64,000 nt of DNA, from contig NZ_BJDK01000009.1 in assembly GCF_005405105.1 (NCBI RefSeq), positions 1 to 64,000 of the forward strand, read 5' to 3'. The notes below the pieces were generated by a model that was not told the origin of the DNA, made no database searches, and worked only from the letters and a program-made list of their open reading frames with translations. The DNA comes from Lactiplantibacillus dongliensis (GTDB taxonomy: Bacteria > Bacillota > Bacilli > Lactobacillales > Lactobacillaceae). The position numbers were made by a program, and so were the translations under genes. Every line of letters begins with the position of its first letter. Within the stretch, counting starts at the first letter, position 1. This document shows positions 1-64,000 of this stretch, one piece after another.

Positions 1-111
1 CCGAATAGCTACTCGTTACGATAAGCTAGCGCACGTCTTTCTGTCAGCAGTATACGTTGCCTCAATTTGTATTTTACTTAAGTAGTTTTCAAACGGACCC
101 TAGTTGAAACA

Positions 112-2373
112 ATGCAAGGATTGGTGTGTGGTTGTACAGAGTTAACTAAATTGGATTTATCGGGATTTGATACTCGACAAGTATCTGATATGTCGTTTAT
201 GTTCGCAGTTTGTCCGAAATTAGAAGATTTAAATCTAGCTGATGTAGAAACTAATCAAGTTAATAATATGATGTGTATGTTTTATGGGGATGAGAGTTTA
301 AAAACGTTAGACTTAGCAAAATTCAATACGTCGCAAGTAGAAATATTAGCTCTCATGTTTGCAAATTGTCGAAGTTTAACGACATTAAATCTATCTTCTT
401 TTGATACATCAAATATTACGCTATTTCTCGGTATGTTTGCTAATTGTAATCGGTTAGAAAGTATTGATCTATCGTCCTTTCAGACTAGTCAAGCGACTAA
501 TTTCAGCTGGATGTTTCTAAATAATTATGCGTTACAAACCTTGGATTTAAGTCATTTTGATATGCGGCAGGTCAATGACGAATTAGGTAGTTTTCAACAG
601 AGTATTTTAGAAATGACTAATTATTCGGATATTATTAAACTGACTACAAATAGTGATTATTCCCTTATGGGAGGTTACTCAGGAGTTGATCAGTTTTTAG
701 CCAATACTCATTCACTTAAGAAATTAGTATTGAGCAATCAAGTGGTGCTGAGTGATGATTTAGGGGATGTTAAATTACCGGATACAACGACCGTAGATTC
801 ATATGCTGGGCGATGGTTTAATACGACTGACATGAAGCACAGTATAACTGTCCATGATCTTATGGCGACTTATTATTTAGGAACGGCGCCAGCAGAAAAA
901 AGGACTTTCGTGCGTTCTTCCGAACCAGAAATTCAATTGAAACAAACTAAAATAAAACATACGATTGGGCTCAATCTAGATACAGAATGGTCAGCAAATG
1001 ATAATTATATTGGTGGTAGTAATGAATTTGGTGATCCAATACCAATTAAAGAGGTTGAGGTTACGTGGGATAGAAACTTAAATCTTAATACCCCGGGTAT
1101 TTATACAGTATCATATCGTTATCTGACCGAGGATGGTATTTACGCAAAAGTAAGCCAGACTATAATTACAGTTGTTTATCCAGTTAAAGTTGGGTTGAAG
1201 TCTACGGATATTTCAATGTATATCGGACCTAAGACGGCGACATGGCGTCCGGCTAATAATGTTTTAACGGCAACCGATGAACTTGGAAAAGACATTAAAG
1301 AAAAGCTGGATTATCAAATTACACCAATCTTGGCGCGTTCACGTAGCAGTCGACTAGATATGACTCAGCCCGGTCGTTATCGAATCGATTATTTGTATGA
1401 CGGCGATATTTTGGGCAGCGCCTTTTTAACTCTATTGAAATCAAAAGCCACTGTTGATGCGGTAGATAAAGTCATTATTGCTGATCCGAAAACAACGTGG
1501 AACAGTCTGATGCACCACCCAACTGCAATTGATGAAGACGGTCAAGCAGTAACCACTATCAAGACATCAATAGTTGATCAAGCCAGTGGTAAAAATGTAA
1601 ACGTTGTCAACACTCATCAAGCTGGTAATTACCAAATTACGTTCAGTTTTCTTGATGGGGTTGAAAATCGGGTTTACAAAGTTGTTAATTTAAAAATCTT
1701 GGCTAATCAAGCGAGAATTAAAACCAAGGATAGTCAGTTGACAGTTGGTGAGCAGTGGCATGCTAAAGATAATTTCATTAGTGCAACGGATTATACTGGC
1801 AAACCACTCGCTATTGATGATTTAAAAGTTGATGGTATCGTTAACTGGCAACAACCGGGACAATATTTAGTCCGCTATACGTATGATAAGAACCCAGAGT
1901 TAACGCCAATCACTAAGACGGCGTTGATTACTGTGGTTGCGGCCGTTGTGCCAGTTGACCCGAATGAGTCCGGTAATGGGAATGTACAGCCAGAACCTGA
2001 ATATCCGGAAGCGGTACCAGATCAAACAATTAGGGATCAACAACCTAATCCAGCGCCGGTCGTTGATGTTGATACTGGTAAGCCAGTCAAACCAACCACT
2101 GAAATTAAATCCAAGTTGAAGCCTGAAACAAATGTCCGCAAAGCTGATTTTCAACAAGAAACTGAATCAGATTCAAATGTGGGGACTGTTAAACAGCAAG
2201 GACCAGCTAAATTGAATGCTGATGGTCAAAAACAAGTACTAAATGATAGTCAGAAGTCAGCAAAGACATTGCCCAAAACTAATGATGCGCGACCATCAAG
2301 TTGGCTGAGTTTGTTAGGAGTTAATTTACTGGGGTTGATCGGTCTTTTAAACTTCCGAAGAAAGGTCAAGTAA
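112..2373 (+). pseudogene. 5'-truncated BspA-like LRR surface protein
   Basis: This 753-codon frame encodes the C-terminal half of a wall-anchored adhesin. It has about five DUF285/BspA leucine-rich repeats (residues 1-160, with recurrent LDLSxFDT and MFxxC), an unrepeated segment, four Ig-like modules (about 280-610), a Pro-rich spacer and a sorting signal LPKTND at 720-725 followed by a hydrophobic stretch and RRKVK. There is no signal peptide. The first Met sits inside a repeat (compare VTNMQGMF in the neighbour), there is no Shine-Dalgarno sequence, and in-frame stops occur at 22 and 79. The downstream gene at 2807 shares the same C-terminal architecture and supplies the missing parts, so this looks like a partial duplicate or decayed copy. 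Without an export signal the product could not be displayed. It may also continue upstream outside the window after a rearrangement. Confidence 0.75.
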
Positions 2374-2463
2374 ATGTTGTTTAAGCACATAGTCATACCA
2401 GCTTAACGAAAAGATATTGTGTTTAGCTCTGTTACAAGTTTTAAAAATGAGTTGAATCTTATA

Positions 2464-2500
2464 GGCTTTAGTAATCGGAAATGGTTACTAAAGCTTTTTA
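2464..2500 (+). terminator. Rho-independent terminator
   Basis: The stem GCTTTAGTAA pairs with TTACTAAAGC and is followed by TTTTT. It lies about 90 bp after the truncated LRR gene and would end its transcript. Confidence 0.8.
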
Positions 2501-2731
2501 GATTTTAAATCTACAAGCGACTTCTAATGGAATTGTTATCTTGTATAAGGGTCAACAGACTTATTTTCGGTGCTAAGATTATGACAACTATTAGCCGCCA
2601 ACAATTTTGGAGATTTGATGATGACGGTATTGTTGAAAATGTTATTCTAATTTGACATAAGCATTGAGATAACAGTTTTTGATAAAAATTTCTAACAATT
2701 TATATAACCATTAACTGTTAATCAGGTTAAT

Positions 2732-2761
2732 AAAGCACTATACTTAACGTGTAAGTGCTTT
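2732..2761 (+). promoter_or_regulatory. Inverted repeat around a -10 box, upstream of the large LRR gene
   Basis: Arms AAAGCACT (2732-2739) and AGTGCTTT (2754-2761) are perfectly complementary and enclose TATACT (2739-2744), a good -10 hexamer. The arrangement fits an operator that covers the promoter of the adhesin gene at 2807. No strong -35 is visible. The binding protein is unknown. Confidence 0.45.
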
Positions 2762-2806
2762 CTAATAGATAGATTATAAGGGTCGTTAGGATTTGAGGGG
2801 AGTATC

Positions 2807-5800
2807 ATGTTGATGCGGCAGGATGTTAAATTACATTATAAGATGTATAAACAGGGTCGATTTTGGGTATTTATGGGTATCTTGGCCATTAGTGGTGTTT
2901 TAAATTCACAATCGGTATATGCAGATACGACCGAGGAGTCCAGTTCGAGCCAGTCTACTACAAACGTAGCCCCTCAAGTCATGCAAACGGCAACTGATAC
3001 TAAACAAGTAAGTCTGACGACAAGCGCTGCTAAAACTAAAAATAGTGTAGCAGCTTCGCAGCAAAATACAGTGGCGAATACACAAGCAGTAAAAAGCTCG
3101 CAGCCTGCAGTATCTGAATCTGCTAGTCAGCCAAGTGGGTCAGTGAGTCAAACTAGTGCAGTGTCAGCTGTTAGTGCTCAAAGTGGTCAGTCAGCGGTTA
3201 GTACTAGCTCCGGTGCCACCGAGTCTAGTCTACAATCTAATTCATCATCTGTTAGTAAGACAAATCTACAAACGAACTTTAACATTACTCGAAATCAGTC
3301 TGCACCGTCGTATGCTGATTCGGCAATTGTTTCAGCAAGATTAAAACAACAAGATGTAGTTTCGCGAGCAGCACTACAGCGGGACGCAAGCTTAACGACG
3401 GTGTCGGCTGACAATGCTGATAGTCAGAATCGTCCAGCTATTATTCCAGCGACGGCAACTGATTGGGGGACGTTAGGAACTTCGGATTGGTATGTTGATA
3501 ATAAAATTTTACATATAGAAGCAGGAATATTAGATGAGGCACCGTCTGTGGACGATATGGGAACGATTAGATACTCATGGCCATGGAAAAAAGACGCCAC
3601 TTCAGTTGTTGAAGTGGACTTCGACGGCAAGGTAGTTGCACCGACTTCCACTGCTTTTATGTTTGACGCTTTTACAGCGGTAACTAAATACCAAGGCTTA
3701 AGCAATTTGGATGTTACTAATGTTAACAGTATGTACAATATGTTTGACAATAATTCTTCATTATTAAATATTGATTTTAGTGGTTGGAATGTATCAAATC
3801 TAGTTAACGCAAGCCAACTTTTTATAAGCTGTTCTAAATTACAATCAGCTGTTATGTCTAAAGTTGAAACAAAGAAACTATCCAATGCTTCAGCTATGTT
3901 TATGTTTTGTGGAAGTCTTGACTCTCTTGCACTGAATGGGGTGACTCTCGAAAATGCCACGAATGCAATGCAAATGTTTTTCTATTGTGTGAAGTTGACA
4001 AGCCTTGGTGTTGATGAGTTATCGGTCCGCGGACAAATGGTGCGAATGTTTGCCAAGTGTTCGAGTCTTGAAAACTTAACTTTGAATTTAATTAATGGAA
4101 ATAATTCAGATGATACGAGTGCTGACTATCAGAACACTAAAGAGATGTTCCAGGATTGTAAGAGCCTTAAAACACTTAATTTCACGAATAAAGTGAAGTT
4201 CGTAATAGATGAGGCTACGAGCCTATTTGAGGGTTGTGCATCACTTAAACAGATTGACGTTAATGCATTCGATTTTACGAAAGCAGTCCTTTTTTACAGA
4301 ACATTTTATGATTGTGAGGCATTGACTAGTGTGGATATGACGATGTTTAAAGGTGTAAAGCCTGAATATATGGCTCAAACGTTTATGAATTGTACGTCGT
4401 TAACTAGTCTTGATTTGACAACTATCGATGCTGAAAATGTGGATCATTTGTATGGCTTTCTCAGTGGTTGTTCGAAGTTAACATCATTGAATTTCAGTAC
4501 CTTTACCGCGCCATATAATCTTGAAACAGCCGAGATGTTTAAAGACTGTACTGGTCTCGTTAATTTGGATTTAACTGGATTAAAGGTGAGTCAGATTATG
4601 ACAAGTACGGCCGAGATGTTTAGCGGCTGCACTAATCTTAAGTCAATTAATCTTGGTGGGCTGGAGACCGCTACGGTTACAAATATGCAGGGGATGTTTA
4701 AAGATTGTACGGCTCTTAAGTCAATTGATTTAAGCGTTTTGAATACTACTGCAGTTACAGATATGCACGGGATGTTTAGTGGTTGCGAAACTTTGACCAA
4801 CTTGGACTTGACTTCTTTTGATACTGCCGAAGTAACGACAATGGAAGCAATGTTTAAAGATTGTATTAATCTAAAGACGATTGATTTAAAGTCGATTAAT
4901 ACTAATAATGTGACCGATATGAGTCATATGTTCAATGACTGCAAGGTATTAACTACTTTAGATTTAGCGCATTTGGCGACAGAAAGAGTAACGAACATGA
5001 GTTATATGTTTAGTGGTTGTTCTAATCTGCAAAGCATCGATATTAAAAAGCTAAACCTAAATAATGTCACAGATATGAGCTATATGCTTGCTCATTGTGA
5101 TAGTTTGAAAGACTTGGACCTTTCATCATTGAGTTTACCTAACGTAACTAATATGGGCTTTATGTTGACGTCATGTCAGTCGTTACAAACAGTTTCATTA
5201 ACCGCGCTAAATGCACCAATGTTAAGTAATATGATGGGTACTTTTTCGTTTTGTCCTAGTTTGCAACAAGTAGATTTATCCAACACAGTTCTGCCGGAGC
5301 TTTTAGGATTGGACTATACCTTTTATGATGATGTTCAGCTTAGAGATGTAGATTTAGAACATCTTAATGCGCCATCATTAGTGAGTTTGATGTTGACTTT
5401 TAATAACTGTAAACAACTATCAGCAATAGATTTGAGTTCATTAGATGTACCGGCGCTTACGTACTTTGTTGGGACTTTCGCTAATTGTTCAAGTTTAAAA
5501 TCAGTAAATTTGAAAGACTTTAATGCTAAGCAAATTAATTATTTTTGGTGGGTTTTCCTAAATGATTCATCATTAACTAGCTTGGATTTAAGCAATCTTA
5601 ATATGCAATCAGCTCAGGAAGTGACTAGAATGTTTACTGAGAAGTTAACAGAGCTTACTAGCCCTGATGATTTATTGGCACTTTATCAAAATCCTTCAGG
5701 ACTGGCTATAGACGGTAAATTTTCTGGCGTACAAGACTTATTGAAAGGCACAACAGCATTATCAACATTAATAGTGGGAAAAAATACGGTATTAAGTGGT

Positions 5801-7441
5801 GCAGCCATGGTGAATAGTGTAAAACCGAATAGTTATGCTGGTTATTGGCTCAGTTCAACTAATCCTACTGCGATGACTAGTGGTGATTTAATGCAATTAT
5901 ACAAGGTAAATAGTCAACCCGATAGCTTGATCACGTATCAACGAACGGTTGAGCCAACTCTTTCTTTGAAAGCGCAGCGTGTGACCCATACAATTGGCGT
6001 TACGCCTGTAACTTGGTCAGCAACCAACAATTATCAAGGTGGTACGGATGAACTTGGTCAGCCGATTGATGTTAATAGAATTGGTATAACTTGGAATCAA
6101 CCATTAAATTTACAGCAGCCAGGTACCTATACGGTCATTTATGCTTATAAGACTAAAGATGGTGCCTATACTAAATTGAATCAAACGGTGGTCAAAGTTG
6201 TTTACCCAGTTAATATTAAGTTGAAGTCAACTGATGTCACAATGTATATTGGCCCTGAAACGGCTAAGTGGCAGCCAATTGATAATATTCTTTCAACTAG
6301 TGATGAACAGGGCCAGCCGATTAGTAATACTCGGTTGAGCTATACGATTACTAGCGTTGCTCGCTCACTTAATCGGCAATTAAATTTACAACAACCCGGC
6401 TATTATCAGATTAACTATATTTATACTGATAATAACGGTAATCGCCAGGTTTTAGCGACGGCGTATCTCACACTGTTACAATCAGATTCGAAAGTCACGG
6501 CTCAAAATGTTACCCTAATTGCTGATAAGCGACAGCAGTGGACTAGTGATCTGCATCAAGTAACGGCAATTGATGAGACTGGCCGGTTAGTTTCAAAGAT
6601 TAGTACTCAGGTTTTGGATTTAAAGACGCATAGAGTAGTTAAGTCTCCGGATACTAGTCAAGCTGGTAATTATCAAATAACCTTTAGTTTTGTAGATGGT
6701 ACTTCGACAAAAATTTTTAAAACGGTTAAGTTGACTATCTTAGCTAATTTAGCTGCAATTGATACTCGTTCTAGTCAGCTGACAGTTGGTGAGCAGTGGC
6801 ACGCTAAAGATAATTTAGTGGGTGCGACGGATTATGCTGGCAACCCACTCACAATCAATGATTTAAAGATTGATGGGACTGTTAACTGGCAGCAACCAGG
6901 TCAATATTTGGTCCGCTATACGTATGATAAGCACCCAGAGTTAACGCCAATTATCAAAACAGCGTTGATTACTGTGGTCGCTGCTATTGCACCAGTTAAT
7001 CCGACTGATCCCGGTAATGGGGATGTGCAGCCAGAGCCAAGTCCGGCGCCTGAACCGTCGCAACCAGTAGTTGTACCAGATCAGCCGGCTGAAAATCATC
7101 AGCCAGTCCCATCTCCAGTCTCGACTATTAATGTTGACACTAGTAAACCAGTGAAGAAGACTACTGAGGTCAAATCGAAGATGAAACCGATCATGACCAA
7201 GACTACGATTGATGTGAAGAAAGGGACTGAGTCAAGTTCAAACGCAATGGTGACTAGTCGACGGGAACAGAATCAGTTAAGTCCCGCTAATGCCAAGATT
7301 TCATTGGCACCTAATCATCAAACGGCGACAACAACTTTGCCCAAAACGAGCGACACTCATACTACAACTTGGTTGACCGTCTTAGGGATTGATTTACTTG
7401 GACTATTAAGTTTAATAGGATTACGTCGAAGAATTAAATAA
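2807..7441 (+). CDS. Giant BspA-like LRR adhesin, sortase-anchored
   Basis: A 1544-residue cell-wall protein. Residues 1-39 form a KxYKxGKxW-type signal peptide (KMYKQGRFW at 12-20) with likely cleavage after VYA. Residues 40-215 are Ser/Thr/Gln-rich. About 255-950 is a long run of DUF285 (BspA-type) leucine-rich repeats of roughly 24 residues with recurrent MF, C and LDL. About 1060-1410 holds four Ig-like modules. A Pro-rich wall-spanning stretch and the sorting signal LPKTSD (1511-1516), a hydrophobic helix and RRRIK close the protein. Family members bind host or matrix proteins; the ligand here is unknown. The start ATG follows GAGGGGAG at 2795-2802; ATG 2813 is an alternative with better spacing. 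Its C-terminal half is closely paralogous to the truncated gene upstream. Confidence 0.9.
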   Translation: MLMRQDVKLHYKMYKQGRFWVFMGILAISGVLNSQSVYADTTEESSSSQSTTNVAPQVMQTATDTKQVSLTTSAAKTKNSVAASQQNTVANTQAVKSSQPAVSESASQPSGSVSQTSAVSAVSAQSGQSAVSTSSGATESSLQSNSSSVSKTNLQTNFNITRNQSAPSYADSAIVSARLKQQDVVSRAALQRDASLTTVSADNADSQNRPAIIPATATDWGTLGTSDWYVDNKILHIEAGILDEAPSVDDMGTIRYSWPWKKDATSVVEVDFDGKVVAPTSTAFMFDAFTAVTKYQGLSNLDVTNVNSMYNMFDNNSSLLNIDFSGWNVSNLVNASQLFISCSKLQSAVMSKVETKKLSNASAMFMFCGSLDSLALNGVTLENATNAMQMFFYCVKLTSLGVDELSVRGQMVRMFAKCSSLENLTLNLINGNNSDDTSADYQNTKEMFQDCKSLKTLNFTNKVKFVIDEATSLFEGCASLKQIDVNAFDFTKAVLFYRTFYDCEALTSVDMTMFKGVKPEYMAQTFMNCTSLTSLDLTTIDAENVDHLYGFLSGCSKLTSLNFSTFTAPYNLETAEMFKDCTGLVNLDLTGLKVSQIMTSTAEMFSGCTNLKSINLGGLETATVTNMQGMFKDCTALKSIDLSVLNTTAVTDMHGMFSGCETLTNLDLTSFDTAEVTTMEAMFKDCINLKTIDLKSINTNNVTDMSHMFNDCKVLTTLDLAHLATERVTNMSYMFSGCSNLQSIDIKKLNLNNVTDMSYMLAHCDSLKDLDLSSLSLPNVTNMGFMLTSCQSLQTVSLTALNAPMLSNMMGTFSFCPSLQQVDLSNTVLPELLGLDYTFYDDVQLRDVDLEHLNAPSLVSLMLTFNNCKQLSAIDLSSLDVPALTYFVGTFANCSSLKSVNLKDFNAKQINYFWWVFLNDSSLTSLDLSNLNMQSAQEVTRMFTEKLTELTSPDDLLALYQNPSGLAIDGKFSGVQDLLKGTTALSTLIVGKNTVLSGAAMVNSVKPNSYAGYWLSSTNPTAMTSGDLMQLYKVNSQPDSLITYQRTVEPTLSLKAQRVTHTIGVTPVTWSATNNYQGGTDELGQPIDVNRIGITWNQPLNLQQPGTYTVIYAYKTKDGAYTKLNQTVVKVVYPVNIKLKSTDVTMYIGPETAKWQPIDNILSTSDEQGQPISNTRLSYTITSVARSLNRQLNLQQPGYYQINYIYTDNNGNRQVLATAYLTLLQSDSKVTAQNVTLIADKRQQWTSDLHQVTAIDETGRLVSKISTQVLDLKTHRVVKSPDTSQAGNYQITFSFVDGTSTKIFKTVKLTILANLAAIDTRSSQLTVGEQWHAKDNLVGATDYAGNPLTINDLKIDGTVNWQQPGQYLVRYTYDKHPELTPIIKTALITVVAAIAPVNPTDPGNGDVQPEPSPAPEPSQPVVVPDQPAENHQPVPSPVSTINVDTSKPVKKTTEVKSKMKPIMTKTTIDVKKGTESSSNAMVTSRREQNQLSPANAKISLAPNHQTATTTLPKTSDTHTTTWLTVLGIDLLGLLSLIGLRRRIK

Positions 7442-7829
7442 TGTCTGTGTCAAAAAATGCTTAGTACCCAAATTCGGCGCTGAGCATTTTTGATAGGCTT
7501 GATTAAAGTCGACATTATATCTGACTTTTTACGACTATCGGTAGTCGTATAACCGGCCATAATCCATAATCAAGGCTAAAATAACGAAGCTCCAGCCACA
7601 CATCATTAAAACAAAGTCTGGTCGGTTATTGCCGAGCAAATTGTGGGAATGAGTTAATAATATGACAAAGAAACGTGTTCGAATTATCATTAAATTGTGA
7701 CGGAATGTTGTCTTTCAGTGTGACTATCATACCTGGAAAGTATGACTAATGATGTGAAATAAGCATTTAACATTCGATTGCCCGCCCCGTATACTGAAGA
7801 AGTTCAGTTGGATAATGGGAGGAAAAAGA
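7442..7829. other. Intergenic, with a possible membrane-protein remnant
   Basis: After the terminator, the minus strand carries a 51-codon frame (7690 down to 7535) with a hydrophobic C-terminal half (FVLMMCGWSFVILALIM) but no Shine-Dalgarno sequence. It may be a remnant of a small membrane protein. The hairpin ACGACTA/TAGTCGT at 7531-7548 overlaps its end. Nothing else is recognised. Confidence 0.3.
7452..7491 (+). terminator. Rho-independent terminator
   Basis: AAAAATGCTTAG pairs with CTGAGCATTTTT, ending in a T run 11 bp after the LRR adhesin stop codon. Confidence 0.85.
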
Positions 7830-8402
7830 ATGACGATTTTTGAAAAAGCGTTGGCTGGTGAGATGTTAGATCGCCGGGTAGACCCCGAAGTAGTGAAGAT
7901 TGATGCAATCCAGGTTCAGACTAGTCGGGCTTTGGCTAAACTGAATCAAGGTGTCGCTGATGCTGACACAATTCGCACCACCTTCAGTCAGATCATTGAT
8001 CGACCGATTCCGAGCTCATCAACGATTTTACTACCGATTCATAGTGACTTTGGTCATCATATTTGGATTGGCGAGCGGGTCTTTATTAATATGAATTGTA
8101 CCTTTGTTGATGTCGGTGGCATTGAGATTCAAGATGACGTGCTGATTGGACCCAATGTACAACTTGTATCGGTCAATCATCCGTTAGACCGGCAACCGGC
8201 ATTACGGCATCGGTTTTATGGTCGCCGCGTCGTGATTAAACGCAATGCGTGGTTAGGCGCTGGCGTGACCGTGTTACCGGGAGTCACGATTGGTGAGAAT
8301 GCCGTCGTTGGTGCGGGCGCCGTGGTCACGAAAGATGTGCCTGACAATACGGTCGTTGCGGGTGTACCAGCTAAAATAATTAAGCAATTACCAACAGATT
8401 AG
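7830..8402 (+). CDS. Left-handed beta-helix (hexapeptide) acetyltransferase
   Basis: A 190-residue cytoplasmic acyltransferase of the maltose/galactoside O-acetyltransferase (LacA/Maa/NodL) type, expected to move acetyl from acetyl-CoA to a sugar or similar hydroxyl. The N-terminal helical region is followed by hexapeptide turns (IGPNVQLVSVNHPLD, then GAGVTVLPGVTIG, AVVGAGAVVTKDV). The conserved catalytic His is in SVNHPLD, and the C-terminus has the usual AGVPAKIIK. The first ATG in frame (7815) lies upstream of the GGAGG ribosome site, so the start is ATG 7830 with proper spacing. A DUF915 hydrolase follows 21 bp downstream and is probably cotranscribed. The acceptor substrate cannot be told from sequence. 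Confidence 0.85.
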   Translation: MTIFEKALAGEMLDRRVDPEVVKIDAIQVQTSRALAKLNQGVADADTIRTTFSQIIDRPIPSSSTILLPIHSDFGHHIWIGERVFINMNCTFVDVGGIEIQDDVLIGPNVQLVSVNHPLDRQPALRHRFYGRRVVIKRNAWLGAGVTVLPGVTIGENAVVGAGAVVTKDVPDNTVVAGVPAKIIKQLPTD

Positions 8403-8423
8403 GTTCAGATAAGGGGGATTGAC

Positions 8424-9266
8424 ATGGGTCGTAAGTTAGGATTTTGGTTAGGTTTGTTAGTAGTAGTGGTGTTAATTGGTGGCGGTGCCTATTGGGGCAT
8501 ACAAAATCACGATACTAAAGGTAGTCGTCGGGCCGTCCCAACTTTTTACTTGCACGGTTATGGCGCTAGTGGTCGTTCTAGTCAAAGTATGATTGCCGCC
8601 GCCCAACGTCAGAAGCGAGCAACTAAAGTGTATACGGCAACTGTCAGTAAGACTGGTCAGGTAACGTTGCGCGGGCATTGGCCAGCTAAAGTTAAACGGC
8701 CAATCGTGCAAGTTGTTTTCAAAGCAAACCAGAATAGCAACTATCAGACGACGAGCCACTGGTTTAAGCAAGTCTTACTGGCAGTTAAGCAGCGGCACAC
8801 GTTTACACGGTATAATGCCGTGGCCCATTCAATGGGGAATCTCACGTTATGGACGGCAATTTTGAGATATGACGGCCAACGCGGGTTACCGAGAGTGAAT
8901 CGGGTTGTGGATATTGCTGGACATTTTGATGGGATTATTGGGATGGATGATGAGCCTAACCAGATTAAGTTAGCGAAAAATGGCCGGCCTAAGCCGATAA
9001 ACGCGAGTTATCGGCCGTTACTGACTTTGCGACAAAAATTGGCTAAACATCAAGTTAGTATCTTAAATGTATATGGCAATTTGGATAACGGTAGTCATTC
9101 GGATGGTCGTGTTAGTAACGCCTCGTCACAGTCATTACGGTATTTAGTGGCTGGTCGCGCGCGGAATTATCGTGAACGTGAATTTCATGGACGGTCGGCA
9201 CAACATAGTCAACTATATGAAAATCCTAAAGTTGATCGCGTGATTAATCGGTTTTTGTGGCAATAA
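8424..9266 (+). CDS. DUF915 family alpha/beta hydrolase, membrane-anchored
   Basis: A 280-residue protein with one N-terminal hydrophobic segment (residues 7-26, LGLLVVVVLIGGGAYWG) acting as signal anchor, then an extracellular alpha/beta-hydrolase domain of the DUF915 family common in lactobacilli. The oxyanion region FYLHGYGASG, nucleophile elbow AHSMGN, an acidic region IYG/NVYGNLDNGSHSDG and the C-terminal His in SAQHSQLYEN form a plausible catalytic set. Substrates of the family are mostly unknown, with lipid or ester hydrolysis assumed. AGGGGG before ATG gives a strong start. It is probably in an operon with the acetyltransferase upstream. Confidence 0.85.
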   Translation: MGRKLGFWLGLLVVVVLIGGGAYWGIQNHDTKGSRRAVPTFYLHGYGASGRSSQSMIAAAQRQKRATKVYTATVSKTGQVTLRGHWPAKVKRPIVQVVFKANQNSNYQTTSHWFKQVLLAVKQRHTFTRYNAVAHSMGNLTLWTAILRYDGQRGLPRVNRVVDIAGHFDGIIGMDDEPNQIKLAKNGRPKPINASYRPLLTLRQKLAKHQVSILNVYGNLDNGSHSDGRVSNASSQSLRYLVAGRARNYREREFHGRSAQHSQLYENPKVDRVINRFLWQ

Positions 9267-9272
9267 GTTTGT

Positions 9273-9313
9273 AAAAAGCTGGCGTAAATTAAATCATTAC
9301 GCCGGCTTTTTTT
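9273..9313 (+). terminator. Rho-independent terminator
   Basis: AAAAAGCTGGCGTAA pairs with TTACGCCGGCTTTTTTT directly after the DUF915 gene. Confidence 0.9.
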
Positions 9314-9341
9314 GAACGGTGGTGGCGAGCCATGCTAGACT
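9312..9341 (+). promoter_or_regulatory. Sigma-A promoter of the SGNH hydrolase gene
   Basis: -35 TTGAAC (9312-9317), an 18-bp spacer and -10 TAGACT (9336-9341) with a TG extension (TGC). It starts right at the end of the preceding terminator. Confidence 0.6.
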
Positions 9342-9383
9342 GAGTGGGTAATCAGTGATGCAAAAATTCTGGAGGTGCGTGTG

Positions 9384-10454
9384 ATGACAGTAACAACGGC
9401 TTGGCGGCAAATGGTTGCTCATTTTCCAAATTTGACTTTGCAAAATCCAATGGGGTCACAGACGATGCAAATCTGGCAACCATTGTCAGCACCTCGAATC
9501 CGGTTAGAACTCGCCAATGATTTCGGGCAGCAACCGTTATCAATCACTGGTATTCAGGTGGGTAACAATACCCTGATACCAATAACTTGGCATGGACAAA
9601 CATCTTTTTCGGTACCGGCACACCAACGCTGTTGGACGGATTGGCTAGATTATCCGGTCACGACCGGCGAATGGTTAACAATTAAGCTTGAGTCACCAGA
9701 AAAGCAGCCGGTGACTCTAATTCAAACTTTAGATCACACCCTTTTTAAAGGTATCAATTCGTCGCAGCAGTACTTCTGGGGTGTCGATGCACTCCAAGTT
9801 GAGCGTTCAGCTGCGACGAAGACCATCATGTGCTTTGGTGATTCATTAACGAATCAAGGTTATTACGCTGGCAGTTTAATGCAGGCATTAGCCCTCGCTC
9901 AACCTGATCAGTGGGGCCTAATTAATGGTGGTATTTCTGGCAATCGGTTATTGCGGGCCGGTAATTCGACATCTAAATGGGTTGCTAGCTTTGGCGCAGC
10001 GGGGATTGAACGCTTGCCGCAACTTTTAGCGCAACAATCGGTTGATAGGTTAGTCGCTATGGCTGGACTCAATGATTTATTACAACCAGGCGTCGGTACA
10101 CCGCTGGGTGAGTTACCAACAGCGGCCGCTTTAATTGCTGGGCTTCAACGAATTCAGCGTTTAGCGGCGCAACAAGCGATTAAGCTAACGTTACTGACCA
10201 TTACACCGTTTAAAGGGGCGCTCGTTGACCAATTGCCAGCTTGGTCACCAGCCAAGGAGCAGATTCGCCAAGCAGTGAATGCTTATTTAAGGACCCAACC
10301 AGCGACAATTGACTTGGCTAGTTATGTGGCGGATTCGATGGATAGCTGTCGATTAGCGGCCCAATTTGACTGTGGGGATGCAACGCACTTTTCAGCCGCT
10401 GGTGGCCATCAGATTGGTCAGTGGTTATGGCACAAATTGGCATTAACAAGTTAA
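9384..10454 (+). CDS. SGNH/GDSL-type esterase or lipase
   Basis: A 356-residue intracellular SGNH hydrolase. The N-terminal half (about 1-145) is a beta-rich domain seen in larger family members. The catalytic half has block I FGDSLT, block II GISGNR (Gly), block III AGLND (Asn) and block V DATHFS (Asp-x-x-His), so Ser, Gly, Asn and His are all present. Such enzymes deacylate carbohydrates or lipids; the substrate is unknown. No signal peptide is seen. An upstream in-frame GTG (9375) overlaps the GGAGGT ribosome site, so ATG 9384 is preferred. It has its own promoter at 9312-9341. Confidence 0.85.
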   Translation: MTVTTAWRQMVAHFPNLTLQNPMGSQTMQIWQPLSAPRIRLELANDFGQQPLSITGIQVGNNTLIPITWHGQTSFSVPAHQRCWTDWLDYPVTTGEWLTIKLESPEKQPVTLIQTLDHTLFKGINSSQQYFWGVDALQVERSAATKTIMCFGDSLTNQGYYAGSLMQALALAQPDQWGLINGGISGNRLLRAGNSTSKWVASFGAAGIERLPQLLAQQSVDRLVAMAGLNDLLQPGVGTPLGELPTAAALIAGLQRIQRLAAQQAIKLTLLTITPFKGALVDQLPAWSPAKEQIRQAVNAYLRTQPATIDLASYVADSMDSCRLAAQFDCGDATHFSAAGGHQIGQWLWHKLALTS

Positions 10455-10512
10455 ACCAAGATTGAATTCGCTGAGTGAAACAAGCTAGTTGTAACTGCCA
10501 ATTTGCGTTTGG

Positions 10513-10770
10513 TTAGTCAGTTGGCAGTAGCCAGTCATTAGCTAAAAGTTGATGAAATTTTTTACCTAGTGGTACCCACAATTGGGACTTAGCAATATGA
10601 CGAGCCGTTTCCCAAAACAATGGATCGGCCAATTGCTCGGGGCTGAGATTGACTTTAACATCATCGCCAGTCTCAGTTTCGGCAATGATGAGTGGGTATA
10701 AAACTTTGATCAATCTAACGGGGTTAATCGTTTTAATTTTAGGATCAGTATCTAGTAGCATGTTGTTCAC
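10513..10770 (-). CDS. Small conserved-looking protein of unknown function
   Basis: An 85-residue soluble protein beginning MNNMLLDTDPKIK, rich in charged residues, with no membrane segment or motif that I recognise. It reads as a real gene because AAGGAG is well placed before the ATG and the frame is compact between flanking genes. The oxidoreductase gene on the same strand ends upstream at a terminator (10851-10892), so this gene probably has its own promoter. No function is proposed. Confidence 0.6.
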   Translation of the reverse strand: MNNMLLDTDPKIKTINPVRLIKVLYPLIIAETETGDDVKVNLSPEQLADPLFWETARHIAKSQLWVPLGKKFHQLLANDWLLPTD

Positions 10771-10850
10771 TCCTTATGTCATTTCTATAATCTTAGTTTA
10801 CTAGCTCGGCAGTAGGTTTGAATTGACGGTCGTCAAGAAGTTTAATTCCA

Positions 10851-10892
10851 ATAAAAATGGCCGCAGAAATTAACTTCTGCAGCCATTTTTAT
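10851..10892. terminator. Symmetric rho-independent terminator
   Basis: ATAAAAATGGC...GCAGAA and TTCTGC...GCCATTTTTAT form a long stem with A and T runs on both sides. It ends the minus-strand oxidoreductase transcript. Confidence 0.85.
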
Positions 10893-10900
10893 GAGGTTAA

Positions 10901-11845
10901 TTAAGCCTTTTGATGAACATTGATAATCAATTTTCCGGCACTATGACTATTTTCACTGTGATGGTGCGCAGCTTGTAATCCAGCCGTCGTGAACGGAAAG
11001 ACCTGGTCAATGACCACTTTGAGATGGCCTTGAACAACTAAGTCACCAAGAATCGCTAACTCTCGGCCATTAGGTTGTAACCACCAAGTTGACACGGTGG
11101 GACCTTGCTGTTGTTGGGCTTCGGTTGGTTGACCGTCAATGGTCACGAGGCGACCGCTGGGTTTTAAAATTGCCAGTCCGTCATCAATCGCGTTGATCGT
11201 ATCGAAGACCGCATCGTAATCATGCAACACGTCTTTGATAGCAGTCGTGTGATAGTCAATAATGTGATCGGCACCAAGCTGTTTGAGTAAGTCGGCATGA
11301 TTGGCACTGGCCGTCGTAGCGACTTCGGCACCCAGATGTTTGGCCAGTTGAATGGCAATTAAACCAACGCCACCTGCGCCAGCCTGAATCAAGATCTTTT
11401 CACCAGTTTGGATGTTTAACCGGTCATAAATGACTTGATAGGCGGTTAAGCCCGCTAACGGTAAGGCTGCCGCTTGTTCGAATGAGAGTTCTGCTGGTTT
11501 TAATGCCAGCTTGTCTTCTTTGACAGCTGCGTATTGCGCGTAAGTCCCGCGACGACCATCCTTGTAAATGTCTGGGCGGGCAAAGACGGCATCACCGACT
11601 TTAAATTGGGTCACTTGAGCGCCAGTGGCGACAATCGTCCCGGCAACGTCCCAACCTAATACAACGGGCATTTGCCAATCGTACATCCCTTTTAAGAGGC
11701 CTTGGCGTGCTTTCCAGTCAATCGGATTGATACTGGTTGCTTGCACGGCAACTAAGACTTCGTCGGCTGAAATATCTGGCTTGGCAATGGTCGCCATTTG
11801 TAGTTCCTTGGGGCCACCATATTGGTTAATGATTACTGCTTGCAT
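10901..11845 (-). CDS. Zinc-independent MDR oxidoreductase (quinone reductase-like)
   Basis: A 314-residue medium-chain dehydrogenase/reductase of the NADPH:quinone oxidoreductase type. The N-terminal GroES-like domain (about 1-125, with NPIDWKARQG) is followed by a Rossmann domain with the nucleotide-binding motif AGAGGVGLIAIQLA. The catalytic zinc ligands of alcohol dehydrogenases are not evident. It likely reduces quinones or enones with NADPH in the cytoplasm. GGAGG precedes ATG. It stands alone between a terminator and a short gap to the DUF1801 gene. Confidence 0.85.
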   Translation of the reverse strand: MQAVIINQYGGPKELQMATIAKPDISADEVLVAVQATSINPIDWKARQGLLKGMYDWQMPVVLGWDVAGTIVATGAQVTQFKVGDAVFARPDIYKDGRRGTYAQYAAVKEDKLALKPAELSFEQAAALPLAGLTAYQVIYDRLNIQTGEKILIQAGAGGVGLIAIQLAKHLGAEVATTASANHADLLKQLGADHIIDYHTTAIKDVLHDYDAVFDTINAIDDGLAILKPSGRLVTIDGQPTEAQQQQGPTVSTWWLQPNGRELAILGDLVVQGHLKVVIDQVFPFTTAGLQAAHHHSENSHSAGKLIINVHQKA

Positions 11846-11942
11846 CGCGTTGAATCCTCCAATTTACTAACATTTAGTAAGCATATCATTGATACTAATC
11901 AGTGCCAAGAATTTGACCTTGCCGTCTAGAGATTAGTGATAA

Positions 11943-12347
11943 TTAGTTGGTTTTGGGTCGCCAAAAGGTGGTTATGTCTTGTTTCGTGGTGAGGTTGTAC
12001 TGAATTGCCAGGCGTAGCAGGTCATAATTTACCGGGTGGTCGTACTTAACTTGCCACAACATTTTGGTACAGTGATCGCCGGCAACTTCAATCTGGTCTC
12101 TGAACTGATCTAGGGTGACAAGTTCTAAGGCAATGTTGAAATGGGGCTTAGCAACACTGAACCCAACCACAAAAGAACCATGGTCGGTGAACATCGGCTG
12201 ATTCCAAGCGAAGCGTGGGGTTAAATTAGGAAAGGTCTCAGTGACCCAATTTAGCACAGTGATCAATTGGTCGCGTTGATGTTCATCAGTCATTGCATCG
12301 GTAAATTCACTAAAGGGTTCTAACTTGGGTTGTAGCATGACAGACAT
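11943..12347 (-). CDS. DUF1801 / YdhG-like protein
   Basis: A 134-residue cytoplasmic protein of the DUF1801 (YdhG/YobT) fold, with the family's conserved aromatic core (FAWNQPMFTDHGSFVVGFS, then PHFNIAL). Some members are called iron chaperones (frataxin-like Fra), but the function of most is unsettled. The start ATG lies 9 nt after GAGG. It is monocistronic on the minus strand, 97 bp upstream of the MDR gene. Confidence 0.75.
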   Translation of the reverse strand: MSVMLQPKLEPFSEFTDAMTDEHQRDQLITVLNWVTETFPNLTPRFAWNQPMFTDHGSFVVGFSVAKPHFNIALELVTLDQFRDQIEVAGDHCTKMLWQVKYDHPVNYDLLRLAIQYNLTTKQDITTFWRPKTN

Positions 12348-12787
12348 AGTTCAGGACCTCGCTTTTAAGTTGATGTCGTTAGTGTAGCGAAACCGCTTAC
12401 GAGTGTCAATTAAAGCTGAATAAAAAGCCGCCGCAATTGGGGAGGGGCCCAATCGTGACGGTTCGAGATAATGCTTTAGCTAATCCTTCAGTTTTTGTCA
12501 GTGCCTTAGTTGTTATATAAGTTGCTAGCTGACAGGGGTGCACGACTAATTAATTTAGTGCCAACTGATATTGCCAAGCAGTCGGTTGTTCGGCCGTGGT
12601 CGTATAGGCAATCGGTGTCGAATAAATGTGGGTCGATTGTGAGGCGGTTGGGCTCGTAACGGGATAACGTTGTGGTAAAGTGGTTATTACAGTCGAATTA
12701 GGTTTAAACATTGGTATCAGTTCCTTTCGTAATTGAATGACTTTAGTTTACTTGGAAAGTGGCGTTGGCACTACTTAGTTTTGATAA
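12348..12787. other. Intergenic region before the decay zone
   Basis: Apart from the 53-codon minus-strand frame, it contains a weak CCGCAATTGGGG-type stretch and no recognised element. Confidence 0.5.
12550..12711 (-). CDS. Candidate 53-residue small protein
   Basis: The minus strand holds ATG at 12711 preceded by AAAGGA at about ten bases and a 53-codon frame, starting MFKPNSTVITTLPQRYP and rich in Thr, Ser, Pro, Gln and Tyr. It has no membrane segment or Cys. The ribosome site and a clean frame make a real small gene plausible, but composition alone cannot prove it. No function is proposed. Confidence 0.4.
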   Translation of the reverse strand: MFKPNSTVITTLPQRYPVTSPTASQSTHIYSTPIAYTTTAEQPTAWQYQLALN

Positions 12788-13156
12788 GTGTTAAATAAGA
12801 ATTTCTTAGAAAGTAATTTATTTAATGGATTCATTGATTCAAGCGTGTACTTAATACCAGTGAGGCCGATTATACCTTTGCGTCGAAATATTGGTTTTTT
12901 TGAACTTAGGATTACATGGAATGCGCTTACGCGTGATATGGAGGGACGGTCAATTCCTTTTTTTAAACGAGAACCAATTGCGGGCCGGTTATTATTTTTA
13001 CTAGATCAGCAGATGTTTAAGTTGGAGTTTGGCACTTTAAATGGTTATTATCGAGATTACTTCTTCCACTTAGATAAGGCTAAAGGTGATCGTAATTATC
13101 AAGTAGATGAAGCAGTACATGCTTTTAGACATAAATATGCACGTTATTTGAGCTAA
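12788..13156 (+). pseudogene. Probable 5'-truncated gene, unknown product
   Basis: A 122-codon frame that opens with GTG directly after an in-frame TAA (12785) and has no ribosome site. It encodes a basic, aromatic-rich peptide (RNIGFFELRITWNAL, GYYRDYFFHLDKAKGD, HAFRHKYARYLS) of a family I do not recognise. The following micro-ORF has a perfect Shine-Dalgarno sequence 14 bp after its stop, as in an operon. This suggests that both are leftovers of a once intact gene pair. It could instead be a short gene starting at a rare codon. Confidence 0.45.
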
Positions 13157-13169
13157 TAAAGGAGAATAT

Positions 13170-13217
13170 ATGCAATTAATTAATAATCAAACGACTGCTG
13201 AACAAGCGACTCATTAA
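13170..13217 (+). pseudogene. 15-codon ORF with a strong Shine-Dalgarno site
   Basis: AAAGGAGA sits at ideal spacing before an ATG that opens MQLINNQTTAEQATH and then stops. It is either a micro-peptide or, more likely, the surviving start of a deleted gene downstream of the truncated frame. Confidence 0.35.
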
Positions 13218-13284
13218 AGCTTGTTTAGCTATAACGGCTTTTCTGTGGTAAACAGTCAGTATTGATGTAGGTTAAATTAGTTAG

Positions 13285-13334
13285 GTTACGAACCTTTAAA
13301 TACCCCTTTAGTTACGAACTGCCTAAAATATAAG
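13285..13334 (+). promoter_or_regulatory. Direct repeats upstream of an immunity-like gene
   Basis: GTTACGAAC occurs at 13285-13293 and again at 13311-13319, 26 bp apart. The first copy is also palindromic (AGGTT-ACG-AACCT). TATAAG at 13329-13334 could be a -10 box. Paired direct repeats near the -35 recall LytTR-type response-regulator sites of bacteriocin loci (such as PlnC/PlnD), though the spacing and sequence differ. Confidence 0.4.
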
Positions 13335-13369
13335 GTGTTCCAAAAACGAATTTGAAGGGGGCAGGCAGC

Positions 13370-13726
13370 ATGAGTGCAACGTTAAAAACACGCTTGGCTG
13401 CGAAGAATACGATTCAGGAGTTGCTGCAACGATTATTGCGGCGCCCCGCACCGTCAGTTGAGCTTTTAGATATTATTGATGTCTTGACTGAAATTAATCA
13501 AAAAATCGATACCACCAATGAACCAGCGGTCATAGTCACACACTTAGTCGCTTATATTCGGTGTACCGCGTCGGGTGGTCAGGTAGTCTTCAACCGTGAT
13601 GAGTTGAGCTTGATTACACAATTAAGTGAGTTTGGTCATTTGGCCAGTCAAGTGAATCAAGATCGTACGGATTCAGCGGATAAGGCCCAATTCTATGGTT
13701 GTTTTGAGGCCATTCCCAGACATTGA
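13370..13726 (+). CDS. Bacteriocin immunity-like helical protein
   Basis: A 118-residue, probably all-helical cytoplasmic protein beginning MSATLKTRLAAKN. The pattern IVTHLVAYIRC, then LSLITQLSEFGHLAS resembles enterocin A-type (EntA_Immun) immunity proteins, which protect producers or bystanders from class II bacteriocins at the mannose PTS. The upstream in-frame TTG (13352) is rejected because AAGGGGG lies between it and ATG 13370. No bacteriocin precursor with a double-glycine leader is seen nearby, so it would be an orphan immunity gene. The family call is by pattern only. Confidence 0.5.
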   Translation: MSATLKTRLAAKNTIQELLQRLLRRPAPSVELLDIIDVLTEINQKIDTTNEPAVIVTHLVAYIRCTASGGQVVFNRDELSLITQLSEFGHLASQVNQDRTDSADKAQFYGCFEAIPRH

Positions 13727-13740
13727 TAGCGGTTAGTAAC

Positions 13741-13780
13741 AATACGAGTTTAGTCAATCCAGACTGAACTCGTATTTTTT
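13741..13780 (+). terminator. Rho-independent terminator
   Basis: ATACGAGTTTAGTC pairs with GACTGAACTCGTAT (one G-T pair) followed by TTTTTT. Confidence 0.9.
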
Positions 13781-13895
13781 AGTATACAGATTTTCGATAA
13801 CACGTTAGTTAAACTAGACATTATCTATCTCTGTAGACCGGTTGTATGAGAAGGCCATTGCAAATTAAATGATTTATAAATCGGAGTGACTAGAA

Positions 13896-13987
13896 ATGAA
13901 AAAATCTTAATCGTTGGTGTGCACGGTGTGACTGCTCAAATTGTGATCGTCTGCTTGTTAGCTGAAACCGGCGATCAAGGGGTATAG
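13896..13987 (+). pseudogene. Remnant of an NAD(P)-binding Rossmann protein
   Basis: After GGAG, ATG opens MKK and then hits a stop. Adding one base after the third codon gives ILIVGVHGVTAQIV, the start of a Rossmann-fold NAD(P)H-binding protein (atypical SDR), which then stops at 13985 after about 30 codons. Both the frameshift and the truncation mark it as dead. Confidence 0.55.
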
Positions 13988-14192
13988 TTAAGAATAGAAA
14001 TTATGAAGAGCTTAATGTTTGTTAGGGTTAGCTGTTACTAGAGTTATAGATAGTATACGGGTTACCAGTCCTGTGATCATCGTAAATCCTAAAGGTAAGA
14101 CTTTTTAATTTGTCAGATATCTAATAAATCTAAATGTTTGATGTTTTAGCCCTGTTCGTGTTAGGATACTTCAAAAGTTGAGGTAAGCTAAC

Positions 14193-14465
14193 ATGAAAAA
14201 GAACAGTAAAAATATCGAAGAACGAAAGGTTGTTGCTATGGGTGGATCGTTAGTTGTCACGATTCCAAGTAAAATGGCTGAACAACTAAAGCTGACGAAG
14301 GAAAGCAAGGTAAAGATTGAGATGCTAAGTGATGATAAACTAACGATTGTGAAGGCAGAACCTAGTGCACTGACAACGACTGATCCAAAGTTTTTAGCTG
14401 CGGCACAACGCGCTAAAGACAAGTATGCTGAAACGTTGAAGATGCTTAAAGAAAGTGATGAATAG
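14193..14465 (+). CDS. AbrB/MazE-like antitoxin
   Basis: A 90-residue protein with a swapped-hairpin AbrB (SpoVT) DNA-binding domain at about 10-55 (VAMGGSLVVTIPSKMAEQL is the classic first strand-turn-strand) and a helical C-terminal tail (FLAAAQRAKDKYAETLKML), which in such antitoxins wraps the toxin. GAGG is placed upstream of ATG. The toxin gene starts two bases after its stop, so the two are surely translated from one message. It is expected to neutralise the Fic-type toxin and to repress its own promoter. Confidence 0.85.
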   Translation: MKKNSKNIEERKVVAMGGSLVVTIPSKMAEQLKLTKESKVKIEMLSDDKLTIVKAEPSALTTTDPKFLAAAQRAKDKYAETLKMLKESDE

Positions 14466-14467
14466 AC

Positions 14468-14854
14468 GTGTATTACTTAAATGCGTATCAATTCATCGAT
14501 TTGAACACACTAGCTTTAATTGATACTGATGAGGCCTCTTTTGTTCGAAATCCGCATGGCCTTGACGCTATTGAACATTTATCAAAACAAAACTTTTTTG
14601 GACGAGAAGCATATCCGAAAATTGAGGAGAAACTTGGGATTGTATTCATTAAATTGATTAACCTCCACTGCTTTGAAGATGCAAATAAGCGAACGGCAGT
14701 ATTAGCACTTCAAACGTTGGCGGATCTTAATGATCATGACCTCACATATACATCTGAGGAAATGTATGAGCTAGCCCTAAAGGTGGCCGCAACGGATGAT
14801 GCTGATCTTGATTACAATGCTGTGTATCGATCAATTCGTGATCATCTGGTCTAA
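14468..14854 (+). CDS. doc: Doc-family (Fic) toxin
   Basis: A 128-residue death-on-curing type toxin. The Fic core motif reads HCFEDANKR, matching the Doc form HxFx(D/N)ANKR, with the catalytic His and the Asn/Lys/Arg that hold the nucleotide. Phage P1 Doc phosphorylates EF-Tu and stops translation; the same activity is inferred here. The start is GTG, two bases after the antitoxin stop, so translation is coupled. Unlike P1 Phd-Doc, the partner is an AbrB-like rather than a Phd-like antitoxin. Confidence 0.85.
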   Translation: MYYLNAYQFIDLNTLALIDTDEASFVRNPHGLDAIEHLSKQNFFGREAYPKIEEKLGIVFIKLINLHCFEDANKRTAVLALQTLADLNDHDLTYTSEEMYELALKVAATDDADLDYNAVYRSIRDHLV

Positions 14855-14898
14855 ATTTGTGAAGCGTCCGGGATAGATAAAAACGCTAAAATCTAAGT

Positions 14899-14943
14899 AA
14901 GTGGTGTCAGTTGCCGGTCTGTGGCGATTGACACCACTTTTTT
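14899..14943 (+). terminator. Rho-independent terminator
   Basis: AAGTGGTGTCA pairs with TGACACCACTT followed by TTTTT, ending the antitoxin-doc transcript. Confidence 0.85.
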
Positions 14944-15019
14944 GTACCTTTAGGCCGCAAAGCGTGTGAAACAAAAAAGCATCTGCACGGCGGGCGGAAG
15001 GCAATTTGGTTAAACCAAT

Positions 15020-15559
15020 TTAGTGATGTTGATGGGTCGCAAACCGAGCGACCGTCTGGCCTAAGTAGCGCGGTGATTCGACTAAACCGCGGTTCACCCA
15101 GTTGACGGCCATATTGATAACGGCACCTGAAAAGAATTCTAAATAATAAGGCTCGTTTAAGCGCGAACTATGTCCGCCGATGCGGTCCTGTTTGATTAGT
15201 AGCTGGAATACGGTCTGAAACGTTTGCAGCAGCACGTCTAGCTTGTCATTGCGAATTAAGAGGCGGTAAGTGTTAGCTTCCGACTTGGTGAGCTCGAAGT
15301 AATGGGTCATGAGATCAGCGAGATTAACTTTTGAATCCTTCGGCAATCGGCGGAGATAGGACAACATACTTTGGGTTTGATAAGCTAAAATAATCTGATT
15401 GAAATTTTGATAATGGCGGTAGAAGTAAGTCCTTGAGACCTGGGCACGTTGGCAAAGCTCCGTAATGGAGATGGCGGCCATGGGTTTTTGCATCATCAAT
15501 TCTAGTAATGCTCGGTAGATGGCTTTTAAGTTCTGTTGTTTGCGGGTTTGTGGATTCAT
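15020..15559 (-). CDS. TetR family regulator
   Basis: A 179-residue repressor with an N-terminal TetR HTH (ISITELCQRAQVSRTYFYRHY) and a helical ligand domain. It diverges from the DHA2 exporter at 15653 and probably represses it, releasing on binding a drug. ATG 15559 is chosen; the more upstream ATG overlaps AAGGAG directly. Repeated AACCTAAAC/CTAGTTTA-like sites lie in the shared promoter region. Confidence 0.8.
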   Translation of the reverse strand: MNPQTRKQQNLKAIYRALLELMMQKPMAAISITELCQRAQVSRTYFYRHYQNFNQIILAYQTQSMLSYLRRLPKDSKVNLADLMTHYFELTKSEANTYRLLIRNDKLDVLLQTFQTVFQLLIKQDRIGGHSSRLNEPYYLEFFSGAVINMAVNWVNRGLVESPRYLGQTVARFATHQHH

Positions 15560-15587
15560 AGGTAACAACATCTCCTTTTCTGTAACC

Positions 15588-15626
15588 TAAACCTAGTTTA
15601 TCGTCATCGGGTCACCTAAACTAGCG
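15588..15626. promoter_or_regulatory. Probable TetR operator
   Basis: TAAACCTAGTTTA (15588-15600) is a near-perfect palindrome, and a related ACCTAAACTAGCG follows at 15614-15626. Both lie between the divergent regulator and exporter genes. Confidence 0.45.
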
Positions 15627-15652
15627 ATAACACTTAAAGGGGGATGACCGTG

Positions 15653-17365
15653 ATGAAAAAATCAACACAGTTAGTTGGGACGATGGCCATTGGTATTTTT
15701 CTATGTATGCTTGATACGACCGTCATGAATATTGCCTTGCCAGCGATGCAAACGGGGTTGTCGACTAGCTTGTCACAACTTTCGTGGGCACTTAATCTAT
15801 ATACAATTTTATTTGCCACGTTAACGATTCCATTGGGACGGTTAGCCGATATTTATGGCCGTAGTCGGCTTTATTTACTAGGTTTAAGTTTGTTTTTGAT
15901 TGGCTCACTTAGTTCTGGTTTTGCGGCTAATGTTGGTTGGCTAATTATTGGCCGGGGAATTCAAAGTCTGGGGGCCGCAATTGTTTTTCCAGCTAGCATG
16001 ACGATCGGTATTCAAAGTGTACCGATTGCAAAACGGACTGGCGCTATCGCATTTTTAGGGGTGACACAAGGTTTGGCCGCAGTTTTAGGACCAACAATCG
16101 GTGGTGCGGTAACGCAACTATTTGGTTGGCGTGGCATCTTTTTAATTAACGTGCCGTTTGTCATCCTATCGTTAGGACTATGCGCATGGTTGCTTGATTG
16201 GCAGCAAACTCGGTCGAACAAGGAACGGTTAGATATTGGTGGGAGTTTAAGTTCAATGCTGATGTTATTTAGTCTGACACTTGTGTTAGTGAAGGGGAAC
16301 GATTGGGGTTGGACTAGCCCAGCTTGTTTAAGCTTGATTGGTATTAGCGTCTTAGCGCTAGGGTGCTTTGTGTGGCTGGAAGCGCATGTTGCTCAGCCGA
16401 TGGTGCCATTAACGTTATTTAAGGATCGCCAATTTACTGGCGCGGCCTTAGTAACGGTTGCTTCTGGTCTGTTTATGGTGGCCGTGCTGGTCTTAATGCC
16501 GAGTTTCTTTACAAAAGTTCAGGGCAATCATGAATTGATGGCGGCTTTGATGATTACACCAGCCTCGCTGATGATTTTCTTGTTTTCACCGCTCAGTGGC
16601 TTTATTTTGGCAAAAATTGGGCCACGATTCGTCATTCTGACAGGCTCGTTAGCCATTATTGCCGGTTACGTCGGGCTCAGTGTGATGAACCCGAATCACT
16701 ATTGGCAAGTTCTAGTGGCGTTACTGCTAGTTGGGGCTGGTTATGGCATTATTATTGGGCCAATCACCGTTTTAGCAGCGGGTGATTTTACCGGCAAACT
16801 CTTAACTGCATCGCAAAGTGTCATTGGCGTTTTCCGGCAGATTGGAACTTCGTTGGCCGTCGCCATCTTTGTGTCGGCTCTGTCAACTAACTTAGTAACT
16901 GCCAAACATGAGATTTGGCATGCTGCCAAAACGGAGGTGGCAACGTTGACTGTCTCGGCCAAGACCAAGCGCGATACGTTGCAAGCAATCAAGACGCAAC
17001 TCGCAACTGAAACGGTATCGACAACTACACCGCACCGTTTCATTACGGTGGCCAAGGAAAACAAGCTCGTACAAACCACCTATCGATCCCTTTTAAAGCA
17101 GCAACATTTACAAGCAGCGCCCAACAAAGTCAAAACTCAGCTTCATCGCCAAGTTAAGCAACAAGTGACCCACAAAGTCACCGCTGAAAATCGGCAATTG
17201 GTCGGCGCCGTCACCGTCGTTAAAACAACTTCGAAGTCAGCTTTAACCCGGGCTTTTATACAGCCATATCGCGTGGCGATGCCGCCAACATTTGTGATGC
17301 TCTTATTGATTGGTTGCTTTAAAAAGCGGCGGGACTATGTGACTGAAATTAACGGAGGTAACTAA
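15653..17365 (+). CDS. DHA2-family (EmrB/QacA) multidrug exporter
   Basis: A 570-residue, 14-helix major facilitator. Motif D1 LDTTVMNIALP in helix 1, motif A GRLADIYGRSRLYLLG after helix 2 and motif C (GVTQGLAAVLGPTIGG) in helix 5 mark a proton-drug antiporter. Between about residues 410 and 530 there is a long hydrophilic, Lys/Thr-rich loop before the last helix, larger than in QacA. AAAGGGGG touches the first in-frame ATG (15644), so ATG 15653 is preferred. It is divergent from a TetR gene and one base upstream of a small membrane-protein gene. The substrate is unknown. Confidence 0.85.
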   Translation: MKKSTQLVGTMAIGIFLCMLDTTVMNIALPAMQTGLSTSLSQLSWALNLYTILFATLTIPLGRLADIYGRSRLYLLGLSLFLIGSLSSGFAANVGWLIIGRGIQSLGAAIVFPASMTIGIQSVPIAKRTGAIAFLGVTQGLAAVLGPTIGGAVTQLFGWRGIFLINVPFVILSLGLCAWLLDWQQTRSNKERLDIGGSLSSMLMLFSLTLVLVKGNDWGWTSPACLSLIGISVLALGCFVWLEAHVAQPMVPLTLFKDRQFTGAALVTVASGLFMVAVLVLMPSFFTKVQGNHELMAALMITPASLMIFLFSPLSGFILAKIGPRFVILTGSLAIIAGYVGLSVMNPNHYWQVLVALLLVGAGYGIIIGPITVLAAGDFTGKLLTASQSVIGVFRQIGTSLAVAIFVSALSTNLVTAKHEIWHAAKTEVATLTVSAKTKRDTLQAIKTQLATETVSTTTPHRFITVAKENKLVQTTYRSLLKQQHLQAAPNKVKTQLHRQVKQQVTHKVTAENRQLVGAVTVVKTTSKSALTRAFIQPYRVAMPPTFVMLLLIGCFKKRRDYVTEINGGN

Positions 17366-17366
17366 T

Positions 17367-17891
17367 TTGCAAAATTTAGATCTAACGAATTGGGTACTCG
17401 CAGGATGGCTAGTTATCGTGATTATTCGCCGGCAACTGGCACCACGGGTGATTCGGTTCAAAGCGAATTTCTTTATTTTAATTATGCTAATGGGAATAGC
17501 CTCGATTGGTGATGCTTTGACCAAGCAGCAAGTTACCATTACAAGCAGTCAAGCGGTCATCTTTGGGTGTCTCAGTCTAATTAGTGCGGTTGGCTTTGCC
17601 TTATTACGGGCTTGGTCCTACCATTTCTGGGTCAATGATGCCGGATTAGTGATGCGGCAAGGCAATTGGCTGACATTATTGTGGTGGGCCTTGAGCTTGG
17701 CGGGGCATCTTGCAGTTGACCAGTTGTGGACGGGGAGTAGTGTCACGTTATTATTGTACGTTGGCGTGACCCTCGGTGTTCAACGCGGTTGGGTCCGGTG
17801 GTTAGCTCGGCGCACGTATCCCGCAGCACTTAAAGCTAATCAACAGTTGCAAACAGAACGACACCAGCGACGACATTCATGTGATGATTAA
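17367..17891 (+). CDS. Integral membrane protein, DUF1453/CcdC-like
   Basis: A 174-residue protein with about four or five membrane helices (WVLAGWLVIVIIRR, FFILIMLMGIASIG, LWWALSLAGHLAV, VTLLLYVGVTLG) and a basic C-terminus. The shape suits the DUF1453/CcdC group, but the match is weak. It starts at TTG, eight bases after GGAGG and one base after the exporter stop, so it belongs to the exporter operon and may assist it. Confidence 0.6.
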   Translation: MQNLDLTNWVLAGWLVIVIIRRQLAPRVIRFKANFFILIMLMGIASIGDALTKQQVTITSSQAVIFGCLSLISAVGFALLRAWSYHFWVNDAGLVMRQGNWLTLLWWALSLAGHLAVDQLWTGSSVTLLLYVGVTLGVQRGWVRWLARRTYPAALKANQQLQTERHQRRHSCDD

Positions 17892-18044
17892 AATAGTAAT
17901 GACGATGTAACTAATATAGTCTACACACTTGGTGCTAGTTGCTTTAAGTTACTACTATTTTCAATATATTGCAGAGCTTCGGAACTTTTTAAAAAGCTTG
18001 TTTGCTTGAATTGAGACTAAAGTGTTTTCTGTGGAAAACAAGCA

Positions 18045-18058
18045 TGCTATAATTATAG
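18045..18058 (+). promoter_or_regulatory. Extended -10 promoter overlapped by a perfect palindrome
   Basis: TGCTATAAT (18045-18053) is an extended -10. The 12-bp palindrome CTATAATTATAG (18047-18058) covers it, a natural site for autorepression by the antitoxin of the operon downstream. Confidence 0.55.
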
Positions 18059-18090
18059 TTGAAAATCATATTAAGGTGGTTTGTGGGGTA

Positions 18091-18447
18091 ATGATTAGTG
18101 AGGATGACGCACGTGATATTGTAAATACGATCAAAGATAGACGACGGACATGGCGTGTCAGTCATCGAGAGAAGAACGAAGAATTTGCATCAACTATAGG
18201 TAATGCTGGTGAAGGAATCTATGAGAAAATTTTCGACGAAATTTTCAATAATTTGACATGGATAGACTACAGTTCAGGACCATTCCCAGATGCAAGCCGC
18301 CGTCATATTCCCGGGAACATATGGATTTTCGGTCTGAAAATTTTTGAAATCGAATGTTATTTAAAGTTTCAAGATAGACCCAGTGGCAGGGTGATGTGGA
18401 TTTCAATTCATGAGGCTGAAAGACCATTGAATTTTCCGTTTCAGTGA
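18091..18447 (+). CDS. MqsR-like toxin of a TAC module
   Basis: A 118-residue protein beginning MISEDDARDIV. The C-terminal half has the pattern SGPFPD, NIWIFG, YLKFQD and WISIHEAERPLNFPF, which I recognise from Firmicutes proteins annotated as MqsR-family toxins paired with HTH antitoxins. Such toxins are RelE-fold mRNA interferases. ATG 18091 follows AAGGTGG and lies downstream of a good -10 box, whereas the longer in-frame start (18022) is upstream of that promoter. It is the first gene of three, followed by an HTH antitoxin and a SecB-like chaperone. The gene is AT-rich compared with its neighbours, which suggests transfer. Catalytic residues were not identified with certainty. Confidence 0.6.
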   Translation: MISEDDARDIVNTIKDRRRTWRVSHREKNEEFASTIGNAGEGIYEKIFDEIFNNLTWIDYSSGPFPDASRRHIPGNIWIFGLKIFEIECYLKFQDRPSGRVMWISIHEAERPLNFPFQ

Positions 18448-18470
18448 TTTGATCTAATGGAGGTGTTTTT

Positions 18471-19046
18471 TTGATTAAAGTTAATGAAAGAAAGCAATTC
18501 TATAATGAGGAGTACGAAAGTGAAGAATGGTATACCGGTGTGAGCAAACTGAAAAAGGTTCGAGTAAAAGACTGCGATGACTTGTATGTGATGCATTATT
18601 ATTGGCAAGATGAGGACGGCGAATTATGGTCGGACTTTGATGACCCTACCGCTAATAACAGACGAGATTTTATTGCATACAGACAAGTTAAAGGCTATCT
18701 ATCTCCAGAGCAAATAAAAGAATTGATAGATTTATCGGGGCATACTTTACGTAGTTTTTCAGATTATACAAATCTTGGTCTTTCGACCTTATCACAGCTG
18801 ACAAATAACCTACGGGTACAAACTCCCCAACAAGAAAATATTTTGAAAATGTTGAGAGATTATTTTAATATTCATAAAAAACTACCTGATTTGCATAAAC
18901 CTGATGAAATAAAGAAAATAGCGAGCGAAATCTCACTGGAAACTGAACTGACTTGGAATACGGGATTGAGTTACAGTAATGAGACAGATGATGGTTATAG
19001 TTTGCCTTTGAAGTCAAATAAATTGTCAATAAGTGAGGCAGCCTAA
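18471..19046 (+). CDS. HTH antitoxin with probable chaperone-addiction tail
   Basis: A 191-residue protein. The N-terminal part (1-75) resembles the toxin-binding region of MqsA-type antitoxins but has only one Cys, so no zinc finger. Residues 77-130 form an XRE/MqsA-like HTH (YLSPEQIKELIDLSGHTLRS, then LGLSTLSQLTNN). About 60 residues of polar tail follow (SISEAA at the end). In TAC systems such as M. tuberculosis HigBA1-Rv1957, a C-terminal ChAD segment makes the antitoxin depend on a SecB-like chaperone; I infer that this tail does the same. Start TTG is six bases after GGAGGT. Its TAA overlaps the ATG of the chaperone gene. Confidence 0.7.
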   Translation: MIKVNERKQFYNEEYESEEWYTGVSKLKKVRVKDCDDLYVMHYYWQDEDGELWSDFDDPTANNRRDFIAYRQVKGYLSPEQIKELIDLSGHTLRSFSDYTNLGLSTLSQLTNNLRVQTPQQENILKMLRDYFNIHKKLPDLHKPDEIKKIASEISLETELTWNTGLSYSNETDDGYSLPLKSNKLSISEAA

Positions 19047-19453
19047 TGAGTGTTTTAAAATTTAAAAATTATATTGTCAAAGAAATTAGTTACCAGAAAA
19101 ATTCAAAATTTAACAAGGCTAATAAACAAGTCACGTTGAAACCGAGTTTTTATGAAAGCGATGAAATCCAGGACGGCTTTATTTTAGTTGATTTGAAAGT
19201 ATCTATAGGATCATTAGAAAGTACAAAGCTACCTTTTGAAGCTACTGTAGCATTACAAGGAAAATTTGAATATGTTCCAGAGGATGATAAAGATGATTTT
19301 GGGCTTACTACCTTTATTAAGCAAAATGCAGTGGCTATTCTATATCCGTACGTGCGGTCGATCATTTCAAATGTGACTATGGCTTCTAACGAGTACCCAG
19401 GATTCTTATTGCCTACAATTAATGTGAGTGAAGAATTAAAAAAGCAGAAATAA
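19046..19453 (+). CDS. SecB-like chaperone of a TAC module
   Basis: A 135-residue protein with the SecB plan: an N-terminal strand block (LKFKNYIVKEISYQ), the central strands FEATVALQGKFEY, and the signature helix NAVAILYPYVRSIISNVT followed by GFLLPTINV, equivalent to the ILFPYAR...PVN region of SecB. SecB is a tetrameric holdase that keeps exported proteins unfolded. Solitary SecB is absent from most Gram-positives, and SecB-like proteins there usually sit beside toxin-antitoxin genes and stabilise the antitoxin. Translation is coupled through TAATG. DUF1149, another SecB-fold family of lactobacilli, was considered but its motifs do not fit. Confidence 0.75.
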   Translation: MSVLKFKNYIVKEISYQKNSKFNKANKQVTLKPSFYESDEIQDGFILVDLKVSIGSLESTKLPFEATVALQGKFEYVPEDDKDDFGLTTFIKQNAVAILYPYVRSIISNVTMASNEYPGFLLPTINVSEELKKQK

Positions 19454-19554
19454 ATTTTGGGGCAAATGTTCAATTCAGTAAAATAACTGGTACGGAGGGG
19501 CCTTTGTTTTGTGCCTTTAGACCGCGTTGAGCTTATCGTAGTCTAGTTAAATCA

Positions 19555-19563
19555 TGGTATACT
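19555..19563 (+). promoter_or_regulatory. Extended -10 promoter
   Basis: TGGTATACT lies 37 bp before the start codon of the secreted-protein gene; no convincing -35 is present. Confidence 0.5.
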
Positions 19564-19600
19564 TTAATTAAGATTGACCAGTAAATTGAGGGGGATCAAT

Positions 19601-20392
19601 ATGAAATTAAAGGGTGTTATTTTAGGGACAGTTGCCTTAGCATTAGGGACCGTTGGATTCGGGATAACTCAGTCAGCGTCAGCCACGGTTATTCATGGCG
19701 TAACGGTAGGTTACTTTCGGGCGACTAAAACATTTAAAATCAATATTTATGGGACCAATCAAAAAGTGACGATTCTAAAAAACACGGTCGTTCAGGCGGA
19801 GGCCAATTATATTCCAGTAACGAATCAGGCCGGTCAGACTGTTCAAGTTCAATCGGGCGACATTAACTTTTTGAACTTAAATTATAAATTGCGACGAACT
19901 TGGCCGAAAGCACATGCGGGTGGTACAGCTAGTTTTAGTGCGACCGCTAGGGTTCATTTGAAACCGATAGCGGCACCAGTGTATATGCCAGTACAAACGG
20001 CGATTGGCTCACGTGAAACCGGCAGTGTGCTCACACGCAAAATGACTCAAGCTTGGGGTAAAGACCCATGGTTCACCATCACGACGGACGGCTATGTGGC
20101 CCATTTTGCGGCCCTTAAGAAGTGGAATAGCCGCACGCAACCAAAGCCAAATAGTTCCGCGAAGATTACCAAGACAAAGTGGACCGGTCGAACTGAGAAA
20201 GTCTATTACCGGCATCACGTTAAAGGGGTCCCTGACAAACGCGTTGCTAAGCGTGGTCGGGCACAATATCGGTTGAAACTTGTTCGGCAAAAGAAGCTGT
20301 CGTCATATGGCAAGGGGACATCATTAGTGCAGTATACGCATTTCAAGGTTGGCGGTAAGAATTACTACACTATTTATAATATGCCTAATTAA
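19601..20392 (+). CDS. Secreted basic protein of unknown function
   Basis: A 263-residue exported protein. Residues 1-28 form a signal peptide (KLKG, hydrophobic core VALALGTVGFGI, SASA cleavage). The mature part is rich in Lys, Arg, Thr and Tyr with no sortase motif and no Cys, suggesting release or charge binding to the wall. It includes a TSLVQYTHFKVGGKNYYTIY ending, similar in style to SLAP-like or GW-like cell-surface modules, but I cannot assign a family. ATG 19601 follows GAGGGGG; a longer in-frame start (19574) is upstream of it and rejected. Confidence 0.7.
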   Translation: MKLKGVILGTVALALGTVGFGITQSASATVIHGVTVGYFRATKTFKINIYGTNQKVTILKNTVVQAEANYIPVTNQAGQTVQVQSGDINFLNLNYKLRRTWPKAHAGGTASFSATARVHLKPIAAPVYMPVQTAIGSRETGSVLTRKMTQAWGKDPWFTITTDGYVAHFAALKKWNSRTQPKPNSSAKITKTKWTGRTEKVYYRHHVKGVPDKRVAKRGRAQYRLKLVRQKKLSSYGKGTSLVQYTHFKVGGKNYYTIYNMPN

Positions 20393-20398
20393 AGTTAA

Positions 20399-20428
20399 GG
20401 AACGGTGACTAATCTCATCGTTCTTTTT
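20399..20428 (+). terminator. Rho-independent terminator
   Basis: GAACGGTGA pairs with TCATCGTTC (one G-T pair), followed by TTTTT, just after the secreted-protein gene. Confidence 0.75.
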
Positions 20429-20433
20429 GATTT

Positions 20434-20589
20434 GTTCGAAATGCTGCTAAAAGTTTATCTGTCGAGGCCAATCATAGTCGGTTAACGATTATTCGTTATT
20501 TGAGTCAATGTGACCAGGATTTTTCTTGTGAGGAGCTCAGTAAGACGTCTTACGGGAGAATCCTTGGTATAACGGGAATCATCAAATAA
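20434..20589 (+). pseudogene. Decayed ArsR-type regulator fragment
   Basis: The frame reads RLTIIRYLSQCDQDFSCEEL then SKTSYG and stops at 20587. This aligns with RLAIIRYLRQHDQALSCGEI...SKTSGS of the intact ArsR gene at 23618, with about nine codons missing before SKTS and a lost C-terminus. There is no proper start. It is a dead paralogue of that regulator. Confidence 0.65.
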
Positions 20590-20651
20590 ATTGTTAGCCA
20601 AATAACCAGTCCGGTGGTTTACTTAAAGTGGAAATTAAGGAGGAAGTAAAG

Positions 20652-21194
20652 ATGGCTGACACAATTGGCAAAAGAATTAAACAGCAACGTGAAAAGTTAG
20701 CATTAACACAAAAGCAAGTTGCCGAAAGATTGTATGTCACGCAGCAAACCATCGCTCGTTGGGAAAGCGATAAACATGTGCCACCAGTTAAGGCTATTCA
20801 GGATCTTTCCGACCTTTTTGGTGTTAACGCGGCGTTTTTTTTCGGAGAAGAGCGCCTCGTTGCGCACAAATTTAATGTACTGGCTCTAATTGGTAGTTTA
20901 ATTGTTAATTTTTTATTCTTTGTTGTCGCATTAGTGGTACTGATTCCGTTACAACTGGGAATTTTGGGATTAGCAGTTTCAGGTCTAATTGCGCCAATCG
21001 TGGTTCTTTGGCAAAGTATACAACAAGTTGAACCGTTCACCATTAGCCGCTTATTAGCTAGTCTGGTGATGTTAACTGTGGCGTTAGTGGCATTGCCTAT
21101 TATCAAGCAATTGATTATTTATGCTGGGCATCTTTTGCGGACATACTATCGTTACAACTTAAACGAAATTGTGTATGAGGTGGTGCCAAGATAA
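20652..21194 (+). CDS. Membrane-tethered XRE family regulator
   Basis: A 180-residue protein. Residues 1-60 are an XRE HTH (TQKQVAERLYVTQQTIARWE). About four hydrophobic segments follow (75-170: VLALIGSLIVNFLFFVVALV, GILGLAVSGLIAPIVVL, LLASLVMLTVALVALPI). Such fusions act as membrane-bound transcription factors sensing envelope stress. ATG 20652 is eight bases after AAGGAGG. An ABC transporter follows 94 bp downstream and is the probable target and partner. Confidence 0.75.
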   Translation: MADTIGKRIKQQREKLALTQKQVAERLYVTQQTIARWESDKHVPPVKAIQDLSDLFGVNAAFFFGEERLVAHKFNVLALIGSLIVNFLFFVVALVVLIPLQLGILGLAVSGLIAPIVVLWQSIQQVEPFTISRLLASLVMLTVALVALPIIKQLIIYAGHLLRTYYRYNLNEIVYEVVPR

Positions 21195-21288
21195 GCGGCT
21201 TAAAGTGTGGGTAAACTTGGCATGTTTTTTGAAAGATGGGCAATACTTAGATGTAAAAGTGAGTTGAGCGTGTTGGAGGATTAGTGTG

Positions 21289-22011
21289 ATGAATGAAAAC
21301 GTGATAGCTGTACAAGAACTCTCAAAGAATTTTAACTTAGGCAAAGGAAAATCGATTAGTGTCTTGAAAAACATTTCATTTTTGGCCTGTTCAAATGAGT
21401 TTATCAGTATTGTTGGTCCGTCAGGTAGTGGTAAATCGACCTTGCTTCGATGTATGTCAGGACTTTTGAATCCGACCCAAGGTTCAGTAAAACTTGATGC
21501 TATCGATCCCTATCAATTGTCACCATCAAAGACTGCCAAGATGCGTCGAACAAAGCTTGGCTTTATTTTTCAGTCATACAATCTTGTACCCGCTTTACCA
21601 GTGTTTGAAAATGTCGTACTCCCGTTACGTTTGTCTGGTATTAAGATTGATAGACCAAGCGTCGAACGATTATTAAAAAGTTTGAATTTTACTGCTAAAT
21701 TGACTAGTTTTGTGGGAACTTTGTCTGGTGGTGAGCAGCAGAAGGTGGCGATTGCTCGCGTCTTGGTAACGCGAGCAAGAATTATTTTTGCGGATGAACC
21801 TACTGGTGCGGTAGATGCGAAGGCTAAGGAGATAATCTTTGACCGTCTGCGGAAGCTCGCTGATAACGGTGCCTGTGTAATCATGGTTACTCATGACGTA
21901 GACTTGGCAGCTAGGACAGATAGAGCGCTTGTATTAAAGGATGGTCAACTTATAAAGACGCTTACTAACCCCGACGCTACCGAAATTCTTGCAGCGATAG
22001 GGAAAGGGTGA
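21289..22011 (+). CDS. ABC transporter ATP-binding protein (MacB/BceA type)
   Basis: A 240-residue ATPase with Walker A GPSGSGKST, Q-loop FQSYNLVP, signature LSGGEQQK, Walker B IIFADEPTG and H-loop THD. The LSGGEQQKVAIARVL form and the pairing with an FtsX-type permease place it in the MacB/LolD/BceA group, which exports or detaches antimicrobial peptides and lipoproteins. ATG 21289 is eight bases after GGAGGA. Its stop overlaps the permease region. Confidence 0.9.
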   Translation: MNENVIAVQELSKNFNLGKGKSISVLKNISFLACSNEFISIVGPSGSGKSTLLRCMSGLLNPTQGSVKLDAIDPYQLSPSKTAKMRRTKLGFIFQSYNLVPALPVFENVVLPLRLSGIKIDRPSVERLLKSLNFTAKLTSFVGTLSGGEQQKVAIARVLVTRARIIFADEPTGAVDAKAKEIIFDRLRKLADNGACVIMVTHDVDLAARTDRALVLKDGQLIKTLTNPDATEILAAIGKG

Positions 22012-22016
22012 GCAAA

Positions 22017-23384
22017 ATGTTAGCGCTAGTAGTTTGGCAGCTTCGCTATACTTGGAAAGCATGGGTCGGTTCGTTAGTTGTTTTGACTGCGGCGGGTCTT
22101 GTTTTAGGATTTACGTTAATTGGTGCCGTCTCTACGATTAGTGTGCATTTAGATCATGGTAACTTTAATCCCGTCGACTTTTTTGCCATGCCAGCTGTTT
22201 TTGGCCTAATCACTTTAGTATTAGTCATAAGTGGTGTGATTAGGCTTTTGATCGACAAGTTCAAAGATGACTATAGATTGTGGGCGATACTAGGTGCTAA
22301 GCCGAACCAATTGGCCTTACTGATTGGGGGTCAAATGAGTTTAGCTGGCATGGTAGGTGGTTGCCTAGGCTATTTTTTGTCACTTCCAATGGTTGATAAG
22401 TACTATGCTTGGGTCATAACTACTCGCGGAATGCGTGAATTTCCAGCGATTAATATGAAACTACAATTAAGTTCATTAATTTTAACAATCTTACTTCTGG
22501 GTACCTTTACTGGTGTTATTGGGTTCATCAATGGAAAGCGAACCTTTACTAATGGACATCAACGGCGTTGCTTAACTAAAAAGCGAAAATTTGGTCTGTC
22601 TCTAATTGGTTGGTTTTGGTGTGTGATAACCTGTGGGAGCTTAAGCTACGTCTATTCACTTTTTTATCAAAAACCAAAGTATCTGTTAATGCTGTTTGGT
22701 AGTCAATCGTTGGAAGATACGTATTCACAGGCTTTATTAGGCTTGATTATCACGATGATTATTGCAACTCATGCTTCCGAAAGGTTAATATTACCGGTGT
22801 TAGTTAAAGCCCTGGCTGTCGTTTTTCCAGCGACAATTATTAAAACGTTCAAAATTGCCTATTGGCATGTATTGCGCAAAACAGATTTTTTACGATCGGT
22901 GACCATGCCGCTATTTATTTTCTCGCTGGTATCTTCATACTTTATGTATATGATTGTTGATTTAGCTAATGTTGCTAACAAGCGGAATTTGTCTGAAATT
23001 ATAGGGACGCTCATTCTCTTTCTCGGTGCGCCATTTTTGATTATCTTAGCCAATACCATTTCGTTGACGATTATTTCAAGACCTGAGCGAACGGCTAGTA
23101 GCCGTCAATTACAGATTATTGGGTTGTCTTTGAAAGACTTGTTGCATGAAAAGGGTGTTGAGGCGGGAATTTATGGCTTAATAGTCTTTATTCAGGGCGT
23201 CATCGGGAACGCATTACTGTTTATACCAATTCTGAAAGCGTCAGATTATACCCAGACGCAGATGTACGATAGCTGGTGGTCAATTGTCGAATGGCCTGCT
23301 GCTACAGGTATTATGGTGTTTCTATTTATTTTGATAGTGGATGGTTCTTATATTTACAAGATCAGTGTATCGAATTCTCAATAA
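22017..23384 (+). CDS. FtsX-like ABC permease
   Basis: A 455-residue membrane protein with about eight helices, including LVVLTAAGLVLGFTLIGAV near the N-terminus, an FtsX-like block with DDYRLWAILGAKPNQLALLIG (the coupling segment facing the ATPase), and a second similar half. It partners the ATPase at 21289. ATG 22017 is preferred because AAAGGG is correctly spaced; GTG 22008, which overlaps the ATPase stop, is possible. The XRE-membrane regulator upstream suggests a peptide-antibiotic response role. Confidence 0.8.
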   Translation: MLALVVWQLRYTWKAWVGSLVVLTAAGLVLGFTLIGAVSTISVHLDHGNFNPVDFFAMPAVFGLITLVLVISGVIRLLIDKFKDDYRLWAILGAKPNQLALLIGGQMSLAGMVGGCLGYFLSLPMVDKYYAWVITTRGMREFPAINMKLQLSSLILTILLLGTFTGVIGFINGKRTFTNGHQRRCLTKKRKFGLSLIGWFWCVITCGSLSYVYSLFYQKPKYLLMLFGSQSLEDTYSQALLGLIITMIIATHASERLILPVLVKALAVVFPATIIKTFKIAYWHVLRKTDFLRSVTMPLFIFSLVSSYFMYMIVDLANVANKRNLSEIIGTLILFLGAPFLIILANTISLTIISRPERTASSRQLQIIGLSLKDLLHEKGVEAGIYGLIVFIQGVIGNALLFIPILKASDYTQTQMYDSWWSIVEWPAATGIMVFLFILIVDGSYIYKISVSNSQ

Positions 23385-23416
23385 ACTGCAGCCTACTAAT
23401 CTGTGGGGAGGAAAAA

Positions 23417-23590
23417 ATGGTCGCAGTCGGCTTACAACCAGCTTTTAAGTAATTATGATGAGGCAAGCAAGGGAGCGCGCTATTATTACGGGTGGTGATT
23501 CGAGTGGAGTTTACGACCAATTGGGTTGATATCGATACCAATTATTGATCGGACGCCGGTTGGCAAAGCTTAGGTCAGATACTTGCGTAA
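23417..23590 (+). pseudogene. Degenerate gene remnant with a strong ribosome site
   Basis: GGGGAGG precedes ATG 23417, which opens an 11-codon frame. Later, in another frame, the segment FTTNWVDIDTNY then a stop then SDAGWQSLGQILA ends at 23588. Multiple frame changes suggest a decayed gene of unknown family just upstream of the ArsR regulator. Confidence 0.35.
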
Positions 23591-23617
23591 AAGTTTATTT
23601 CTAGTAGGATAAGAGAT

Positions 23618-23905
23618 ATGAAAAAACAAACACAGGCAACTGAAGCTAGTATTAACGTATTCAAAGCGCTGGCCGATCCAATTCGTTTAGCGATTATCCG
23701 GTATTTGAGGCAACATGACCAGGCGCTTTCTTGTGGCGAGATTGGGCAAGCGATGCAGATTAGTAAGACGTCGGGGTCTTATCATTTTAAGATTTTGCAG
23801 GAGGCCGGTTTGATTACGGTACGTAAGGTAGGCCGTGAAAAATTTGTGAAATTAGACCGTGTAACTTTTGATCACTATTTAATACATTTCTGGCAAAACT
23901 TATAG
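23618..23905 (+). CDS. ArsR-type winged-helix regulator
   Basis: A 95-residue regulator with an ArsR HTH (LSCGEIGQAMQISKTSGSYHFKIL) and wing (AGLITVRKVGREKFVKL). The metal-site Cys pair of classical ArsR is absent, so it probably senses a small molecule or redox state. It sits upstream of the DHA2 exporter at 24042, with a long palindrome between them, the likely operator. The ribosome site is weak. A dead paralogue lies at 20434. Confidence 0.8.
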   Translation: MKKQTQATEASINVFKALADPIRLAIIRYLRQHDQALSCGEIGQAMQISKTSGSYHFKILQEAGLITVRKVGREKFVKLDRVTFDHYLIHFWQNL

Positions 23906-23961
23906 GGCATTAGACCAATGAGGAGGCAATCATCAAGATTGGCTCTTTTTTGTTTTAGTCC

Positions 23962-23990
23962 TTGTCAGTGGCTAAAGGCAATGCTATGTT
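23962..23990 (+). promoter_or_regulatory. Promoter of the DHA2 exporter
   Basis: -35 TTGTCA (23962-23967), a 17-bp spacer and extended -10 TGCTATGTT (23982-23990). The operator palindrome starts at the end of the -10, so repressor binding would block initiation. Confidence 0.65.
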
Positions 23991-24023
23991 TAAATAGTTC
24001 AAAAACATTTGAACTATTTAAAC
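23988..24023. promoter_or_regulatory. ArsR-family operator, perfect 16-bp arms
   Basis: GTTTAAATAGTTCAAA and its exact reverse complement are separated by AACA. The site spans the transcription start of the exporter gene and is the likely binding site of the regulator at 23618. Confidence 0.8.
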
Positions 24024-24041
24024 CACTAGGGGGATGTAAGC

Positions 24042-25412
24042 ATGACCGAGGAAACCGTTAAAGATAGGTGGGTACTAGGTTTAACATCATTGGGCTTTTT
24101 TATGGCAATGATGGATGCGATGATAGTGACCACTGCTTCAACCGCGATTCGCACGGAGTTCCAAATTTCGGTTGGACTGTTGCAATGGGCATTGAATGCG
24201 TACAATATTACTATCGCTGCTGTTTTATTAGTTGGCGTGGCTTTAGGTGAACGTTGGGGTCGCCGGAAAATCTACAATTGGGGGATCTTCATTTTTACGA
24301 TTGGGTCAGTACTCTGTGCGCTGGCCAATAACATCGAGTGGTTAATTGCGGCCCGAATTGTCGAAGGGCTGGGTGCTTCAGTCATGACGCCGATGTCAAT
24401 GGCAATTTTGACCAATGCCGTGCCAGCTAACCAGCGAGGCCGCGCATTGGGCATATGGAGTGGTATTGGTGGGTTAGCGTTAATTGTTGGGCCATCACTT
24501 GGCGGCTTGATTGTGGCCCAACTGACTTGGCAGTGGATCTTTTGGCTGAATGTGCCCGTCGGAATCATGGCAATTGGGTTATCACAACACCGGTTACCGG
24601 AAAGTCATGGGCAAAACGAGCCAATCAAGTTGATTGATAATTTGTTACTTATTATGGCGATGGCCGGACTAGTTTGGGCATTGTCGGCCTCGACAAGTGT
24701 TACCGGTACGAGCCAACTTGGCCTGGTGGCAGTAATTGGACTCATTAGTGTGGGCTGTGGGATTGGGTTTATTTATCGGCAGTCAGTTGACCCTTTACCG
24801 ATGTTGCCACTGACCCTTTTTCATAATCCAACGTTTACCGGGGGAAATCTAGCGACGGCCTGTCTGTATGGATCGATGTATGGTGTCGTCTTCTTTTTGC
24901 CACAATATTTGCAGGTTAGTCAACGAGCCACCGCATTAACGGCCGGATTAGCGCTGTTACCTTGGACTGGAACATTAGTGGTCGTGGCACCGTTTGCTGG
25001 GCGCGCGGTTGATCGTTTTGGAGATCGTTGGGTGGCAACTTTAGGCTTGGTATTACAAGGCGTCGGCTACCTGTCGATTGCGTTGTTAGTCCATCAAAGT
25101 TATCTTTGGCTCGTCTTACCCTTAATGATTGCGGGCGTCGGTTTGTCGATGGCGGGGCCAGCGTTGCAAAAAGCAGTGCTGGGAGCAGTACCGCGAGTGA
25201 TGATTGGCAAAGCTGCGGGTGTTTATAATGTCTTTCGCTTATTAGGCGGGGCATTGGGTACGACGGTAGCAGTGATGATTTTTTACCAATGTCAGGGCAC
25301 GACTTTTAGTAATGGTTTTCAGGCAACGATGCTGGGAACTGCGGTCTTGTCATTCTTGGGCGTCATTTGGTCATGGCACTTGGCAGCTGAACGTGTCGTG
25401 AATTTGGATTAA
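24042..25412 (+). CDS. DHA2-family multidrug exporter (14 TMS)
   Basis: A 456-residue major facilitator with DAMIVTTASTAI in helix 1, motif A GERWGRRKIYNWG and motif C GLALIVGPSLGG in helix 5, typical of EmrB/QacA proton-drug antiporters. AGGGGGA precedes ATG. It is controlled by the ArsR-type gene upstream through the 23988-24023 palindrome. The substrate is unknown. Confidence 0.85.
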   Translation: MTEETVKDRWVLGLTSLGFFMAMMDAMIVTTASTAIRTEFQISVGLLQWALNAYNITIAAVLLVGVALGERWGRRKIYNWGIFIFTIGSVLCALANNIEWLIAARIVEGLGASVMTPMSMAILTNAVPANQRGRALGIWSGIGGLALIVGPSLGGLIVAQLTWQWIFWLNVPVGIMAIGLSQHRLPESHGQNEPIKLIDNLLLIMAMAGLVWALSASTSVTGTSQLGLVAVIGLISVGCGIGFIYRQSVDPLPMLPLTLFHNPTFTGGNLATACLYGSMYGVVFFLPQYLQVSQRATALTAGLALLPWTGTLVVVAPFAGRAVDRFGDRWVATLGLVLQGVGYLSIALLVHQSYLWLVLPLMIAGVGLSMAGPALQKAVLGAVPRVMIGKAAGVYNVFRLLGGALGTTVAVMIFYQCQGTTFSNGFQATMLGTAVLSFLGVIWSWHLAAERVVNLD

Positions 25413-25518
25413 GATAAATTTCTGGTTGAGTTAATTGATGAGTTGTAACCCTTTTCAGTTGTGAATGTTATCGATATAATAATCATAACAAATCAGTAAT
25501 TCAACGGGAGGTAAGCCT

Positions 25519-25947
25519 ATGACTAAATTAGCAAGACTAGCACCAACAGAACTCGACACGTATCTATCTAAACTGTTTAAGCAGCAACTTGCAGATCATC
25601 AGATTGATTACCAGCGACAAATTAGTGAGGATGTCGCCATTGGAGCTTATGATGATGAGGGTCAGTTAGTCGGCGGTTTATTGATGAATCGGCGATACGA
25701 CCATGTCTATATTAGTCGCTTGGCTGTTTCCCCGACTTATCGCGGGCATCGGTTAGGAACGCAACTCGTTCAGGCTGCAGAAGCTTGGGCGCGTGAGCAA
25801 CAGGTGTTAACCATTACGCTGTCGACGCGTGATTATCAAGCGGTCGATTTCTACTTGAAATGTGGGTTTCAAATTTACGGTAAAGTGGCCGACCTGCCGT
25901 TTAAAGGGGTCACCACCGTTTACTTCGTGAAACGTTTAATTGATTGA
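25519..25947 (+). CDS. GNAT N-acetyltransferase
   Basis: A 142-residue GNAT enzyme. The acetyl-CoA motif reads VSPTYRGHRLGTQLV, after the strand VYISRLAV, and the C-terminal STRDYQAVDFYLKCGF completes the fold. It transfers acetyl to an amine in the cytoplasm; the substrate is unknown. GGGAGG precedes the start. It stands alone and ends at a symmetric terminator. Confidence 0.85.
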   Translation: MTKLARLAPTELDTYLSKLFKQQLADHQIDYQRQISEDVAIGAYDDEGQLVGGLLMNRRYDHVYISRLAVSPTYRGHRLGTQLVQAAEAWAREQQVLTITLSTRDYQAVDFYLKCGFQIYGKVADLPFKGVTTVYFVKRLID

Positions 25948-25956
25948 GCATACCAA

Positions 25957-25993
25957 AACAGCCCTAATGCCAATAATTGGCATTAGGGCTGTT
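25957..25993. terminator. Bidirectional terminator
   Basis: AACAGCCCTAATGCCAA pairs perfectly with TTGGCATTAGGGCTGTT. It serves the GNAT gene and the convergent HxlR gene. Confidence 0.85.
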
Positions 25994-25994
25994 G

Positions 25995-26351
25995 CTAATT
26001 TTCGGGCATCGTTACGGTCTGAATATAGTGTTCACCCCATTGGTCCATTAGTTTGATAATTGGTACCAGACTTTTACCTAATGGGGTCAAGCGGTAGCTA
26101 GTCTTAATTGGCACATAACTGGCATCAATTTGCTTTTGAATAATCTGATCCGCCTCTAATTGAGCCAATTGCAATGACAACATGCGACGAGTACAGCCGG
26201 GTAACGTCTTTAAGAGTTGTGTATATCTTAATTCGTGTTGCATCAAGCGGCAGAGAATAATCGACTTCCATTTACCGGCTAAGAGTTGCAAGGTAGTGTC
26301 TAAAGGACAAACTTCGCCGTGGCGGGTTTGCTGAGTCACTGCATCCATCAT
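25995..26351 (-). CDS. HxlR family regulator
   Basis: A 118-residue winged-helix regulator with the HxlR plan: CPLDTTLQLLAGKWKSIIL at the N-terminus (the conserved Cys, redox or aldehyde sensitive in the family) and RRMLSLQLAQLEADQII. It is divergent from the MFS gene at 26521 and likely controls it. AAGAAGG precedes the start; either of two adjacent ATGs may be used. Confidence 0.85.
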   Translation of the reverse strand: MMDAVTQQTRHGEVCPLDTTLQLLAGKWKSIILCRLMQHELRYTQLLKTLPGCTRRMLSLQLAQLEADQIIQKQIDASYVPIKTSYRLTPLGKSLVPIIKLMDQWGEHYIQTVTMPEN

Positions 26352-26520
26352 TAAAACCTTCTTCGATTGAATTTAGCCCAAATTATAACTGATTCAGTTT
26401 ATTTTGACTGCTTAGGACGATTGGTTAGTAAGGGTAATTGCTAGTACCAAGTATCATTAAATTCCCGTATTGTGTTTGTGGCAGCTTCCGTTAAGATTGG
26501 CATTAATGGGGGGGTTGATT

Positions 26521-27681
26521 ATGGGCTTAAAGGTCAAGTTATTAGTGAGTGGATTATTTTTAATTGTTTTCGTGATTGGGGCAGATTCGTTTATTATTGC
26601 GCCATTGTTACCGGCTATTGAACGTAGTTTTCAAATCACGGTCAGCCAAGCGGTGTTTTCAGTGTCAATCTATGCGTGTTGTTATGCTATTGGGGCACCA
26701 TTATTAGGCCCGTTTGGTGATCGTTATTCACGCAAACGCTTGTTGTTGATTGGTATTGGATCCTTCTTAATCGGTAGTTTAGGTTGCGCGCTAGCTGTTA
26801 ATATCATGAGCTTTTATGTTTTTCGCGCCTTTGCTGGGATTGGTGCCGCGCTGACGCTACCAAATATCTGGGCCTTAATTGGTCAAACGTTCCATGGGCA
26901 ACAGCTAAACTTAATTATGGGCATAACGATGTCAGCCTTGTCGTTGTCGATTGCCATCGGAGTGCCATTGGGTGCAGGGTTGGCTCAATTGGCTAATTGG
27001 CATTTAGTATTTTGGATATCAGCTGTTTTAGCGATTGGCACCTTAATCGGTTTGTGGTTCGTCGTGCCGACTAGTCAACTGATAGTTAAACCGCAACGAT
27101 TAACATATTTGCACTCATTTAAACTGATTTTTAAAGTGCGACGGACTAGTTTGATCTTAACAACGACTTTAGTTTGGATGTTAGGATTTTATTTGGTATA
27201 TACATTTTTAGGTATTTACGCGGCTCATCAGTTTGGGCTTAGTTCGTTTCAAGTTGGTAGTTTGTTCAGTATTTATGGTTTCAGTAATTTTGTAGCGAGC
27301 TTTTTAAGCGGCTATGTATCAGTGAAGCTTGGAGCTCTGCGTGCCGTTCAACTTAATGGTGGTCTTTCGGCACTATTCATTGTTAGTTTGGGGTTCAATC
27401 ACCAAAGGATGGTCTTGCTGGCAATTTGTTTAGTTTTGTTAGCATTTGTTCAAGGTTTTGGTGTAACGGCACTAAATACGGCGGTGGTGAACTTAATCCC
27501 ATCACAACGATCAACCGTAATGGCGTTCAATAGTTCGTTTTTATATTTAGGATTAACTTTAAGCTCAGTATTAGGTGGGTTGTTATATACAACTATTGGA
27601 TTTAGCGGGATTTGCGTGGTTGCTAGTATCGCGCTGCTATTAGCGGTGGTTGTCGTCTATGTAGTAGCACATACTAATTAG
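26521..27681 (+). CDS. MFS exporter (DHA1-like, 12 TMS)
   Basis: A 386-residue transporter similar to AraJ/YdhP-type sugar or drug efflux proteins. Helix 1 has GADSFIIAPLLPAIE, motif A is GPFGDRYSRKRLLLIG, and twelve hydrophobic segments are visible. Long G-run ribosome site GGGGGGG lies upstream of ATG 26521; an earlier in-frame start (26470) is rejected. It is divergent from the HxlR gene. Confidence 0.8.
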   Translation: MGLKVKLLVSGLFLIVFVIGADSFIIAPLLPAIERSFQITVSQAVFSVSIYACCYAIGAPLLGPFGDRYSRKRLLLIGIGSFLIGSLGCALAVNIMSFYVFRAFAGIGAALTLPNIWALIGQTFHGQQLNLIMGITMSALSLSIAIGVPLGAGLAQLANWHLVFWISAVLAIGTLIGLWFVVPTSQLIVKPQRLTYLHSFKLIFKVRRTSLILTTTLVWMLGFYLVYTFLGIYAAHQFGLSSFQVGSLFSIYGFSNFVASFLSGYVSVKLGALRAVQLNGGLSALFIVSLGFNHQRMVLLAICLVLLAFVQGFGVTALNTAVVNLIPSQRSTVMAFNSSFLYLGLTLSSVLGGLLYTTIGFSGICVVASIALLLAVVVVYVVAHTN

Positions 27682-27699
27682 ATTGTTCAACACCTAACA

Positions 27700-27728
27700 T
27701 TGTGTCAGTGATTTGGGAAGCCTATAAT
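27700..27728 (+). promoter_or_regulatory. Promoter of the hybrid adhesin gene
   Basis: -35 TTGTGT (27700-27705), a 17-bp spacer and a perfect -10 TATAAT (27723-27728). Confidence 0.6.
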
Positions 27729-27780
27729 TAATTATGAAAAGTCTAACAAAATTGACATTGATTTGGGGAGAGCGATTAGG

Positions 27781-30700
27781 GTGCGATCGGAACAACATTA
27801 TAAGATGTATAAAAAGGGGCGTTTTTGGGTCTTTGCGAGTTTGGCATTATTGGCGCTTCAAATCGGTCAGGTTAAAGCACAAGCGGCTACTGATCAAAGT
27901 GGTTCTGAGACTGATTCAGAAGTTAAACCGACGACTGTATCAGTTAGTTCGACAAAACAAGTCGTATTGCCATCGAACAGTCCAAAGACGACATCAGCCA
28001 CATCAGCAAGTAGTGCTAAATCAGTTGCTAATAGTTCGACCGGTAGCCAAGGAACTTCAGCTGATAGTCAAACACAGTCGAGCGCCTCATCGGTAGTAAG
28101 TAGTAGTCCCGGTGAAACGATCAATCAAGCTAGCCAGTCTGGAATATCGGCGGCGAGCCAATCAAGTAAGACGACAACCATTAAGTCATCAGCAATCGTG
28201 AGCGAGCCACAGCCTAAGGGCGTCACTACCACGGACACTAATCATCAGTCGGCTGTGGTTGCCTCCCAAAATAATCGTGTCTCTAATCAGGACCAGCTTG
28301 CGGATACGACAAGTCTTCAAACCAGTCAACTAACAACGCTTAACGTTAAGCAGTCAACTGTTTTGTCGAGTCAGTTAAGCGTAAAATCCCCAGCCACAAT
28401 CGCTACTGATGCGCTGTTAATGGGCATTAAAACAGCAGCGACACGGCGAATGTCGAGATTGGCGGCGTTACCTCAAGTGGTTGACTCTGGGACGATTGAC
28501 AATAGTGATGTGACTTGGTCACTTGATGATGTGGGCACGTTATCGTTGAGTGCGGGGACAATCGATAGTCCAACTGGCTGGCGCATGGATTATGCCGGTA
28601 TACCGGATATTCCATGGAATGCAGATTTAGAAAAAGTTAAGCTAGTTAAATTGACGGGGCCAATTGTTGCTAAACAGAAGTTGGACTATTTATTTGCTGG
28701 GCTAGTTAATATGACACAAATTGAAGGCCTTCCAAATCTAGATACCAGTCAAGTGACGAGCATGAATTCACTATTTGGTTGGGATTATTTAATTACTGAT
28801 CTTGATTTATCAAATTTTAACACTAGTAATGTCACCGATATGGAAAATCTCTTTATTGCTGACGTTGCCATGCAATCATTCGACATTTCAGGATTTGATA
28901 CGAGTAAAGTGACGGTTTTTAGTGCGATGTTTGAGGATGATTCGGCGTTAGTTTCGCTTGATTTATCAACCTTTGACATGAGTAGTGGTCAAGCTTACGC
29001 GGGGATGTTTGATGAAGATGAAGCATTGACAACGTTAAATATTTCTAGCCTTGATACGACGAATGTACCCCAATTTGGTGGTTATCTTGGTGGCATGCTT
29101 AGTGATATGCCCAATTTGCAGGTTTTAGTTTTAGGATCTAAGGCGAAGGGATTGACCCAAGCACAGTTAGCAGATCCTACAGTACCAGGTCACTATTGGC
29201 AAAACGTTGGTACGGGGACGATTGCGAAGCCAGCGGGGCAGTATAAGTACAATTCAGCTGATTTAATGGCTAACTATGATGGTTCAACTATGGCTGATAC
29301 GTACGTTTGGAAGTTGAATACGCGCTCTGAACCAGAATCTAAAACGGTTACACGGATGATTAATTATGTCGATGCGCAAACGAATGCTAGTGTCATTCCA
29401 ACGGTTACACAGGCAGTCACGTTTACACGGACGAAGTTATTCGATACCGATACCACTGATGATCAATTCGTTGGTTATGATACGACTGGTGATGGTCAGC
29501 CAGATACGACAGTTGCGGATGAGGCTTGGGTTCCGACAGCTAGTTCAACGATTTCAGCAGTAACTAGTCCGGATTTAAGTGCTAGAGGTTATTTAGCACC
29601 TTCACAAGCAACTGTTGATGCGGCTGACGTAACTGGGACTGCAACGGACACTAGTGTAACCGTGACTTATGCGCATGCTTCTACAGCCAGTTCTGCGACG
29701 CATCCGGTTCAGCGGGTGATTAACTATTTAGATGCGCAGTCGGGGGCAGTGCTAGCCCCAAGTGTGACGCAAATCATTACTTATACACAAACTAAAGTGA
29801 TTGATGACGTTAGTGGCCAGCTTTTAGGCTATGATACGGACGGTGATGGCAAAGTTGATACAACTGATGCCGATGCGGCTTGGGTGCCACAGGGCAATAC
29901 TAAGGTCCCGGCCGTGGTAAGTCCTGATTTGAGTCAGCAAGGCTATTTATCAGCGTCACAAACGAAAGTTCCAGCCGAAATTTTAACGGGAACAGCTGCC
30001 AATCAAACGGTTGCGGTGACTTATGCGCATGCTAGTCAATCATTAGCTGAGACGCAGGCAGTTAAGCGTGTGATTGTTTACGTTGATCAACAAACTGGCG
30101 TAACCTTGGCGCCGGCAGTGACCCAAACAGTGACCTATCAACGGACTAAGTTAATTGATTTGGTTACTGGCACCGTCACTGGTTATGATACAACTGGTGA
30201 TGGCAAGGTCGATACGACCGATGCCGCAACCGCGTGGGTAGTTCAAGGAAGACCGTATTTTGAAACCGTGACAAGTCCTAACTTAACTGCTCATGGGTAT
30301 CGGATGCCGTCATTGTCTCAAGTTGCACAACAAGCTGTCACGACAACGAATAAGTCAAGTAAGGTAATTGTCACTTATGGTCATTTGACGAAGTCAGTGC
30401 CAACACAACGGACCGTGACTAGAACGATTAATTACATTGATCAGTTAACTGGCCAGTCGCTGACTAGTCCAGTTGTTCAAACGGTAACCTATAAACGAAT
30501 GGCACTGATTGATCAAGTTAACGGTCAGCTTTTAGGCTATGATTTGACTGGAGATGGGCAAGTGGATACGACGGTGGCCGCCCAAGCTTGGGTGGCAGTC
30601 GGCAATCAGACTTTGGCAACCGTTACTAGTCCAGTTATTGCGGGCTATCAGCAGCCCAGTCGTCCCCAAGTCGATGCTCAGCTGATTGATAGTCACTATC

Positions 30701-31137
30701 AAGGTACTAACCCCATCGTGGTGCAGGTGACATATCTAGCTACAGTCGCACCCGCAGCGTCTGGTGAAGCGCCGATAGTAGTTCCAATTGTACCGGTGAC
30801 TCCAAGTGAGCCAAGTTCCCCAATAATAAATAAGCCACAACGGCCATCGGGGACAGTGAAACGTTCAGTAACACCAACTTCTGTTCAGCCAGTTAAACGG
30901 CAAAACCGGTCTATTGCGAGCGTGTCACAAGCAGCGACTTACGCCAAAGAGACGGTTCGATTGCGTGAAAATAAGACACAATTATCCGATCGTGTTACGC
31001 CAAACAAAGTGGCTACAAGTGCGTCAAAGTTACCTGTAACGAATGATCAACAGAATCGTTGGCCATTAGATTTAGGTGTTCTGGGGGCAGTTTTGATTGG
31101 ATTGTTTGGTCTAGGGAAAACTCGGAAAAAAGATTAA
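27781..31137 (+). CDS. Hybrid BspA-LRR / mucin-binding adhesin
   Basis: An 1118-residue wall protein. Residues 1-35 form a KxYKxGKxW signal peptide (KMYKKGRFW). A Ser/Thr/Gln-rich region (to about 220) is followed by about five DUF285 leucine-rich repeats (about 275-435, LDLSNFNTSNVTDME), then four Mub/MucBP-type repeats of about 118 residues (29.3-30.75 kb), each with RxINYxDxQTG and GYDTxGDGxxDTT. The latter recalls an acidic, perhaps Ca-binding, loop. The C-terminus has LPVTND, a hydrophobic helix and KTRKKD. Likely function is adhesion to mucus or glycans. Start GTG 27781 is ten bases after GGGGAG; the longer in-frame start overlaps that site. Confidence 0.85.
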   Translation: MRSEQHYKMYKKGRFWVFASLALLALQIGQVKAQAATDQSGSETDSEVKPTTVSVSSTKQVVLPSNSPKTTSATSASSAKSVANSSTGSQGTSADSQTQSSASSVVSSSPGETINQASQSGISAASQSSKTTTIKSSAIVSEPQPKGVTTTDTNHQSAVVASQNNRVSNQDQLADTTSLQTSQLTTLNVKQSTVLSSQLSVKSPATIATDALLMGIKTAATRRMSRLAALPQVVDSGTIDNSDVTWSLDDVGTLSLSAGTIDSPTGWRMDYAGIPDIPWNADLEKVKLVKLTGPIVAKQKLDYLFAGLVNMTQIEGLPNLDTSQVTSMNSLFGWDYLITDLDLSNFNTSNVTDMENLFIADVAMQSFDISGFDTSKVTVFSAMFEDDSALVSLDLSTFDMSSGQAYAGMFDEDEALTTLNISSLDTTNVPQFGGYLGGMLSDMPNLQVLVLGSKAKGLTQAQLADPTVPGHYWQNVGTGTIAKPAGQYKYNSADLMANYDGSTMADTYVWKLNTRSEPESKTVTRMINYVDAQTNASVIPTVTQAVTFTRTKLFDTDTTDDQFVGYDTTGDGQPDTTVADEAWVPTASSTISAVTSPDLSARGYLAPSQATVDAADVTGTATDTSVTVTYAHASTASSATHPVQRVINYLDAQSGAVLAPSVTQIITYTQTKVIDDVSGQLLGYDTDGDGKVDTTDADAAWVPQGNTKVPAVVSPDLSQQGYLSASQTKVPAEILTGTAANQTVAVTYAHASQSLAETQAVKRVIVYVDQQTGVTLAPAVTQTVTYQRTKLIDLVTGTVTGYDTTGDGKVDTTDAATAWVVQGRPYFETVTSPNLTAHGYRMPSLSQVAQQAVTTTNKSSKVIVTYGHLTKSVPTQRTVTRTINYIDQLTGQSLTSPVVQTVTYKRMALIDQVNGQLLGYDLTGDGQVDTTVAAQAWVAVGNQTLATVTSPVIAGYQQPSRPQVDAQLIDSHYQGTNPIVVQVTYLATVAPAASGEAPIVVPIVPVTPSEPSSPIINKPQRPSGTVKRSVTPTSVQPVKRQNRSIASVSQAATYAKETVRLRENKTQLSDRVTPNKVATSASKLPVTNDQQNRWPLDLGVLGAVLIGLFGLGKTRKKD

Positions 31138-31158
31138 AGTTGACTTGATAAAGAATCG

Positions 31159-31200
31159 AAAAGATAGGCTTAACGGTTAATTGGTTAAGCCTATCTTTTT
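31159..31200 (+). terminator. Rho-independent terminator
   Basis: AAAAGATAGGCTTAAC pairs with GTTAAGCCTATC followed by TTTTT, right after the adhesin. Confidence 0.9.
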
Positions 31201-31284
31201 AGTCTCTTCATATAGTGGTCACTTGTGGTGATTAGTCTAACTAATCAAAAAAGCAGGACAATCCATCCAGACTTTTGAGTACGG

Positions 31285-31713
31285 CTATTGTTTAGTCAAC
31301 ATCTCGGTAGCAAATTGCTTAACTTCATCAATTTGGGCTGGTTTTAAATTGCCACCACTGGAACCTAACAACTTCATCCCTTTACCACCCATTAATTGAT
31401 GGAAGTGGCCAATAACTTGGATTCCTTTTGACTCGGCAATTTTAGTTAAAGCTTTGTCGGTCGGGGTCTCAGGACCACCAGAAGTTGTGAAAAGGGCAAT
31501 CTTTTTAACTTTATTGCTATCTAAAGTTTCCATAAACTTAGAAGCGGCCTTGTCCGGACGCATGAAGTAGGTCCCACCACCCATAAAGAGTAGATCGACT
31601 GGTTCAAGGTCAGCTGGTACTTGCTCGGCTGGCACGCCAGCGACGGCGGAAATTTGTTCGGCGAACGCCTTAGTATTGCCATTACGAGTTTGATAACGAA
31701 TTGCGACTGTCAT
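31285..31713 (-). CDS. Flavodoxin family protein
   Basis: A 142-residue FMN-binding protein. The phosphate-binding loop reads YQTRNGNTKAFAEQI, the usual T/S-x-T/R-GNT of flavodoxins, and the second loop is FMGGGTYFMRP. Short flavodoxins carry electrons between reductases and acceptors in the cytoplasm. ATG 31713 follows GGGAGG; an earlier in-frame TTG includes that site and is rejected. Confidence 0.8.
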   Translation of the reverse strand: MTVAIRYQTRNGNTKAFAEQISAVAGVPAEQVPADLEPVDLLFMGGGTYFMRPDKAASKFMETLDSNKVKKIALFTTSGGPETPTDKALTKIAESKGIQVIGHFHQLMGGKGMKLLGSSGGNLKPAQIDEVKQFATEMLTKQ

Positions 31714-31810
31714 AGTAAAGCCTCCCAATTGGTTAGATACAAATAAATCGTTTCATCATTTTTAGTATAGACGGATTTGAAAACGATTGCAAAAGCTGGC
31801 CATCCATAAG

Positions 31811-32320
31811 CTATGGCTCGTTAACTAAAGGTGTTTTGACGGTAACGAATTCACCAAAACGATGATGCCAAATCTGGGCATGATGTTGCTTGATCTGCGC
31901 CGCGGATAACGTCGCACTAGCCGTCGTCGTAATCCCATCCATTAAGAGATCAATCTGAAAGCCAAGATGAAAGGCCACACGAACGGTCGTGTCTACACAA
32001 TATTCAACTTGAGCGCCGCAAATTTCGATATGGTTTAGATGATTCATTTTAAGGTAAGCGGCTAAACCAGTCTGATAGAAAGCATCTGGCTGGGTCTTGA
32101 TGTAGTAAGTATCGTTATCATCATAATGTAGGTCAGTAAATAACTGCCAGTTTGGACTACCCACGGCCATGCCTGGTTCAGTATGTTGAATGAAAATAAT
32201 TGGTTGTTGGGCGGCTCGATATTGGTCAATTCGTTGATTGATAGTAGCTACAACCTGATCTCGATGATCAAGGTCAGCTAAGGCTTGTTGCATATCAATG
32301 ATGATTAAAGCTTGGGCCAT
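31811..32320 (-). CDS. Isochorismatase-family cysteine hydrolase
   Basis: A 169-residue cytoplasmic hydrolase with the catalytic Asp (IIIDMQQAL), the Lys (YYIKTQPDAF) and the nucleophile Cys in GAQVEYCVDTTVR, the triad of the nicotinamidase/isochorismatase family. The substrate is not predictable; amide or vinyl-ether hydrolysis is usual. It lies 20 bp downstream of the GNAT gene at 32817 on the same strand, in a probable operon. Confidence 0.85.
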   Translation of the reverse strand: MAQALIIIDMQQALADLDHRDQVVATINQRIDQYRAAQQPIIFIQHTEPGMAVGSPNWQLFTDLHYDDNDTYYIKTQPDAFYQTGLAAYLKMNHLNHIEICGAQVEYCVDTTVRVAFHLGFQIDLLMDGITTTASATLSAAQIKQHHAQIWHHRFGEFVTVKTPLVNEP

Positions 32321-32340
32321 GTTAATATCTCCAGTGTCAT

Positions 32341-32817
32341 TTAATTTTGTGGAAACTTTTCTAGGCGATAGAGTTGCTCATCGTCCACTTGTTGGTTCTG
32401 ATCTTTAAAGTGGTAGCCAAGGTGTTGATAAAAATTAACGGCGGTGATTGATGCTGGAATTTCAACGCGTTGGGCTTTTTTGAAGTAGGCGTCTTGTTCC
32501 AAGGTTTCGATAATTTGTCGCCCAATCCCACGACCTTGGTAAGTAGGTAACACAAAAATAGTGAATAAAGAATATTCGGTGGTGCTACCCCAATAAGATC
32601 CAATGGCTCCGGTACCAACTAGTTTGGTTTGGTCACAAGCCACATAGAAGTGGGTTTGTTGGGCTTTTTCAATAAAGAAGGTGGGTGACATGCGATCAAT
32701 CTCTGTTTGTAAGTAAGTGGCTGAATAATCTTGGCGGTTTGACTGCCTAAGGGTTGTGGCAACTAATTGGGCCACCTGTGCTGCATCAGTTGGTTGAAAA
32801 CGTCTCATGGTAATCAT
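32341..32817 (-). CDS. GNAT N-acetyltransferase
   Basis: A 158-residue GNAT with acetyl-CoA motif VLPTYQGRGIGRQII and C-terminal AVNFYQHLGYHF. The start ATG is eight bases after AAAGAGG; the extra upstream codons (TTG CTG) are not needed. It heads an operon with the isochorismatase-type gene. The acceptor is unknown. Confidence 0.85.
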   Translation of the reverse strand: MITMRRFQPTDAAQVAQLVATTLRQSNRQDYSATYLQTEIDRMSPTFFIEKAQQTHFYVACDQTKLVGTGAIGSYWGSTTEYSLFTIFVLPTYQGRGIGRQIIETLEQDAYFKKAQRVEIPASITAVNFYQHLGYHFKDQNQQVDDEQLYRLEKFPQN

Positions 32818-33013
32818 CAGCAAGGCCTCTTTTTGTTAAGATAGCATTTATTATACAACAAGTTTAGTATGGATTTTTAATTGCTTTCTAATTTTATTAG
32901 GCGATTAACAAGACAATTTACAAACTATTTATCAAGACTTTACAAGAATACGACTGGGTCTCAACAATCGAAAGGTAAACTTTAAGTATTAGATTAGTTG
33001 GGAGATGTCGGGT

Positions 33014-33403
33014 ATGGCAAAGCGAGCTTTAAATTTCGTTATTCAGCATTTAGGAGTGTGTTTGTTACTTACCTTGGTCTTGGTCATTGCGGTTGATGCT
33101 AGTTGGGAGGTCTATCGTTATGGCGGCGAAGCTTATTATTTACGGATTAAGCGTTCAGCGGGAACCGTTGCGTTAACGAAACCGGTTGGCATGACGATTA
33201 CCGGGCACCGTTATCAGGGGCAAGCCGCCAATGCGCAAGGACAAGTGCGGGCAGTGGCGTTTAAAACGTTCCCAGATAACCCGGGACCACTTCGGCGTGG
33301 GGAGTTTGTAAAAGTTACGGTTAATCCACATTATGGGGTCACGGACTATCAAGTTGTTCGGTCGAGCCAGGTGCCGGTTAAAGCCGCCAGTTATACAAGC
33401 TAA
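33014..33403 (+). CDS. YxeA family (DUF1093) exported protein
   Basis: A 129-residue protein with one N-terminal membrane/signal segment (LGVCLLLTLVLVIAV) and an extracellular OB-like domain of the YxeA family (YRYGGEAYYLRI, GPLRRGEFVKVTVN). Function is unknown; in Bacillus yxeA is near peptide-antibiotic genes. GGGAG touches the first ATG (33005), so ATG 33014 is chosen. Monocistronic with a strong terminator. Confidence 0.75.
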   Translation: MAKRALNFVIQHLGVCLLLTLVLVIAVDASWEVYRYGGEAYYLRIKRSAGTVALTKPVGMTITGHRYQGQAANAQGQVRAVAFKTFPDNPGPLRRGEFVKVTVNPHYGVTDYQVVRSSQVPVKAASYTS

Positions 33404-33410
33404 TATCAAA

Positions 33411-33450
33411 AAGACCGGTCAGTCCATTTTGTTGGATTGACCGGTCTTAA
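33411..33450. terminator. Strong terminator between convergent genes
   Basis: AAGACCGGTCAGTCCA pairs with TGGATTGACCGGTCTT (one G-T). It serves yxeA-like (+) and the immunity-like gene (-). Confidence 0.85.
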
Positions 33451-33456
33451 ATTAGT

Positions 33457-33759
33457 TTAGAACCAAACTTGTGATAGGAACGTTGCTGTAGCAACCCCTT
33501 CATAAGCTTTGGCAGTATTGGTCGTTGCTTGGAATAACTTAGTTACTGTAGCGGGTACCGCTAATTTGTGAGCGAGTGTAAATCGTGATAAGTAGCGGTT
33601 AACCTGCGTAGCAACCAGCTGATAATTTTCATCTTTTTGTAGTTGCGTGGCATAACTCAGAATTTGTGCCTGTAAGTCTGGATATTGTTGTACTTCAGAA
33701 TCCCCATAGACGGCACTAAGTTGTGTTAATAATGTTTCAGCTTTTGGATCTTTTAACAT
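33457..33759 (-). CDS. Bacteriocin immunity protein (EntA type)
   Basis: A 100-residue helical protein with the enterocin A immunity pattern: an N-terminal helix LLTQLSAVYGD, DLQAQILSYATQLQK, QVNRYLSRFT and a C-terminal loop ending KAYEGVATATFLSQVWF. Such proteins bind the mannose-PTS/bacteriocin complex and protect the cell. ATG 33759 is placed after GAGGGGGGAG; the longer frame start is rejected. A LysR gene begins 81 bp upstream on the same strand. No bacteriocin structural gene is seen nearby. Confidence 0.65.
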   Translation of the reverse strand: MLKDPKAETLLTQLSAVYGDSEVQQYPDLQAQILSYATQLQKDENYQLVATQVNRYLSRFTLAHKLAVPATVTKLFQATTNTAKAYEGVATATFLSQVWF

Positions 33760-33840
33760 GATAACTCCCCCCTCATAGATAGCCTTATTATAGGCGTTCC
33801 TATTAGAGGTTACAAATTGATTAATTATGTTTAACAACAA

Positions 33841-34740
33841 TTATTTTGTATCGCTTTCACTAGTCACTAATGAAATATCAGTAGTTAGTTGTTTTAAAAA
33901 GGCGTTGGCCGCAGCCGATAAAGGGCGGCCTTTCAGCCAAACTAAGCTGGCAGTTGATACCAGACCAGGGGCCAATGGGACAAAGGTTAAAGCAGTGTGA
34001 TCGGTATTAATGATACCATCCAGACACAAAGCGGCGCCAACGCCGGCTGAAACTAACATCGAAGCATTATAAAGCAAATTGTAGGTGGACACGACTTTAA
34101 AGTTAGCGGTACTGTGTCCGAGCCAATCCTCAAATAAGGTGTTCACACCCTTTTGTTGGGGCACGATTAAGTCCAGCTTAGTTAGAGTCGCGGCGTCAAT
34201 TGTGGAATGACTGGCTATCGTTGAACTGCGGGGGACTAAGACGCCCCAGCGACTCACACCAGGTAGGCGGATGAAGTCGTAACGGTCGGACATTAAAGGT
34301 GACATCACAATGCCAAAGTCAAAGACACCGGTTTGAAGCCGTTCGGTGACGGTATCGCCATTGGTACTATATAAGTTGACTTGGACGCCAGGATGATCGT
34401 GTTTTAACGTGTTGATCGTACGGGCCACGGTCCGCATCATTTGAGCTTCGCCACTGCCAATGACAACGGTGCCACTAATAGTTTTGGCGCGGTGAATGTT
34501 GGATAATGTCTTGTCAACTAAGTCGGTGATCTGTTCTGCTTGGTGGGTTAAGTATTGACCATCTGGTGTTAAGATAATCTCACGACTACCACGCTCGAAT
34601 AAGCTAACCCCTAATTCATCTTCCAAATCTTGTAACTGCCGTGAAACGGTCGGTTGGGAGACATGTAACTGGCGAGCGGCTCGGCTAATGTTCTTTGCTT
34701 GAACCACCGCTAAAAAATAAGATAAGACTCGCAGTTCCAT
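33841..34740 (-). CDS. LysR family regulator
   Basis: A 299-residue LysR-type regulator with HTH AARQLHVSQPTVSRQLQDLE and a two-lobe effector domain. It is divergent from the SDR gene at 34862, which it probably controls. The intergenic region has an ATATAGTT...AACTGTATAT dyad around 34756-34774. The effector is unknown. Confidence 0.85.
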   Translation of the reverse strand: MELRVLSYFLAVVQAKNISRAARQLHVSQPTVSRQLQDLEDELGVSLFERGSREIILTPDGQYLTHQAEQITDLVDKTLSNIHRAKTISGTVVIGSGEAQMMRTVARTINTLKHDHPGVQVNLYSTNGDTVTERLQTGVFDFGIVMSPLMSDRYDFIRLPGVSRWGVLVPRSSTIASHSTIDAATLTKLDLIVPQQKGVNTLFEDWLGHSTANFKVVSTYNLLYNASMLVSAGVGAALCLDGIINTDHTALTFVPLAPGLVSTASLVWLKGRPLSAAANAFLKQLTTDISLVTSESDTK

Positions 34741-34861
34741 GATGTAGCCTCCAATATAGTTAAACTGTATATATTGCTATTTTACATAAGCATTAGACAT
34801 GATACAAGCCAGTTACTATACTTGGTCTTGTCATTAAGTCTAAATTAAAGAGGTTATTAAA

Positions 34862-35605
34862 ATGATTAAAGATAAAGTCGTTGTTATTACCGGCGCTTCC
34901 AGTGGAATTGGGGCGGCAACCGCCATCCAATTAGCGAGTCAAGGGGCTAAAGTTGTGTTAGCTGCTCGTCGTGCTGATAAGCTAAAGCGATTAGTCGAAC
35001 GGATTGAACGACTTGGCGGCCAAGCAGTCTATCAAGTAACTGATGTGGTCTCACCAACTGACAATCAGCGTTTGATTGAATTTGCTAAGGCAACGTATGG
35101 TCGAGTTGATGTGTTATTTTTTAATGCTGGCTTGATGCCGAATTCGCCTTTATCCGCTTTAAAAACGGATGAATGGAATCGTATGGTCGATGTGAACTTA
35201 AAAGGTGTTTTAAATGGGATTGCGGCTAGTTTACCGACCTTTAAAGCCCAAAAGGTTGGCCAAATAATTACGACGTCTTCGGTGGCAGGCTTAAAAGCTT
35301 ATCCTGGCGGTGCCGTGTACGGTGCAACCAAATGGGCGGTCCGCGACTTGATGGAAGTGCTGCGCATGGAAGCTGCACAAGAGACCAGCAACATTCGGAC
35401 GACCACCATTTATCCGGCAGCAATTAAGTCGGAACTATTAGAAACCATTACCGATCAAGATGTGGCAAAAGGAACCGCTGATTTGTATGATCACTATCAG
35501 ATTGCGCCTGAACGGGTGGCAAACTTGGTGGCTTTTGTGATTGATCAGCCAGCCGATACCACAGTTAGTGAATTGACGGTTGGACCGACGAATCAGCCTT
35601 GGTAA
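34862..35605 (+). CDS. Short-chain dehydrogenase (classical SDR)
   Basis: A 247-residue cytoplasmic SDR with cofactor motif TGASSGIG, AARR (suggesting NADPH), structural NAG (FFNAGLMP), catalytic Ser in TSSVAG and YGATK. The family YdfG/SDR acts on 3-hydroxy acids or other alcohols; the substrate here is unknown. AAAGAGG precedes the start. Divergent from the LysR gene. Confidence 0.85.
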   Translation: MIKDKVVVITGASSGIGAATAIQLASQGAKVVLAARRADKLKRLVERIERLGGQAVYQVTDVVSPTDNQRLIEFAKATYGRVDVLFFNAGLMPNSPLSALKTDEWNRMVDVNLKGVLNGIAASLPTFKAQKVGQIITTSSVAGLKAYPGGAVYGATKWAVRDLMEVLRMEAAQETSNIRTTTIYPAAIKSELLETITDQDVAKGTADLYDHYQIAPERVANLVAFVIDQPADTTVSELTVGPTNQPW

Positions 35606-35662
35606 ACTGAGTGTCCGACAAGTACACCTTTAAGTTATAATAGCTTAAAAAGGGGTGGTCAA

Positions 35663-36337
35663 ATGACAATACCAGCAGTAAACGCAATCTATCCGAACTC
35701 AGCAATTAAAGAAGTGGTCTTCGTCAAGAACGTGATTAAGCGACCGAATATCGAAGTTGGCGATTATACTTATTATGATGATCCGATTAATCCGACTGAC
35801 TTTGAATCACATGTCACGCACCATTATGAATTTCTAGGTGACAAGTTGATTATCGGTAAGTTTTGCTCAATTGCGAGCGGCATTGAGTTTATTATGAATG
35901 GTGCCAACCATGTGATGCATGGTATCTCAACGTATCCGTTCAATATTTTAGGTGGTGATTGGCAGGCCTTCACGCCCGAATTAACTGATTTACCGTTTAA
36001 AGGCAATACGGTTGTGGGCAACGATGTCTGGTTCGGTCAGCATGTGACGGTTTTGCCAGGAGTCACGATCGGTGATGGAGCGATTATTGGTGCGAACAGT
36101 ACGGTGACAAAAGATGTCGCACCGTATACGATTGTTGGCGGTAATCCAGCACAGGTGATTCGACCACGTTTTGCCCCAGAAGTTATTCGGGCCCTTGAGA
36201 AATTAGCGTGGTGGCAGCGTGATCTTGATTGGATTACGACGCATATTCCAAGGTTGACACAAACGACACCGACCGTTCCAATGATTGAACAATTGATGGC
36301 TGATACAAGCGTTACGAATTCGAAATCTGAAAATTAA
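35663..36337 (+). CDS. Vat-like xenobiotic acyltransferase
   Basis: A 224-residue hexapeptide-repeat acetyltransferase of the XAT class that includes streptogramin A acetyltransferases and CatB. Typical blocks are SIASGIEFIMNGANH (with the catalytic His region), GNDVWFGQHVTVLPG, GDGAIIGANSTVTKDV and YTIVGGNPAQVI. The C-terminal helix WWQRDLDWI fits the family. It may acetylate a drug or a sugar. Many lactobacillus homologues are not shown to give resistance, so the resistance role is only inferred. Confidence 0.8.
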   Translation: MTIPAVNAIYPNSAIKEVVFVKNVIKRPNIEVGDYTYYDDPINPTDFESHVTHHYEFLGDKLIIGKFCSIASGIEFIMNGANHVMHGISTYPFNILGGDWQAFTPELTDLPFKGNTVVGNDVWFGQHVTVLPGVTIGDGAIIGANSTVTKDVAPYTIVGGNPAQVIRPRFAPEVIRALEKLAWWQRDLDWITTHIPRLTQTTPTVPMIEQLMADTSVTNSKSEN

Positions 36338-36347
36338 TTGTTACCTA

Positions 36348-36387
36348 CAAAGTCCCGACCGATAAATAAACTTCGGTCGGGGCTTTT
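36348..36387 (+). terminator. Rho-independent terminator
   Basis: AGTCCCGACCGA pairs with TCGGTCGGGGCT, followed by TTTT. Confidence 0.85.
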
Positions 36388-36758
36388 ACGCTTCATCGTG
36401 CTTCTTCCAGAAACTGTTTACCGATGTGTTTGTCAACGATCCCAATGTGGAATAGCCGTAAGCCACCAAGTATTAAAATGATAGTAATGTTTGTTGGTCA
36501 TAGATTTTTGACGACTGGATAAAACGATGGAACGGATTCTTGTTCGTTGTAGCAGGGAACAATTGATGAGAGTTTTTTCATAGGTCATGGCGTTTTTCAC
36601 TTAGCACTATCTATAAGAACTTGACGACATCTGGAGGTTGCTCAGTAGTTTGTTTGATTAATAGCATAAAAGTTTTTTTGAATCGTGGGTTTCAGTTAAT
36701 CGTCAAGTGTTCTATTATGGTTAATGTAGTTGAACTAATTAACTTTGGAGATGGGAAA
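36388..36758. other. Intergenic region with a possible remnant
   Basis: The minus strand has a short hydrophobic frame ending at 36393 (TIILILGGLRLFHIG, then KQFLEEAR) with no start or ribosome site, perhaps the tail of a lost membrane protein. The remainder shows nothing recognisable. Confidence 0.3.
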
Positions 36759-37260
36759 ATGAAACGACGACAGTTATTATGGATGACGTTGTTGGGTGTT
36801 TTAGGATTAATACTTGGCACTAGCATGACTATGACGGCGAGTGCTAAGTATGCCAACACCAACCGAATTACGGGGAACTTGGTATCAATACCAGGGTCAC
36901 CATAAGTGGGAAAAGATTGTGATTACTAAACATGCGTTTAAGCGGAATGGTAAGACTTTGTATACGCCCTACAAGAAATCGTGGCATAAACTATATGTAA
37001 AGCGTAGTAAAAAAGGTCAAGGGGCTGGCTATGGCTTAAAGGGATATGGCGGCACCAATTATATCTTTAACGGTAAATTTAAGTCTGATTACCAATATCT
37101 AGGTTCTTTTTGGTTGTCATCTAAAAAAATAAAGGGTCACCGTGTTATGAAATCGTATTTCAACATGGGTTACTTTAGTGTTTATACGCATCAAAAATTA
37201 AAGCACAATTACAGTTATGAATATAAAGGCCGTCAGTACATGAATCAAATTGGCCGTTAA
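36759..37260 (+). pseudogene. Frameshifted secreted protein gene
   Basis: ATG 36759, after GGAG, encodes a good signal peptide (MKRRQLLWMTLLGVLGLILG, then TASA) that runs on only about twenty codons to a stop at 36903. The +1 frame from about 36847 continues as ELRGTWYQYQGHHKWEKI and about 130 residues ending QIGR. Restoring one base near GCTAAGTATG joins the signal peptide to this mature domain, which is a Lys/Tyr-rich extracellular module common in lactobacilli. As it stands the mature frame has no ribosome site. This is either real inactivation or a sequence error. Confidence 0.75.
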
Positions 37261-37263
37261 TGT

Positions 37264-37301
37264 AAAGACTCGTATTTCCAGCCGAATACGAGTCTTTTTT
37301 T
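37264..37301 (+). terminator. Rho-independent terminator
   Basis: AAAGACTCGTATT pairs with AATACGAGTCTTT plus a T run, just past the frameshifted gene. Confidence 0.9.
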
Positions 37302-37428
37302 GTAAGCTCAGCGGTACCGGAACTTATTAAAGAAATTTTAAGTTGCGACTTATTTTGGCTATCATTATCGCCAACTCCCCTTAAAATCGCTTACAATGGA
37401 ACCAAGTTGAAAAAAGGGGGTCGCTTCG

Positions 37429-39765
37429 ATGACCGAACGTACCACATCACTTGAACAAGGGTTAACAGCGGCCGAGGTGCAGGCCCGGATTGACGCGGGC
37501 CAACAAAACGAACCGTTACCGCCATTAACGCGGTCGACCAAACAAATCTTTCGAGATAATCTATTAACGCTATTTAATTTAATTAACGTCATTTTAGGTG
37601 GCTTGGTGTTTTTCACCGGGAGCTATAAAAATTTGTTGTTTTTAGGTGTCATCGTGATGAACACCGCGATTGGCATCTTTCAAGAATTGCGGTCCAAACG
37701 GCAAGTCGATAAATTAGCCATTTTGTCGGCGGCCAAAAGTCAGCTATTACGCGATGGCCAAGTGACCGCCCATGACCAAGCTGATATTGTCCAAGATGAG
37801 GTGATTCAGGTGACGCGGGGCGACCAACTACCTGTTGATGGCTTAGTTCGGGAAACGACCGGGTTAGAAGTCGATGAATCTCAAATCACTGGTGAAGCCG
37901 ATCCGGTGATTAAAGGGGTCGGCGATGCAATTGTTTCTGGGAGTGTGATTCTTGGTGGTCACGGCTTGATCCAAGCGACGGCCGTTGGTCATGGCAGCTT
38001 TATTAAGCAGCTAGCCCGTTCGGCAAAGTCTAATCGGCGAACGACGAGTCAATTGTTAACGATTATCAATCGGATTATCAAAATTTTGACGATTACGATC
38101 ATTCCTTTAGGTGCGGCCCTGTTTATATCGACGTTACTACGCGGCGAAAGTCAGACACGGGCCATTTTAGGCACCGTGGCCGCGATGGTCGGCATGATTC
38201 CTGAAGGCTTAGTCTTGTTAACGTCAGTGGCTTTGGCTGCTGGAGCCTTTACGCTGGGCCGGCATCAGGTTTTAGTTCGAGAGTTACCGGCGATTGAAGC
38301 GTTAGCACGCGTTGATGTCTTGTGTTTGGATAAAACCGGGACGATTACGAGTGGCCAACTAAAGTTTGATCATGTTGAACCATGGGCGACGGCTTCAGCT
38401 GATAAAGTCACAGCGACGTTAGCGCAAGTCGTGACCGCTATTAATGATGATAATGAGACGGCTCAAGCTTTGCGAACTGCGCTAGGACCGACTAAAGTAA
38501 CGGCCACAAAAGTCTTGCCATTTTCGTCAGCACGTAAGTGGAGCGGCGCTAGCTTTGATGGTCAGTCGGTTGTCATTGGGGCCCCGGAGTTTATTTATCA
38601 AACGGTGCCAGCAGATTTAAAACAACGGATTCAGCAGTTAGCGCAACAGGGATTTCGTGTCTTAGTCATGGCGCGAGTGAGTCAACTCACTACGCCGAAG
38701 CCGACTGATCCCACTACACTGGGTTTAATCTTGATTACTGATGAATTGCGGCCGCACGTGAAGAATACGTTTGGTTACTTTGCCAATCAAGATGTGGCGC
38801 TAAAAGTGATCTCAGGTGATAATCCCGTAACGGTGGCTAGTATTGCGGATCGAGCGGGAATTGCTGGTGCGCAACAATTAATCGATATGAGTACAGTCGG
38901 CACATCCCCGGATTATGACCAATTAGTGGCGGATTATACGGTCTTTGGCCGCGTCACCCCGCAACAAAAAGCCGGCTTGATTAATGCCTATCAAACAGCT
39001 GGCCACACGGTGGCGATGACGGGTGATGGTGTCAACGACTTATTAGCGATGCGGCAGTCGGATTGCAGTATTGCGATGGCGACTGGTAGTGAAGCGACGA
39101 AGAGTTTAGCTGACTTTGTGTTGTTAGAATCGAACTTTGATGCGATGATTCAAGTCTTAAATGAAGGCCGGCGCGTCATTAATAATATCGAACGGGTGGC
39201 GGCACTATACTTGATTAAAACCATGTACTCGGTCGCTTTGACGTTGATTTTTGTGTTTATGAGTCACAGTTATCCGTTTGAGCCAATTCAGTTGACGCCA
39301 ATCTCATCATTAATGGTGGGTATCCCAACGTTCTTTCTGGCATTACAACCGGACTATACCCGGATTACCGGGCGTTTCATGAAGCAAGTGATGGAGATTG
39401 CGGTTCCGGCGGCGATTTGTGTGGTCGGGTATATTCTCGTGATTGACATGCTGGGGACTGAATTTCAGTTAGACTTCACAGTGACGTCCACCTTGAATGT
39501 GCTAATGACTGGGATTATCAGTCTGAATGCCTTGCTGATTGCAGCGCGGCCGTTGAACCGCTTTAAGATTGGGTTAGTAGCGGCGATGGCCAGCTTATTT
39601 GTGGTCTGCTTCTTGTTTGCAGGTAAGATTTTCTCATTGGTTAACTTGCTAGATTGGCATTTGGCGATGATTTATTTACCGTTAATGCTGAGTGCTTATC
39701 CGGTCTTTATTGGGTTACAGAATGGCTTAGGTAAACGAGTCTTGAGTAAGATTCGTTGGAAATAA
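37429..39765 (+). CDS. P-type cation-transporting ATPase
   Basis: A 778-residue ATP-driven cation pump. Actuator-domain TGEADP, helix-4 MIPEGL, phosphorylation site DKTGT (Asp301) and hinge TGDGVND are intact, with about ten membrane helices. The absence of an N-terminal metal-binding domain and the MIPEGLVLLTSVALA form are most like CtpE-type Ca-uptake ATPases, but the ion is not certain. AAGGGGG precedes ATG. It has its own terminator, and ThiT follows from a separate promoter. Confidence 0.85.
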   Translation: MTERTTSLEQGLTAAEVQARIDAGQQNEPLPPLTRSTKQIFRDNLLTLFNLINVILGGLVFFTGSYKNLLFLGVIVMNTAIGIFQELRSKRQVDKLAILSAAKSQLLRDGQVTAHDQADIVQDEVIQVTRGDQLPVDGLVRETTGLEVDESQITGEADPVIKGVGDAIVSGSVILGGHGLIQATAVGHGSFIKQLARSAKSNRRTTSQLLTIINRIIKILTITIIPLGAALFISTLLRGESQTRAILGTVAAMVGMIPEGLVLLTSVALAAGAFTLGRHQVLVRELPAIEALARVDVLCLDKTGTITSGQLKFDHVEPWATASADKVTATLAQVVTAINDDNETAQALRTALGPTKVTATKVLPFSSARKWSGASFDGQSVVIGAPEFIYQTVPADLKQRIQQLAQQGFRVLVMARVSQLTTPKPTDPTTLGLILITDELRPHVKNTFGYFANQDVALKVISGDNPVTVASIADRAGIAGAQQLIDMSTVGTSPDYDQLVADYTVFGRVTPQQKAGLINAYQTAGHTVAMTGDGVNDLLAMRQSDCSIAMATGSEATKSLADFVLLESNFDAMIQVLNEGRRVINNIERVAALYLIKTMYSVALTLIFVFMSHSYPFEPIQLTPISSLMVGIPTFFLALQPDYTRITGRFMKQVMEIAVPAAICVVGYILVIDMLGTEFQLDFTVTSTLNVLMTGIISLNALLIAARPLNRFKIGLVAAMASLFVVCFLFAGKIFSLVNLLDWHLAMIYLPLMLSAYPVFIGLQNGLGKRVLSKIRWK

Positions 39766-39775
39766 CTAACTTAAT

Positions 39776-39819
39776 TCGACGGTTGGTGTCATCATTGGAT
39801 GACGGTGACCGTCGATTTT
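39776..39819 (+). terminator. Rho-independent terminator
   Basis: TCGACGGT pairs with ACCGTCGA, with an inner GTCATC/GATGAC stem and TTTT after it. Confidence 0.75.
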
Positions 39820-39823
39820 GAGT

Positions 39824-39851
39824 TTGAATGCGCTTCATAATCCGCTATAAT
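39824..39851 (+). promoter_or_regulatory. Promoter of the thiT-like gene
   Basis: -35 TTGAAT, a 16-bp spacer and -10 TATAAT. No TPP riboswitch is seen in the short leader. Confidence 0.65.
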
Positions 39852-39886
39852 TGAGCTATTAACTTTTAAACGGAGGCGCACAATAC

Positions 39887-40435
39887 GTGAAACTGCAACA
39901 GCTGACTGAAACCGCGATTGGGGCGGCTTTAGCAATCATTCTAAGTTATTTAATTATTTTTCGAGCACCTCAGGGCGGTTCGATTTCATTAGTGATGGTG
40001 CCAATTCTGTGGATTGCGCTTAAAAATGGGGTGTGGGCGGGACTGCTCTGCGGGTTGATTACGGGCGCGGTGACGTTCATGTTTGGTGGTTTTTTTGTGG
40101 CACCGCTGCAAGTCCTGTTTGACTATGTCTTTGCTTTTGGGTCAATCGGACTGGCCGGTCTATTCTCTGAACCGGTGTTAGCGATGGCTGGCCAACACCA
40201 CCAACGTCGGCTGGTTGGCACGGTGATCTTAGCTGGTAGTTTAGCTGGTGTGAGCCGGCTATTATTTCATACGTTAGCTGGGATTGTATTCTACACGGCG
40301 TATGTGCCTAAAGGGCAGCCAGTGTGGTTGTATTCGCTCACCTATAATAGCTTATATGTGATTCCGGATACCATTTTGGCGATTGTCGTGGTGTTGGTAT
40401 TGGTTACCCGGGTGCCACGCTTGTTGCTGCGCTAG
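39887..40435 (+). CDS. thiT: ThiT-like thiamine ECF transporter S component
   Basis: A 182-residue membrane protein with about six helices. The segment RAPQGGSISLVMVPI matches the conserved thiamine-binding loop of ThiT, and the C-terminal YNSLYVIPD also fits. It would bind thiamine outside and work with the shared EcfA/EcfA'/EcfT module encoded elsewhere. Start GTG follows GGAGG. Confidence 0.8.
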   Translation: MKLQQLTETAIGAALAIILSYLIIFRAPQGGSISLVMVPILWIALKNGVWAGLLCGLITGAVTFMFGGFFVAPLQVLFDYVFAFGSIGLAGLFSEPVLAMAGQHHQRRLVGTVILAGSLAGVSRLLFHTLAGIVFYTAYVPKGQPVWLYSLTYNSLYVIPDTILAIVVVLVLVTRVPRLLLR

Positions 40436-40441
40436 TCCTGA

Positions 40442-40471
40442 TTGACAAGGTAACGGTTATCATGCTAGACT
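40442..40471 (+). promoter_or_regulatory. Promoter of the rsgA leader
   Basis: A consensus -35 TTGACA, an 18-bp spacer and extended -10 TGCTAGACT. Transcription would start near 40478. Confidence 0.7.
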
Positions 40472-40501
40472 AATAGCAATTAATTTAAGGAGGGTTGCAG
40501 T

Positions 40502-40519
40502 ATGTCGGTTAGTTGTTAA
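40502..40519 (+). CDS. Five-codon leader peptide MSVSC
   Basis: AAGGAGGG is seven bases before ATG, giving a near-ideal ribosome site for a frame of only five codons ending in TAA. It lies just after the promoter and before structured sequence leading to rsgA. I read it as a leader peptide that couples translation to folding of the leader. It could also be a remnant. Confidence 0.45.
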   Translation: MSVSC

Positions 40520-40539
40520 GTTTTTGAGTAACGATGTAA

Positions 40540-40670
40540 AAGTGGGGATATGTCCCACCTTATTTTCGTGTACCCTAATGACTTGATGACTTAACGCGAC
40601 AAACTGCCACCCGTAAACGGTCTTTTTGAGGTGCAGTGAGTAGCTAACTTACGGCGTCTTTTTTTGTCGC
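40540..40670 (+). promoter_or_regulatory. Attenuator-like structured leader of rsgA
   Basis: After a GTGGG/CCCAC hairpin (40542-40558), CCGTAA (40611-40616) can fold locally as CCGTAAACGG followed by TCTTTTT, or pair with TTACGG (40649-40654), which is followed by the longer T run TCTTTTTTTG. ACTGCCACC/GGTGCAGT (40603-40637) and GCGACAAA/TTTGTCGC (40596-40670) are further competing stems. These alternatives suggest termination/antitermination control. Confidence 0.5.
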
Positions 40671-40710
40671 CTGATTTAGGGTACCGGTATGAATGAAAGG
40701 ATTATTAAAA

Positions 40711-41778
40711 TTGACCATTGATTTAAAAGATTATGGGGTAACACCTCATTTTGAAACGGCTGCTAAAGCCCAGCCAGAATTAGTTTTAGCCCGGGTGACG
40801 GCACAACACCGGGAACAATACCGGGTAGTGACAACTCAAGGTGAACGCACGGTGCAAGTTGCGGGTAAGTTCAGTCATACCGTCGAAGATGTGACGAGCT
40901 TTCCGGCGGTTGGAGATTGGGTCTTAATCACGCCAACCAGTACGGCTGATGAACAGAGCGTCATCCAAGTCGTGTTGCCACGTCAAAGTGTCCTCGCTCG
41001 GGCCACTGCCAGTAATGGGCAGACCGGTCAACTGATTGCCGCTAACTTAGATACGATCTTTATCTGCATGTCGTTAAACGCGGACTTCAACGTTCGGCGA
41101 ATTGAACGTTATCTAACGATGGCTTGGGACAGTGGCGCCATGCCAGTAATTGTGCTGACTAAGGCGGATTTATGTGATGATCTTCCTGATAAGTTAGCGG
41201 CTTTGGCTGAAGTTAGCATGGGTGTCGACGTGATCACTTGTTCTTCAGCGACCGAAGCGGGTTTTGCTGAACTGCGAACTTATATCGACAGGGGTAAAAC
41301 AATTGCATTTGTCGGTTCATCGGGGGTTGGTAAGTCGACCTTGATTAACCATTTACTCGGTAAGACGCTGCTAGCAACAAAGACGATTCGGGCCGATGAT
41401 GACAAAGGTCGGCATGCCACAACGGCGCGCCAGCTACTAGTTTTGCCCACTGGTGGCGTTGTCATCGACACACCGGGCATGCGCGAATTACAACTGTATA
41501 CTGGTGATCTGTCGAAGACGTTTGAAGACATTACCGCTTTGGCACAACAATGTAAGTTTCGGAACTGTTCCCATCAGAGTGAACCTGGCTGTGCGGTGCA
41601 AGCCGCAATTGCGGCCGGTACTTTGGATGTGAAACGGTTCAAGAGTTATCAGAAATTACAAGCTGAAATGGCCTATAGTGGGATGAATGCGCGCCAACGG
41701 GAAAATGAAAAGATTAACCGCTTGTTTGGCAGTAAGGCCGCGATGAAAGCTGCAACGCGAGCGTTTAAAAATAAATAA
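40711..41778 (+). CDS. rsgA: Ribosome small-subunit GTPase RsgA
   Basis: A circularly permuted GTPase of about 355 residues that checks late 30S maturation. It has an N-terminal OB fold, G4 LTKADL, G1 GSSGVGKSTL, G3 DTPGM and a C-terminal zinc site CKFRNCSHQSEPGC. Start TTG 40711 is nine bases after AAAGGA; ATG 40693 overlaps that region and is less likely. It lies behind a structured leader with its own promoter. Lactobacilli may carry a second rsgA elsewhere, so this could be a specialised paralogue. Confidence 0.85.
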   Translation: MTIDLKDYGVTPHFETAAKAQPELVLARVTAQHREQYRVVTTQGERTVQVAGKFSHTVEDVTSFPAVGDWVLITPTSTADEQSVIQVVLPRQSVLARATASNGQTGQLIAANLDTIFICMSLNADFNVRRIERYLTMAWDSGAMPVIVLTKADLCDDLPDKLAALAEVSMGVDVITCSSATEAGFAELRTYIDRGKTIAFVGSSGVGKSTLINHLLGKTLLATKTIRADDDKGRHATTARQLLVLPTGGVVIDTPGMRELQLYTGDLSKTFEDITALAQQCKFRNCSHQSEPGCAVQAAIAAGTLDVKRFKSYQKLQAEMAYSGMNARQRENEKINRLFGSKAAMKAATRAFKNK

Positions 41779-41790
41779 ATGACTAAAAGA

Positions 41791-41832
41791 TGCGCCAACC
41801 AATCGTAAATGCGACTGGCTGGCGCGTTTTTT
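41791..41832. terminator. Terminator between rsgA and the IclR gene
   Basis: TGCGCCAACCAATCG and CGACTGGCTGGCGC form a long imperfect stem followed by TTTTTT. Confidence 0.75.
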
Positions 41833-41835
41833 GCG

Positions 41836-42570
41836 TTAAGCTAACTGACTGGCAATCGTTTGGCTACAACGGGTTAACGCGTTGGCCAATGGTTTTAACT
41901 GATGTCGGGGTAATTGGGCAATTGGCCCAGCGATACCTAATGATGCAATGACTTGCTCATTTTGGCGGATTGGAACGGCCAGACAGCGAATGCCGAAGCT
42001 GCTTTCTTCATCATCTAATGAATAGCCTTGTGTTCGAATGACCTGAAAATTTTGGGCCAGGGCGATTCGGTCGTGCAAAGTATATTTCGTTGGCTGACTC
42101 GTCAGTTGGGTCAATAAGTGATCCCGCTTAGCACTCGGTAGGTAAGCCGCAATACATTTACCGAGGGCGCTTTCGTTGATTGGGGCCGCCAAGCCAATCT
42201 TATGGTATTCGGCCAATGAGTGCTGATCGTCGATGACTTGAGTAATAACCACGTCGGAGCCATCTAAAATGCCGATATAGGCCGTCACATGATATTTTTG
42301 GGTGATTTGTTGGGCAATTGGGACGGCAATCCAATTGAGTACTGGCCGATTAAGTTGGGTTAGTAACTGGTTTTGAGTGGCTAGAACATAGCGTCTAGCC
42401 ACCTTTTTGACGTAATTGAGTTCAACCAAGCTGGCTAATAGCCGAAATGCGGTGGTCTTATTCAAGTTTAAGTCGGTCGCAATCGTCTGGAGTGAGGCTG
42501 AGTCATGTTGAGTCAAGTAGTCCAGAATTTGCAGGCCTTTCGCTAAGGTGCTCGATAAGTATTGTGACAT
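41836..42570 (-). CDS. IclR family regulator
   Basis: A 244-residue regulator with N-terminal winged helix (ATDLNLNKTTAFRLLASLVE) and C-terminal GAF-like effector domain (ESALGKCIAAYLPSAKR, FGIRCLAVPIR). It is divergent from the SDR at 42705, its likely target. GGAGG precedes ATG 42570; an earlier in-frame start is rejected. Confidence 0.85.
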   Translation of the reverse strand: MSQYLSSTLAKGLQILDYLTQHDSASLQTIATDLNLNKTTAFRLLASLVELNYVKKVARRYVLATQNQLLTQLNRPVLNWIAVPIAQQITQKYHVTAYIGILDGSDVVITQVIDDQHSLAEYHKIGLAAPINESALGKCIAAYLPSAKRDHLLTQLTSQPTKYTLHDRIALAQNFQVIRTQGYSLDDEESSFGIRCLAVPIRQNEQVIASLGIAGPIAQLPRHQLKPLANALTRCSQTIASQLA

Positions 42571-42595
42571 TAAAATTCCTCCAAGCCTCATTATA

Positions 42596-42610
42596 TTTCA
42601 AATAATGAAA
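42596..42610. promoter_or_regulatory. IclR-type operator
   Basis: TTTCA and TGAAA flank AATAA, a small palindrome typical of IclR sites, in the divergent promoter region. Confidence 0.45.
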
Positions 42611-42704
42611 CTTTTCGAGCTATTTTGTCACTGATCATGGATTGGCAGTATGGTAGCCGCATACCGAATCAGGTATCAAAACGAGCTTAAGGGGTGTCAC
42701 ACTA

Positions 42705-43460
42705 ATGAAGACAGTGGTTATTACCGGTGGCGTGTCCGGAATGGGACTGAGTGCCACTAAATTATTTTTGAAAAATGGTTGGCAAGTTGCCATGGCTGAC
42801 TATAATGCCGAGCTAGGAAAAAAGGTTGAAGCTGATTTGGCCAAGGACTATCCAGCCGAACGACTCTTATTTGTTCCAACCAATGTTGCGGATGCAGACT
42901 CTGTTAATCAGTTGCAGGCGGCCGTGGTCGACAAGTTTGGCCAGGTCGATAGCGTGATTAATAATGCCGGGATCTTTACTGGCGGTCAGCTGCATGAAGT
43001 AGCTGAAAAGGATTGGGACCGCATTATGGCAATTGATGTTAAGTCAATCTTTTTGATGGCTAAAGCCTTTGTGCCGGGGATGATTGCGCAGAAGTCCGGG
43101 ACAATCGTCAATACGGCATCGATCTCCGGCTTAATGGGAGATTATCAGATGGCAGCTTATAGCGCTGCTAAAGGTGCGGTGATTAATTTGGTCAAATCAA
43201 TGGCGTTGGATTATGCACAGTATCACATTCGAGTAAATAATGTGGCGCCCGGGCCAACGAATACACCGATGTTCCAAGCTAATCCGCAGACTGTGATTGA
43301 TCAATTTATTGCGGCGAGTCCATTGAAAAAGTTGGTTAAACCGGACGATATTGCACGGACGATGTATTTTCTAGCAACCCCAGCGTCTGATCCAATTACG
43401 GGTCAGACGATTCCGGTCACAGCTGGTTTTGGACTGTATAGTGGCCAACCAGTACAGTAA
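42705..43460 (+). CDS. Short-chain dehydrogenase (SDR)
   Basis: A 251-residue classical SDR with TGGVSGMG, an acidic residue after strand 2 (MADYN, favouring NAD), NNAG, NTASISG and YSAAK. The Asp suggests NAD rather than NADP. Likely acts on a polyol or hydroxy acid; the IclR neighbour hints at induction by its substrate. Confidence 0.85.
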   Translation: MKTVVITGGVSGMGLSATKLFLKNGWQVAMADYNAELGKKVEADLAKDYPAERLLFVPTNVADADSVNQLQAAVVDKFGQVDSVINNAGIFTGGQLHEVAEKDWDRIMAIDVKSIFLMAKAFVPGMIAQKSGTIVNTASISGLMGDYQMAAYSAAKGAVINLVKSMALDYAQYHIRVNNVAPGPTNTPMFQANPQTVIDQFIAASPLKKLVKPDDIARTMYFLATPASDPITGQTIPVTAGFGLYSGQPVQ

Positions 43461-43583
43461 AAAGAGCTTGAGAGTTAAAAAATGTGCGTCTTTTTTAGCT
43501 TAGTCTTGATAATTAGGAAGTTGTTGTTCGAGTCGCGACTGAGAAGTTAACGGCCACGGTCGAAGCTTAAAAATAGAGGGTTG

Positions 43584-43629
43584 AAAAAAGTTGTTTGGTT
43601 AGCCTTGACGGCAATCAAGCAACTTTTTT
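43584..43629 (+). terminator. Rho-independent terminator
   Basis: AAAAAAGTTG pairs with CAACTTTTTT around a GC-richer inner stem, ahead of the GntR operon. Confidence 0.7.
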
Positions 43630-43666
43630 GTGGTCACTGGGTTGTCAGCTGATGAAAAAGATGTTA

Positions 43667-43689
43667 GTGTACTAGTTGAACCAGTACAC
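43667..43689 (+). promoter_or_regulatory. YtrA-type operator
   Basis: GTGTACT and AGTACAC are perfect arms separated by nine bases, 31 bp before the GntR start codon. This matches the style of autoregulated YtrA sites. Confidence 0.6.
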
Positions 43690-43719
43690 GTGATACACAA
43701 CCTGAAACGAGGTGACAAA

Positions 43720-44109
43720 ATGGCTTTTGCAACGAATGGTGCGCCGTATTATGAGCAATTAGTGATGCAGATTAAGCAACAGATCGTTCAGGGCAGTTTA
43801 CAACCGGGAGATAAATTGCCATCGATTCGTGCCATGGCGGCGGAAATGCATTTGAATCCGAATACCGTCAGTAAAACTTATCAGTTATTAGAAAGTCAAC
43901 AGGCCGTTTATACGGTGAAAGGACGGGGAACGTTTGTGAATCAACCAACGACAACGCAGGTTAATCCCATCGCGATTGATGATGTGCAAACGAAAATACA
44001 AGATTTATTAACCGAAGCACAGTTCTTGGGGGTTACGGAAAGTCAGGTCAAAGGTTGGGTCAAAAAAGCTTATCAAACAGGGGGAAAATCAGATGAGTAT
44101 TCAAGTTAA
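43720..44109 (+). CDS. YtrA-subfamily GntR regulator
   Basis: A 129-residue repressor. The winged helix (GDKLPSIRAMAAEMHLNPNT, VSKTYQLLE) is followed by a short C-terminal helix rather than a ligand domain, defining the YtrA group. These control ABC operons responding to cell-wall antibiotics. ATG 43720 follows GAGGTGA; the longer frame is rejected since it would include the operator. The ABC ATPase gene overlaps it by 17 bp. Confidence 0.85.
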   Translation: MAFATNGAPYYEQLVMQIKQQIVQGSLQPGDKLPSIRAMAAEMHLNPNTVSKTYQLLESQQAVYTVKGRGTFVNQPTTTQVNPIAIDDVQTKIQDLLTEAQFLGVTESQVKGWVKKAYQTGGKSDEYSS

Positions 44110-44986
44110 AGGATTAAGCAAGCAAATTAATCGTCAATTGATTATTGACAAGGTTAGCTTTGATTGGCAGCCAGGCCGGATTATCGGTTTGGTGGGACGA
44201 AATGGCGCGGGGAAAACGACGTTATTTCGCACGATGGCGGATCACTATTTACCAACGGCAGGGACGCTGGTAATCGATGGTCAAGATGTGAAACAGGCCC
44301 CACAACAACGGCAACAGCTCTTCTATATCGATACACAAAATAACTTTTTCAGCAATCAAACGTTGGCTCAAATTGCCGCCGTCTATGCGTTGGGTTATTC
44401 CGCGTTTGATCAGGACCGGTTTCAGCACTTATTAACGGCTGAAAACTTAGCCGGGACGAGTCGGTATCGGCAGCTGTCAAAAGGCCAACGGATGTTATTT
44501 CAAATTTTACTAGCTTTAGTTAGTGGGACCCCTTACGTGATTTTAGATGAACCATTCGATGGGCTTGATATTTTAGTTCGGGAACGAATTGTGGCTCGGA
44601 TTGTTAGTGAAGTGGCTGAACGTCAGACGAGTTTTTTAATTTCATCGCATAATTTAGCCGAATTAGACGGGTTGTGTGACCAAGTCTTGTTCTTAAAAGA
44701 TCACCAGCTCGTTGCTAATTATGACTTGGAGGACTTGCGTGAACAAGCCCGTAAGTTCCAATTAGTCTTTCCATCTAAGACGGTACCTGCCGTGGTGAAG
44801 ACGGATGGTCAACTGGTTAAAGTCTATGGTCGTGTCTTAGAAGTGTACTTTGATCATTACACCGACGCCATCGATGCCGCTTTGAAAGCGGCGCACCCGG
44901 TGATGATGACAGCATGTCCGTTGACAATTACCGATGTCTTTCGAGTGAAGTTAGGCGATCCGCGGTCAGTGATGGTGGGGGATTAG
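44093..44986 (+). CDS. ABC transporter ATP-binding protein (YtrB-like)
   Basis: A 297-residue ATPase with Walker A GRNGAGKT, signature LSKGQ (a lenient form) and Walker B YVILDEPFDGLD, with H-loop SSHNLAEL. The C-terminal 80 residues form an accessory domain. It overlaps the GntR gene and is two bases before the first permease gene. It powers the two permeases that follow. Confidence 0.85.
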   Translation: MSIQVKGLSKQINRQLIIDKVSFDWQPGRIIGLVGRNGAGKTTLFRTMADHYLPTAGTLVIDGQDVKQAPQQRQQLFYIDTQNNFFSNQTLAQIAAVYALGYSAFDQDRFQHLLTAENLAGTSRYRQLSKGQRMLFQILLALVSGTPYVILDEPFDGLDILVRERIVARIVSEVAERQTSFLISSHNLAELDGLCDQVLFLKDHQLVANYDLEDLREQARKFQLVFPSKTVPAVVKTDGQLVKVYGRVLEVYFDHYTDAIDAALKAAHPVMMTACPLTITDVFRVKLGDPRSVMVGD

Positions 44987-44987
44987 G

Positions 44988-46061
44988 ATGAGTAATCAAA
45001 CTGTAAATCGATTATGGCGGTCGCAAAGTAAGTCGTGGGTCCGCTGGCTGATGATTGCGTTAATCCTCATCGGCTGGGTCACGGCGATGCAAACAACGCA
45101 AAGGCAGAATTCAGCCGTGATAATGACGCGTAGAGAACAATTGATTCAAGCCAAGGATTATCGTCAACATCCTAAAGAATATCGGGTGCATGGTAGAGCA
45201 GCGTCTAGTCTGGCCGCTTATAACGATTATCAAAATCAATTTTTTTCGAAAAATCAGTTTAAGATCAAGGGTATGAATGATAAGGCTTTTGATCGAGACC
45301 CTACGATTGGCTATTACAGTGTCCTCATATTGGCTGGCCTATTCTTTGCCTTTTGGGGGCGCCGGACGCACTATACTGAGTTTTTACTCAGCCTTGGCGC
45401 GACCCGGACGCAGTTATTTTTAGTCCAATTACGGCAATTAGTTTGGCTGGTGGGAACAGTTGCGGTGGCCCAATTAATCCATTGGGGTTGGATTATCGGC
45501 GTCATTCCAGAAAAGTATCAACGGTATCGCTCGCTTAGCGGCCTATTCGGTAATAGCGTGTCAGTTGTGATGATTGGCGCTGGTCTCTTAGTATTGGGCT
45601 GGCTGATTGGTCAAGTAACGCCACAATTTTGGTTAGCTGGTGTGCTGGGGTTACTCAATTGGCGTTTCTTTAATGGCATGTTTGTCAATTCTGGTTATCT
45701 CAGTTTCTTGATAGGACCGGACGCGCCGATTCCCGGTGGCTGGTTCTATGAACATTATTATCTGGCTAGTTTAATGGTTGGCTTCGCAACGATATTGGGG
45801 CTACTTTTGATCTGGTGGCAGTCGCGACAATGGACAGCTGATGAGACGGCAGGACCGACGCAGCGACTACTAGCAACGAGCCTATATTGTGCTAGCTTTG
45901 CCATTGGGGTTGGGTCAATTATTGGTGACGTCTTTATTCAATCATTAAATCTGTTCAATTCATCAGCGCCGTGGTACGAATTGGTGGGTATTATTTTAGC
46001 ACTAATGGTTATTTTGGGCTGGCATTACAATCAAGTTCGACGTTTGAAAGGGGTGTGCTAA
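44988..46061 (+). CDS. ABC-2 type permease, first of a pair
   Basis: A 357-residue membrane protein with an N-terminal helix (WLMIALILIGWV), a 70-residue extracellular segment and about seven more helices (ILAGLFFAFWG, LVWLVGTVAVAQLI, MVILGWHYN). It resembles the next gene in layout, so the two probably form a heterodimer with the YtrB-like ATPase. Substrate unknown; envelope defence is likely from the YtrA-type regulator. Confidence 0.75.
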   Translation: MSNQTVNRLWRSQSKSWVRWLMIALILIGWVTAMQTTQRQNSAVIMTRREQLIQAKDYRQHPKEYRVHGRAASSLAAYNDYQNQFFSKNQFKIKGMNDKAFDRDPTIGYYSVLILAGLFFAFWGRRTHYTEFLLSLGATRTQLFLVQLRQLVWLVGTVAVAQLIHWGWIIGVIPEKYQRYRSLSGLFGNSVSVVMIGAGLLVLGWLIGQVTPQFWLAGVLGLLNWRFFNGMFVNSGYLSFLIGPDAPIPGGWFYEHYYLASLMVGFATILGLLLIWWQSRQWTADETAGPTQRLLATSLYCASFAIGVGSIIGDVFIQSLNLFNSSAPWYELVGIILALMVILGWHYNQVRRLKGVC

Positions 46062-46062
46062 G

Positions 46063-47148
46063 TTGCCTAAATCATTATCAAAATTAGTTTTTCGTCAACA
46101 TTGGCCACTTTTACTAGGGTTGCTGGTGGTTTTAGTCGGCGCTGGCGTGTTCCAAGGGTTAAGTGGGACTCAAATGTGGCATAGCCAAAATTCACCGGAA
46201 TTTCGGCAAATGACGATTGATCATGAATTGCATTACCAGCGTGCGAGTCATCAGTATATCGACGGCGATGGTCGGCGGTATGCTTCAAAAAAAGCTTTTT
46301 ATCGTGACTATCAGCAATCATTGCTTCAATTATATCGTCAAACACCGACTAAAAAGACCAATTCAATTCGTGGCATGTTCGGCACGGGTGTTAATGCATA
46401 TTACTTTGTTATTGCCATGATTGCGGGTATTGCCATGATCTGGTCGACGCGTCGACGCTATTTAAATGAATTCTTACAAGGGGTCGGTTATCGGCGTACC
46501 CAGATCTATCAGCAGCAGACGCTGCTCTATGGGAGCACCACAGCCCTAGGGGTGATTATCGGGAGTTTAGCCAACTTAGCCATCTTGGCTGGCAGTATTC
46601 CACAGCGCTATTTTGCGTATTTTAAGTGGTCTTTTTGGTTGCGCGATTTAACCAATGATGTCTTGATGGCGGTAATGTTACTGTTAGTAGCCGGGTTGCT
46701 CCGCCTAACGATTAATAACGGGGTGATTGTCTTTGCGTTTCTCTTTGCAATGTATCTGGATTGGTGGTTACCGTTAGCGGTCTATCGGCAATCCGGAACG
46801 CACTATGGCGCTAACTTCTTATCACGAAACTGGGTCTTAGGGGATAGCCTAGTGGTCCTATTAGGTCTGGCTGCTTGGGTCGTGGCGCGCTGGTTGAGTC
46901 ATCGTTATTCTAATGAACAACGCCAACAAGTCATTTTAGTCGCTGCACTACGACTGCCGGTAATCTTATTATTGAGCTTGCCGGTTGGCTTGCTGGTCAG
47001 TCAAGTTATTAATGGGTTGCTAGCCGCAGAACATGGCCTGATTAGCTTTGCCATTAGCTGGATCCTGGGAGTTGTTGGACTGATTGCATGGATTTATCGG
47101 CCTAAATGGAGTCAACGACTTTGGCAAATGGTTGCGATGTTACGCTAG
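46063..47148 (+). CDS. ABC-2 type permease, second of a pair
   Basis: A 361-residue membrane protein of the same layout as its neighbour: one N-terminal helix (LLLGLLVVLVGAGVF), an extracellular loop, then repeated helices, ending WIYRPKWSQ. The start is TTG, one base after the previous stop. It completes the regulator-ATPase-permease-permease operon, which ends at the terminator at 47184. Confidence 0.75.
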   Translation: MPKSLSKLVFRQHWPLLLGLLVVLVGAGVFQGLSGTQMWHSQNSPEFRQMTIDHELHYQRASHQYIDGDGRRYASKKAFYRDYQQSLLQLYRQTPTKKTNSIRGMFGTGVNAYYFVIAMIAGIAMIWSTRRRYLNEFLQGVGYRRTQIYQQQTLLYGSTTALGVIIGSLANLAILAGSIPQRYFAYFKWSFWLRDLTNDVLMAVMLLLVAGLLRLTINNGVIVFAFLFAMYLDWWLPLAVYRQSGTHYGANFLSRNWVLGDSLVVLLGLAAWVVARWLSHRYSNEQRQQVILVAALRLPVILLLSLPVGLLVSQVINGLLAAEHGLISFAISWILGVVGLIAWIYRPKWSQRLWQMVAMLR

Positions 47149-47183
47149 TGGTTAATTAGTGAACTAAAATTAAGGCTAAATTG

Positions 47184-47233
47184 AGAGCCCAAGGGAATGA
47201 AGTGCAATTACTTTAATCCCTTGGGCTCTTTTT
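47184..47233 (+). terminator. Rho-independent terminator
   Basis: AGAGCCCAAGGGA pairs with TCCCTTGGGCTCT followed by TTTT. Confidence 0.9.
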
Positions 47234-47327
47234 CTGCCTTAAATAGCTATAGATGAAGTATTTGACAAAAACGAAACGTGATTATCTGAGTCTGGGTAGA
47301 TCGGTTAAGAAACTATAGCCGTTCGCT

Positions 47328-47581
47328 TTATTCATAATGGTTTTTGCAGGCAACCATGATTAAACGCTTGTCCTTAACTGCATAAACTAATCGATCTTTA
47401 CTATTGATTCTTCTTGACCAGCCGTCTTGATACTTAATCGTTCGGGCTTTCCTATACCATTTCTTAATCCGTCTCGTTGGATTGACTTAATTAAATTGTT
47501 GATTCTTTTTAAAGTCTTGCGATCTTCGTTTTGCCAATCGATGTATTCAGTCCAAGCTTCATCTAGAAATTCAATTGGCAT
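47328..47581 (-). pseudogene. yoeB: Frameshifted YoeB-type toxin
   Basis: The minus-strand frame starts MPIEFLDEAWTEYIDW and stays YoeB-like through GIGKPERL, then goes out of frame and stops at 47387. In the next frame the sequence continues KYQDGWSRRINSKDRL, VYAVKDKRLIMVACKNHYE, the correct end of YoeB including the catalytic Arg and C-terminal His-Tyr. Adding one A after the Leu codon (near 47440) restores an approximately 84-residue toxin. YoeB is a ribosome-dependent mRNA interferase. The start lies three bases after the antitoxin stop with GAGG overlapping. This toxin is predicted dead. Confidence 0.85.
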
Positions 47582-47584
47582 TGG

Positions 47585-47863
47585 CTATTCCTCACTGTTT
47601 TCTAAAAGGTGATGAGCATGAAGATCTTGGTTGCTATTCACTTTTTTAAAACGTCGGTTAAGTTCTGTTTGATTGGTTTTACTATAAAATGGATCTTTAA
47701 CCTCAAACGGTAAGCCACCTTCAACAATACTCTTTTTAATGAAGATATTAATCGCAGTCGAAAGGTTAAGGCCAAGGTTATCGAATATTTTTGCAGCTTG
47801 TTCCTTATCCGCAGGGCTAGTTTTGACAGAAATTGAGACTTTCTTTTTTTCAGAATTTAACAT
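47585..47863 (-). CDS. RelB/DinJ-type antitoxin
   Basis: A 92-residue protein with a ribbon-helix-helix start (KKKVSISVKTSPADKEQAAK) and the DinJ signature LGLNLSTAINIFIKKSIVEG, ending in an acidic tail. It is intact, while its YoeB partner is frameshifted. ATG 47863 follows GAGGTG; a longer start is rejected. It should bind the promoter and, when present, an active YoeB/RelE-type toxin. Confidence 0.8.
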   Translation of the reverse strand: MLNSEKKKVSISVKTSPADKEQAAKIFDNLGLNLSTAINIFIKKSIVEGGLPFEVKDPFYSKTNQTELNRRFKKVNSNQDLHAHHLLENSEE

Positions 47864-47896
47864 AATGTTCACCTCATTAGAATAGTAACGAAACAT

Positions 47897-48330
47897 GTAC
47901 GTCCTATACTAATCAGAGCCTCCTGCATCTAAATAACCAAGAAATAGCGGTCATAGTCACTTTTTTATAGGACGATTCATTAGCTGGCAACTAGCTTATG
48001 GCCCCCCTAAATTCTTATGCGATTAAGGATATTATGCTTTTAAAACAATATATTTATGGTAAGATATAAGTATAGTATAAGTGCTTAATAATCATGGACG
48101 GATATTCTTTATATAACGTTTATTACAGGACCTGCTCGATTGCTGCAAATAGTTGTCAGATAACTATTCGCAGTACTTTGAAAGTTGATCTTTATACGTT
48201 TATTTAGACTTTTTTGGTGGTTATGGGTAATTTTTAAACCTTTAACAATGTGATTGAGGGACGCATTAATTTCAGGCTAGTTAGATTTTTGGACGTTCAA
48301 TAGTTAAAAAAGATGCTAGGGGGATTCATT
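47897..48330. other. Long upstream region of the MucBP adhesin
   Basis: An AT-rich region holding the antitoxin promoter on one side, TATAGT/GTATAA motifs near 48060-48080, and the long hairpin at 48143-48173. No gene is seen. Confidence 0.5.
48143..48173. promoter_or_regulatory. Long inverted repeat upstream of the MucBP adhesin
   Basis: CTGCAAATAGTT and AACTATTCGCAG pair over twelve positions (one G-T) around a seven-base loop. No T run follows, so it is more likely an operator or leader hairpin than a terminator. Confidence 0.5.
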
Positions 48331-51300
48331 GTGAGTAACATAAAGCAACACTTTAAGATGTATAAAAAAGGTAAAAAGTGGCTAGTGGCGGGAATTGCAA
48401 CTTCATTTTTAGTTCTCGGCGCCGGAAATGACTTAGTTGGTCACGCGGATACTGAAACGAGTACACCAGCCACAAATGATTCATCAGCCGAACAGGTAAC
48501 GGCTACGCCAGCAGCGACGAAGACGGTCCCGCTTAAAGAAAAATCTACTACGGCAGCAACATCGAGCGTGGATCAGCCTGCCTCAACAAGTACGCCGACT
48601 GTTGAGACGCAATCGACTGCTGGTAGTGACGCTTCTTCGGCTACCAGTGAAACTAATGCACAGTCGGATACGTCAGCGACCTCAGCCGTGTCATCGGATA
48701 CCGCGAGCGAAGCCAATAGTAATCAATCACAGTCATCTGCACACCCAACAGAAACCGAACAATCAGATTCAAGTGAGGTCGGTTCGGCGCAACCAGCTGC
48801 GGATCAGTCAACAGCTAGCACTGTCACATCAGCGGCGGCTGATCCTGAATCAGTTAAACAAGATGATAGCGCTAACAATTCAGCGACTACCAATAATATT
48901 AATCAAATCAAGGCCGTCACACCAATGCGGATGCGGGCTTTGGCCCAACCAGTAACTAAAGCAGCCGCTGAGACAATTGATCAATGGATGCCGAATAAAA
49001 CCTTACAAACAGCCATCTTGAATGCTCTGAATAACGGCGAGTATGGTAAGACATGGGCTAGTGTGGCTGATATTCAGCAATCAGATTTAGCCTTATTGAC
49101 TCGTTTAGATATGCAAGCTTATTCGTTTTACATTGATGGTAAAAGTTCGTTTTCACTAGCGGGATTACAATACGCGACTAATTTAACCTATTTAGATTTA
49201 TTAAATAATCTGAATACAACGGTGCCATTCCGGGGCGATATCACGGATATTTCGCCACTAGCGGCTTTAAAAAACTTAACGTATCTTCAATTAGTCGGTC
49301 AACGTGTTTCGGACGTGACCCCATTAGCGAATTTAACTAAATTAGTTGATTTAAATCTCTCTAATAATGAGATTGATGATTTTTCATCACTAAATGCGGC
49401 CCAGTATACAAAATACTTTTACTATGGTAAGCAAGTTGTTGAGAAGCCAGCAGCTTATATTCCAGTTACCGGGAAATATACTTTGGTGAGTCCAGTGAAA
49501 CCGCCTAAGGGTGTGACCTTCCATCTGGATGCTCCAGTCAACGGCTTGGCGGTCTACATTATTCCGGAAAATCAACCTAATCCAACGTTAAAACTTTATT
49601 ACAATGGTGGGGAAGCAACGTTAACTGGTGATCAATTGTCTTTTCAAGTGATGAAAAACCAGATTATGCCAGGTCCGGCTAGTTTGCCTGGTTATACTGT
49701 TATTCAAAATCCATACACTTATTACATGATGGCAGTGTTCTTAGATGAAAGTGGCAATAACGTGGCTCAGTTGTTTATTCCCTATATTGTTGCAAACTAC
49801 GCCAAAGACGTCACGGTCAATTATGTCGATGAACAAGGTAACGCGTTAGCGCCATCCGAGACGTTATCAGGTCTGATTGGTGAAAATTACACGGCCACGG
49901 CTAAAACGTTCACTGGCTATCAACTAGGTGACCAACCCACGATTATTACGGGCGCCTTTTCTGATGTTGAACAGACTGTGAACTTTGTTTATAAGATGGC
50001 TTATTCAACCGTGACCGTGCATTATCAAAATGCCAGTGGTCAGACTATCAAGCCAGATGCCACCGTTACTGGCCAGATTGGGACGGACTTCGCCATTGAT
50101 CATCCAAGTATTCTTGGCTACACGTATGCGTCTACACAAGGCGAGGCGACTGGGACGTATGGTGACCAACCAACGGAAGTTACTTTCATTTACAATGCCG
50201 CTTATTCAGTTATCACCGTGCATTATCAAAATGCAGCTGGTGATACGATTCAAGCTTCAACGACCGTTACCGGCCAGATTGGAACGGACTATGCGATTGA
50301 TTATCCCACAATTCTCGGTTACACCTATGATTCCACACAAGGTAATGCGACTGGAACATATTGGGAAACGCCGACAACCATCGTCTTTATTTATAAAGAA
50401 GCTTACTCAACGGTAACGGCGCATTATGTTGATTTGCAGGGTCGGTCGATTCGGGCAGATGAAGTCTTAACGGGTCAAGTGGGTACTGACTTTAATGTTA
50501 ATTATCCAGAAATTCTAGGTTACACGTATCAGACGACGCAAGGTGCGACGACTGGGACGTATGGTGAGACGCCGTTAACCGTTACCTTTGTCTATCAAGC
50601 GGCTTATTCGTCAGTTTTAGTACATTATCAAACGACTGATGGGCAGCCGATTCAGCCGGATGCCACCATTACTGGTCAGATTGGGACTGATTATCAACTT
50701 AAGGCGCCAACGCTACTTGGTTATAAGTATCAATCAACCCAAGGTAACGCTAACGGCACTTATGGGGACACCCCAGCGGAAGTCACGTTTATCTATACCG
50801 TGGCTAAGTCAACCGTGACCGTGCACTATCAGGATGCTGCCGGTAAATCATTACAAGCTGACACGGTACTAACCGGTCAAGTTGGCTCGTCCTATCAAGT
50901 CACAGCGCCAACTTTATCAGGCTATCGGTATCAAAGTACGCAAGGTAATGCGACTGGCACTTATGGTGAGACGCCCATCGAAGTCACCTTTATCTATGAC
51001 CAAGCGCACTCAACCGTGACCGTTCATTATCAAGATGAAGCTGGCCAAACGTTACAAGCTGACACCGTGTTAACGGGTCAAGTTGGGTCAACTTATCAAT
51101 TGACGGTACCTGATATTGACGGCTATACGTACTTGGCAACGCGTGCTCAAACTAGCGGTGTCTACGGTGAAACGCCAATTGAAATGACCTTTGTTTATCG
51201 AGTGAATGCGGTGACCCCACCAGTCGTTACTCCAGATCAAGTGACAACGGTAACGGTGCATTATGTGACGGAAGATGGGACACAACTGGCGGCCGATAAG

Positions 51301-51789
51301 CTATTTACGGGTAAGCCGGGTGATGCGTATACCACGGCCGCGGCAACAATTAGTGGTTATCAATTGATTGCGCAACCGACTAATGCCAGTGGGACTTTAG
51401 GCACTGATGACTTTGACGTTACCTATGTCTATGAACCAGCGACTGATACGGGAGTTGGGGATCAGATTAATCCGGGTGACGGCGATGATGTTGATCTTCA
51501 GCAACCAGAGCCAGGCAAACCTGGAACTAAGCCAACTGCTAAGCAGCCGGTTACGTCTGGGCAGCCAACAACGGAAGCTTTAGCTGCTAGGATTACGCCA
51601 ACGGCTAAGGCTCAGGTGGGAAAAGTCAAGTTGCAACCGGCGTCAACTGGTAAAACACCAGCTGCAACGCCACACGCCGCCGCAACTTTACCACAGACTG
51701 ATGAAATTAAGACGTCACCGGCATGGGGTTTAGCGATTTTAGGTAGTTTGCTAGGCTTAGCTGGCTTGAAGCGGCGCCGTCATAACTAA
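48331..51789 (+). CDS. MucBP-repeat LRR adhesin, sortase-anchored
   Basis: An 1152-residue wall protein. KxYKxGKxW signal peptide (KMYKKGKKW), Ser/Thr-rich spacer (to about 200), an internalin-like LRR region (about 210-350, with LTYLQLVGQRVSDVTPLANL), a cap domain, then eight MucBP repeats of 67 residues (from about 490), a Pro/Lys stretch and LPQTDE with RRRHN. MucBP domains bind mucins; LPQTxE is the typical L. plantarum sortase form. The longer in-frame ATG (48313) precedes the AGGGGGA ribosome site, so GTG 48331 is the start. Confidence 0.9.
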   Translation: MSNIKQHFKMYKKGKKWLVAGIATSFLVLGAGNDLVGHADTETSTPATNDSSAEQVTATPAATKTVPLKEKSTTAATSSVDQPASTSTPTVETQSTAGSDASSATSETNAQSDTSATSAVSSDTASEANSNQSQSSAHPTETEQSDSSEVGSAQPAADQSTASTVTSAAADPESVKQDDSANNSATTNNINQIKAVTPMRMRALAQPVTKAAAETIDQWMPNKTLQTAILNALNNGEYGKTWASVADIQQSDLALLTRLDMQAYSFYIDGKSSFSLAGLQYATNLTYLDLLNNLNTTVPFRGDITDISPLAALKNLTYLQLVGQRVSDVTPLANLTKLVDLNLSNNEIDDFSSLNAAQYTKYFYYGKQVVEKPAAYIPVTGKYTLVSPVKPPKGVTFHLDAPVNGLAVYIIPENQPNPTLKLYYNGGEATLTGDQLSFQVMKNQIMPGPASLPGYTVIQNPYTYYMMAVFLDESGNNVAQLFIPYIVANYAKDVTVNYVDEQGNALAPSETLSGLIGENYTATAKTFTGYQLGDQPTIITGAFSDVEQTVNFVYKMAYSTVTVHYQNASGQTIKPDATVTGQIGTDFAIDHPSILGYTYASTQGEATGTYGDQPTEVTFIYNAAYSVITVHYQNAAGDTIQASTTVTGQIGTDYAIDYPTILGYTYDSTQGNATGTYWETPTTIVFIYKEAYSTVTAHYVDLQGRSIRADEVLTGQVGTDFNVNYPEILGYTYQTTQGATTGTYGETPLTVTFVYQAAYSSVLVHYQTTDGQPIQPDATITGQIGTDYQLKAPTLLGYKYQSTQGNANGTYGDTPAEVTFIYTVAKSTVTVHYQDAAGKSLQADTVLTGQVGSSYQVTAPTLSGYRYQSTQGNATGTYGETPIEVTFIYDQAHSTVTVHYQDEAGQTLQADTVLTGQVGSTYQLTVPDIDGYTYLATRAQTSGVYGETPIEMTFVYRVNAVTPPVVTPDQVTTVTVHYVTEDGTQLAADKLFTGKPGDAYTTAAATISGYQLIAQPTNASGTLGTDDFDVTYVYEPATDTGVGDQINPGDGDDVDLQQPEPGKPGTKPTAKQPVTSGQPTTEALAARITPTAKAQVGKVKLQPASTGKTPAATPHAAATLPQTDEIKTSPAWGLAILGSLLGLAGLKRRRHN
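50002..51207 (+). repeat. Six tandem 201-bp units encoding MucBP repeats
   Basis: Units start at 50002, 50203, 50404, 50605, 50806 and 51007, an exact 201-bp period, each beginning YSxVTVHYQ-like. Units at 50806 and 51007 are most alike. Two more divergent units flank them. Copy number may vary between strains. Confidence 0.9.
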
Positions 51790-51797
51790 ATGATCGT

Positions 51798-51842
51798 AAA
51801 AGCGTGTTAGCATGGTCAATTTGACCAGCTAACACGCTTTTT
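51798..51842 (+). terminator. Rho-independent terminator
   Basis: AAAAGCGTGTTAGC pairs with GCTAACACGC plus TTTTT, with an inner TGGTCAA/TTGACCA stem. Confidence 0.9.
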
Positions 51843-51958
51843 GCAATCGCTCATCGGGAGGGCAATTGGCGAGGCTAAAAAGTGCTACTTACCTAATATC
51901 GGTGTATTATATAGGCGTAGATATATAAATGGAATTAAACAACAAAGGAGATTTTTAA

Positions 51959-52354
51959 ATGACCCCAATTAAAATGAGTGATCGTCTGGTCACCTTATTA
52001 CAACAGAAGCAATTTACGACGCAAAACCTAATCTTATTCGCTGATGACGGCGGTGGTAAATACTCGCTACATGGTGGCGCTTGCTCAATTGGCACCAAGT
52101 TTACGATTGCCGCAGTTGACCAGCCAGATCCAGAATATTCAGTACCTTTAGCCAATACGGCCAACTTGAAGTTATGGACGTCAACTTATGACTTGATTTT
52201 CTTCACGGATGGGCTGGTAATGGATTATCAACAAGGCCGGATTTCACTTAAAGACAATGCGCATATTTTAGATAATGCCGTTCAATTAGCCCACGGCGCT
52301 GAAATTCTAGCGGCGTTTGAACAAGGCGTTCCAGCCGATAATTTAACCTGTTAA
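51959..52354 (+). CDS. Fe-S cluster biosynthesis family protein
   Basis: A 131-residue protein of the lactobacillus HesB/Fe-S_biosyn-like group. Typical parts are ADDGGGKYSLHGGACSIG and LKLWTSTYDLIFFTDGLVMDY. A-type carriers use three Cys; only the one in GACSIG is in the usual place, so metal handling may differ. AAAGGAG precedes ATG. Monocistronic. Confidence 0.75.
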   Translation: MTPIKMSDRLVTLLQQKQFTTQNLILFADDGGGKYSLHGGACSIGTKFTIAAVDQPDPEYSVPLANTANLKLWTSTYDLIFFTDGLVMDYQQGRISLKDNAHILDNAVQLAHGAEILAAFEQGVPADNLTC

Positions 52355-52358
52355 TTCC

Positions 52359-52399
52359 AAAAAAAAGACTGACAAACGCCTGTTTGTCAGTCTTTTTTT
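52359..52399. terminator. Bidirectional terminator
   Basis: AAAAAGACTGACAAAC pairs with GTTTGTCAGTCTTTTT, with A and T runs on both sides; it slightly overlaps the end of the TetR gene. Confidence 0.9.
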
Positions 52400-52940
52400 A
52401 AACACTAGCGGCTATCAGTTGCCAGATGGCTTCAAAGCGTTGCTGATAGTCAGGCAAGTTCCAAGTGGTGCTAAAGCTTGGTAACATGAATGTCGCAAAC
52501 GCCGATAAGATGGCTTCAGCAGTCTGAGTATCCGTTGCGGGATAACCCATAATAGTGTTAATCGTTTGATAGGCCGGTTGCAAGACAGCCCGTAAGACCA
52601 GCGGATTGTTATCCACATAGCGGGTGTTCAAGGCAAACATCGGTGGGTTCGTGTTAAAGGCTTGTTTCTTGGCGTTGACCAAGTCCCAGAGCCAAGTGTG
52701 TAGTTGTTCAGTCGGGGTGGCAGCAGGTTTAGGCTGAACCTGAGTCAGAATTGTTTGGTTAAACCAAGTCATCGTGACGGCTTCCCAGAGGGCTTGCTTG
52801 TTTTTAAAGTGTTTATACAGGGCAGCATGCGTCATGCCGAGTTCTTTGGCAATCTGGGCCAAAGTAATATCGCTGCTACCAGTTTGGTCGATCAAGTCGG
52901 CCGCGGTTTGAATAATTCTATCACGAGTAGATTGGGTCAT
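52398..52940 (-). CDS. TetR family regulator
   Basis: A 180-residue TetR repressor with HTH ITLAQIAKELGMTHAALYKH and a C-terminal ligand domain of the YbaQ/TetR_C type. AGGACG lies upstream of ATG. The upstream region is shared with the DUF2975 gene, but 246 bp away; no clear partner. Self-regulation is likely. Confidence 0.8.
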   Translation of the reverse strand: MTQSTRDRIIQTAADLIDQTGSSDITLAQIAKELGMTHAALYKHFKNKQALWEAVTMTWFNQTILTQVQPKPAATPTEQLHTWLWDLVNAKKQAFNTNPPMFALNTRYVDNNPLVLRAVLQPAYQTINTIMGYPATDTQTAEAILSAFATFMLPSFSTTWNLPDYQQRFEAIWQLIAASV

Positions 52941-53131
52941 CGTTGTCGTCGTCCTTTCGTTTAGTTAAGGTTAGTTTAACATAGTTTTGACTGAAAGTTA
53001 CTTTATATTGTTTTTGTAACTGAAAGTAGCTAAGTTCTAGCCACTTAACTTAATGTCCGAAGACGGTAGGTTTCGTTGGTAACCTAAATCATCTTTTAAC
53101 TTGATCTTTATCGAAAGTTAATAAGTATTTA

Positions 53132-53159
53132 TTGTTTATCGATAATAATTGCGTATAAT
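53132..53159 (+). promoter_or_regulatory. Promoter with TTATCGATAA palindrome
   Basis: -35 TTGTTT (53132-53137), 16-bp spacer and -10 TATAAT (53154-53159). The perfect palindrome TTATCGATAA (53136-53145) lies in the spacer and may be the site of the XRE protein encoded downstream. Confidence 0.55.
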
Positions 53160-53186
53160 TAAGTCAAAAGGTGAGGTGCACAAGAA

Positions 53187-53657
53187 ATGAAAAAACGAAC
53201 AAGTCTCTTAAAATTGGCGTTAGTCGTCATTAGTCTAGCCATCTTGTTGGCGGCAATTTTTGTCGTTCCCGTGATGATTCAGATGGGAAATAAGTATTTA
53301 CAAGGGTGGGGCTATCCACTTGGGGTCGGCTTGTATGTTTTATTGGGGTTAGTTTTAGTGGCCATTGGGCAGTCTTGGCATTTGCTACGACTGATTGAAC
53401 AACAAGCGGTCTTTTCGGTGGCTTCCGTCACAGCCCTAACTTGGATTAAAAGGTGTGCGTATGGTGTAACGGCAATTTTTGTGGTCACTTGGCCACTATT
53501 CTATGTGATTACTCAGGCTACCGATGCGCCGGGTATTTTACTAATGGCCATTATTTTGACGGGAATCGCGTTAATCATTGGTATTTTTGCCAGCATCTTA
53601 GCCCAGTTATTAGCGAATGCCGTGCAGCTTAAACATGAAAACGAGTTGACGATATGA
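53187..53657 (+). CDS. DUF2975 membrane protein
   Basis: A 156-residue protein with four membrane helices (LVVISLAILLAAIFVVPVM, YPLGVGLYVLLGLVLVA, IFVVTWPLFYVIT, LMAIILTGIALIIGIFASIL). DUF2975 proteins are always beside a small XRE regulator of the YozG type, as here (the next gene overlaps by four bases, ATGA). The pair probably works as a membrane-sensing switch. Function not established. Confidence 0.8.
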   Translation: MKKRTSLLKLALVVISLAILLAAIFVVPVMIQMGNKYLQGWGYPLGVGLYVLLGLVLVAIGQSWHLLRLIEQQAVFSVASVTALTWIKRCAYGVTAIFVVTWPLFYVITQATDAPGILLMAIILTGIALIIGIFASILAQLLANAVQLKHENELTI

Positions 53658-53875
53658 TTACTGTAAACTTAGATGTGATGTTAGCGAAGCGTAAGATGAG
53701 TTTGACTGAGTTGTCGCAAGCTGTTGGCATTACGATGGCCAATTTGTCTATTTTGAAGAATGATAAAGCCAAGGCCGTACGGTTTTCAACCTTAGCAGCT
53801 ATTTGTCAGGTGTTGGATTGTCAGCCGGGGGATATTTTGGTTTATACAGCAAAACGAACTAACAGTGCCAGCTAG
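53654..53875 (+). CDS. YozG-like XRE regulator
   Basis: A 73-residue HTH protein (LTELSQAVGITMANLSILKN, LDCQPGDILVY), the compact Cro/CI type that partners DUF2975. ATG lies inside the stop codon of the previous gene, giving translational coupling. It may repress the shared promoter at the TTATCGATAA site. Confidence 0.85.
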   Translation: MITVNLDVMLAKRKMSLTELSQAVGITMANLSILKNDKAKAVRFSTLAAICQVLDCQPGDILVYTAKRTNSAS

Positions 53876-53942
53876 GCTAAATTAACGCAATTGAACAGTG
53901 ACTGGTAACTAGGCTTTTAAGGCGGTTGCCAGCTAGTCAGAT

Positions 53943-53984
53943 AAAAGTCTGGTTCAGTCATTTTAAGCGCTGAATCAGACTTTT
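53943..53984 (+). terminator. Rho-independent terminator
   Basis: AAAAGTCTGGTTCAG pairs with CTGAATCAGACTTTT, ending the DUF2975-XRE operon. Confidence 0.85.
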
Positions 53985-54103
53985 GATCAATTATGAGGGT
54001 TGACCAAGCTGTTTTTACCCCTGATAAACTGTGGTAATTCGTTAATTTATGGGTAATAATTAAGGCATATACACAATTCAGGTGATTTAATCCTAACTCA
54101 GCC

Positions 54104-54132
54104 TTGACATTTTAGGGCAATAGCCTTTTACT
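54104..54132 (+). promoter_or_regulatory. Promoter of the diguanylate cyclase gene
   Basis: A consensus -35 TTGACA, 17-bp spacer and -10 TTTACT. It predicts a leader of about 137 nt. Confidence 0.6.
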
Positions 54133-54148
54133 AATAAGAGTATTACTG

Positions 54149-54249
54149 GTTAGTTTTTGAACAAGATCCGGCTTTTTATCGGTTTAAATAGCTAATGAGT
54201 AACCGTAAATTCAAATTAAATTACCAGGCGTTTGGTCTGGAAAACTAAC
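54149..54249 (+). promoter_or_regulatory. Candidate structured 5' leader
   Basis: GTTAGTTTT (54149-54157) and AAAACTAAC (54241-54249) can close a helix around about 83 nt containing two smaller stems (CCG/CGG near 54168-54182 and CCAG/CTGG near 54223-54239). The layout resembles a riboswitch junction, but it matches no class I know. Confidence 0.4.
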
Positions 54250-54276
54250 AAACTAAGTAATAAAGAAGGTTGATCA

Positions 54277-55407
54277 ATGACTTGGTCTAATTGGCACGTT
54301 GCGCCATTTTTAACCAGTGTTTTCTTTACTTTAGGGGTATTAACGCTTTATTGGGTGTCATTTAATTGGCTCACATCATGGTTGCGTTCACGACATATCT
54401 CGTTTGATGAAGATCGATTGAATGCGTGGTACGGTGTCATCTATATGGTGGTCTTTGTCTTTTCAATTCAGTTGATTATTGTGGGTAAAAACTACTCATG
54501 GCAGTTTATGAACTTTGAACTGATTGCGATTATTTTCTGTGCTTATTTTTTGAATATTCACATTCCATACTACTTTTTCTTCCCAATTCTGTTGGTCTAT
54601 ATGCTATTTGACCACTCAATCGGCTATTGGGAATCGTGGGGACATGCGCTGACGTTGGCGGTTTTCTTTACGATTTTAAACATCATTCGGGTAAAGTTCC
54701 AAGATCATCGATTGGCACCGCTGATTTATATGCTCGTCGGGGTACCGTTTGGCGGGATACTATGGTTATGGATGAAAATTAAGTTTAACTTCTCATGGGC
54801 CATTTATGGTCAAGAGTGGCTCTATTTGATTATTTTTGAAGGCTTGCTGTACATTTACGTCACGATGCTCTCACAAGATAGTCAAACTCGGTTAAGACTA
54901 GCCAATTTTGCTAGTCATGATGCGTTGACCCAGACGGAGAACTTTGCGGCCTACACGGGAGCCAGTCAGTACCTGTTCAAGGACAGTACGCAGCATCAAC
55001 GGCCCTTATCAATGATGATGTTTGATATTGACCACTTCAAGTTGGTCAATGATACGTATGGGCATCTTGCCGGCGATCGGGTCTTACAGCAAGTGGCATT
55101 GACCGTACAAACGGTATTGGACGCTAACGATACCAAAGTTAAACTGTATCGAACCGGGGGTGAGGAGTTCAACATCCTGTTTCCTGGTTATATGGTCGCC
55201 CAAACGCAAACGATTGTGACCCAGATTTTTAGTGCGATCAATCATCAAACGATTCAATTCGGTGCCCGACAGATTGCCATTTCAATTTCAGTGGGTGTGT
55301 CAGCAGTAACGGTTGCGGATGGGTCGCCAATTGACTTTTATAATCGGGTCGATCATAACTTGTACAATTCTAAGCGGAATGGCCGGATGCGGATTACCAG
55401 TATCTGA
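54277..55407 (+). CDS. Membrane diguanylate cyclase (GGDEF)
   Basis: A 376-residue protein with six or seven N-terminal helices (about 10-200) and a C-terminal GGDEF domain. The metal/substrate motifs DIDHFKLVNDTYGH and GGEEF (294-298) are intact, so it should make cyclic di-GMP from GTP. The RxxD inhibitory site upstream of GGEEF is absent, so no product feedback by that route. A leader of about 137 nt and a terminator at 55442 frame it. c-di-GMP effectors are rare in lactobacilli, so its output is unclear. Confidence 0.85.
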   Translation: MTWSNWHVAPFLTSVFFTLGVLTLYWVSFNWLTSWLRSRHISFDEDRLNAWYGVIYMVVFVFSIQLIIVGKNYSWQFMNFELIAIIFCAYFLNIHIPYYFFFPILLVYMLFDHSIGYWESWGHALTLAVFFTILNIIRVKFQDHRLAPLIYMLVGVPFGGILWLWMKIKFNFSWAIYGQEWLYLIIFEGLLYIYVTMLSQDSQTRLRLANFASHDALTQTENFAAYTGASQYLFKDSTQHQRPLSMMMFDIDHFKLVNDTYGHLAGDRVLQQVALTVQTVLDANDTKVKLYRTGGEEFNILFPGYMVAQTQTIVTQIFSAINHQTIQFGARQIAISISVGVSAVTVADGSPIDFYNRVDHNLYNSKRNGRMRITSI

Positions 55408-55441
55408 GGAGACGTCAGTTCGTTAAAATAGTGATTGTTTC

Positions 55442-55484
55442 AAAAAAAGTAACTGCTGGATTAATTTCCGGTGGTTACTTTTTT
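55442..55484. terminator. Bidirectional terminator
   Basis: AAAAAAAGTAACTGCTGGA and TTCCGGTGGTTACTTTTTT form a long imperfect stem between the convergent cyclase and MarR genes. Confidence 0.8.
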
Positions 55485-55493
55485 AGTGACAAC

Positions 55494-55928
55494 TTATTTA
55501 GATTGATCGAAGCGTTTGGCTTGCTCACTCCAAGCGGCTAAGTGGGTATAGATAGTCGCGAGGTCGGTCTCGCTAGTATCACCGAGGACTTGGTCCCAGA
55601 GCGCTTGTTTGATCTGCCGAATCGTTGTACACGCTTGGTCTCCGGCTGGTGTCGTCTTGATCCAGGTGGTGCGGTGATCGGTATCGTCAGGGGTTCTGGT
55701 GATATAACCAGCCTTTTCTAGACGCGTCATCTCACGACTAACCAGGCCTTTATTAATTGCCAGTTCAGTCGCAATTTGTTTAGCTGTGACTGGGGCGTAT
55801 TCACCGATGAAAAGAAGAAAGTTCGCGTTACTAGCGTTGATTTCCGGGAGTGTTAGGTCATGCGTCATCGCAATTTGAAAGCGCCGATGCAAAGCGCCGA
55901 TAAATTTGCCGAGTTTAGTAATGTCCAA
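55494..55928 (-). CDS. MarR family regulator
   Basis: A 144-residue MarR-type winged-helix protein (TAKQIATELAINKGLVSREMTR... RLEKAGYITRTPDDTDHR wing). It is divergent from a small membrane-protein gene, with two perfect dyads between them. It probably represses both and releases on binding a phenolic or similar ligand. Confidence 0.8.
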   Translation of the reverse strand: MDITKLGKFIGALHRRFQIAMTHDLTLPEINASNANFLLFIGEYAPVTAKQIATELAINKGLVSREMTRLEKAGYITRTPDDTDHRTTWIKTTPAGDQACTTIRQIKQALWDQVLGDTSETDLATIYTHLAAWSEQAKRFDQSK

Positions 55929-55963
55929 AATAACGGTCCTCCTTTAGTTAAAACTATCATAGC

Positions 55964-56021
55964 ATATAGTTGACAAATAAACTATATTTAGTTAAACTAC
56001 AATAGTTGCTTTATCAACTAT
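55964..56021. promoter_or_regulatory. Double MarR operator and promoter
   Basis: Dyad 1 ATATAGTT/AACTATAT (55964-55987) covers the -35 TTGACA (55970-55975); TAAACT (55993-55998) is the -10 at 17 bp. Dyad 2 ATAGTTG/CAACTAT (56002-56021) covers the start of transcription and leader. Confidence 0.7.
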
Positions 56022-56033
56022 ATGGAGGCTAAG

Positions 56034-56492
56034 ATGACTTTTAAAAAACGGGTGCTTTTTACCCTACTAATGTGTATTGGTATGGCCAGCAGTATGAGCT
56101 GGCTAGGGATGGCAACTAAGATGGGAATTAATCAAGGCATGTGGCGCGTATTTGGCTTGGCACTACTGCCGACAATTGGCTTTGCGTTTGTGTTCAATTT
56201 TGTGGTGGTCAGTACGTTGACCCAATTATTGATCAAATGGCGAACTCGCAACATGGTCGATCAAACGATGATACTTTTGAAGGCGAATGCCATGCGTGGT
56301 TGGACGATGCTACTGGTGATGTGTTTTACAATGAGTACGCGCGCCTTAATGATGAATGGGACGCTGTTTCATATGACCATAACGCAATTTATTTTAGGGT
56401 TCTTCGGTACTCTGACGATGGCTTATTTCGTCCGGAATATTTTTATCATGCCGTTGGTCCGGAAAATTTTAGCACAGGTGATGCCAGATTAA
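56034..56492 (+). CDS. Small membrane protein, DUF2798-like
   Basis: A 152-residue protein with four membrane helices (VLFTLLMCIGMASSMSWLG, LLPTIGFAFVFNFVVVS, GWTMLLVMCFTMS, FILGFFGTLTMAYFV), looking like a duplicated two-helix DUF2798 unit. ATG 56034 follows GGAGG; the upstream ATG (56022) overlaps that site. It is controlled by the divergent MarR gene. Function unknown, perhaps efflux or stress related. Confidence 0.6.
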   Translation: MTFKKRVLFTLLMCIGMASSMSWLGMATKMGINQGMWRVFGLALLPTIGFAFVFNFVVVSTLTQLLIKWRTRNMVDQTMILLKANAMRGWTMLLVMCFTMSTRALMMNGTLFHMTITQFILGFFGTLTMAYFVRNIFIMPLVRKILAQVMPD

Positions 56493-56817
56493 GTCGTCTG
56501 GCCGGATACTTGGACGATAATAAAAAAACTAAAAGTTGAAAGTTAATACTATACAAAAATAGACATGAATCACTTCATATTTGTATACTTAAAGTGCCTA
56601 AACTTAAACGTACAGAGGCGTGTCATATCCGTGTCTACTCTATACAATATAATACTACCCACGGATTGTTGATGACTAATCCGGGTAAATAGTTTTTATT
56701 ATTTTGTTGTACTGATCTCAGAACATGCCTGTCAGTATTCAGTATTGATCAGATATGTCCAAAAGATCAATAATTCCCATTTTGAATTAAAAAGTCAATA
56801 TATGATATAATACAATT
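56493..56817. other. Intergenic region before higBA
   Basis: AT-rich, with the left copy of a 25-bp direct repeat (56531-56555) and the higB promoter at its end. No gene is seen. Confidence 0.5.
56782..56811 (+). promoter_or_regulatory. higBA promoter with leaderless start
   Basis: -35 TTGAAT (56782-56787), 18-bp spacer and extended -10 TGATATAAT (56803-56811). The expected transcription start falls on the toxin ATG at 56818, and no Shine-Dalgarno sequence exists. Confidence 0.65.
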
Positions 56818-57177
56818 ATGGAAAAGATAGAATTTCAGACATATGTGCGACCTAACGGACATGATGAATTTGTAGAGTGGGTAAAATCTTTGCCTGTCAA
56901 GGATAGAGCTAAGCTATTACAAACACTTTCTAAAATAGAGGGCAACGGTCTATTAGTAGCTCAAAGACTGAAATGGGTTAAAAAGATCGATGTCAATCTA
57001 TATGAAGTTAGGAGTAAGGTAGGTTCAAATATCCAACGAGCTTTATATTTCCATATTGTGCGGGGTGAGTATCTGATCACCCATGGTTTTACGAAGAAAA
57101 CGCAGAAGACGCCCATTCGCGAAATAGAACATGCAAAGGAACTCAGAAAGGAATGGCATGATAACAATGAAAGTTGA
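56818..57177 (+). CDS. higB: HigB/RelE-type toxin (Gp49 family)
   Basis: A 119-residue RelE-superfamily toxin of the phage-derived Gp49/HigB group: EFVEWVKSLPVKDRAKLLQTL, then LYEVRSKVGSNIQRALYFH and the conserved LITHGFTKKTQKTPIREI, which carries the residues for mRNA cleavage on the ribosome. It has no ribosome site and the promoter's start point coincides with ATG, so leaderless translation is likely. The antitoxin gene overlaps its 3' end. Confidence 0.85.
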   Translation: MEKIEFQTYVRPNGHDEFVEWVKSLPVKDRAKLLQTLSKIEGNGLLVAQRLKWVKKIDVNLYEVRSKVGSNIQRALYFHIVRGEYLITHGFTKKTQKTPIREIEHAKELRKEWHDNNES

Positions 57178-57433
57178 TAGTCTGATTACAGAAGAACTAA
57201 AAAATTCTGAGTTTGCTGCAGCCTACCGTGATGAGGGAGAGTTGCTTGATACGGCTATTGCCCTTTATCACGCTCGTGAATTAGCAGGCTTAACTCAGGC
57301 CGAGCTGGCGGAACGAGCTTCGACAACGCAATCTACTATTGCCAGAATTGAACGTGGTGACAATGTGTCGTTCAGCAAGTACGCACAAATTGCACATGCA
57401 TTAGGCAAGCGTGTAAAAGTTAGCTTTGAATAA
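57158..57433 (+). CDS. higA: HigA-type XRE antitoxin
   Basis: A 91-residue antitoxin with C-terminal XRE HTH (LTQAELAERASTTQSTIARI, ERGDNVSFSKYAQIAHALGK) and an N-terminal toxin-binding helix. ATG 57158 follows AAAGGA within the toxin gene (20-bp overlap); the longer frame (57131) is not needed. It should repress the operon with the toxin. Confidence 0.85.
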   Translation: MITMKVDSLITEELKNSEFAAAYRDEGELLDTAIALYHARELAGLTQAELAERASTTQSTIARIERGDNVSFSKYAQIAHALGKRVKVSFE

Positions 57434-57515
57434 AAATCTTTATTTTTGGACCATCTCACAGCTGACCCTGCATTCGTATTGCTGCCATACTATAGTCACG
57501 TGGAACCTATGAACG

Positions 57516-57623
57516 ATGAATGATTTTAGAAATAGGAGAAAAAATGAAAAAGTTGGGTTTGGTGTATCACTTGAGAAAGGTGATTTCAAACTAGAAATTC
57601 CAAAAATTGTGCACTTTATCTAA
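57516..57623 (+). CDS. Candidate 35-residue small protein
   Basis: A frame MNDFRNRRKNEKVGFGVSLE to a C-terminus KIVHFI, basic then mixed, with only a weak GGAA upstream. The overlapping frame at 57544 (16 codons) has a better ribosome site (AGGAG). Both sit between higA and the right direct repeat. Either may be a remnant of transferred DNA. Low certainty. Confidence 0.25.
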   Translation: MNDFRNRRKNEKVGFGVSLEKGDFKLEIPKIVHFI

Positions 57624-57763
57624 AGGTTGAAAGTTAATAATGTACAGTAAAGGGGCTTATGTCACAGCCCCAATGCGCAATAAATCAGGAAATACTAATA
57701 TTCAATGCCACAGGTCTTTTGTATCAAGGTGTGTGGTTTGTTTTGTGCTTTTAATCTTTAGAC

Positions 57764-57812
57764 AAAAAACTCATGCTGACTGTAACTAAGTGATAGTCAA
57801 CATGAGTTTTTT
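57764..57812. terminator. Bidirectional terminator
   Basis: AAAAAACTCATGCTGACT and AGTCAACATGAGTTTTTT form a long stem that ends the minus-strand HelD-like gene. Confidence 0.85.
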
Positions 57813-57831
57813 ATATAGTGGTGTTTTGAAT

Positions 57832-59655
57832 TTAGTCTATTGGCCCTGAATCAGTTATTAATGTTAACGTTTTGGTGCCGCGCGAAGTGGCCACATAGCG
57901 ACGATGATCGCCAGTTTCAGTATCCAAATAATAAGGATTCGTCCAATCGACAATGATCGCATGATCAAATTCTAGGCCTTTAGCAACCGGCAATGCCATC
58001 AGATTAAGCCCCGGTTGCACCGTTTGATGGCCGGCAGCTGTCAAATGATGGGCAATTGGAAACTGGGTTGCTAGCGTATCAGCACTAGCTTGATTAGGAG
58101 TAATAATGCCTACACTTTGGCCGTTTTGGATGGGTAACTGATCAAGCACCGATTTTAAATCCGCGGTGGTGACTGTTTGTGGTGTCAGACCATTGGCTTG
58201 CACAGCTTTAATTCGCGATTGCCAATCACCAGCGAATTGCGCAAAATAGGTCGTAATGGCCCCAGTCGCTCGATAACTAGTGGTTAATTGGAGCGGCTGA
58301 ATCGTCTGATTGGTGAAATAGGCGGCAATGTCTGGTGCTTGGCCGGTTAAACGTTGCCGATGATCACCAACAATTGTCAGTTGCGCTTTAGTGAATAACG
58401 CTTGTAGCATCAGCCAAGTATCAGCATCATAATCTTGGGCTTCATCGACAAAAAGCGCGGCGGTAGTGGTTTGTTGATAGTTGGTGATTTTAATTAAGAG
58501 ATAGAGTTGGTCATAGGTGGTTAGGGTCGCCAAGTGCCATTGCGCAGCTAACGCGTCCCAGTCTAACCAGTGACTGACATCTGCAGGTAATTGCTGCATT
58601 GCCGTTAGCCATCGCCAAGCATGTTGCATGCGATTTAAAAATGAGTCTTGGCTGTCAGTTTGGGCATAAGCTTGTGGTGATAACCCTGCCGGGGTCGGAA
58701 GGAAGGGCTGTTGCAACAAACGATCCAAGGTTGCCAGATGGTTATCAGCTAGGTTAGTCACTGTTAACCCCAAGCGAGTACCGACTGCTTGGATTAAGTT
58801 GGCGTAAGTACTAGTCAATGGTTCAGCTTCACCCAGGGCTGGTAACACGCCGCGAATATAGCGACTAAAAGCGGTATTCGGTGTCAAAATCAAGATGTCG
58901 GCACTGGTCCAAGTGTCGCGGTGACGGTAAAGTTGGTAAGCCACGCGTTGTAGTAATACCGAGGTCTTACCACTACCAGCAACGCCGTCAACTAGCACAA
59001 CTTGATGGGTGCTTTCACGAATAATGGCGTTTTGTTCTTGTTGAATGGTGGCAGTGATCTCTTGTAAGCCACCGCTACGGTTCTCAGCTAAGACGGCTAA
59101 CAGTAACGGGTCACCAATCGCTGATTGCGTATTGACGACTTGTAACAATTGATCGTGGTCAATCACGAATTGCTGCCGCGCTAGCACAGTGACGGGAATG
59201 TCACGACCGTTTGCCTGATAACTGGTTGCGCCAGTGCGATTGGCGTAATAGGCATCGGCGACTGGGGCGCGCCAATCATAGACTAAGTCGTTGGCTTGGG
59301 CATCGATATAGCCGACTTTGCCTAAGTGGTAGGCTTCAGGGTCATCGTCACCATAGTCTAATTGTAGTTTAGCAAAATAAGCTTGTGGCAATAATAATTT
59401 GGCATGGGCCAGTCGGGTCGCCGCTGTTTGTGCGCGGGTATTTAAGGTATCGATTTGGCGGTTATTGGCTTCGATACTGGCAAAGGTATCCAGCGTTTCA
59501 GTGTAGGTGCCCAAATCCAGATGACCGTCCGTTCCCAGTTGGCGTTTGACTTGCTTCGCTTCCGTGGACAAGTCGGCCAATTGGGTCGTAAGCGTCGCAA
59601 TATCGTGTTGAAATTGTTGGTACAGCTTGTGCAAATGTTGGGTTTCAGTTAACAT
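57832..59655 (-). CDS. Short HelD-like UvrD superfamily ATPase
   Basis: A 607-residue protein. An N-terminal coiled coil (about 1-90) is followed by LGKVGYIDAQ and WRAPVADAYYANR, then UvrD-type motifs: Walker A GVAGSGKTSVLLQRVAYQLY, motif Ia NTAFSRYI, Walker B VDEAQDYD, VGDHRQR and TTSYRAT, and motif VI RRYVATSRGTKTL. HelD recycles RNA polymerase by prying it off DNA. B. subtilis HelD is about 774 residues, so this copy is clearly shorter, mostly between Ia and the second half, and may be a specialised paralogue. It starts after GGTGG upstream of ATG. Confidence 0.75.
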   Translation of the reverse strand: MLTETQHLHKLYQQFQHDIATLTTQLADLSTEAKQVKRQLGTDGHLDLGTYTETLDTFASIEANNRQIDTLNTRAQTAATRLAHAKLLLPQAYFAKLQLDYGDDDPEAYHLGKVGYIDAQANDLVYDWRAPVADAYYANRTGATSYQANGRDIPVTVLARQQFVIDHDQLLQVVNTQSAIGDPLLLAVLAENRSGGLQEITATIQQEQNAIIRESTHQVVLVDGVAGSGKTSVLLQRVAYQLYRHRDTWTSADILILTPNTAFSRYIRGVLPALGEAEPLTSTYANLIQAVGTRLGLTVTNLADNHLATLDRLLQQPFLPTPAGLSPQAYAQTDSQDSFLNRMQHAWRWLTAMQQLPADVSHWLDWDALAAQWHLATLTTYDQLYLLIKITNYQQTTTAALFVDEAQDYDADTWLMLQALFTKAQLTIVGDHRQRLTGQAPDIAAYFTNQTIQPLQLTTSYRATGAITTYFAQFAGDWQSRIKAVQANGLTPQTVTTADLKSVLDQLPIQNGQSVGIITPNQASADTLATQFPIAHHLTAAGHQTVQPGLNLMALPVAKGLEFDHAIIVDWTNPYYLDTETGDHRRYVATSRGTKTLTLITDSGPID

Positions 59656-59729
59656 GTTGCCACCACCTCCGAGCTACTAGTTTACACGCTTCGTGCTAAA
59701 TTAATAGTCTATTTTTGGTAGCGTTAGCA

Positions 59730-59738
59730 TGGTATAAT
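59730..59738 (+). promoter_or_regulatory. Extended -10 promoter of the candidate small RNA
   Basis: TGGTATAAT with no clear -35. The next strong element downstream is a terminator, not a gene. Confidence 0.55.
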
Positions 59739-59744
59739 AAAGAC

Positions 59745-59817
59745 AAGGAAAAGTACCGTTGTTAGATTTGAACTGACTTTAAAAGCCATCGCCGATTTTG
59801 GAGCGATGGCTTTTTTA
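59745..59817 (+). ncRNA. Candidate 73-nt small RNA
   Basis: An extended -10 TGGTATAAT and, 72 nt later, a strong terminator (AAAAGCCATCGC pairing with GCGATGGCTTTT) delimit a short transcript that lacks a downstream gene. It has AAGGAAAAG near its 5' end and one possible five-codon frame from TTG. It could act by base pairing. It may also be a solitary promoter-terminator pair without function. Confidence 0.45.
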
Positions 59818-60000
59818 TGAATTAAAGAATAAAAAATTAACTATCATTTTTTAAGGCGTAATGGCTAGCTCTGTAATTGGTAGCTTGTGGGTACCAACTA
59901 ATTAAAAATAAAAAAATAGTTGGTTATTGTTAATAGCAAGAACTGATAATATCAGTCTTCGATACTGTCTAACGACCAACCTTGTCAGTAAACGGCTTGG

Positions 60001-60873
60001 CTAGCTAGTGGGCCATTTTTTAACTAAAGCGCTAATTAATGGTTTGACGCGGGCCTGCTGAGTTTTAAGATAAGCCGCGTAAATCGGCATTTGGGCATTC
60101 GCATCACTGATGGGGATTTCCACGCGACTATCATCGACGGTTAGTCGCGAATGATACGCGGTGTAGAATTGCGCAAGATTGGTGCTGAAGTATGGAAAGT
60201 CGGCGTATTCGGTGATCTCGGCTAAGGCGTCGAATTCTTTCTGGTAAAAAAACTTAGCATCGGGAATGGCTTGTTGAATGATGTCGCGCCACGGGCCAAT
60301 TTTACTCAAAACAATAAAACTTAAGCCAGCCAGTTCTTTAAAGGTAATCTGGGATTGATTGGCTTGATACATAAATTTGTTCAAATTAACGGCTAGCTGT
60401 TCAGTCCCAATTAACTGACTTTTAATAGCTGTCGTTTGTAAAGGCTTGGCGGTAAACATTAAAGTTGCTGCGTTGCTGGTTAATGTTGTGGTCACGTCAG
60501 TTGGTGTTACTAACTCAGCATTAATGGTCAATCTGAATTGATCATTAAACAACGGCAAAAGATACAACGGTCCAGGAATCGTCGTGCCAACTGTAATGGT
60601 TCGTTGTGTTTGATCAAAGTTTTGAATCTGCGTCACAAATTGATCTTGAGCCGTTAAGAGTTCTCGTGCTTGCTGTGCTGCGAGTTGACCAGTCGCGGTT
60701 AGGCTAAGCCGGTTGGGTTGACGATCGAATAAGATGACACCTAGATCAGTCTCCAGCTTTTGCATGCCACGGGTAATCGTCGGCTGGGTGACGTTTAATT
60801 TAGCGGCGGTCGCAGCCAATGTCCCGGTCTCGGCAAACGTCACGAGTTCTGCTAATAAGTAAGTTTCAAGCAT
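60001..60873 (-). CDS. LysR family regulator
   Basis: A 290-residue LysR-type regulator with HTH AATAAKLNVTQPTITRGMQKLE and an effector domain. It diverges from the aldo/keto reductase pair at 60986, which it probably controls. The operators at 60887-60925 lie between them. The ligand is unknown. Confidence 0.85.
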   Translation of the reverse strand: MLETYLLAELVTFAETGTLAATAAKLNVTQPTITRGMQKLETDLGVILFDRQPNRLSLTATGQLAAQQARELLTAQDQFVTQIQNFDQTQRTITVGTTIPGPLYLLPLFNDQFRLTINAELVTPTDVTTTLTSNAATLMFTAKPLQTTAIKSQLIGTEQLAVNLNKFMYQANQSQITFKELAGLSFIVLSKIGPWRDIIQQAIPDAKFFYQKEFDALAEITEYADFPYFSTNLAQFYTAYHSRLTVDDSRVEIPISDANAQMPIYAAYLKTQQARVKPLISALVKKWPTS

Positions 60874-60886
60874 GAGTTCACTTCCC

Positions 60887-60925
60887 AGTATACGTTACTA
60901 GTATACTAGCATGCTTAACTAGTAA
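60887..60925. promoter_or_regulatory. LysR operator dyads
   Basis: AGTATAC/GTATACT (60887-60907) and TTACTAG/CTAGTAA (60895-60925) are perfect, overlapping inverted repeats upstream of both divergent genes. Confidence 0.65.
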
Positions 60926-60985
60926 TTTTCAAATTCGCAGTCCGGGTCTAAACTAGCTTTATTCAGAAAAAAGTGAGGACTTAAA

Positions 60986-61858
60986 ATGATGACAACTATT
61001 CCAACAGTAACTTTAAATAACGGCGTTGAGATGCCCCAACTGGGCTTTGGGGTCTTTCAAGTGCCAGATTTAGCCGAATGTGAAGCGGCCGTCAGTGATG
61101 CCTTGGCAGCCGGTTATCGATTAATCGATACCGCGACCGCGTATCAAAACGAAGCCGCAGTCGGGCGGGCCATTCAAAAGAGCGGAATTGACCGTAAAGA
61201 CTTATTTATTACGTCGAAACTCTGGGTCTCTGAATTCACCTATGAACGGGCGAAGCAAGGGATCGATGAGTCACTACAACGGTTAGGCTTGGATTATATG
61301 GACCTCTACTTGCTACACCAACCCTATGGTGACACGATGGGGGCTTGGCGTGCTTTGGAAGAAGCCTACCACGCTGGCAAGATTCGGGCGATCGGCGTCT
61401 CGAACTTCTATGCGGATCAATTAAAAAATCTAGAATTAACGATGACGGTCCAACCAGCCTTGAACCAAATCGAAGTTAACCCTTGGTATCAACAGCCTAA
61501 AGAAGTGCAATTCAATCAGCATGAACAAGTTCGGGTGGAAGCTTGGGCCCCATTTGCAGAAGGCAAACAAGGGCTCTTTACGAATGCAACCATTGCTAAA
61601 ATTGCACAGGCTCATGGTAAGTCGAATGGGCAAGTTATCCTACGGTGGTTATTACAACGCGGGATTACCGTTATTCCCAAGTCGGTTCATCGCAGTCGCA
61701 TGGTTGAAAACATGGCTGTGTTTGACTTTGAGTTAAGTGACGCTGAGATGCAGACGATGGCAAGCTTAGATCAAGGGGTGAGCCAATTCTTTGACCACCG
61801 TGATCCGGTCACCATTGAACAGATCTTTGGCGCTAGTTTGAAAAAGTTACATGAATAA
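60986..61858 (+). CDS. Aldo/keto reductase (AKR5-like)
   Basis: A 290-residue NADPH-dependent reductase (TIM barrel), first of a tandem pair. Catalytic Asp (RLIDTATAY), Tyr in the next region, Lys (ITSKLW) and His (LLHQPYGD) are present, as are QLGFGVF and the cofactor motif IPKSVHRSR. Similar enzymes reduce 2,5-diketo-gluconate, methylglyoxal or other carbonyls. GAGG precedes the double ATG. It is divergent from the LysR gene. Confidence 0.85.
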   Translation: MMTTIPTVTLNNGVEMPQLGFGVFQVPDLAECEAAVSDALAAGYRLIDTATAYQNEAAVGRAIQKSGIDRKDLFITSKLWVSEFTYERAKQGIDESLQRLGLDYMDLYLLHQPYGDTMGAWRALEEAYHAGKIRAIGVSNFYADQLKNLELTMTVQPALNQIEVNPWYQQPKEVQFNQHEQVRVEAWAPFAEGKQGLFTNATIAKIAQAHGKSNGQVILRWLLQRGITVIPKSVHRSRMVENMAVFDFELSDAEMQTMASLDQGVSQFFDHRDPVTIEQIFGASLKKLHE

Positions 61859-61870
61859 GCGAGGACATTA

Positions 61871-62737
61871 ATGATGACAACACCGACAATTAAATTAAAT
61901 GATGGTCATGAAATTCCAGCGATTGGTTTCGGTACGTTCCAGATCCCAAATGACGGGTCGACGTATGCGGCGGTTAAAGCAGCGTTAGCGGTCGGGTATC
62001 GACATATCGATACCGCCGTAGCTTACTTTAACGAGGCTGAAGTCGGCCGGGCCGTTCGTGATAGTGGGATTCCGCGTGAACAAATTTGGGTAACCAGTAA
62101 GTTATGGCTACAAGACTTTGGTTTTGAAGCCGCTACAAAAGCGATTGACGTTTCCTTACAGCAGTTAGGCTTGGATTATATGGATCTCTACTTGATTCAC
62201 CAACCTTATGGCGATGTGCCTGGGGCTTGGCGAGCAATGGAAGCCGCGCAAAAAGCGGGTAAAATTCGGTCAATCGGGGTCTCCAATATGACGCCTAAAA
62301 TTTGGCAACAATTCGTACCGCAATTTGAAACGTTGCCGGCCGTGAACCAAGTGGAATTTAATCCTTACTTCCAACAACGGGCGTTACGGGATTTGATTAC
62401 TCCCGCTGGCGTTAAACTAGAAGCGTGGGCGCCCTTGGGTCAAGGCAATCAGGCTTTATTGACTGATCCTGTCGTGGTTAAGCTAGCCCAAAAGTATGGT
62501 AAAGATGTGGGTCAAGTGATCTTACGTTTTGAAAACCAAAGTGGGATTATCGTCTTCCCCAAGTCGGTTCATGCCAGTCGAATTAAGAGTAATCTGGATA
62601 TTTTTGACTTTGAATTGACCGCTGATGAGATGGCTGAAATGCGGGCATTAGATCAGAATAAGGGACAGCATGATCCGGATGCGGCGGGTGTTAAGGACAT
62701 GTTACTGCAGGCTTTTGATGTCCATGCTAATGATTAA
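61871..62737 (+). CDS. Aldo/keto reductase (AKR5-like), paralogue
   Basis: A 288-residue reductase like its neighbour, starting 12 bp after it in the same operon. Key parts are IGFGTF, HIDTAVAYFNE, VTSKLW, LIHQPYGD and FPKSVHASR. The pair looks like an old tandem duplication, with the copies now clearly diverged. Both have GAGGAC ribosome sites. Possibly they act on different carbonyl substrates under one LysR switch. Confidence 0.85.
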   Translation: MMTTPTIKLNDGHEIPAIGFGTFQIPNDGSTYAAVKAALAVGYRHIDTAVAYFNEAEVGRAVRDSGIPREQIWVTSKLWLQDFGFEAATKAIDVSLQQLGLDYMDLYLIHQPYGDVPGAWRAMEAAQKAGKIRSIGVSNMTPKIWQQFVPQFETLPAVNQVEFNPYFQQRALRDLITPAGVKLEAWAPLGQGNQALLTDPVVVKLAQKYGKDVGQVILRFENQSGIIVFPKSVHASRIKSNLDIFDFELTADEMAEMRALDQNKGQHDPDAAGVKDMLLQAFDVHAND

Positions 62738-62755
62738 CTAAATTTGTGACAAATG

Positions 62756-62797
62756 AAAATCCGGTATGACCTTGTTTAAAAGGATACCGGATTTTTT
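62756..62797. terminator. Bidirectional terminator
   Basis: AAAATCCGGTATGACC and GGATACCGGATTTT form a strong stem with T run between the reductase operon and the convergent tautomerase gene. Confidence 0.85.
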
Positions 62798-62798
62798 G

Positions 62799-63195
62799 TC
62801 AATCTAATTTGCCGTTCATGAATTGCGCTTCACCATTGCCAAAGCTCCAATCAGCTTTCGTATTGCTGACAAGATTAATCATTACATCGGCAGGATCGAC
62901 GTCGGCACCAACCAACTTGGAGTGCTTTTACCAAGTGTGCGTAAAAACGCCGCTTATCGGCTTCTGCGCGGGGACTAGAAGTTAAACTGAACATTAGGAA
63001 CTTTTCAGTCCGTTCAAAGCCTAAGCCAACATCTTCAATAATCATTTCTTCCGGATCATGTTGAGTGACAATCTGGTAACGATCACGGAGCAATAAGTGT
63101 AATTCTTCCGTGGCAACTTTGTAGGCAATATCTAAAATAGTCTTAATTTCAGTTTTGCTGCGACCGCGGAACATATCAATTCGCATTAATGGCAT
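62799..63195 (-). pseudogene. Frameshifted tautomerase-family gene
   Basis: The minus-strand frame starts MPLMRIDMFRGRSKTEIK, the proline-start of a tautomerase (Tautomerase_2-like), and runs well to KALQVG, where it goes out of frame and stops at 62875. The next frame continues VGADVDPADVMINLVS and ends WSFGNGEAQFMNGKLD, the proper C-terminus, at 62799. Removing one T near 62915 restores about 130 residues. The catalytic N-terminal Pro lies in the intact part. AAGGAG is upstream of ATG. Real mutation or sequence error. Confidence 0.85.
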
Positions 63196-63460
63196 TTTAC
63201 AGGCACTCCTTCGATTGGTTGCGTTTATTTTCGATTAGCTTAGCACTGTTCAGTGACTGAATAAACTAAAGTTACTTATTAATTGTGAGCTAGCTAATCA
63301 CAAGACTTAGTTTAGTCGGTTTGTTGTTGAAAAGACTTGATAATTATCAAGTGCAAATAGCCTGAATCGGTGAAGTTTTTAGTTCTTTTATCAAAAATAA
63401 AACGATTCCATAAATTAATTTGTTATGATAGGTATAAATATTTAAAAGGAGTTGCAGCAA

Positions 63461-64000
63461 ATGGATTGGGAAGGCTTATTTGCGCCACAGATTTTAGATC
63501 GTGGTTTGGATTACTACCAGCGTGGGTTAGTCACTAACTTTGTCACAACTAAAGGACAAATTCAGGCCAATGTTCTCGGAACTGAAAGATATCGAGTGAC
63601 ATTGACAGTGCAAGATGATCAGTTAGTAGATGCAGATTGTGACTGCCCTTATGCGGCAGAGGGTGAATATTGTAAACACATGGCTGCTGTTTTATTTATG
63701 TTAGATGAAACACCGACTACGCCAGCAGTGGCAGCCGCTGATATTAATGACTTAGTGGCCCAAGCAGATGACCAGCAAGTGCGTACCTTTTTGACAACGT
63801 TATTACAAGCTGATAATCGTTTAGTCTTGCGGTTTAAAGCCACATTAGGTCAAAAGATGACGACTGATTTAGGCGATTATCGGCAACAAATCGACGATAT
63901 ATTCAACGCTTATATGGATCGTTATGGTTTTATTGACTATGAATCGGCTAGTGATTTTGAAGTCGATCTGACTGATTTCATGACGACTGATATTGCCGAC
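63461..64000 (+). CDS. SWIM zinc-finger protein, cut by the window end
   Basis: From ATG 63461 (AAAGGAG upstream) an open frame runs to the window edge, 180 codons, with no stop. The segment CDCPYAAEGEYCKHMAAVL is a SWIM zinc finger (CxCx(n)CxH). It is typical of the N-terminus of SWIM-domain proteins that are often next to SNF2 helicases; such a helicase may lie beyond the edge. Function unknown. Confidence 0.8.
   Translation, partial: MDWEGLFAPQILDRGLDYYQRGLVTNFVTTKGQIQANVLGTERYRVTLTVQDDQLVDADCDCPYAAEGEYCKHMAAVLFMLDETPTTPAVAAADINDLVAQADDQQVRTFLTTLLQADNRLVLRFKATLGQKMTTDLGDYRQQIDDIFNAYMDRYGFIDYESASDFEVDLTDFMTTDIAD

Follow-up and report, generated by a model that had tools for sequence, protein, structure and literature searches.

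What kind of RsgA does the window encode, and what does the leader in front of its gene do? The window is the whole stretch of DNA analysed here, 64,000 nucleotides of Lactiplantibacillus dongliensis (contig NZ_BJDK01000009.1). An initial annotation had read the leader as a translation-sensing attenuator with a micro-ORF and mutually exclusive stems, by which ribosome activity would feed back on the assembly factor RsgA. The promoter, the strong SD, the MSVSC upstream ORF (uORF), CCGTAA (40611-40616), TTACGG (40649-40654) and the T run (40659-40665) were all found as annotated. The features are listed in Table 1. Judged from sequence comparison, the attenuator is real and conserved and is of a known mechanistic kind; the gene downstream is the unexpected part.

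Table 1. Features of the leader and its neighbouring genes (positions in the window).
Feature	Position	Strand	Basis or remark
thiT, upstream neighbour of the leader	39887-40435		TIGR02357
Promoter-like TTGACA, 18-nt spacer with TG, TAGACT	40442-40471	+	similar in 25/28 relatives
SD of uORF, AAGGAGG	40487-40493	+	eight bases before ATG; anti-SD duplex -11.3 kcal/mol
P1 5' strand	40492-40522	+	covers SD end, start codon and entire uORF
uORF ATGTCGGTTAGTTGTTAA, MSVSC*, five codons	40502-40519	+	ATG invariant in 29 aligned leaders
HP1 hairpin within P1	40540-40561	+	predicted fold
Conserved motif GTGTACCCTAA	40568-40578	+	alignment; can pair with post-terminator GGGTAC
P1 3' strand (anti-antiterminator), uORF-complementary	40580-40612	+	fold; cognate test 0/10000
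Antiterminator 5' arm in the window, CTGCCACC	40604-40611	+	part of P1 3' strand
Intrinsic terminator T2	40629-40665	+	stem 40630-40658, T run 40659-40665
T2 5' arm GGTGCAG	40630-40636	+	partner of CTGCCACC in antiterminator
Post-terminator TTAGGGTAC	40676-40684	+	possible partner of GTACCCTAA (40570-40578) once T2 is read through; cognate test
SD of rsgA paralog, GAAAGGA	40695-40701	+	comparison with TTG-using relatives
RsgA-like GTPase paralog	40693-41778	+	PF03193, TIGR00157, tree; 361 aa from ATG 40693, 355 aa from TTG 40711

The window protein matches PF03193 (RsgA GTPase domain) with 178.4 bits and TIGR00157 with 163.6 bits (cut-off 100). Both matches, the latter above cut-off, are common to it and canonical RsgA (YjeQ/CpgA). 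A canonical RsgA is encoded elsewhere in the same 3.1-Mb genome; it has 298 aa (the window paralog has 361 aa) and it matches the RsgA_N Pfam domain, for which the Pfam search gave no match in the window protein. A maximum-likelihood tree built from 74 proteins has a 100/100 branch between 30 canonical rows and 44 others, and the window gene falls on the non-canonical side, which ruled it out as the canonical RsgA orthologue. On the sequence criteria of a second, canonical copy, the 100/100 split and the absent RsgA_N domain, it was concluded that the window gene is a divergent paralog and not the housekeeping RsgA. Feedback on a housekeeping assembly factor is therefore not supported; at canonical rsgA an SD-preceded uORF was detected at just 5 of 30 loci, and a leader ORF is typical of the paralog. 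Canonical RsgA is present in 58 of 61 sampled family genomes (E <= 1e-60), whereas the window-type paralog is present in 58 of 251 (E <= 1e-50), and in 19 of the 21 genomes searched within the genus. The nearest named record found is a protein of Lactiplantibacillus songbeiensis (L057) with 98 per cent identity. In Lactiplantibacillus plantarum WCFS1 the probable orthologue is rsgA2 (lp_1687); rsgA2 is listed with the hydroxytyrosol-modulated genes in a published L. plantarum transcriptome (PMC7278804). Two candidate starts lie at 40693-40713, ATG 40693, which overlaps the SD, and the conserved TTG 40711; by comparison with relatives, translation probably starts at the TTG as it does in them.

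We collected 34 leaders of the window's type (class A) and kept 28 for the tests, excluding a truncated one (L073) and the near-duplicates L023, L025, L030, L036 and L052. Second-collection copies of the same records (e.g., L057, L058, L060 and L061) were outside the pairing tests and inside the 143-locus count given below. The sources are Lactiplantibacillus, other Lactobacillaceae, Megasphaera paucivorans, Oscillibacter valericigenes, and MAGs titled Clostridium thermobutyricum and Bacillota. In the tree the class-A genes are not a single clade: bootstraps give 4 to 6 changes, of which at least three are forced. The uORF is present in 19/19 genus genomes having the paralog. It has five codons in 25 and four codons in three of the 28 leaders and ends in TAA (18), TAG (9) or TGA (1); the peptides are MS(V/A)xx-like and loosely kept (MSVSC, MSVIR, MSAVQ, MLFIG, MAVID). 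The conserved micro-ORF of the initial annotation thus stands in 28/28 leaders. When 33 leaders including the window's were compared, 10 to 18 of the 18 uORF bases were paired downstream (for L023, with a partner past T2). A terminator hairpin followed by a T-rich run is found in 28/28, the run being assigned by hand for L028, L031, L037 and L079. A TTGAC-type box with a -10-like partner precedes 25 of them. In the window, two promoter-like sites of this kind were found against a mean of 0.9 in shuffles, so the promoter match alone proves little. As far as sequence can show, an internal transcription start has nothing in its favour: a scan found no promoter-like site inside the leader. One Paenibacillus gene (L065, upstream of 3001) is nested among the class-A genes without a visible leader, as if, from its sequence, it had been transferred without one.

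The window leader has a minimum free energy of -69.8, and none of its 200 dinucleotide-shuffled versions folds as well (mean -54.8, sd 4.07; z of the leader -3.69). In the minimum-energy structure 40492-40522 is paired with 40580-40612 (P1), and the motif GTGTACCC is located inside P1 together with HP1. Downstream of T2 come GGGTAC and then the ribosome site of the gene. RNAalifold on a MAFFT alignment of the relatives gave 0 pairs, and MAFFT splits the P1 3' strand. Since covariation on a standard alignment failed, alignment-free duplex tests were used, in which the summed duplex energy of each species' own (cognate) strands is compared with permutation among species. For P1 the cognate sum is -533.0 versus -390.5 permuted (sd 16.7; z -8.5, 0/10000, 28 leaders). 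The antiterminator gave z -7.7 over the whole region (0/10000; 26 of the 28 leaders, L028 and L031 also being excluded), z -4.9 for its middle (0/10000) and z -3.2 for its base (10/10000; both with 28 leaders). The long-range helix between the motif and the post-T2 sequence gave z -5.8 (0/10000, 28 leaders; 0/5000 in another run), and the arms of the SD-adjacent hairpin gave z -3.1 (11/10000, n = 21 of 28). Control pairs, whose strands should not meet, lay between z -0.6 and +1.5: uORF with post-T2 (z -0.4), with HP1 region (z +1.5) and with T2 region (z -0.6), and motif with HP1 region (z +0.7). As the species are related, the counts from permutation should not be read as exact probabilities, and the controls share this relatedness. 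By this comparison of sequences, the uORF is conserved and P1, the antiterminator and the long-range helix have coevolved. The covarying, mutually exclusive stems that the annotation had expected are thereby borne out in the relatives; their conservation, on which that proposal depended, is found.

The switch proposed in the annotation, CCGTAA pairing with TTACGG, fared differently. Among the 28 leaders the two sequences occur together only in the window and in its sister L020, and CCGTAA alone occurs in three further leaders. The hairpin is worth -2.8 kcal/mol with an open loop and -7.5 with inner pairs, versus -8.3 kcal/mol for the T2 stem in the window. It was dropped as a general switch; a window-specific second terminator hairpin is possible. 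The stems backed by comparison are instead P1 (uORF:40580-40612), the CTGCCACC:GGTGCAG antiterminator and the T2 stem. Pairing of the motif with the T2 loop was also dropped as a stand-alone element, the test on that pair being non-significant (269/5000 permutations). As the base of the antiterminator, paired with the T2 arm or loop, the motif is found in 17 of 28 leaders, the window not being one of them. For the antiterminator region of the window itself, folding is not better than that of shuffled sequence (z +0.9).

The arrangement resembles that of the vmlR leader of Bacillus subtilis. PMC9226507 describes a uORF encoding MIN and stem-loops SL-1 to SL-4, with uORF and stem-loop mutants tested. 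In that leader, too, a tiny uORF lies inside an anti-antiterminator, and an antiterminator with an apical hairpin and an intrinsic terminator are shared with class A (PMC9226507). In the authors' model the last hairpin, by the SD of the gene, is opened by pairing in the readthrough RNA (PMC9226507), a step that may have a counterpart here. The likeness is anatomical and known here from sequence; vmlR is an ABC-F gene with a 3-codon uORF, whereas the window has an RsgA-like GTPase behind five codons. A second likeness is to hflXr/rli80 of Listeria, where a GTPase that associates with the ribosome and is likewise present as a second copy stands behind a uORF-controlled attenuator (PMC6310831). 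Unlike the window system, that leader encodes a peptide of 14 aa carrying RLR as its stall motif, and the GTPase is of the HflX family (PMC6310831). The vmlR and hflXr leaders are the two closest printed leaders that we found, and both precede antibiotic-protection genes. The same anatomy in front of an RsgA-like GTPase is seen in Lactobacillaceae and, outside that family, in a small number of Bacillota. Among the papers on RsgA/EngC that were listed, none described such a leader in its title or the beginning of its abstract; coverage was incomplete, and the negative carries little weight.

From the sequence comparison, the folding predictions and the analogy, we consider it probable that the leader is a vmlR-type ribosome-mediated transcription attenuator in front of an accessory RsgA-like GTPase. 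When no ribosome is on the uORF, the uORF strand and the downstream strand would form P1, the anti-antiterminator, and T2 would then fire ahead of the gene. If a ribosome stalls or lingers on the uORF, it would cover one of the two P1 strands. The other strand, now free, could pair with sequence through the T2 5' arm, forming the antiterminator and letting RNA polymerase read through. In the readthrough RNA the motif GTACCC may pair with GGGTAC just 5' of the gene SD. In most relatives GGGTAC sits in the SD-adjacent hairpin, and its opening may add a translational layer. The signal would most likely be a ribosome that translation inhibitors have stalled, or one blocked in an equivalent way during initiation or directly after it. 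Which way control runs, what induces it, and the part that the protein would play when ribosomes stall or are damaged are inferred here.

A ribosome on the uORF was simulated by masking the uORF plus 12 bases downstream. With masked RNA ending at the T2 loop, the region of the T2 5' arm pairs with the motif-T2 stretch in 27/28 leaders, and the predicted antiterminator is often one long hairpin over an apical stem; the T2 5' arm is more engaged masked than unmasked in 21/28. In RNA extending through the T run, the mask drops the mean P(T2) from 0.93 to 0.75 (28 leaders, with T2 of L028 wrongly delimited in this computation). P(T2) falls by more than 0.1 in 13 leaders; in 15 it changes by 0.1 or less or is raised. 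The window goes from 0.90 free to 0.29 masked via CTGCCACC:GGTGCAG, and L059 goes from 0.98 to 0.13. In L020, which is 93 per cent identical to the window, the values are 0.98 and 0.95. T2 stays thermodynamically preferred in about half of the species, so control would need the antiterminator to form first (kinetic control). The accessibility of the gene SD in class A shows a small mean shift from 0.36 to 0.49, and the SD-adjacent hairpin of the window is weak (-3.4).

A different reading keeps the attenuator and changes the signal: the leader would sense the supply of competent 30S subunits, not drugs, in an autogenous-like loop set by the frequency of initiation on the uORF. The uORF is extremely short, an initiating ribosome would cover all five codons by the size of its footprint, and a maturation factor of the 30S subunit is among the relatives of the gene product, all of which suits such a loop. 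The sign, however, is wrong for simple feedback, as occupancy is predicted to turn the gene on and scarcity of 30S would turn it off, and canonical RsgA is mostly without such leaders (5/30). We regard this reading as unlikely. Much less probable is a ligand-binding riboswitch or protein-binding leader in which the uORF occurs by chance. Such an element could be expected to be long and structured with a conserved motif, as this leader is, but the SD, ATG and stop codon are kept while the stop type and the 4-5-codon length vary, and leaders of distant paralogs carry longer uORFs in other architectures. Rfam (release 15, gathering threshold) gave no match in the window, and over 10 related loci it found one cobalamin riboswitch and two tRNAs, none overlapping the leader. 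A promoter with a constitutive weak terminator and no regulation would agree with P(T2) staying high in most states and species, but is scarcely credible when three separate pairings coevolve and control strand pairs do not.

The ribosome-mediated attenuator is accompanied by other leader ORFs in the wider paralog family. A script found an SD-preceded uORF before 112 of 143 paralog loci (duplicates included), comprising 54/66 loci from Lactobacillaceae genomes and 58/77 from genome_contigs, and before 5/30 canonical rsgA loci (Lactobacillaceae only). The script guesses gene starts, some wrongly, and these counts err both ways: some hits are not leader ORFs (e.g., L044, L048, L139 and L151) and some weak-SD uORFs visible by eye are missed (L031, L046 and L150). 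At other loci, such as L065, L069, L070, L076, L081 and L087, no leader was seen by eye. Non-class-A leaders of other Lactobacillaceae and Clostridia have uORFs of 9 to 21 codons. An Ile-Val pair is present in 32 of 40 eye-picked uORFs (e.g., MLGIVMGVVTSLEDYKA, MTTNNEGIVLA and MLFIEKMDIVLAKEGIKIA). In class B, assigned by eye, a CCTCC-type sequence often follows the uORF, and its partner could be either the uORF's GGAGG or that of the gene. Translational attenuators of the ermC type are mentioned in PMC6310831. The class-B order (uORF, GGAGG-like sequence in or after the uORF, CCTCC-like sequence, GGAGG of the gene) is like that of ermC-type leaders. The class-B masking simulations gave no consistent on-state: the gene SD is unpaired with a mean of 0.36 free versus 0.20 stalled, and is higher stalled in 11 of 34 (34 of the 40 were scored). 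Complementarity at the RBS reached z < -2 in 23/95 non-class-A, 8/38 class-A and 4/30 canonical loci. Paralogs of Bacillaceae and Cyanobacteria have yet other uORF types, and actinobacterial relatives also have leader ORFs.

Class-A leaders are also found in front of another gene. Because MAFFT splits the P1 3' strand and RNAalifold returned no pairs, the class-A model (R1) was made sequence-only; run over 301 family genomes, it gave 54 matches at E <= 0.01 and 26 at E <= 1e-4. Placement was read for these 26, with 32 weaker ones left out. Just upstream of rsgA paralogs are 23 of them, most being the leaders used to build the model. One (L221, contig C25 of G069) is a class-A leader followed by a TTCACGCTCTAAAACGCGTTCAC-type repeat near the contig end. 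At L027 (contig C13), close to the end of another contig, an rsgA paralog lies behind sequence similar to this; an insertion or an assembly break has possibly split leader and gene. The other two, in G107 and G077, stand before a gene with an RNHCP domain (PF12647; tested on the L219 protein). By eye, both have a second, class-B-like leader after the class-A one (MHKNYTSASVR* and MFNNLASAIVR*). In L219 and L220 the leaders are in tandem, class A with its terminator and then class-B-like, before a single RNHCP gene.

Of 251 family genomes, six have an RNHCP match above cut-off. Two of these genes are behind a class-A leader, two follow an rsgA paralog and have their own leader, and two are fused to the paralog, so all six are tied to the paralog or its leader. 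RsgA-like GTPase and RNHCP are fused or neighbouring in L231 and L232 (G127, G213), L236 and L237 (G388, G346), and L229 and L230 (G150, G195), which argues for a functional link for RNHCP. Nothing relevant was found in the literature on the RNHCP domain. Tentatively, and with slightly less than even confidence, we propose that a leader-controlled RsgA-like subfamily and its RNHCP partner protect or rescue the small subunit during stalling, drug-induced or other, and are induced in cis by ribosomes on tiny leader ORFs. An outside hint, by analogy, at a stress-linked second RsgA copy is the RsgA/EngC pair SCO6149 and SCO5211 of S. coelicolor, one copy of which follows WblC and tetracycline according to PMC7157823. 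If the proposal is true, this would be a widespread undescribed inducible system, the small-subunit counterpart of what ABC-F proteins and HflXr do against large-subunit drugs. Together with the class-A anatomy before the paralog itself, the leader ORFs before its relatives and the leader before RNHCP would offer a role open to testing for two ribosome-linked families about which little is known, and an inducer screen ready for use in harmless laboratory lactobacilli.

Among 299 phylum genomes RNHCP is above cut-off in eight. In two of the eight it is part of a fusion with an RsgA domain that is roughly as far from the window type as from the canonical one; at the other six no RsgA was found within the roughly 3 kb examined. 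These six loci comprise one with a leader ORF ending in IVR, four with 16S-like 5' regions and one without a visible leader. Just upstream of RNHCP in L238 (1849-2005, minus strand) lies an element resembling the 3' major domain of 16S rRNA. It matches Rfam SSU_rRNA_bacteria (model 922-1376) with 60.5 bits against a gathering threshold of 50, L238 being the only locus with a match at this place. It is possibly an rRNA-mimic leader, which, if true, would point to RNHCP action on the 30S head. The 5' regions of L238, L239, L240 and L241 align with each other, and the RNHCP frame of L241 is broken.
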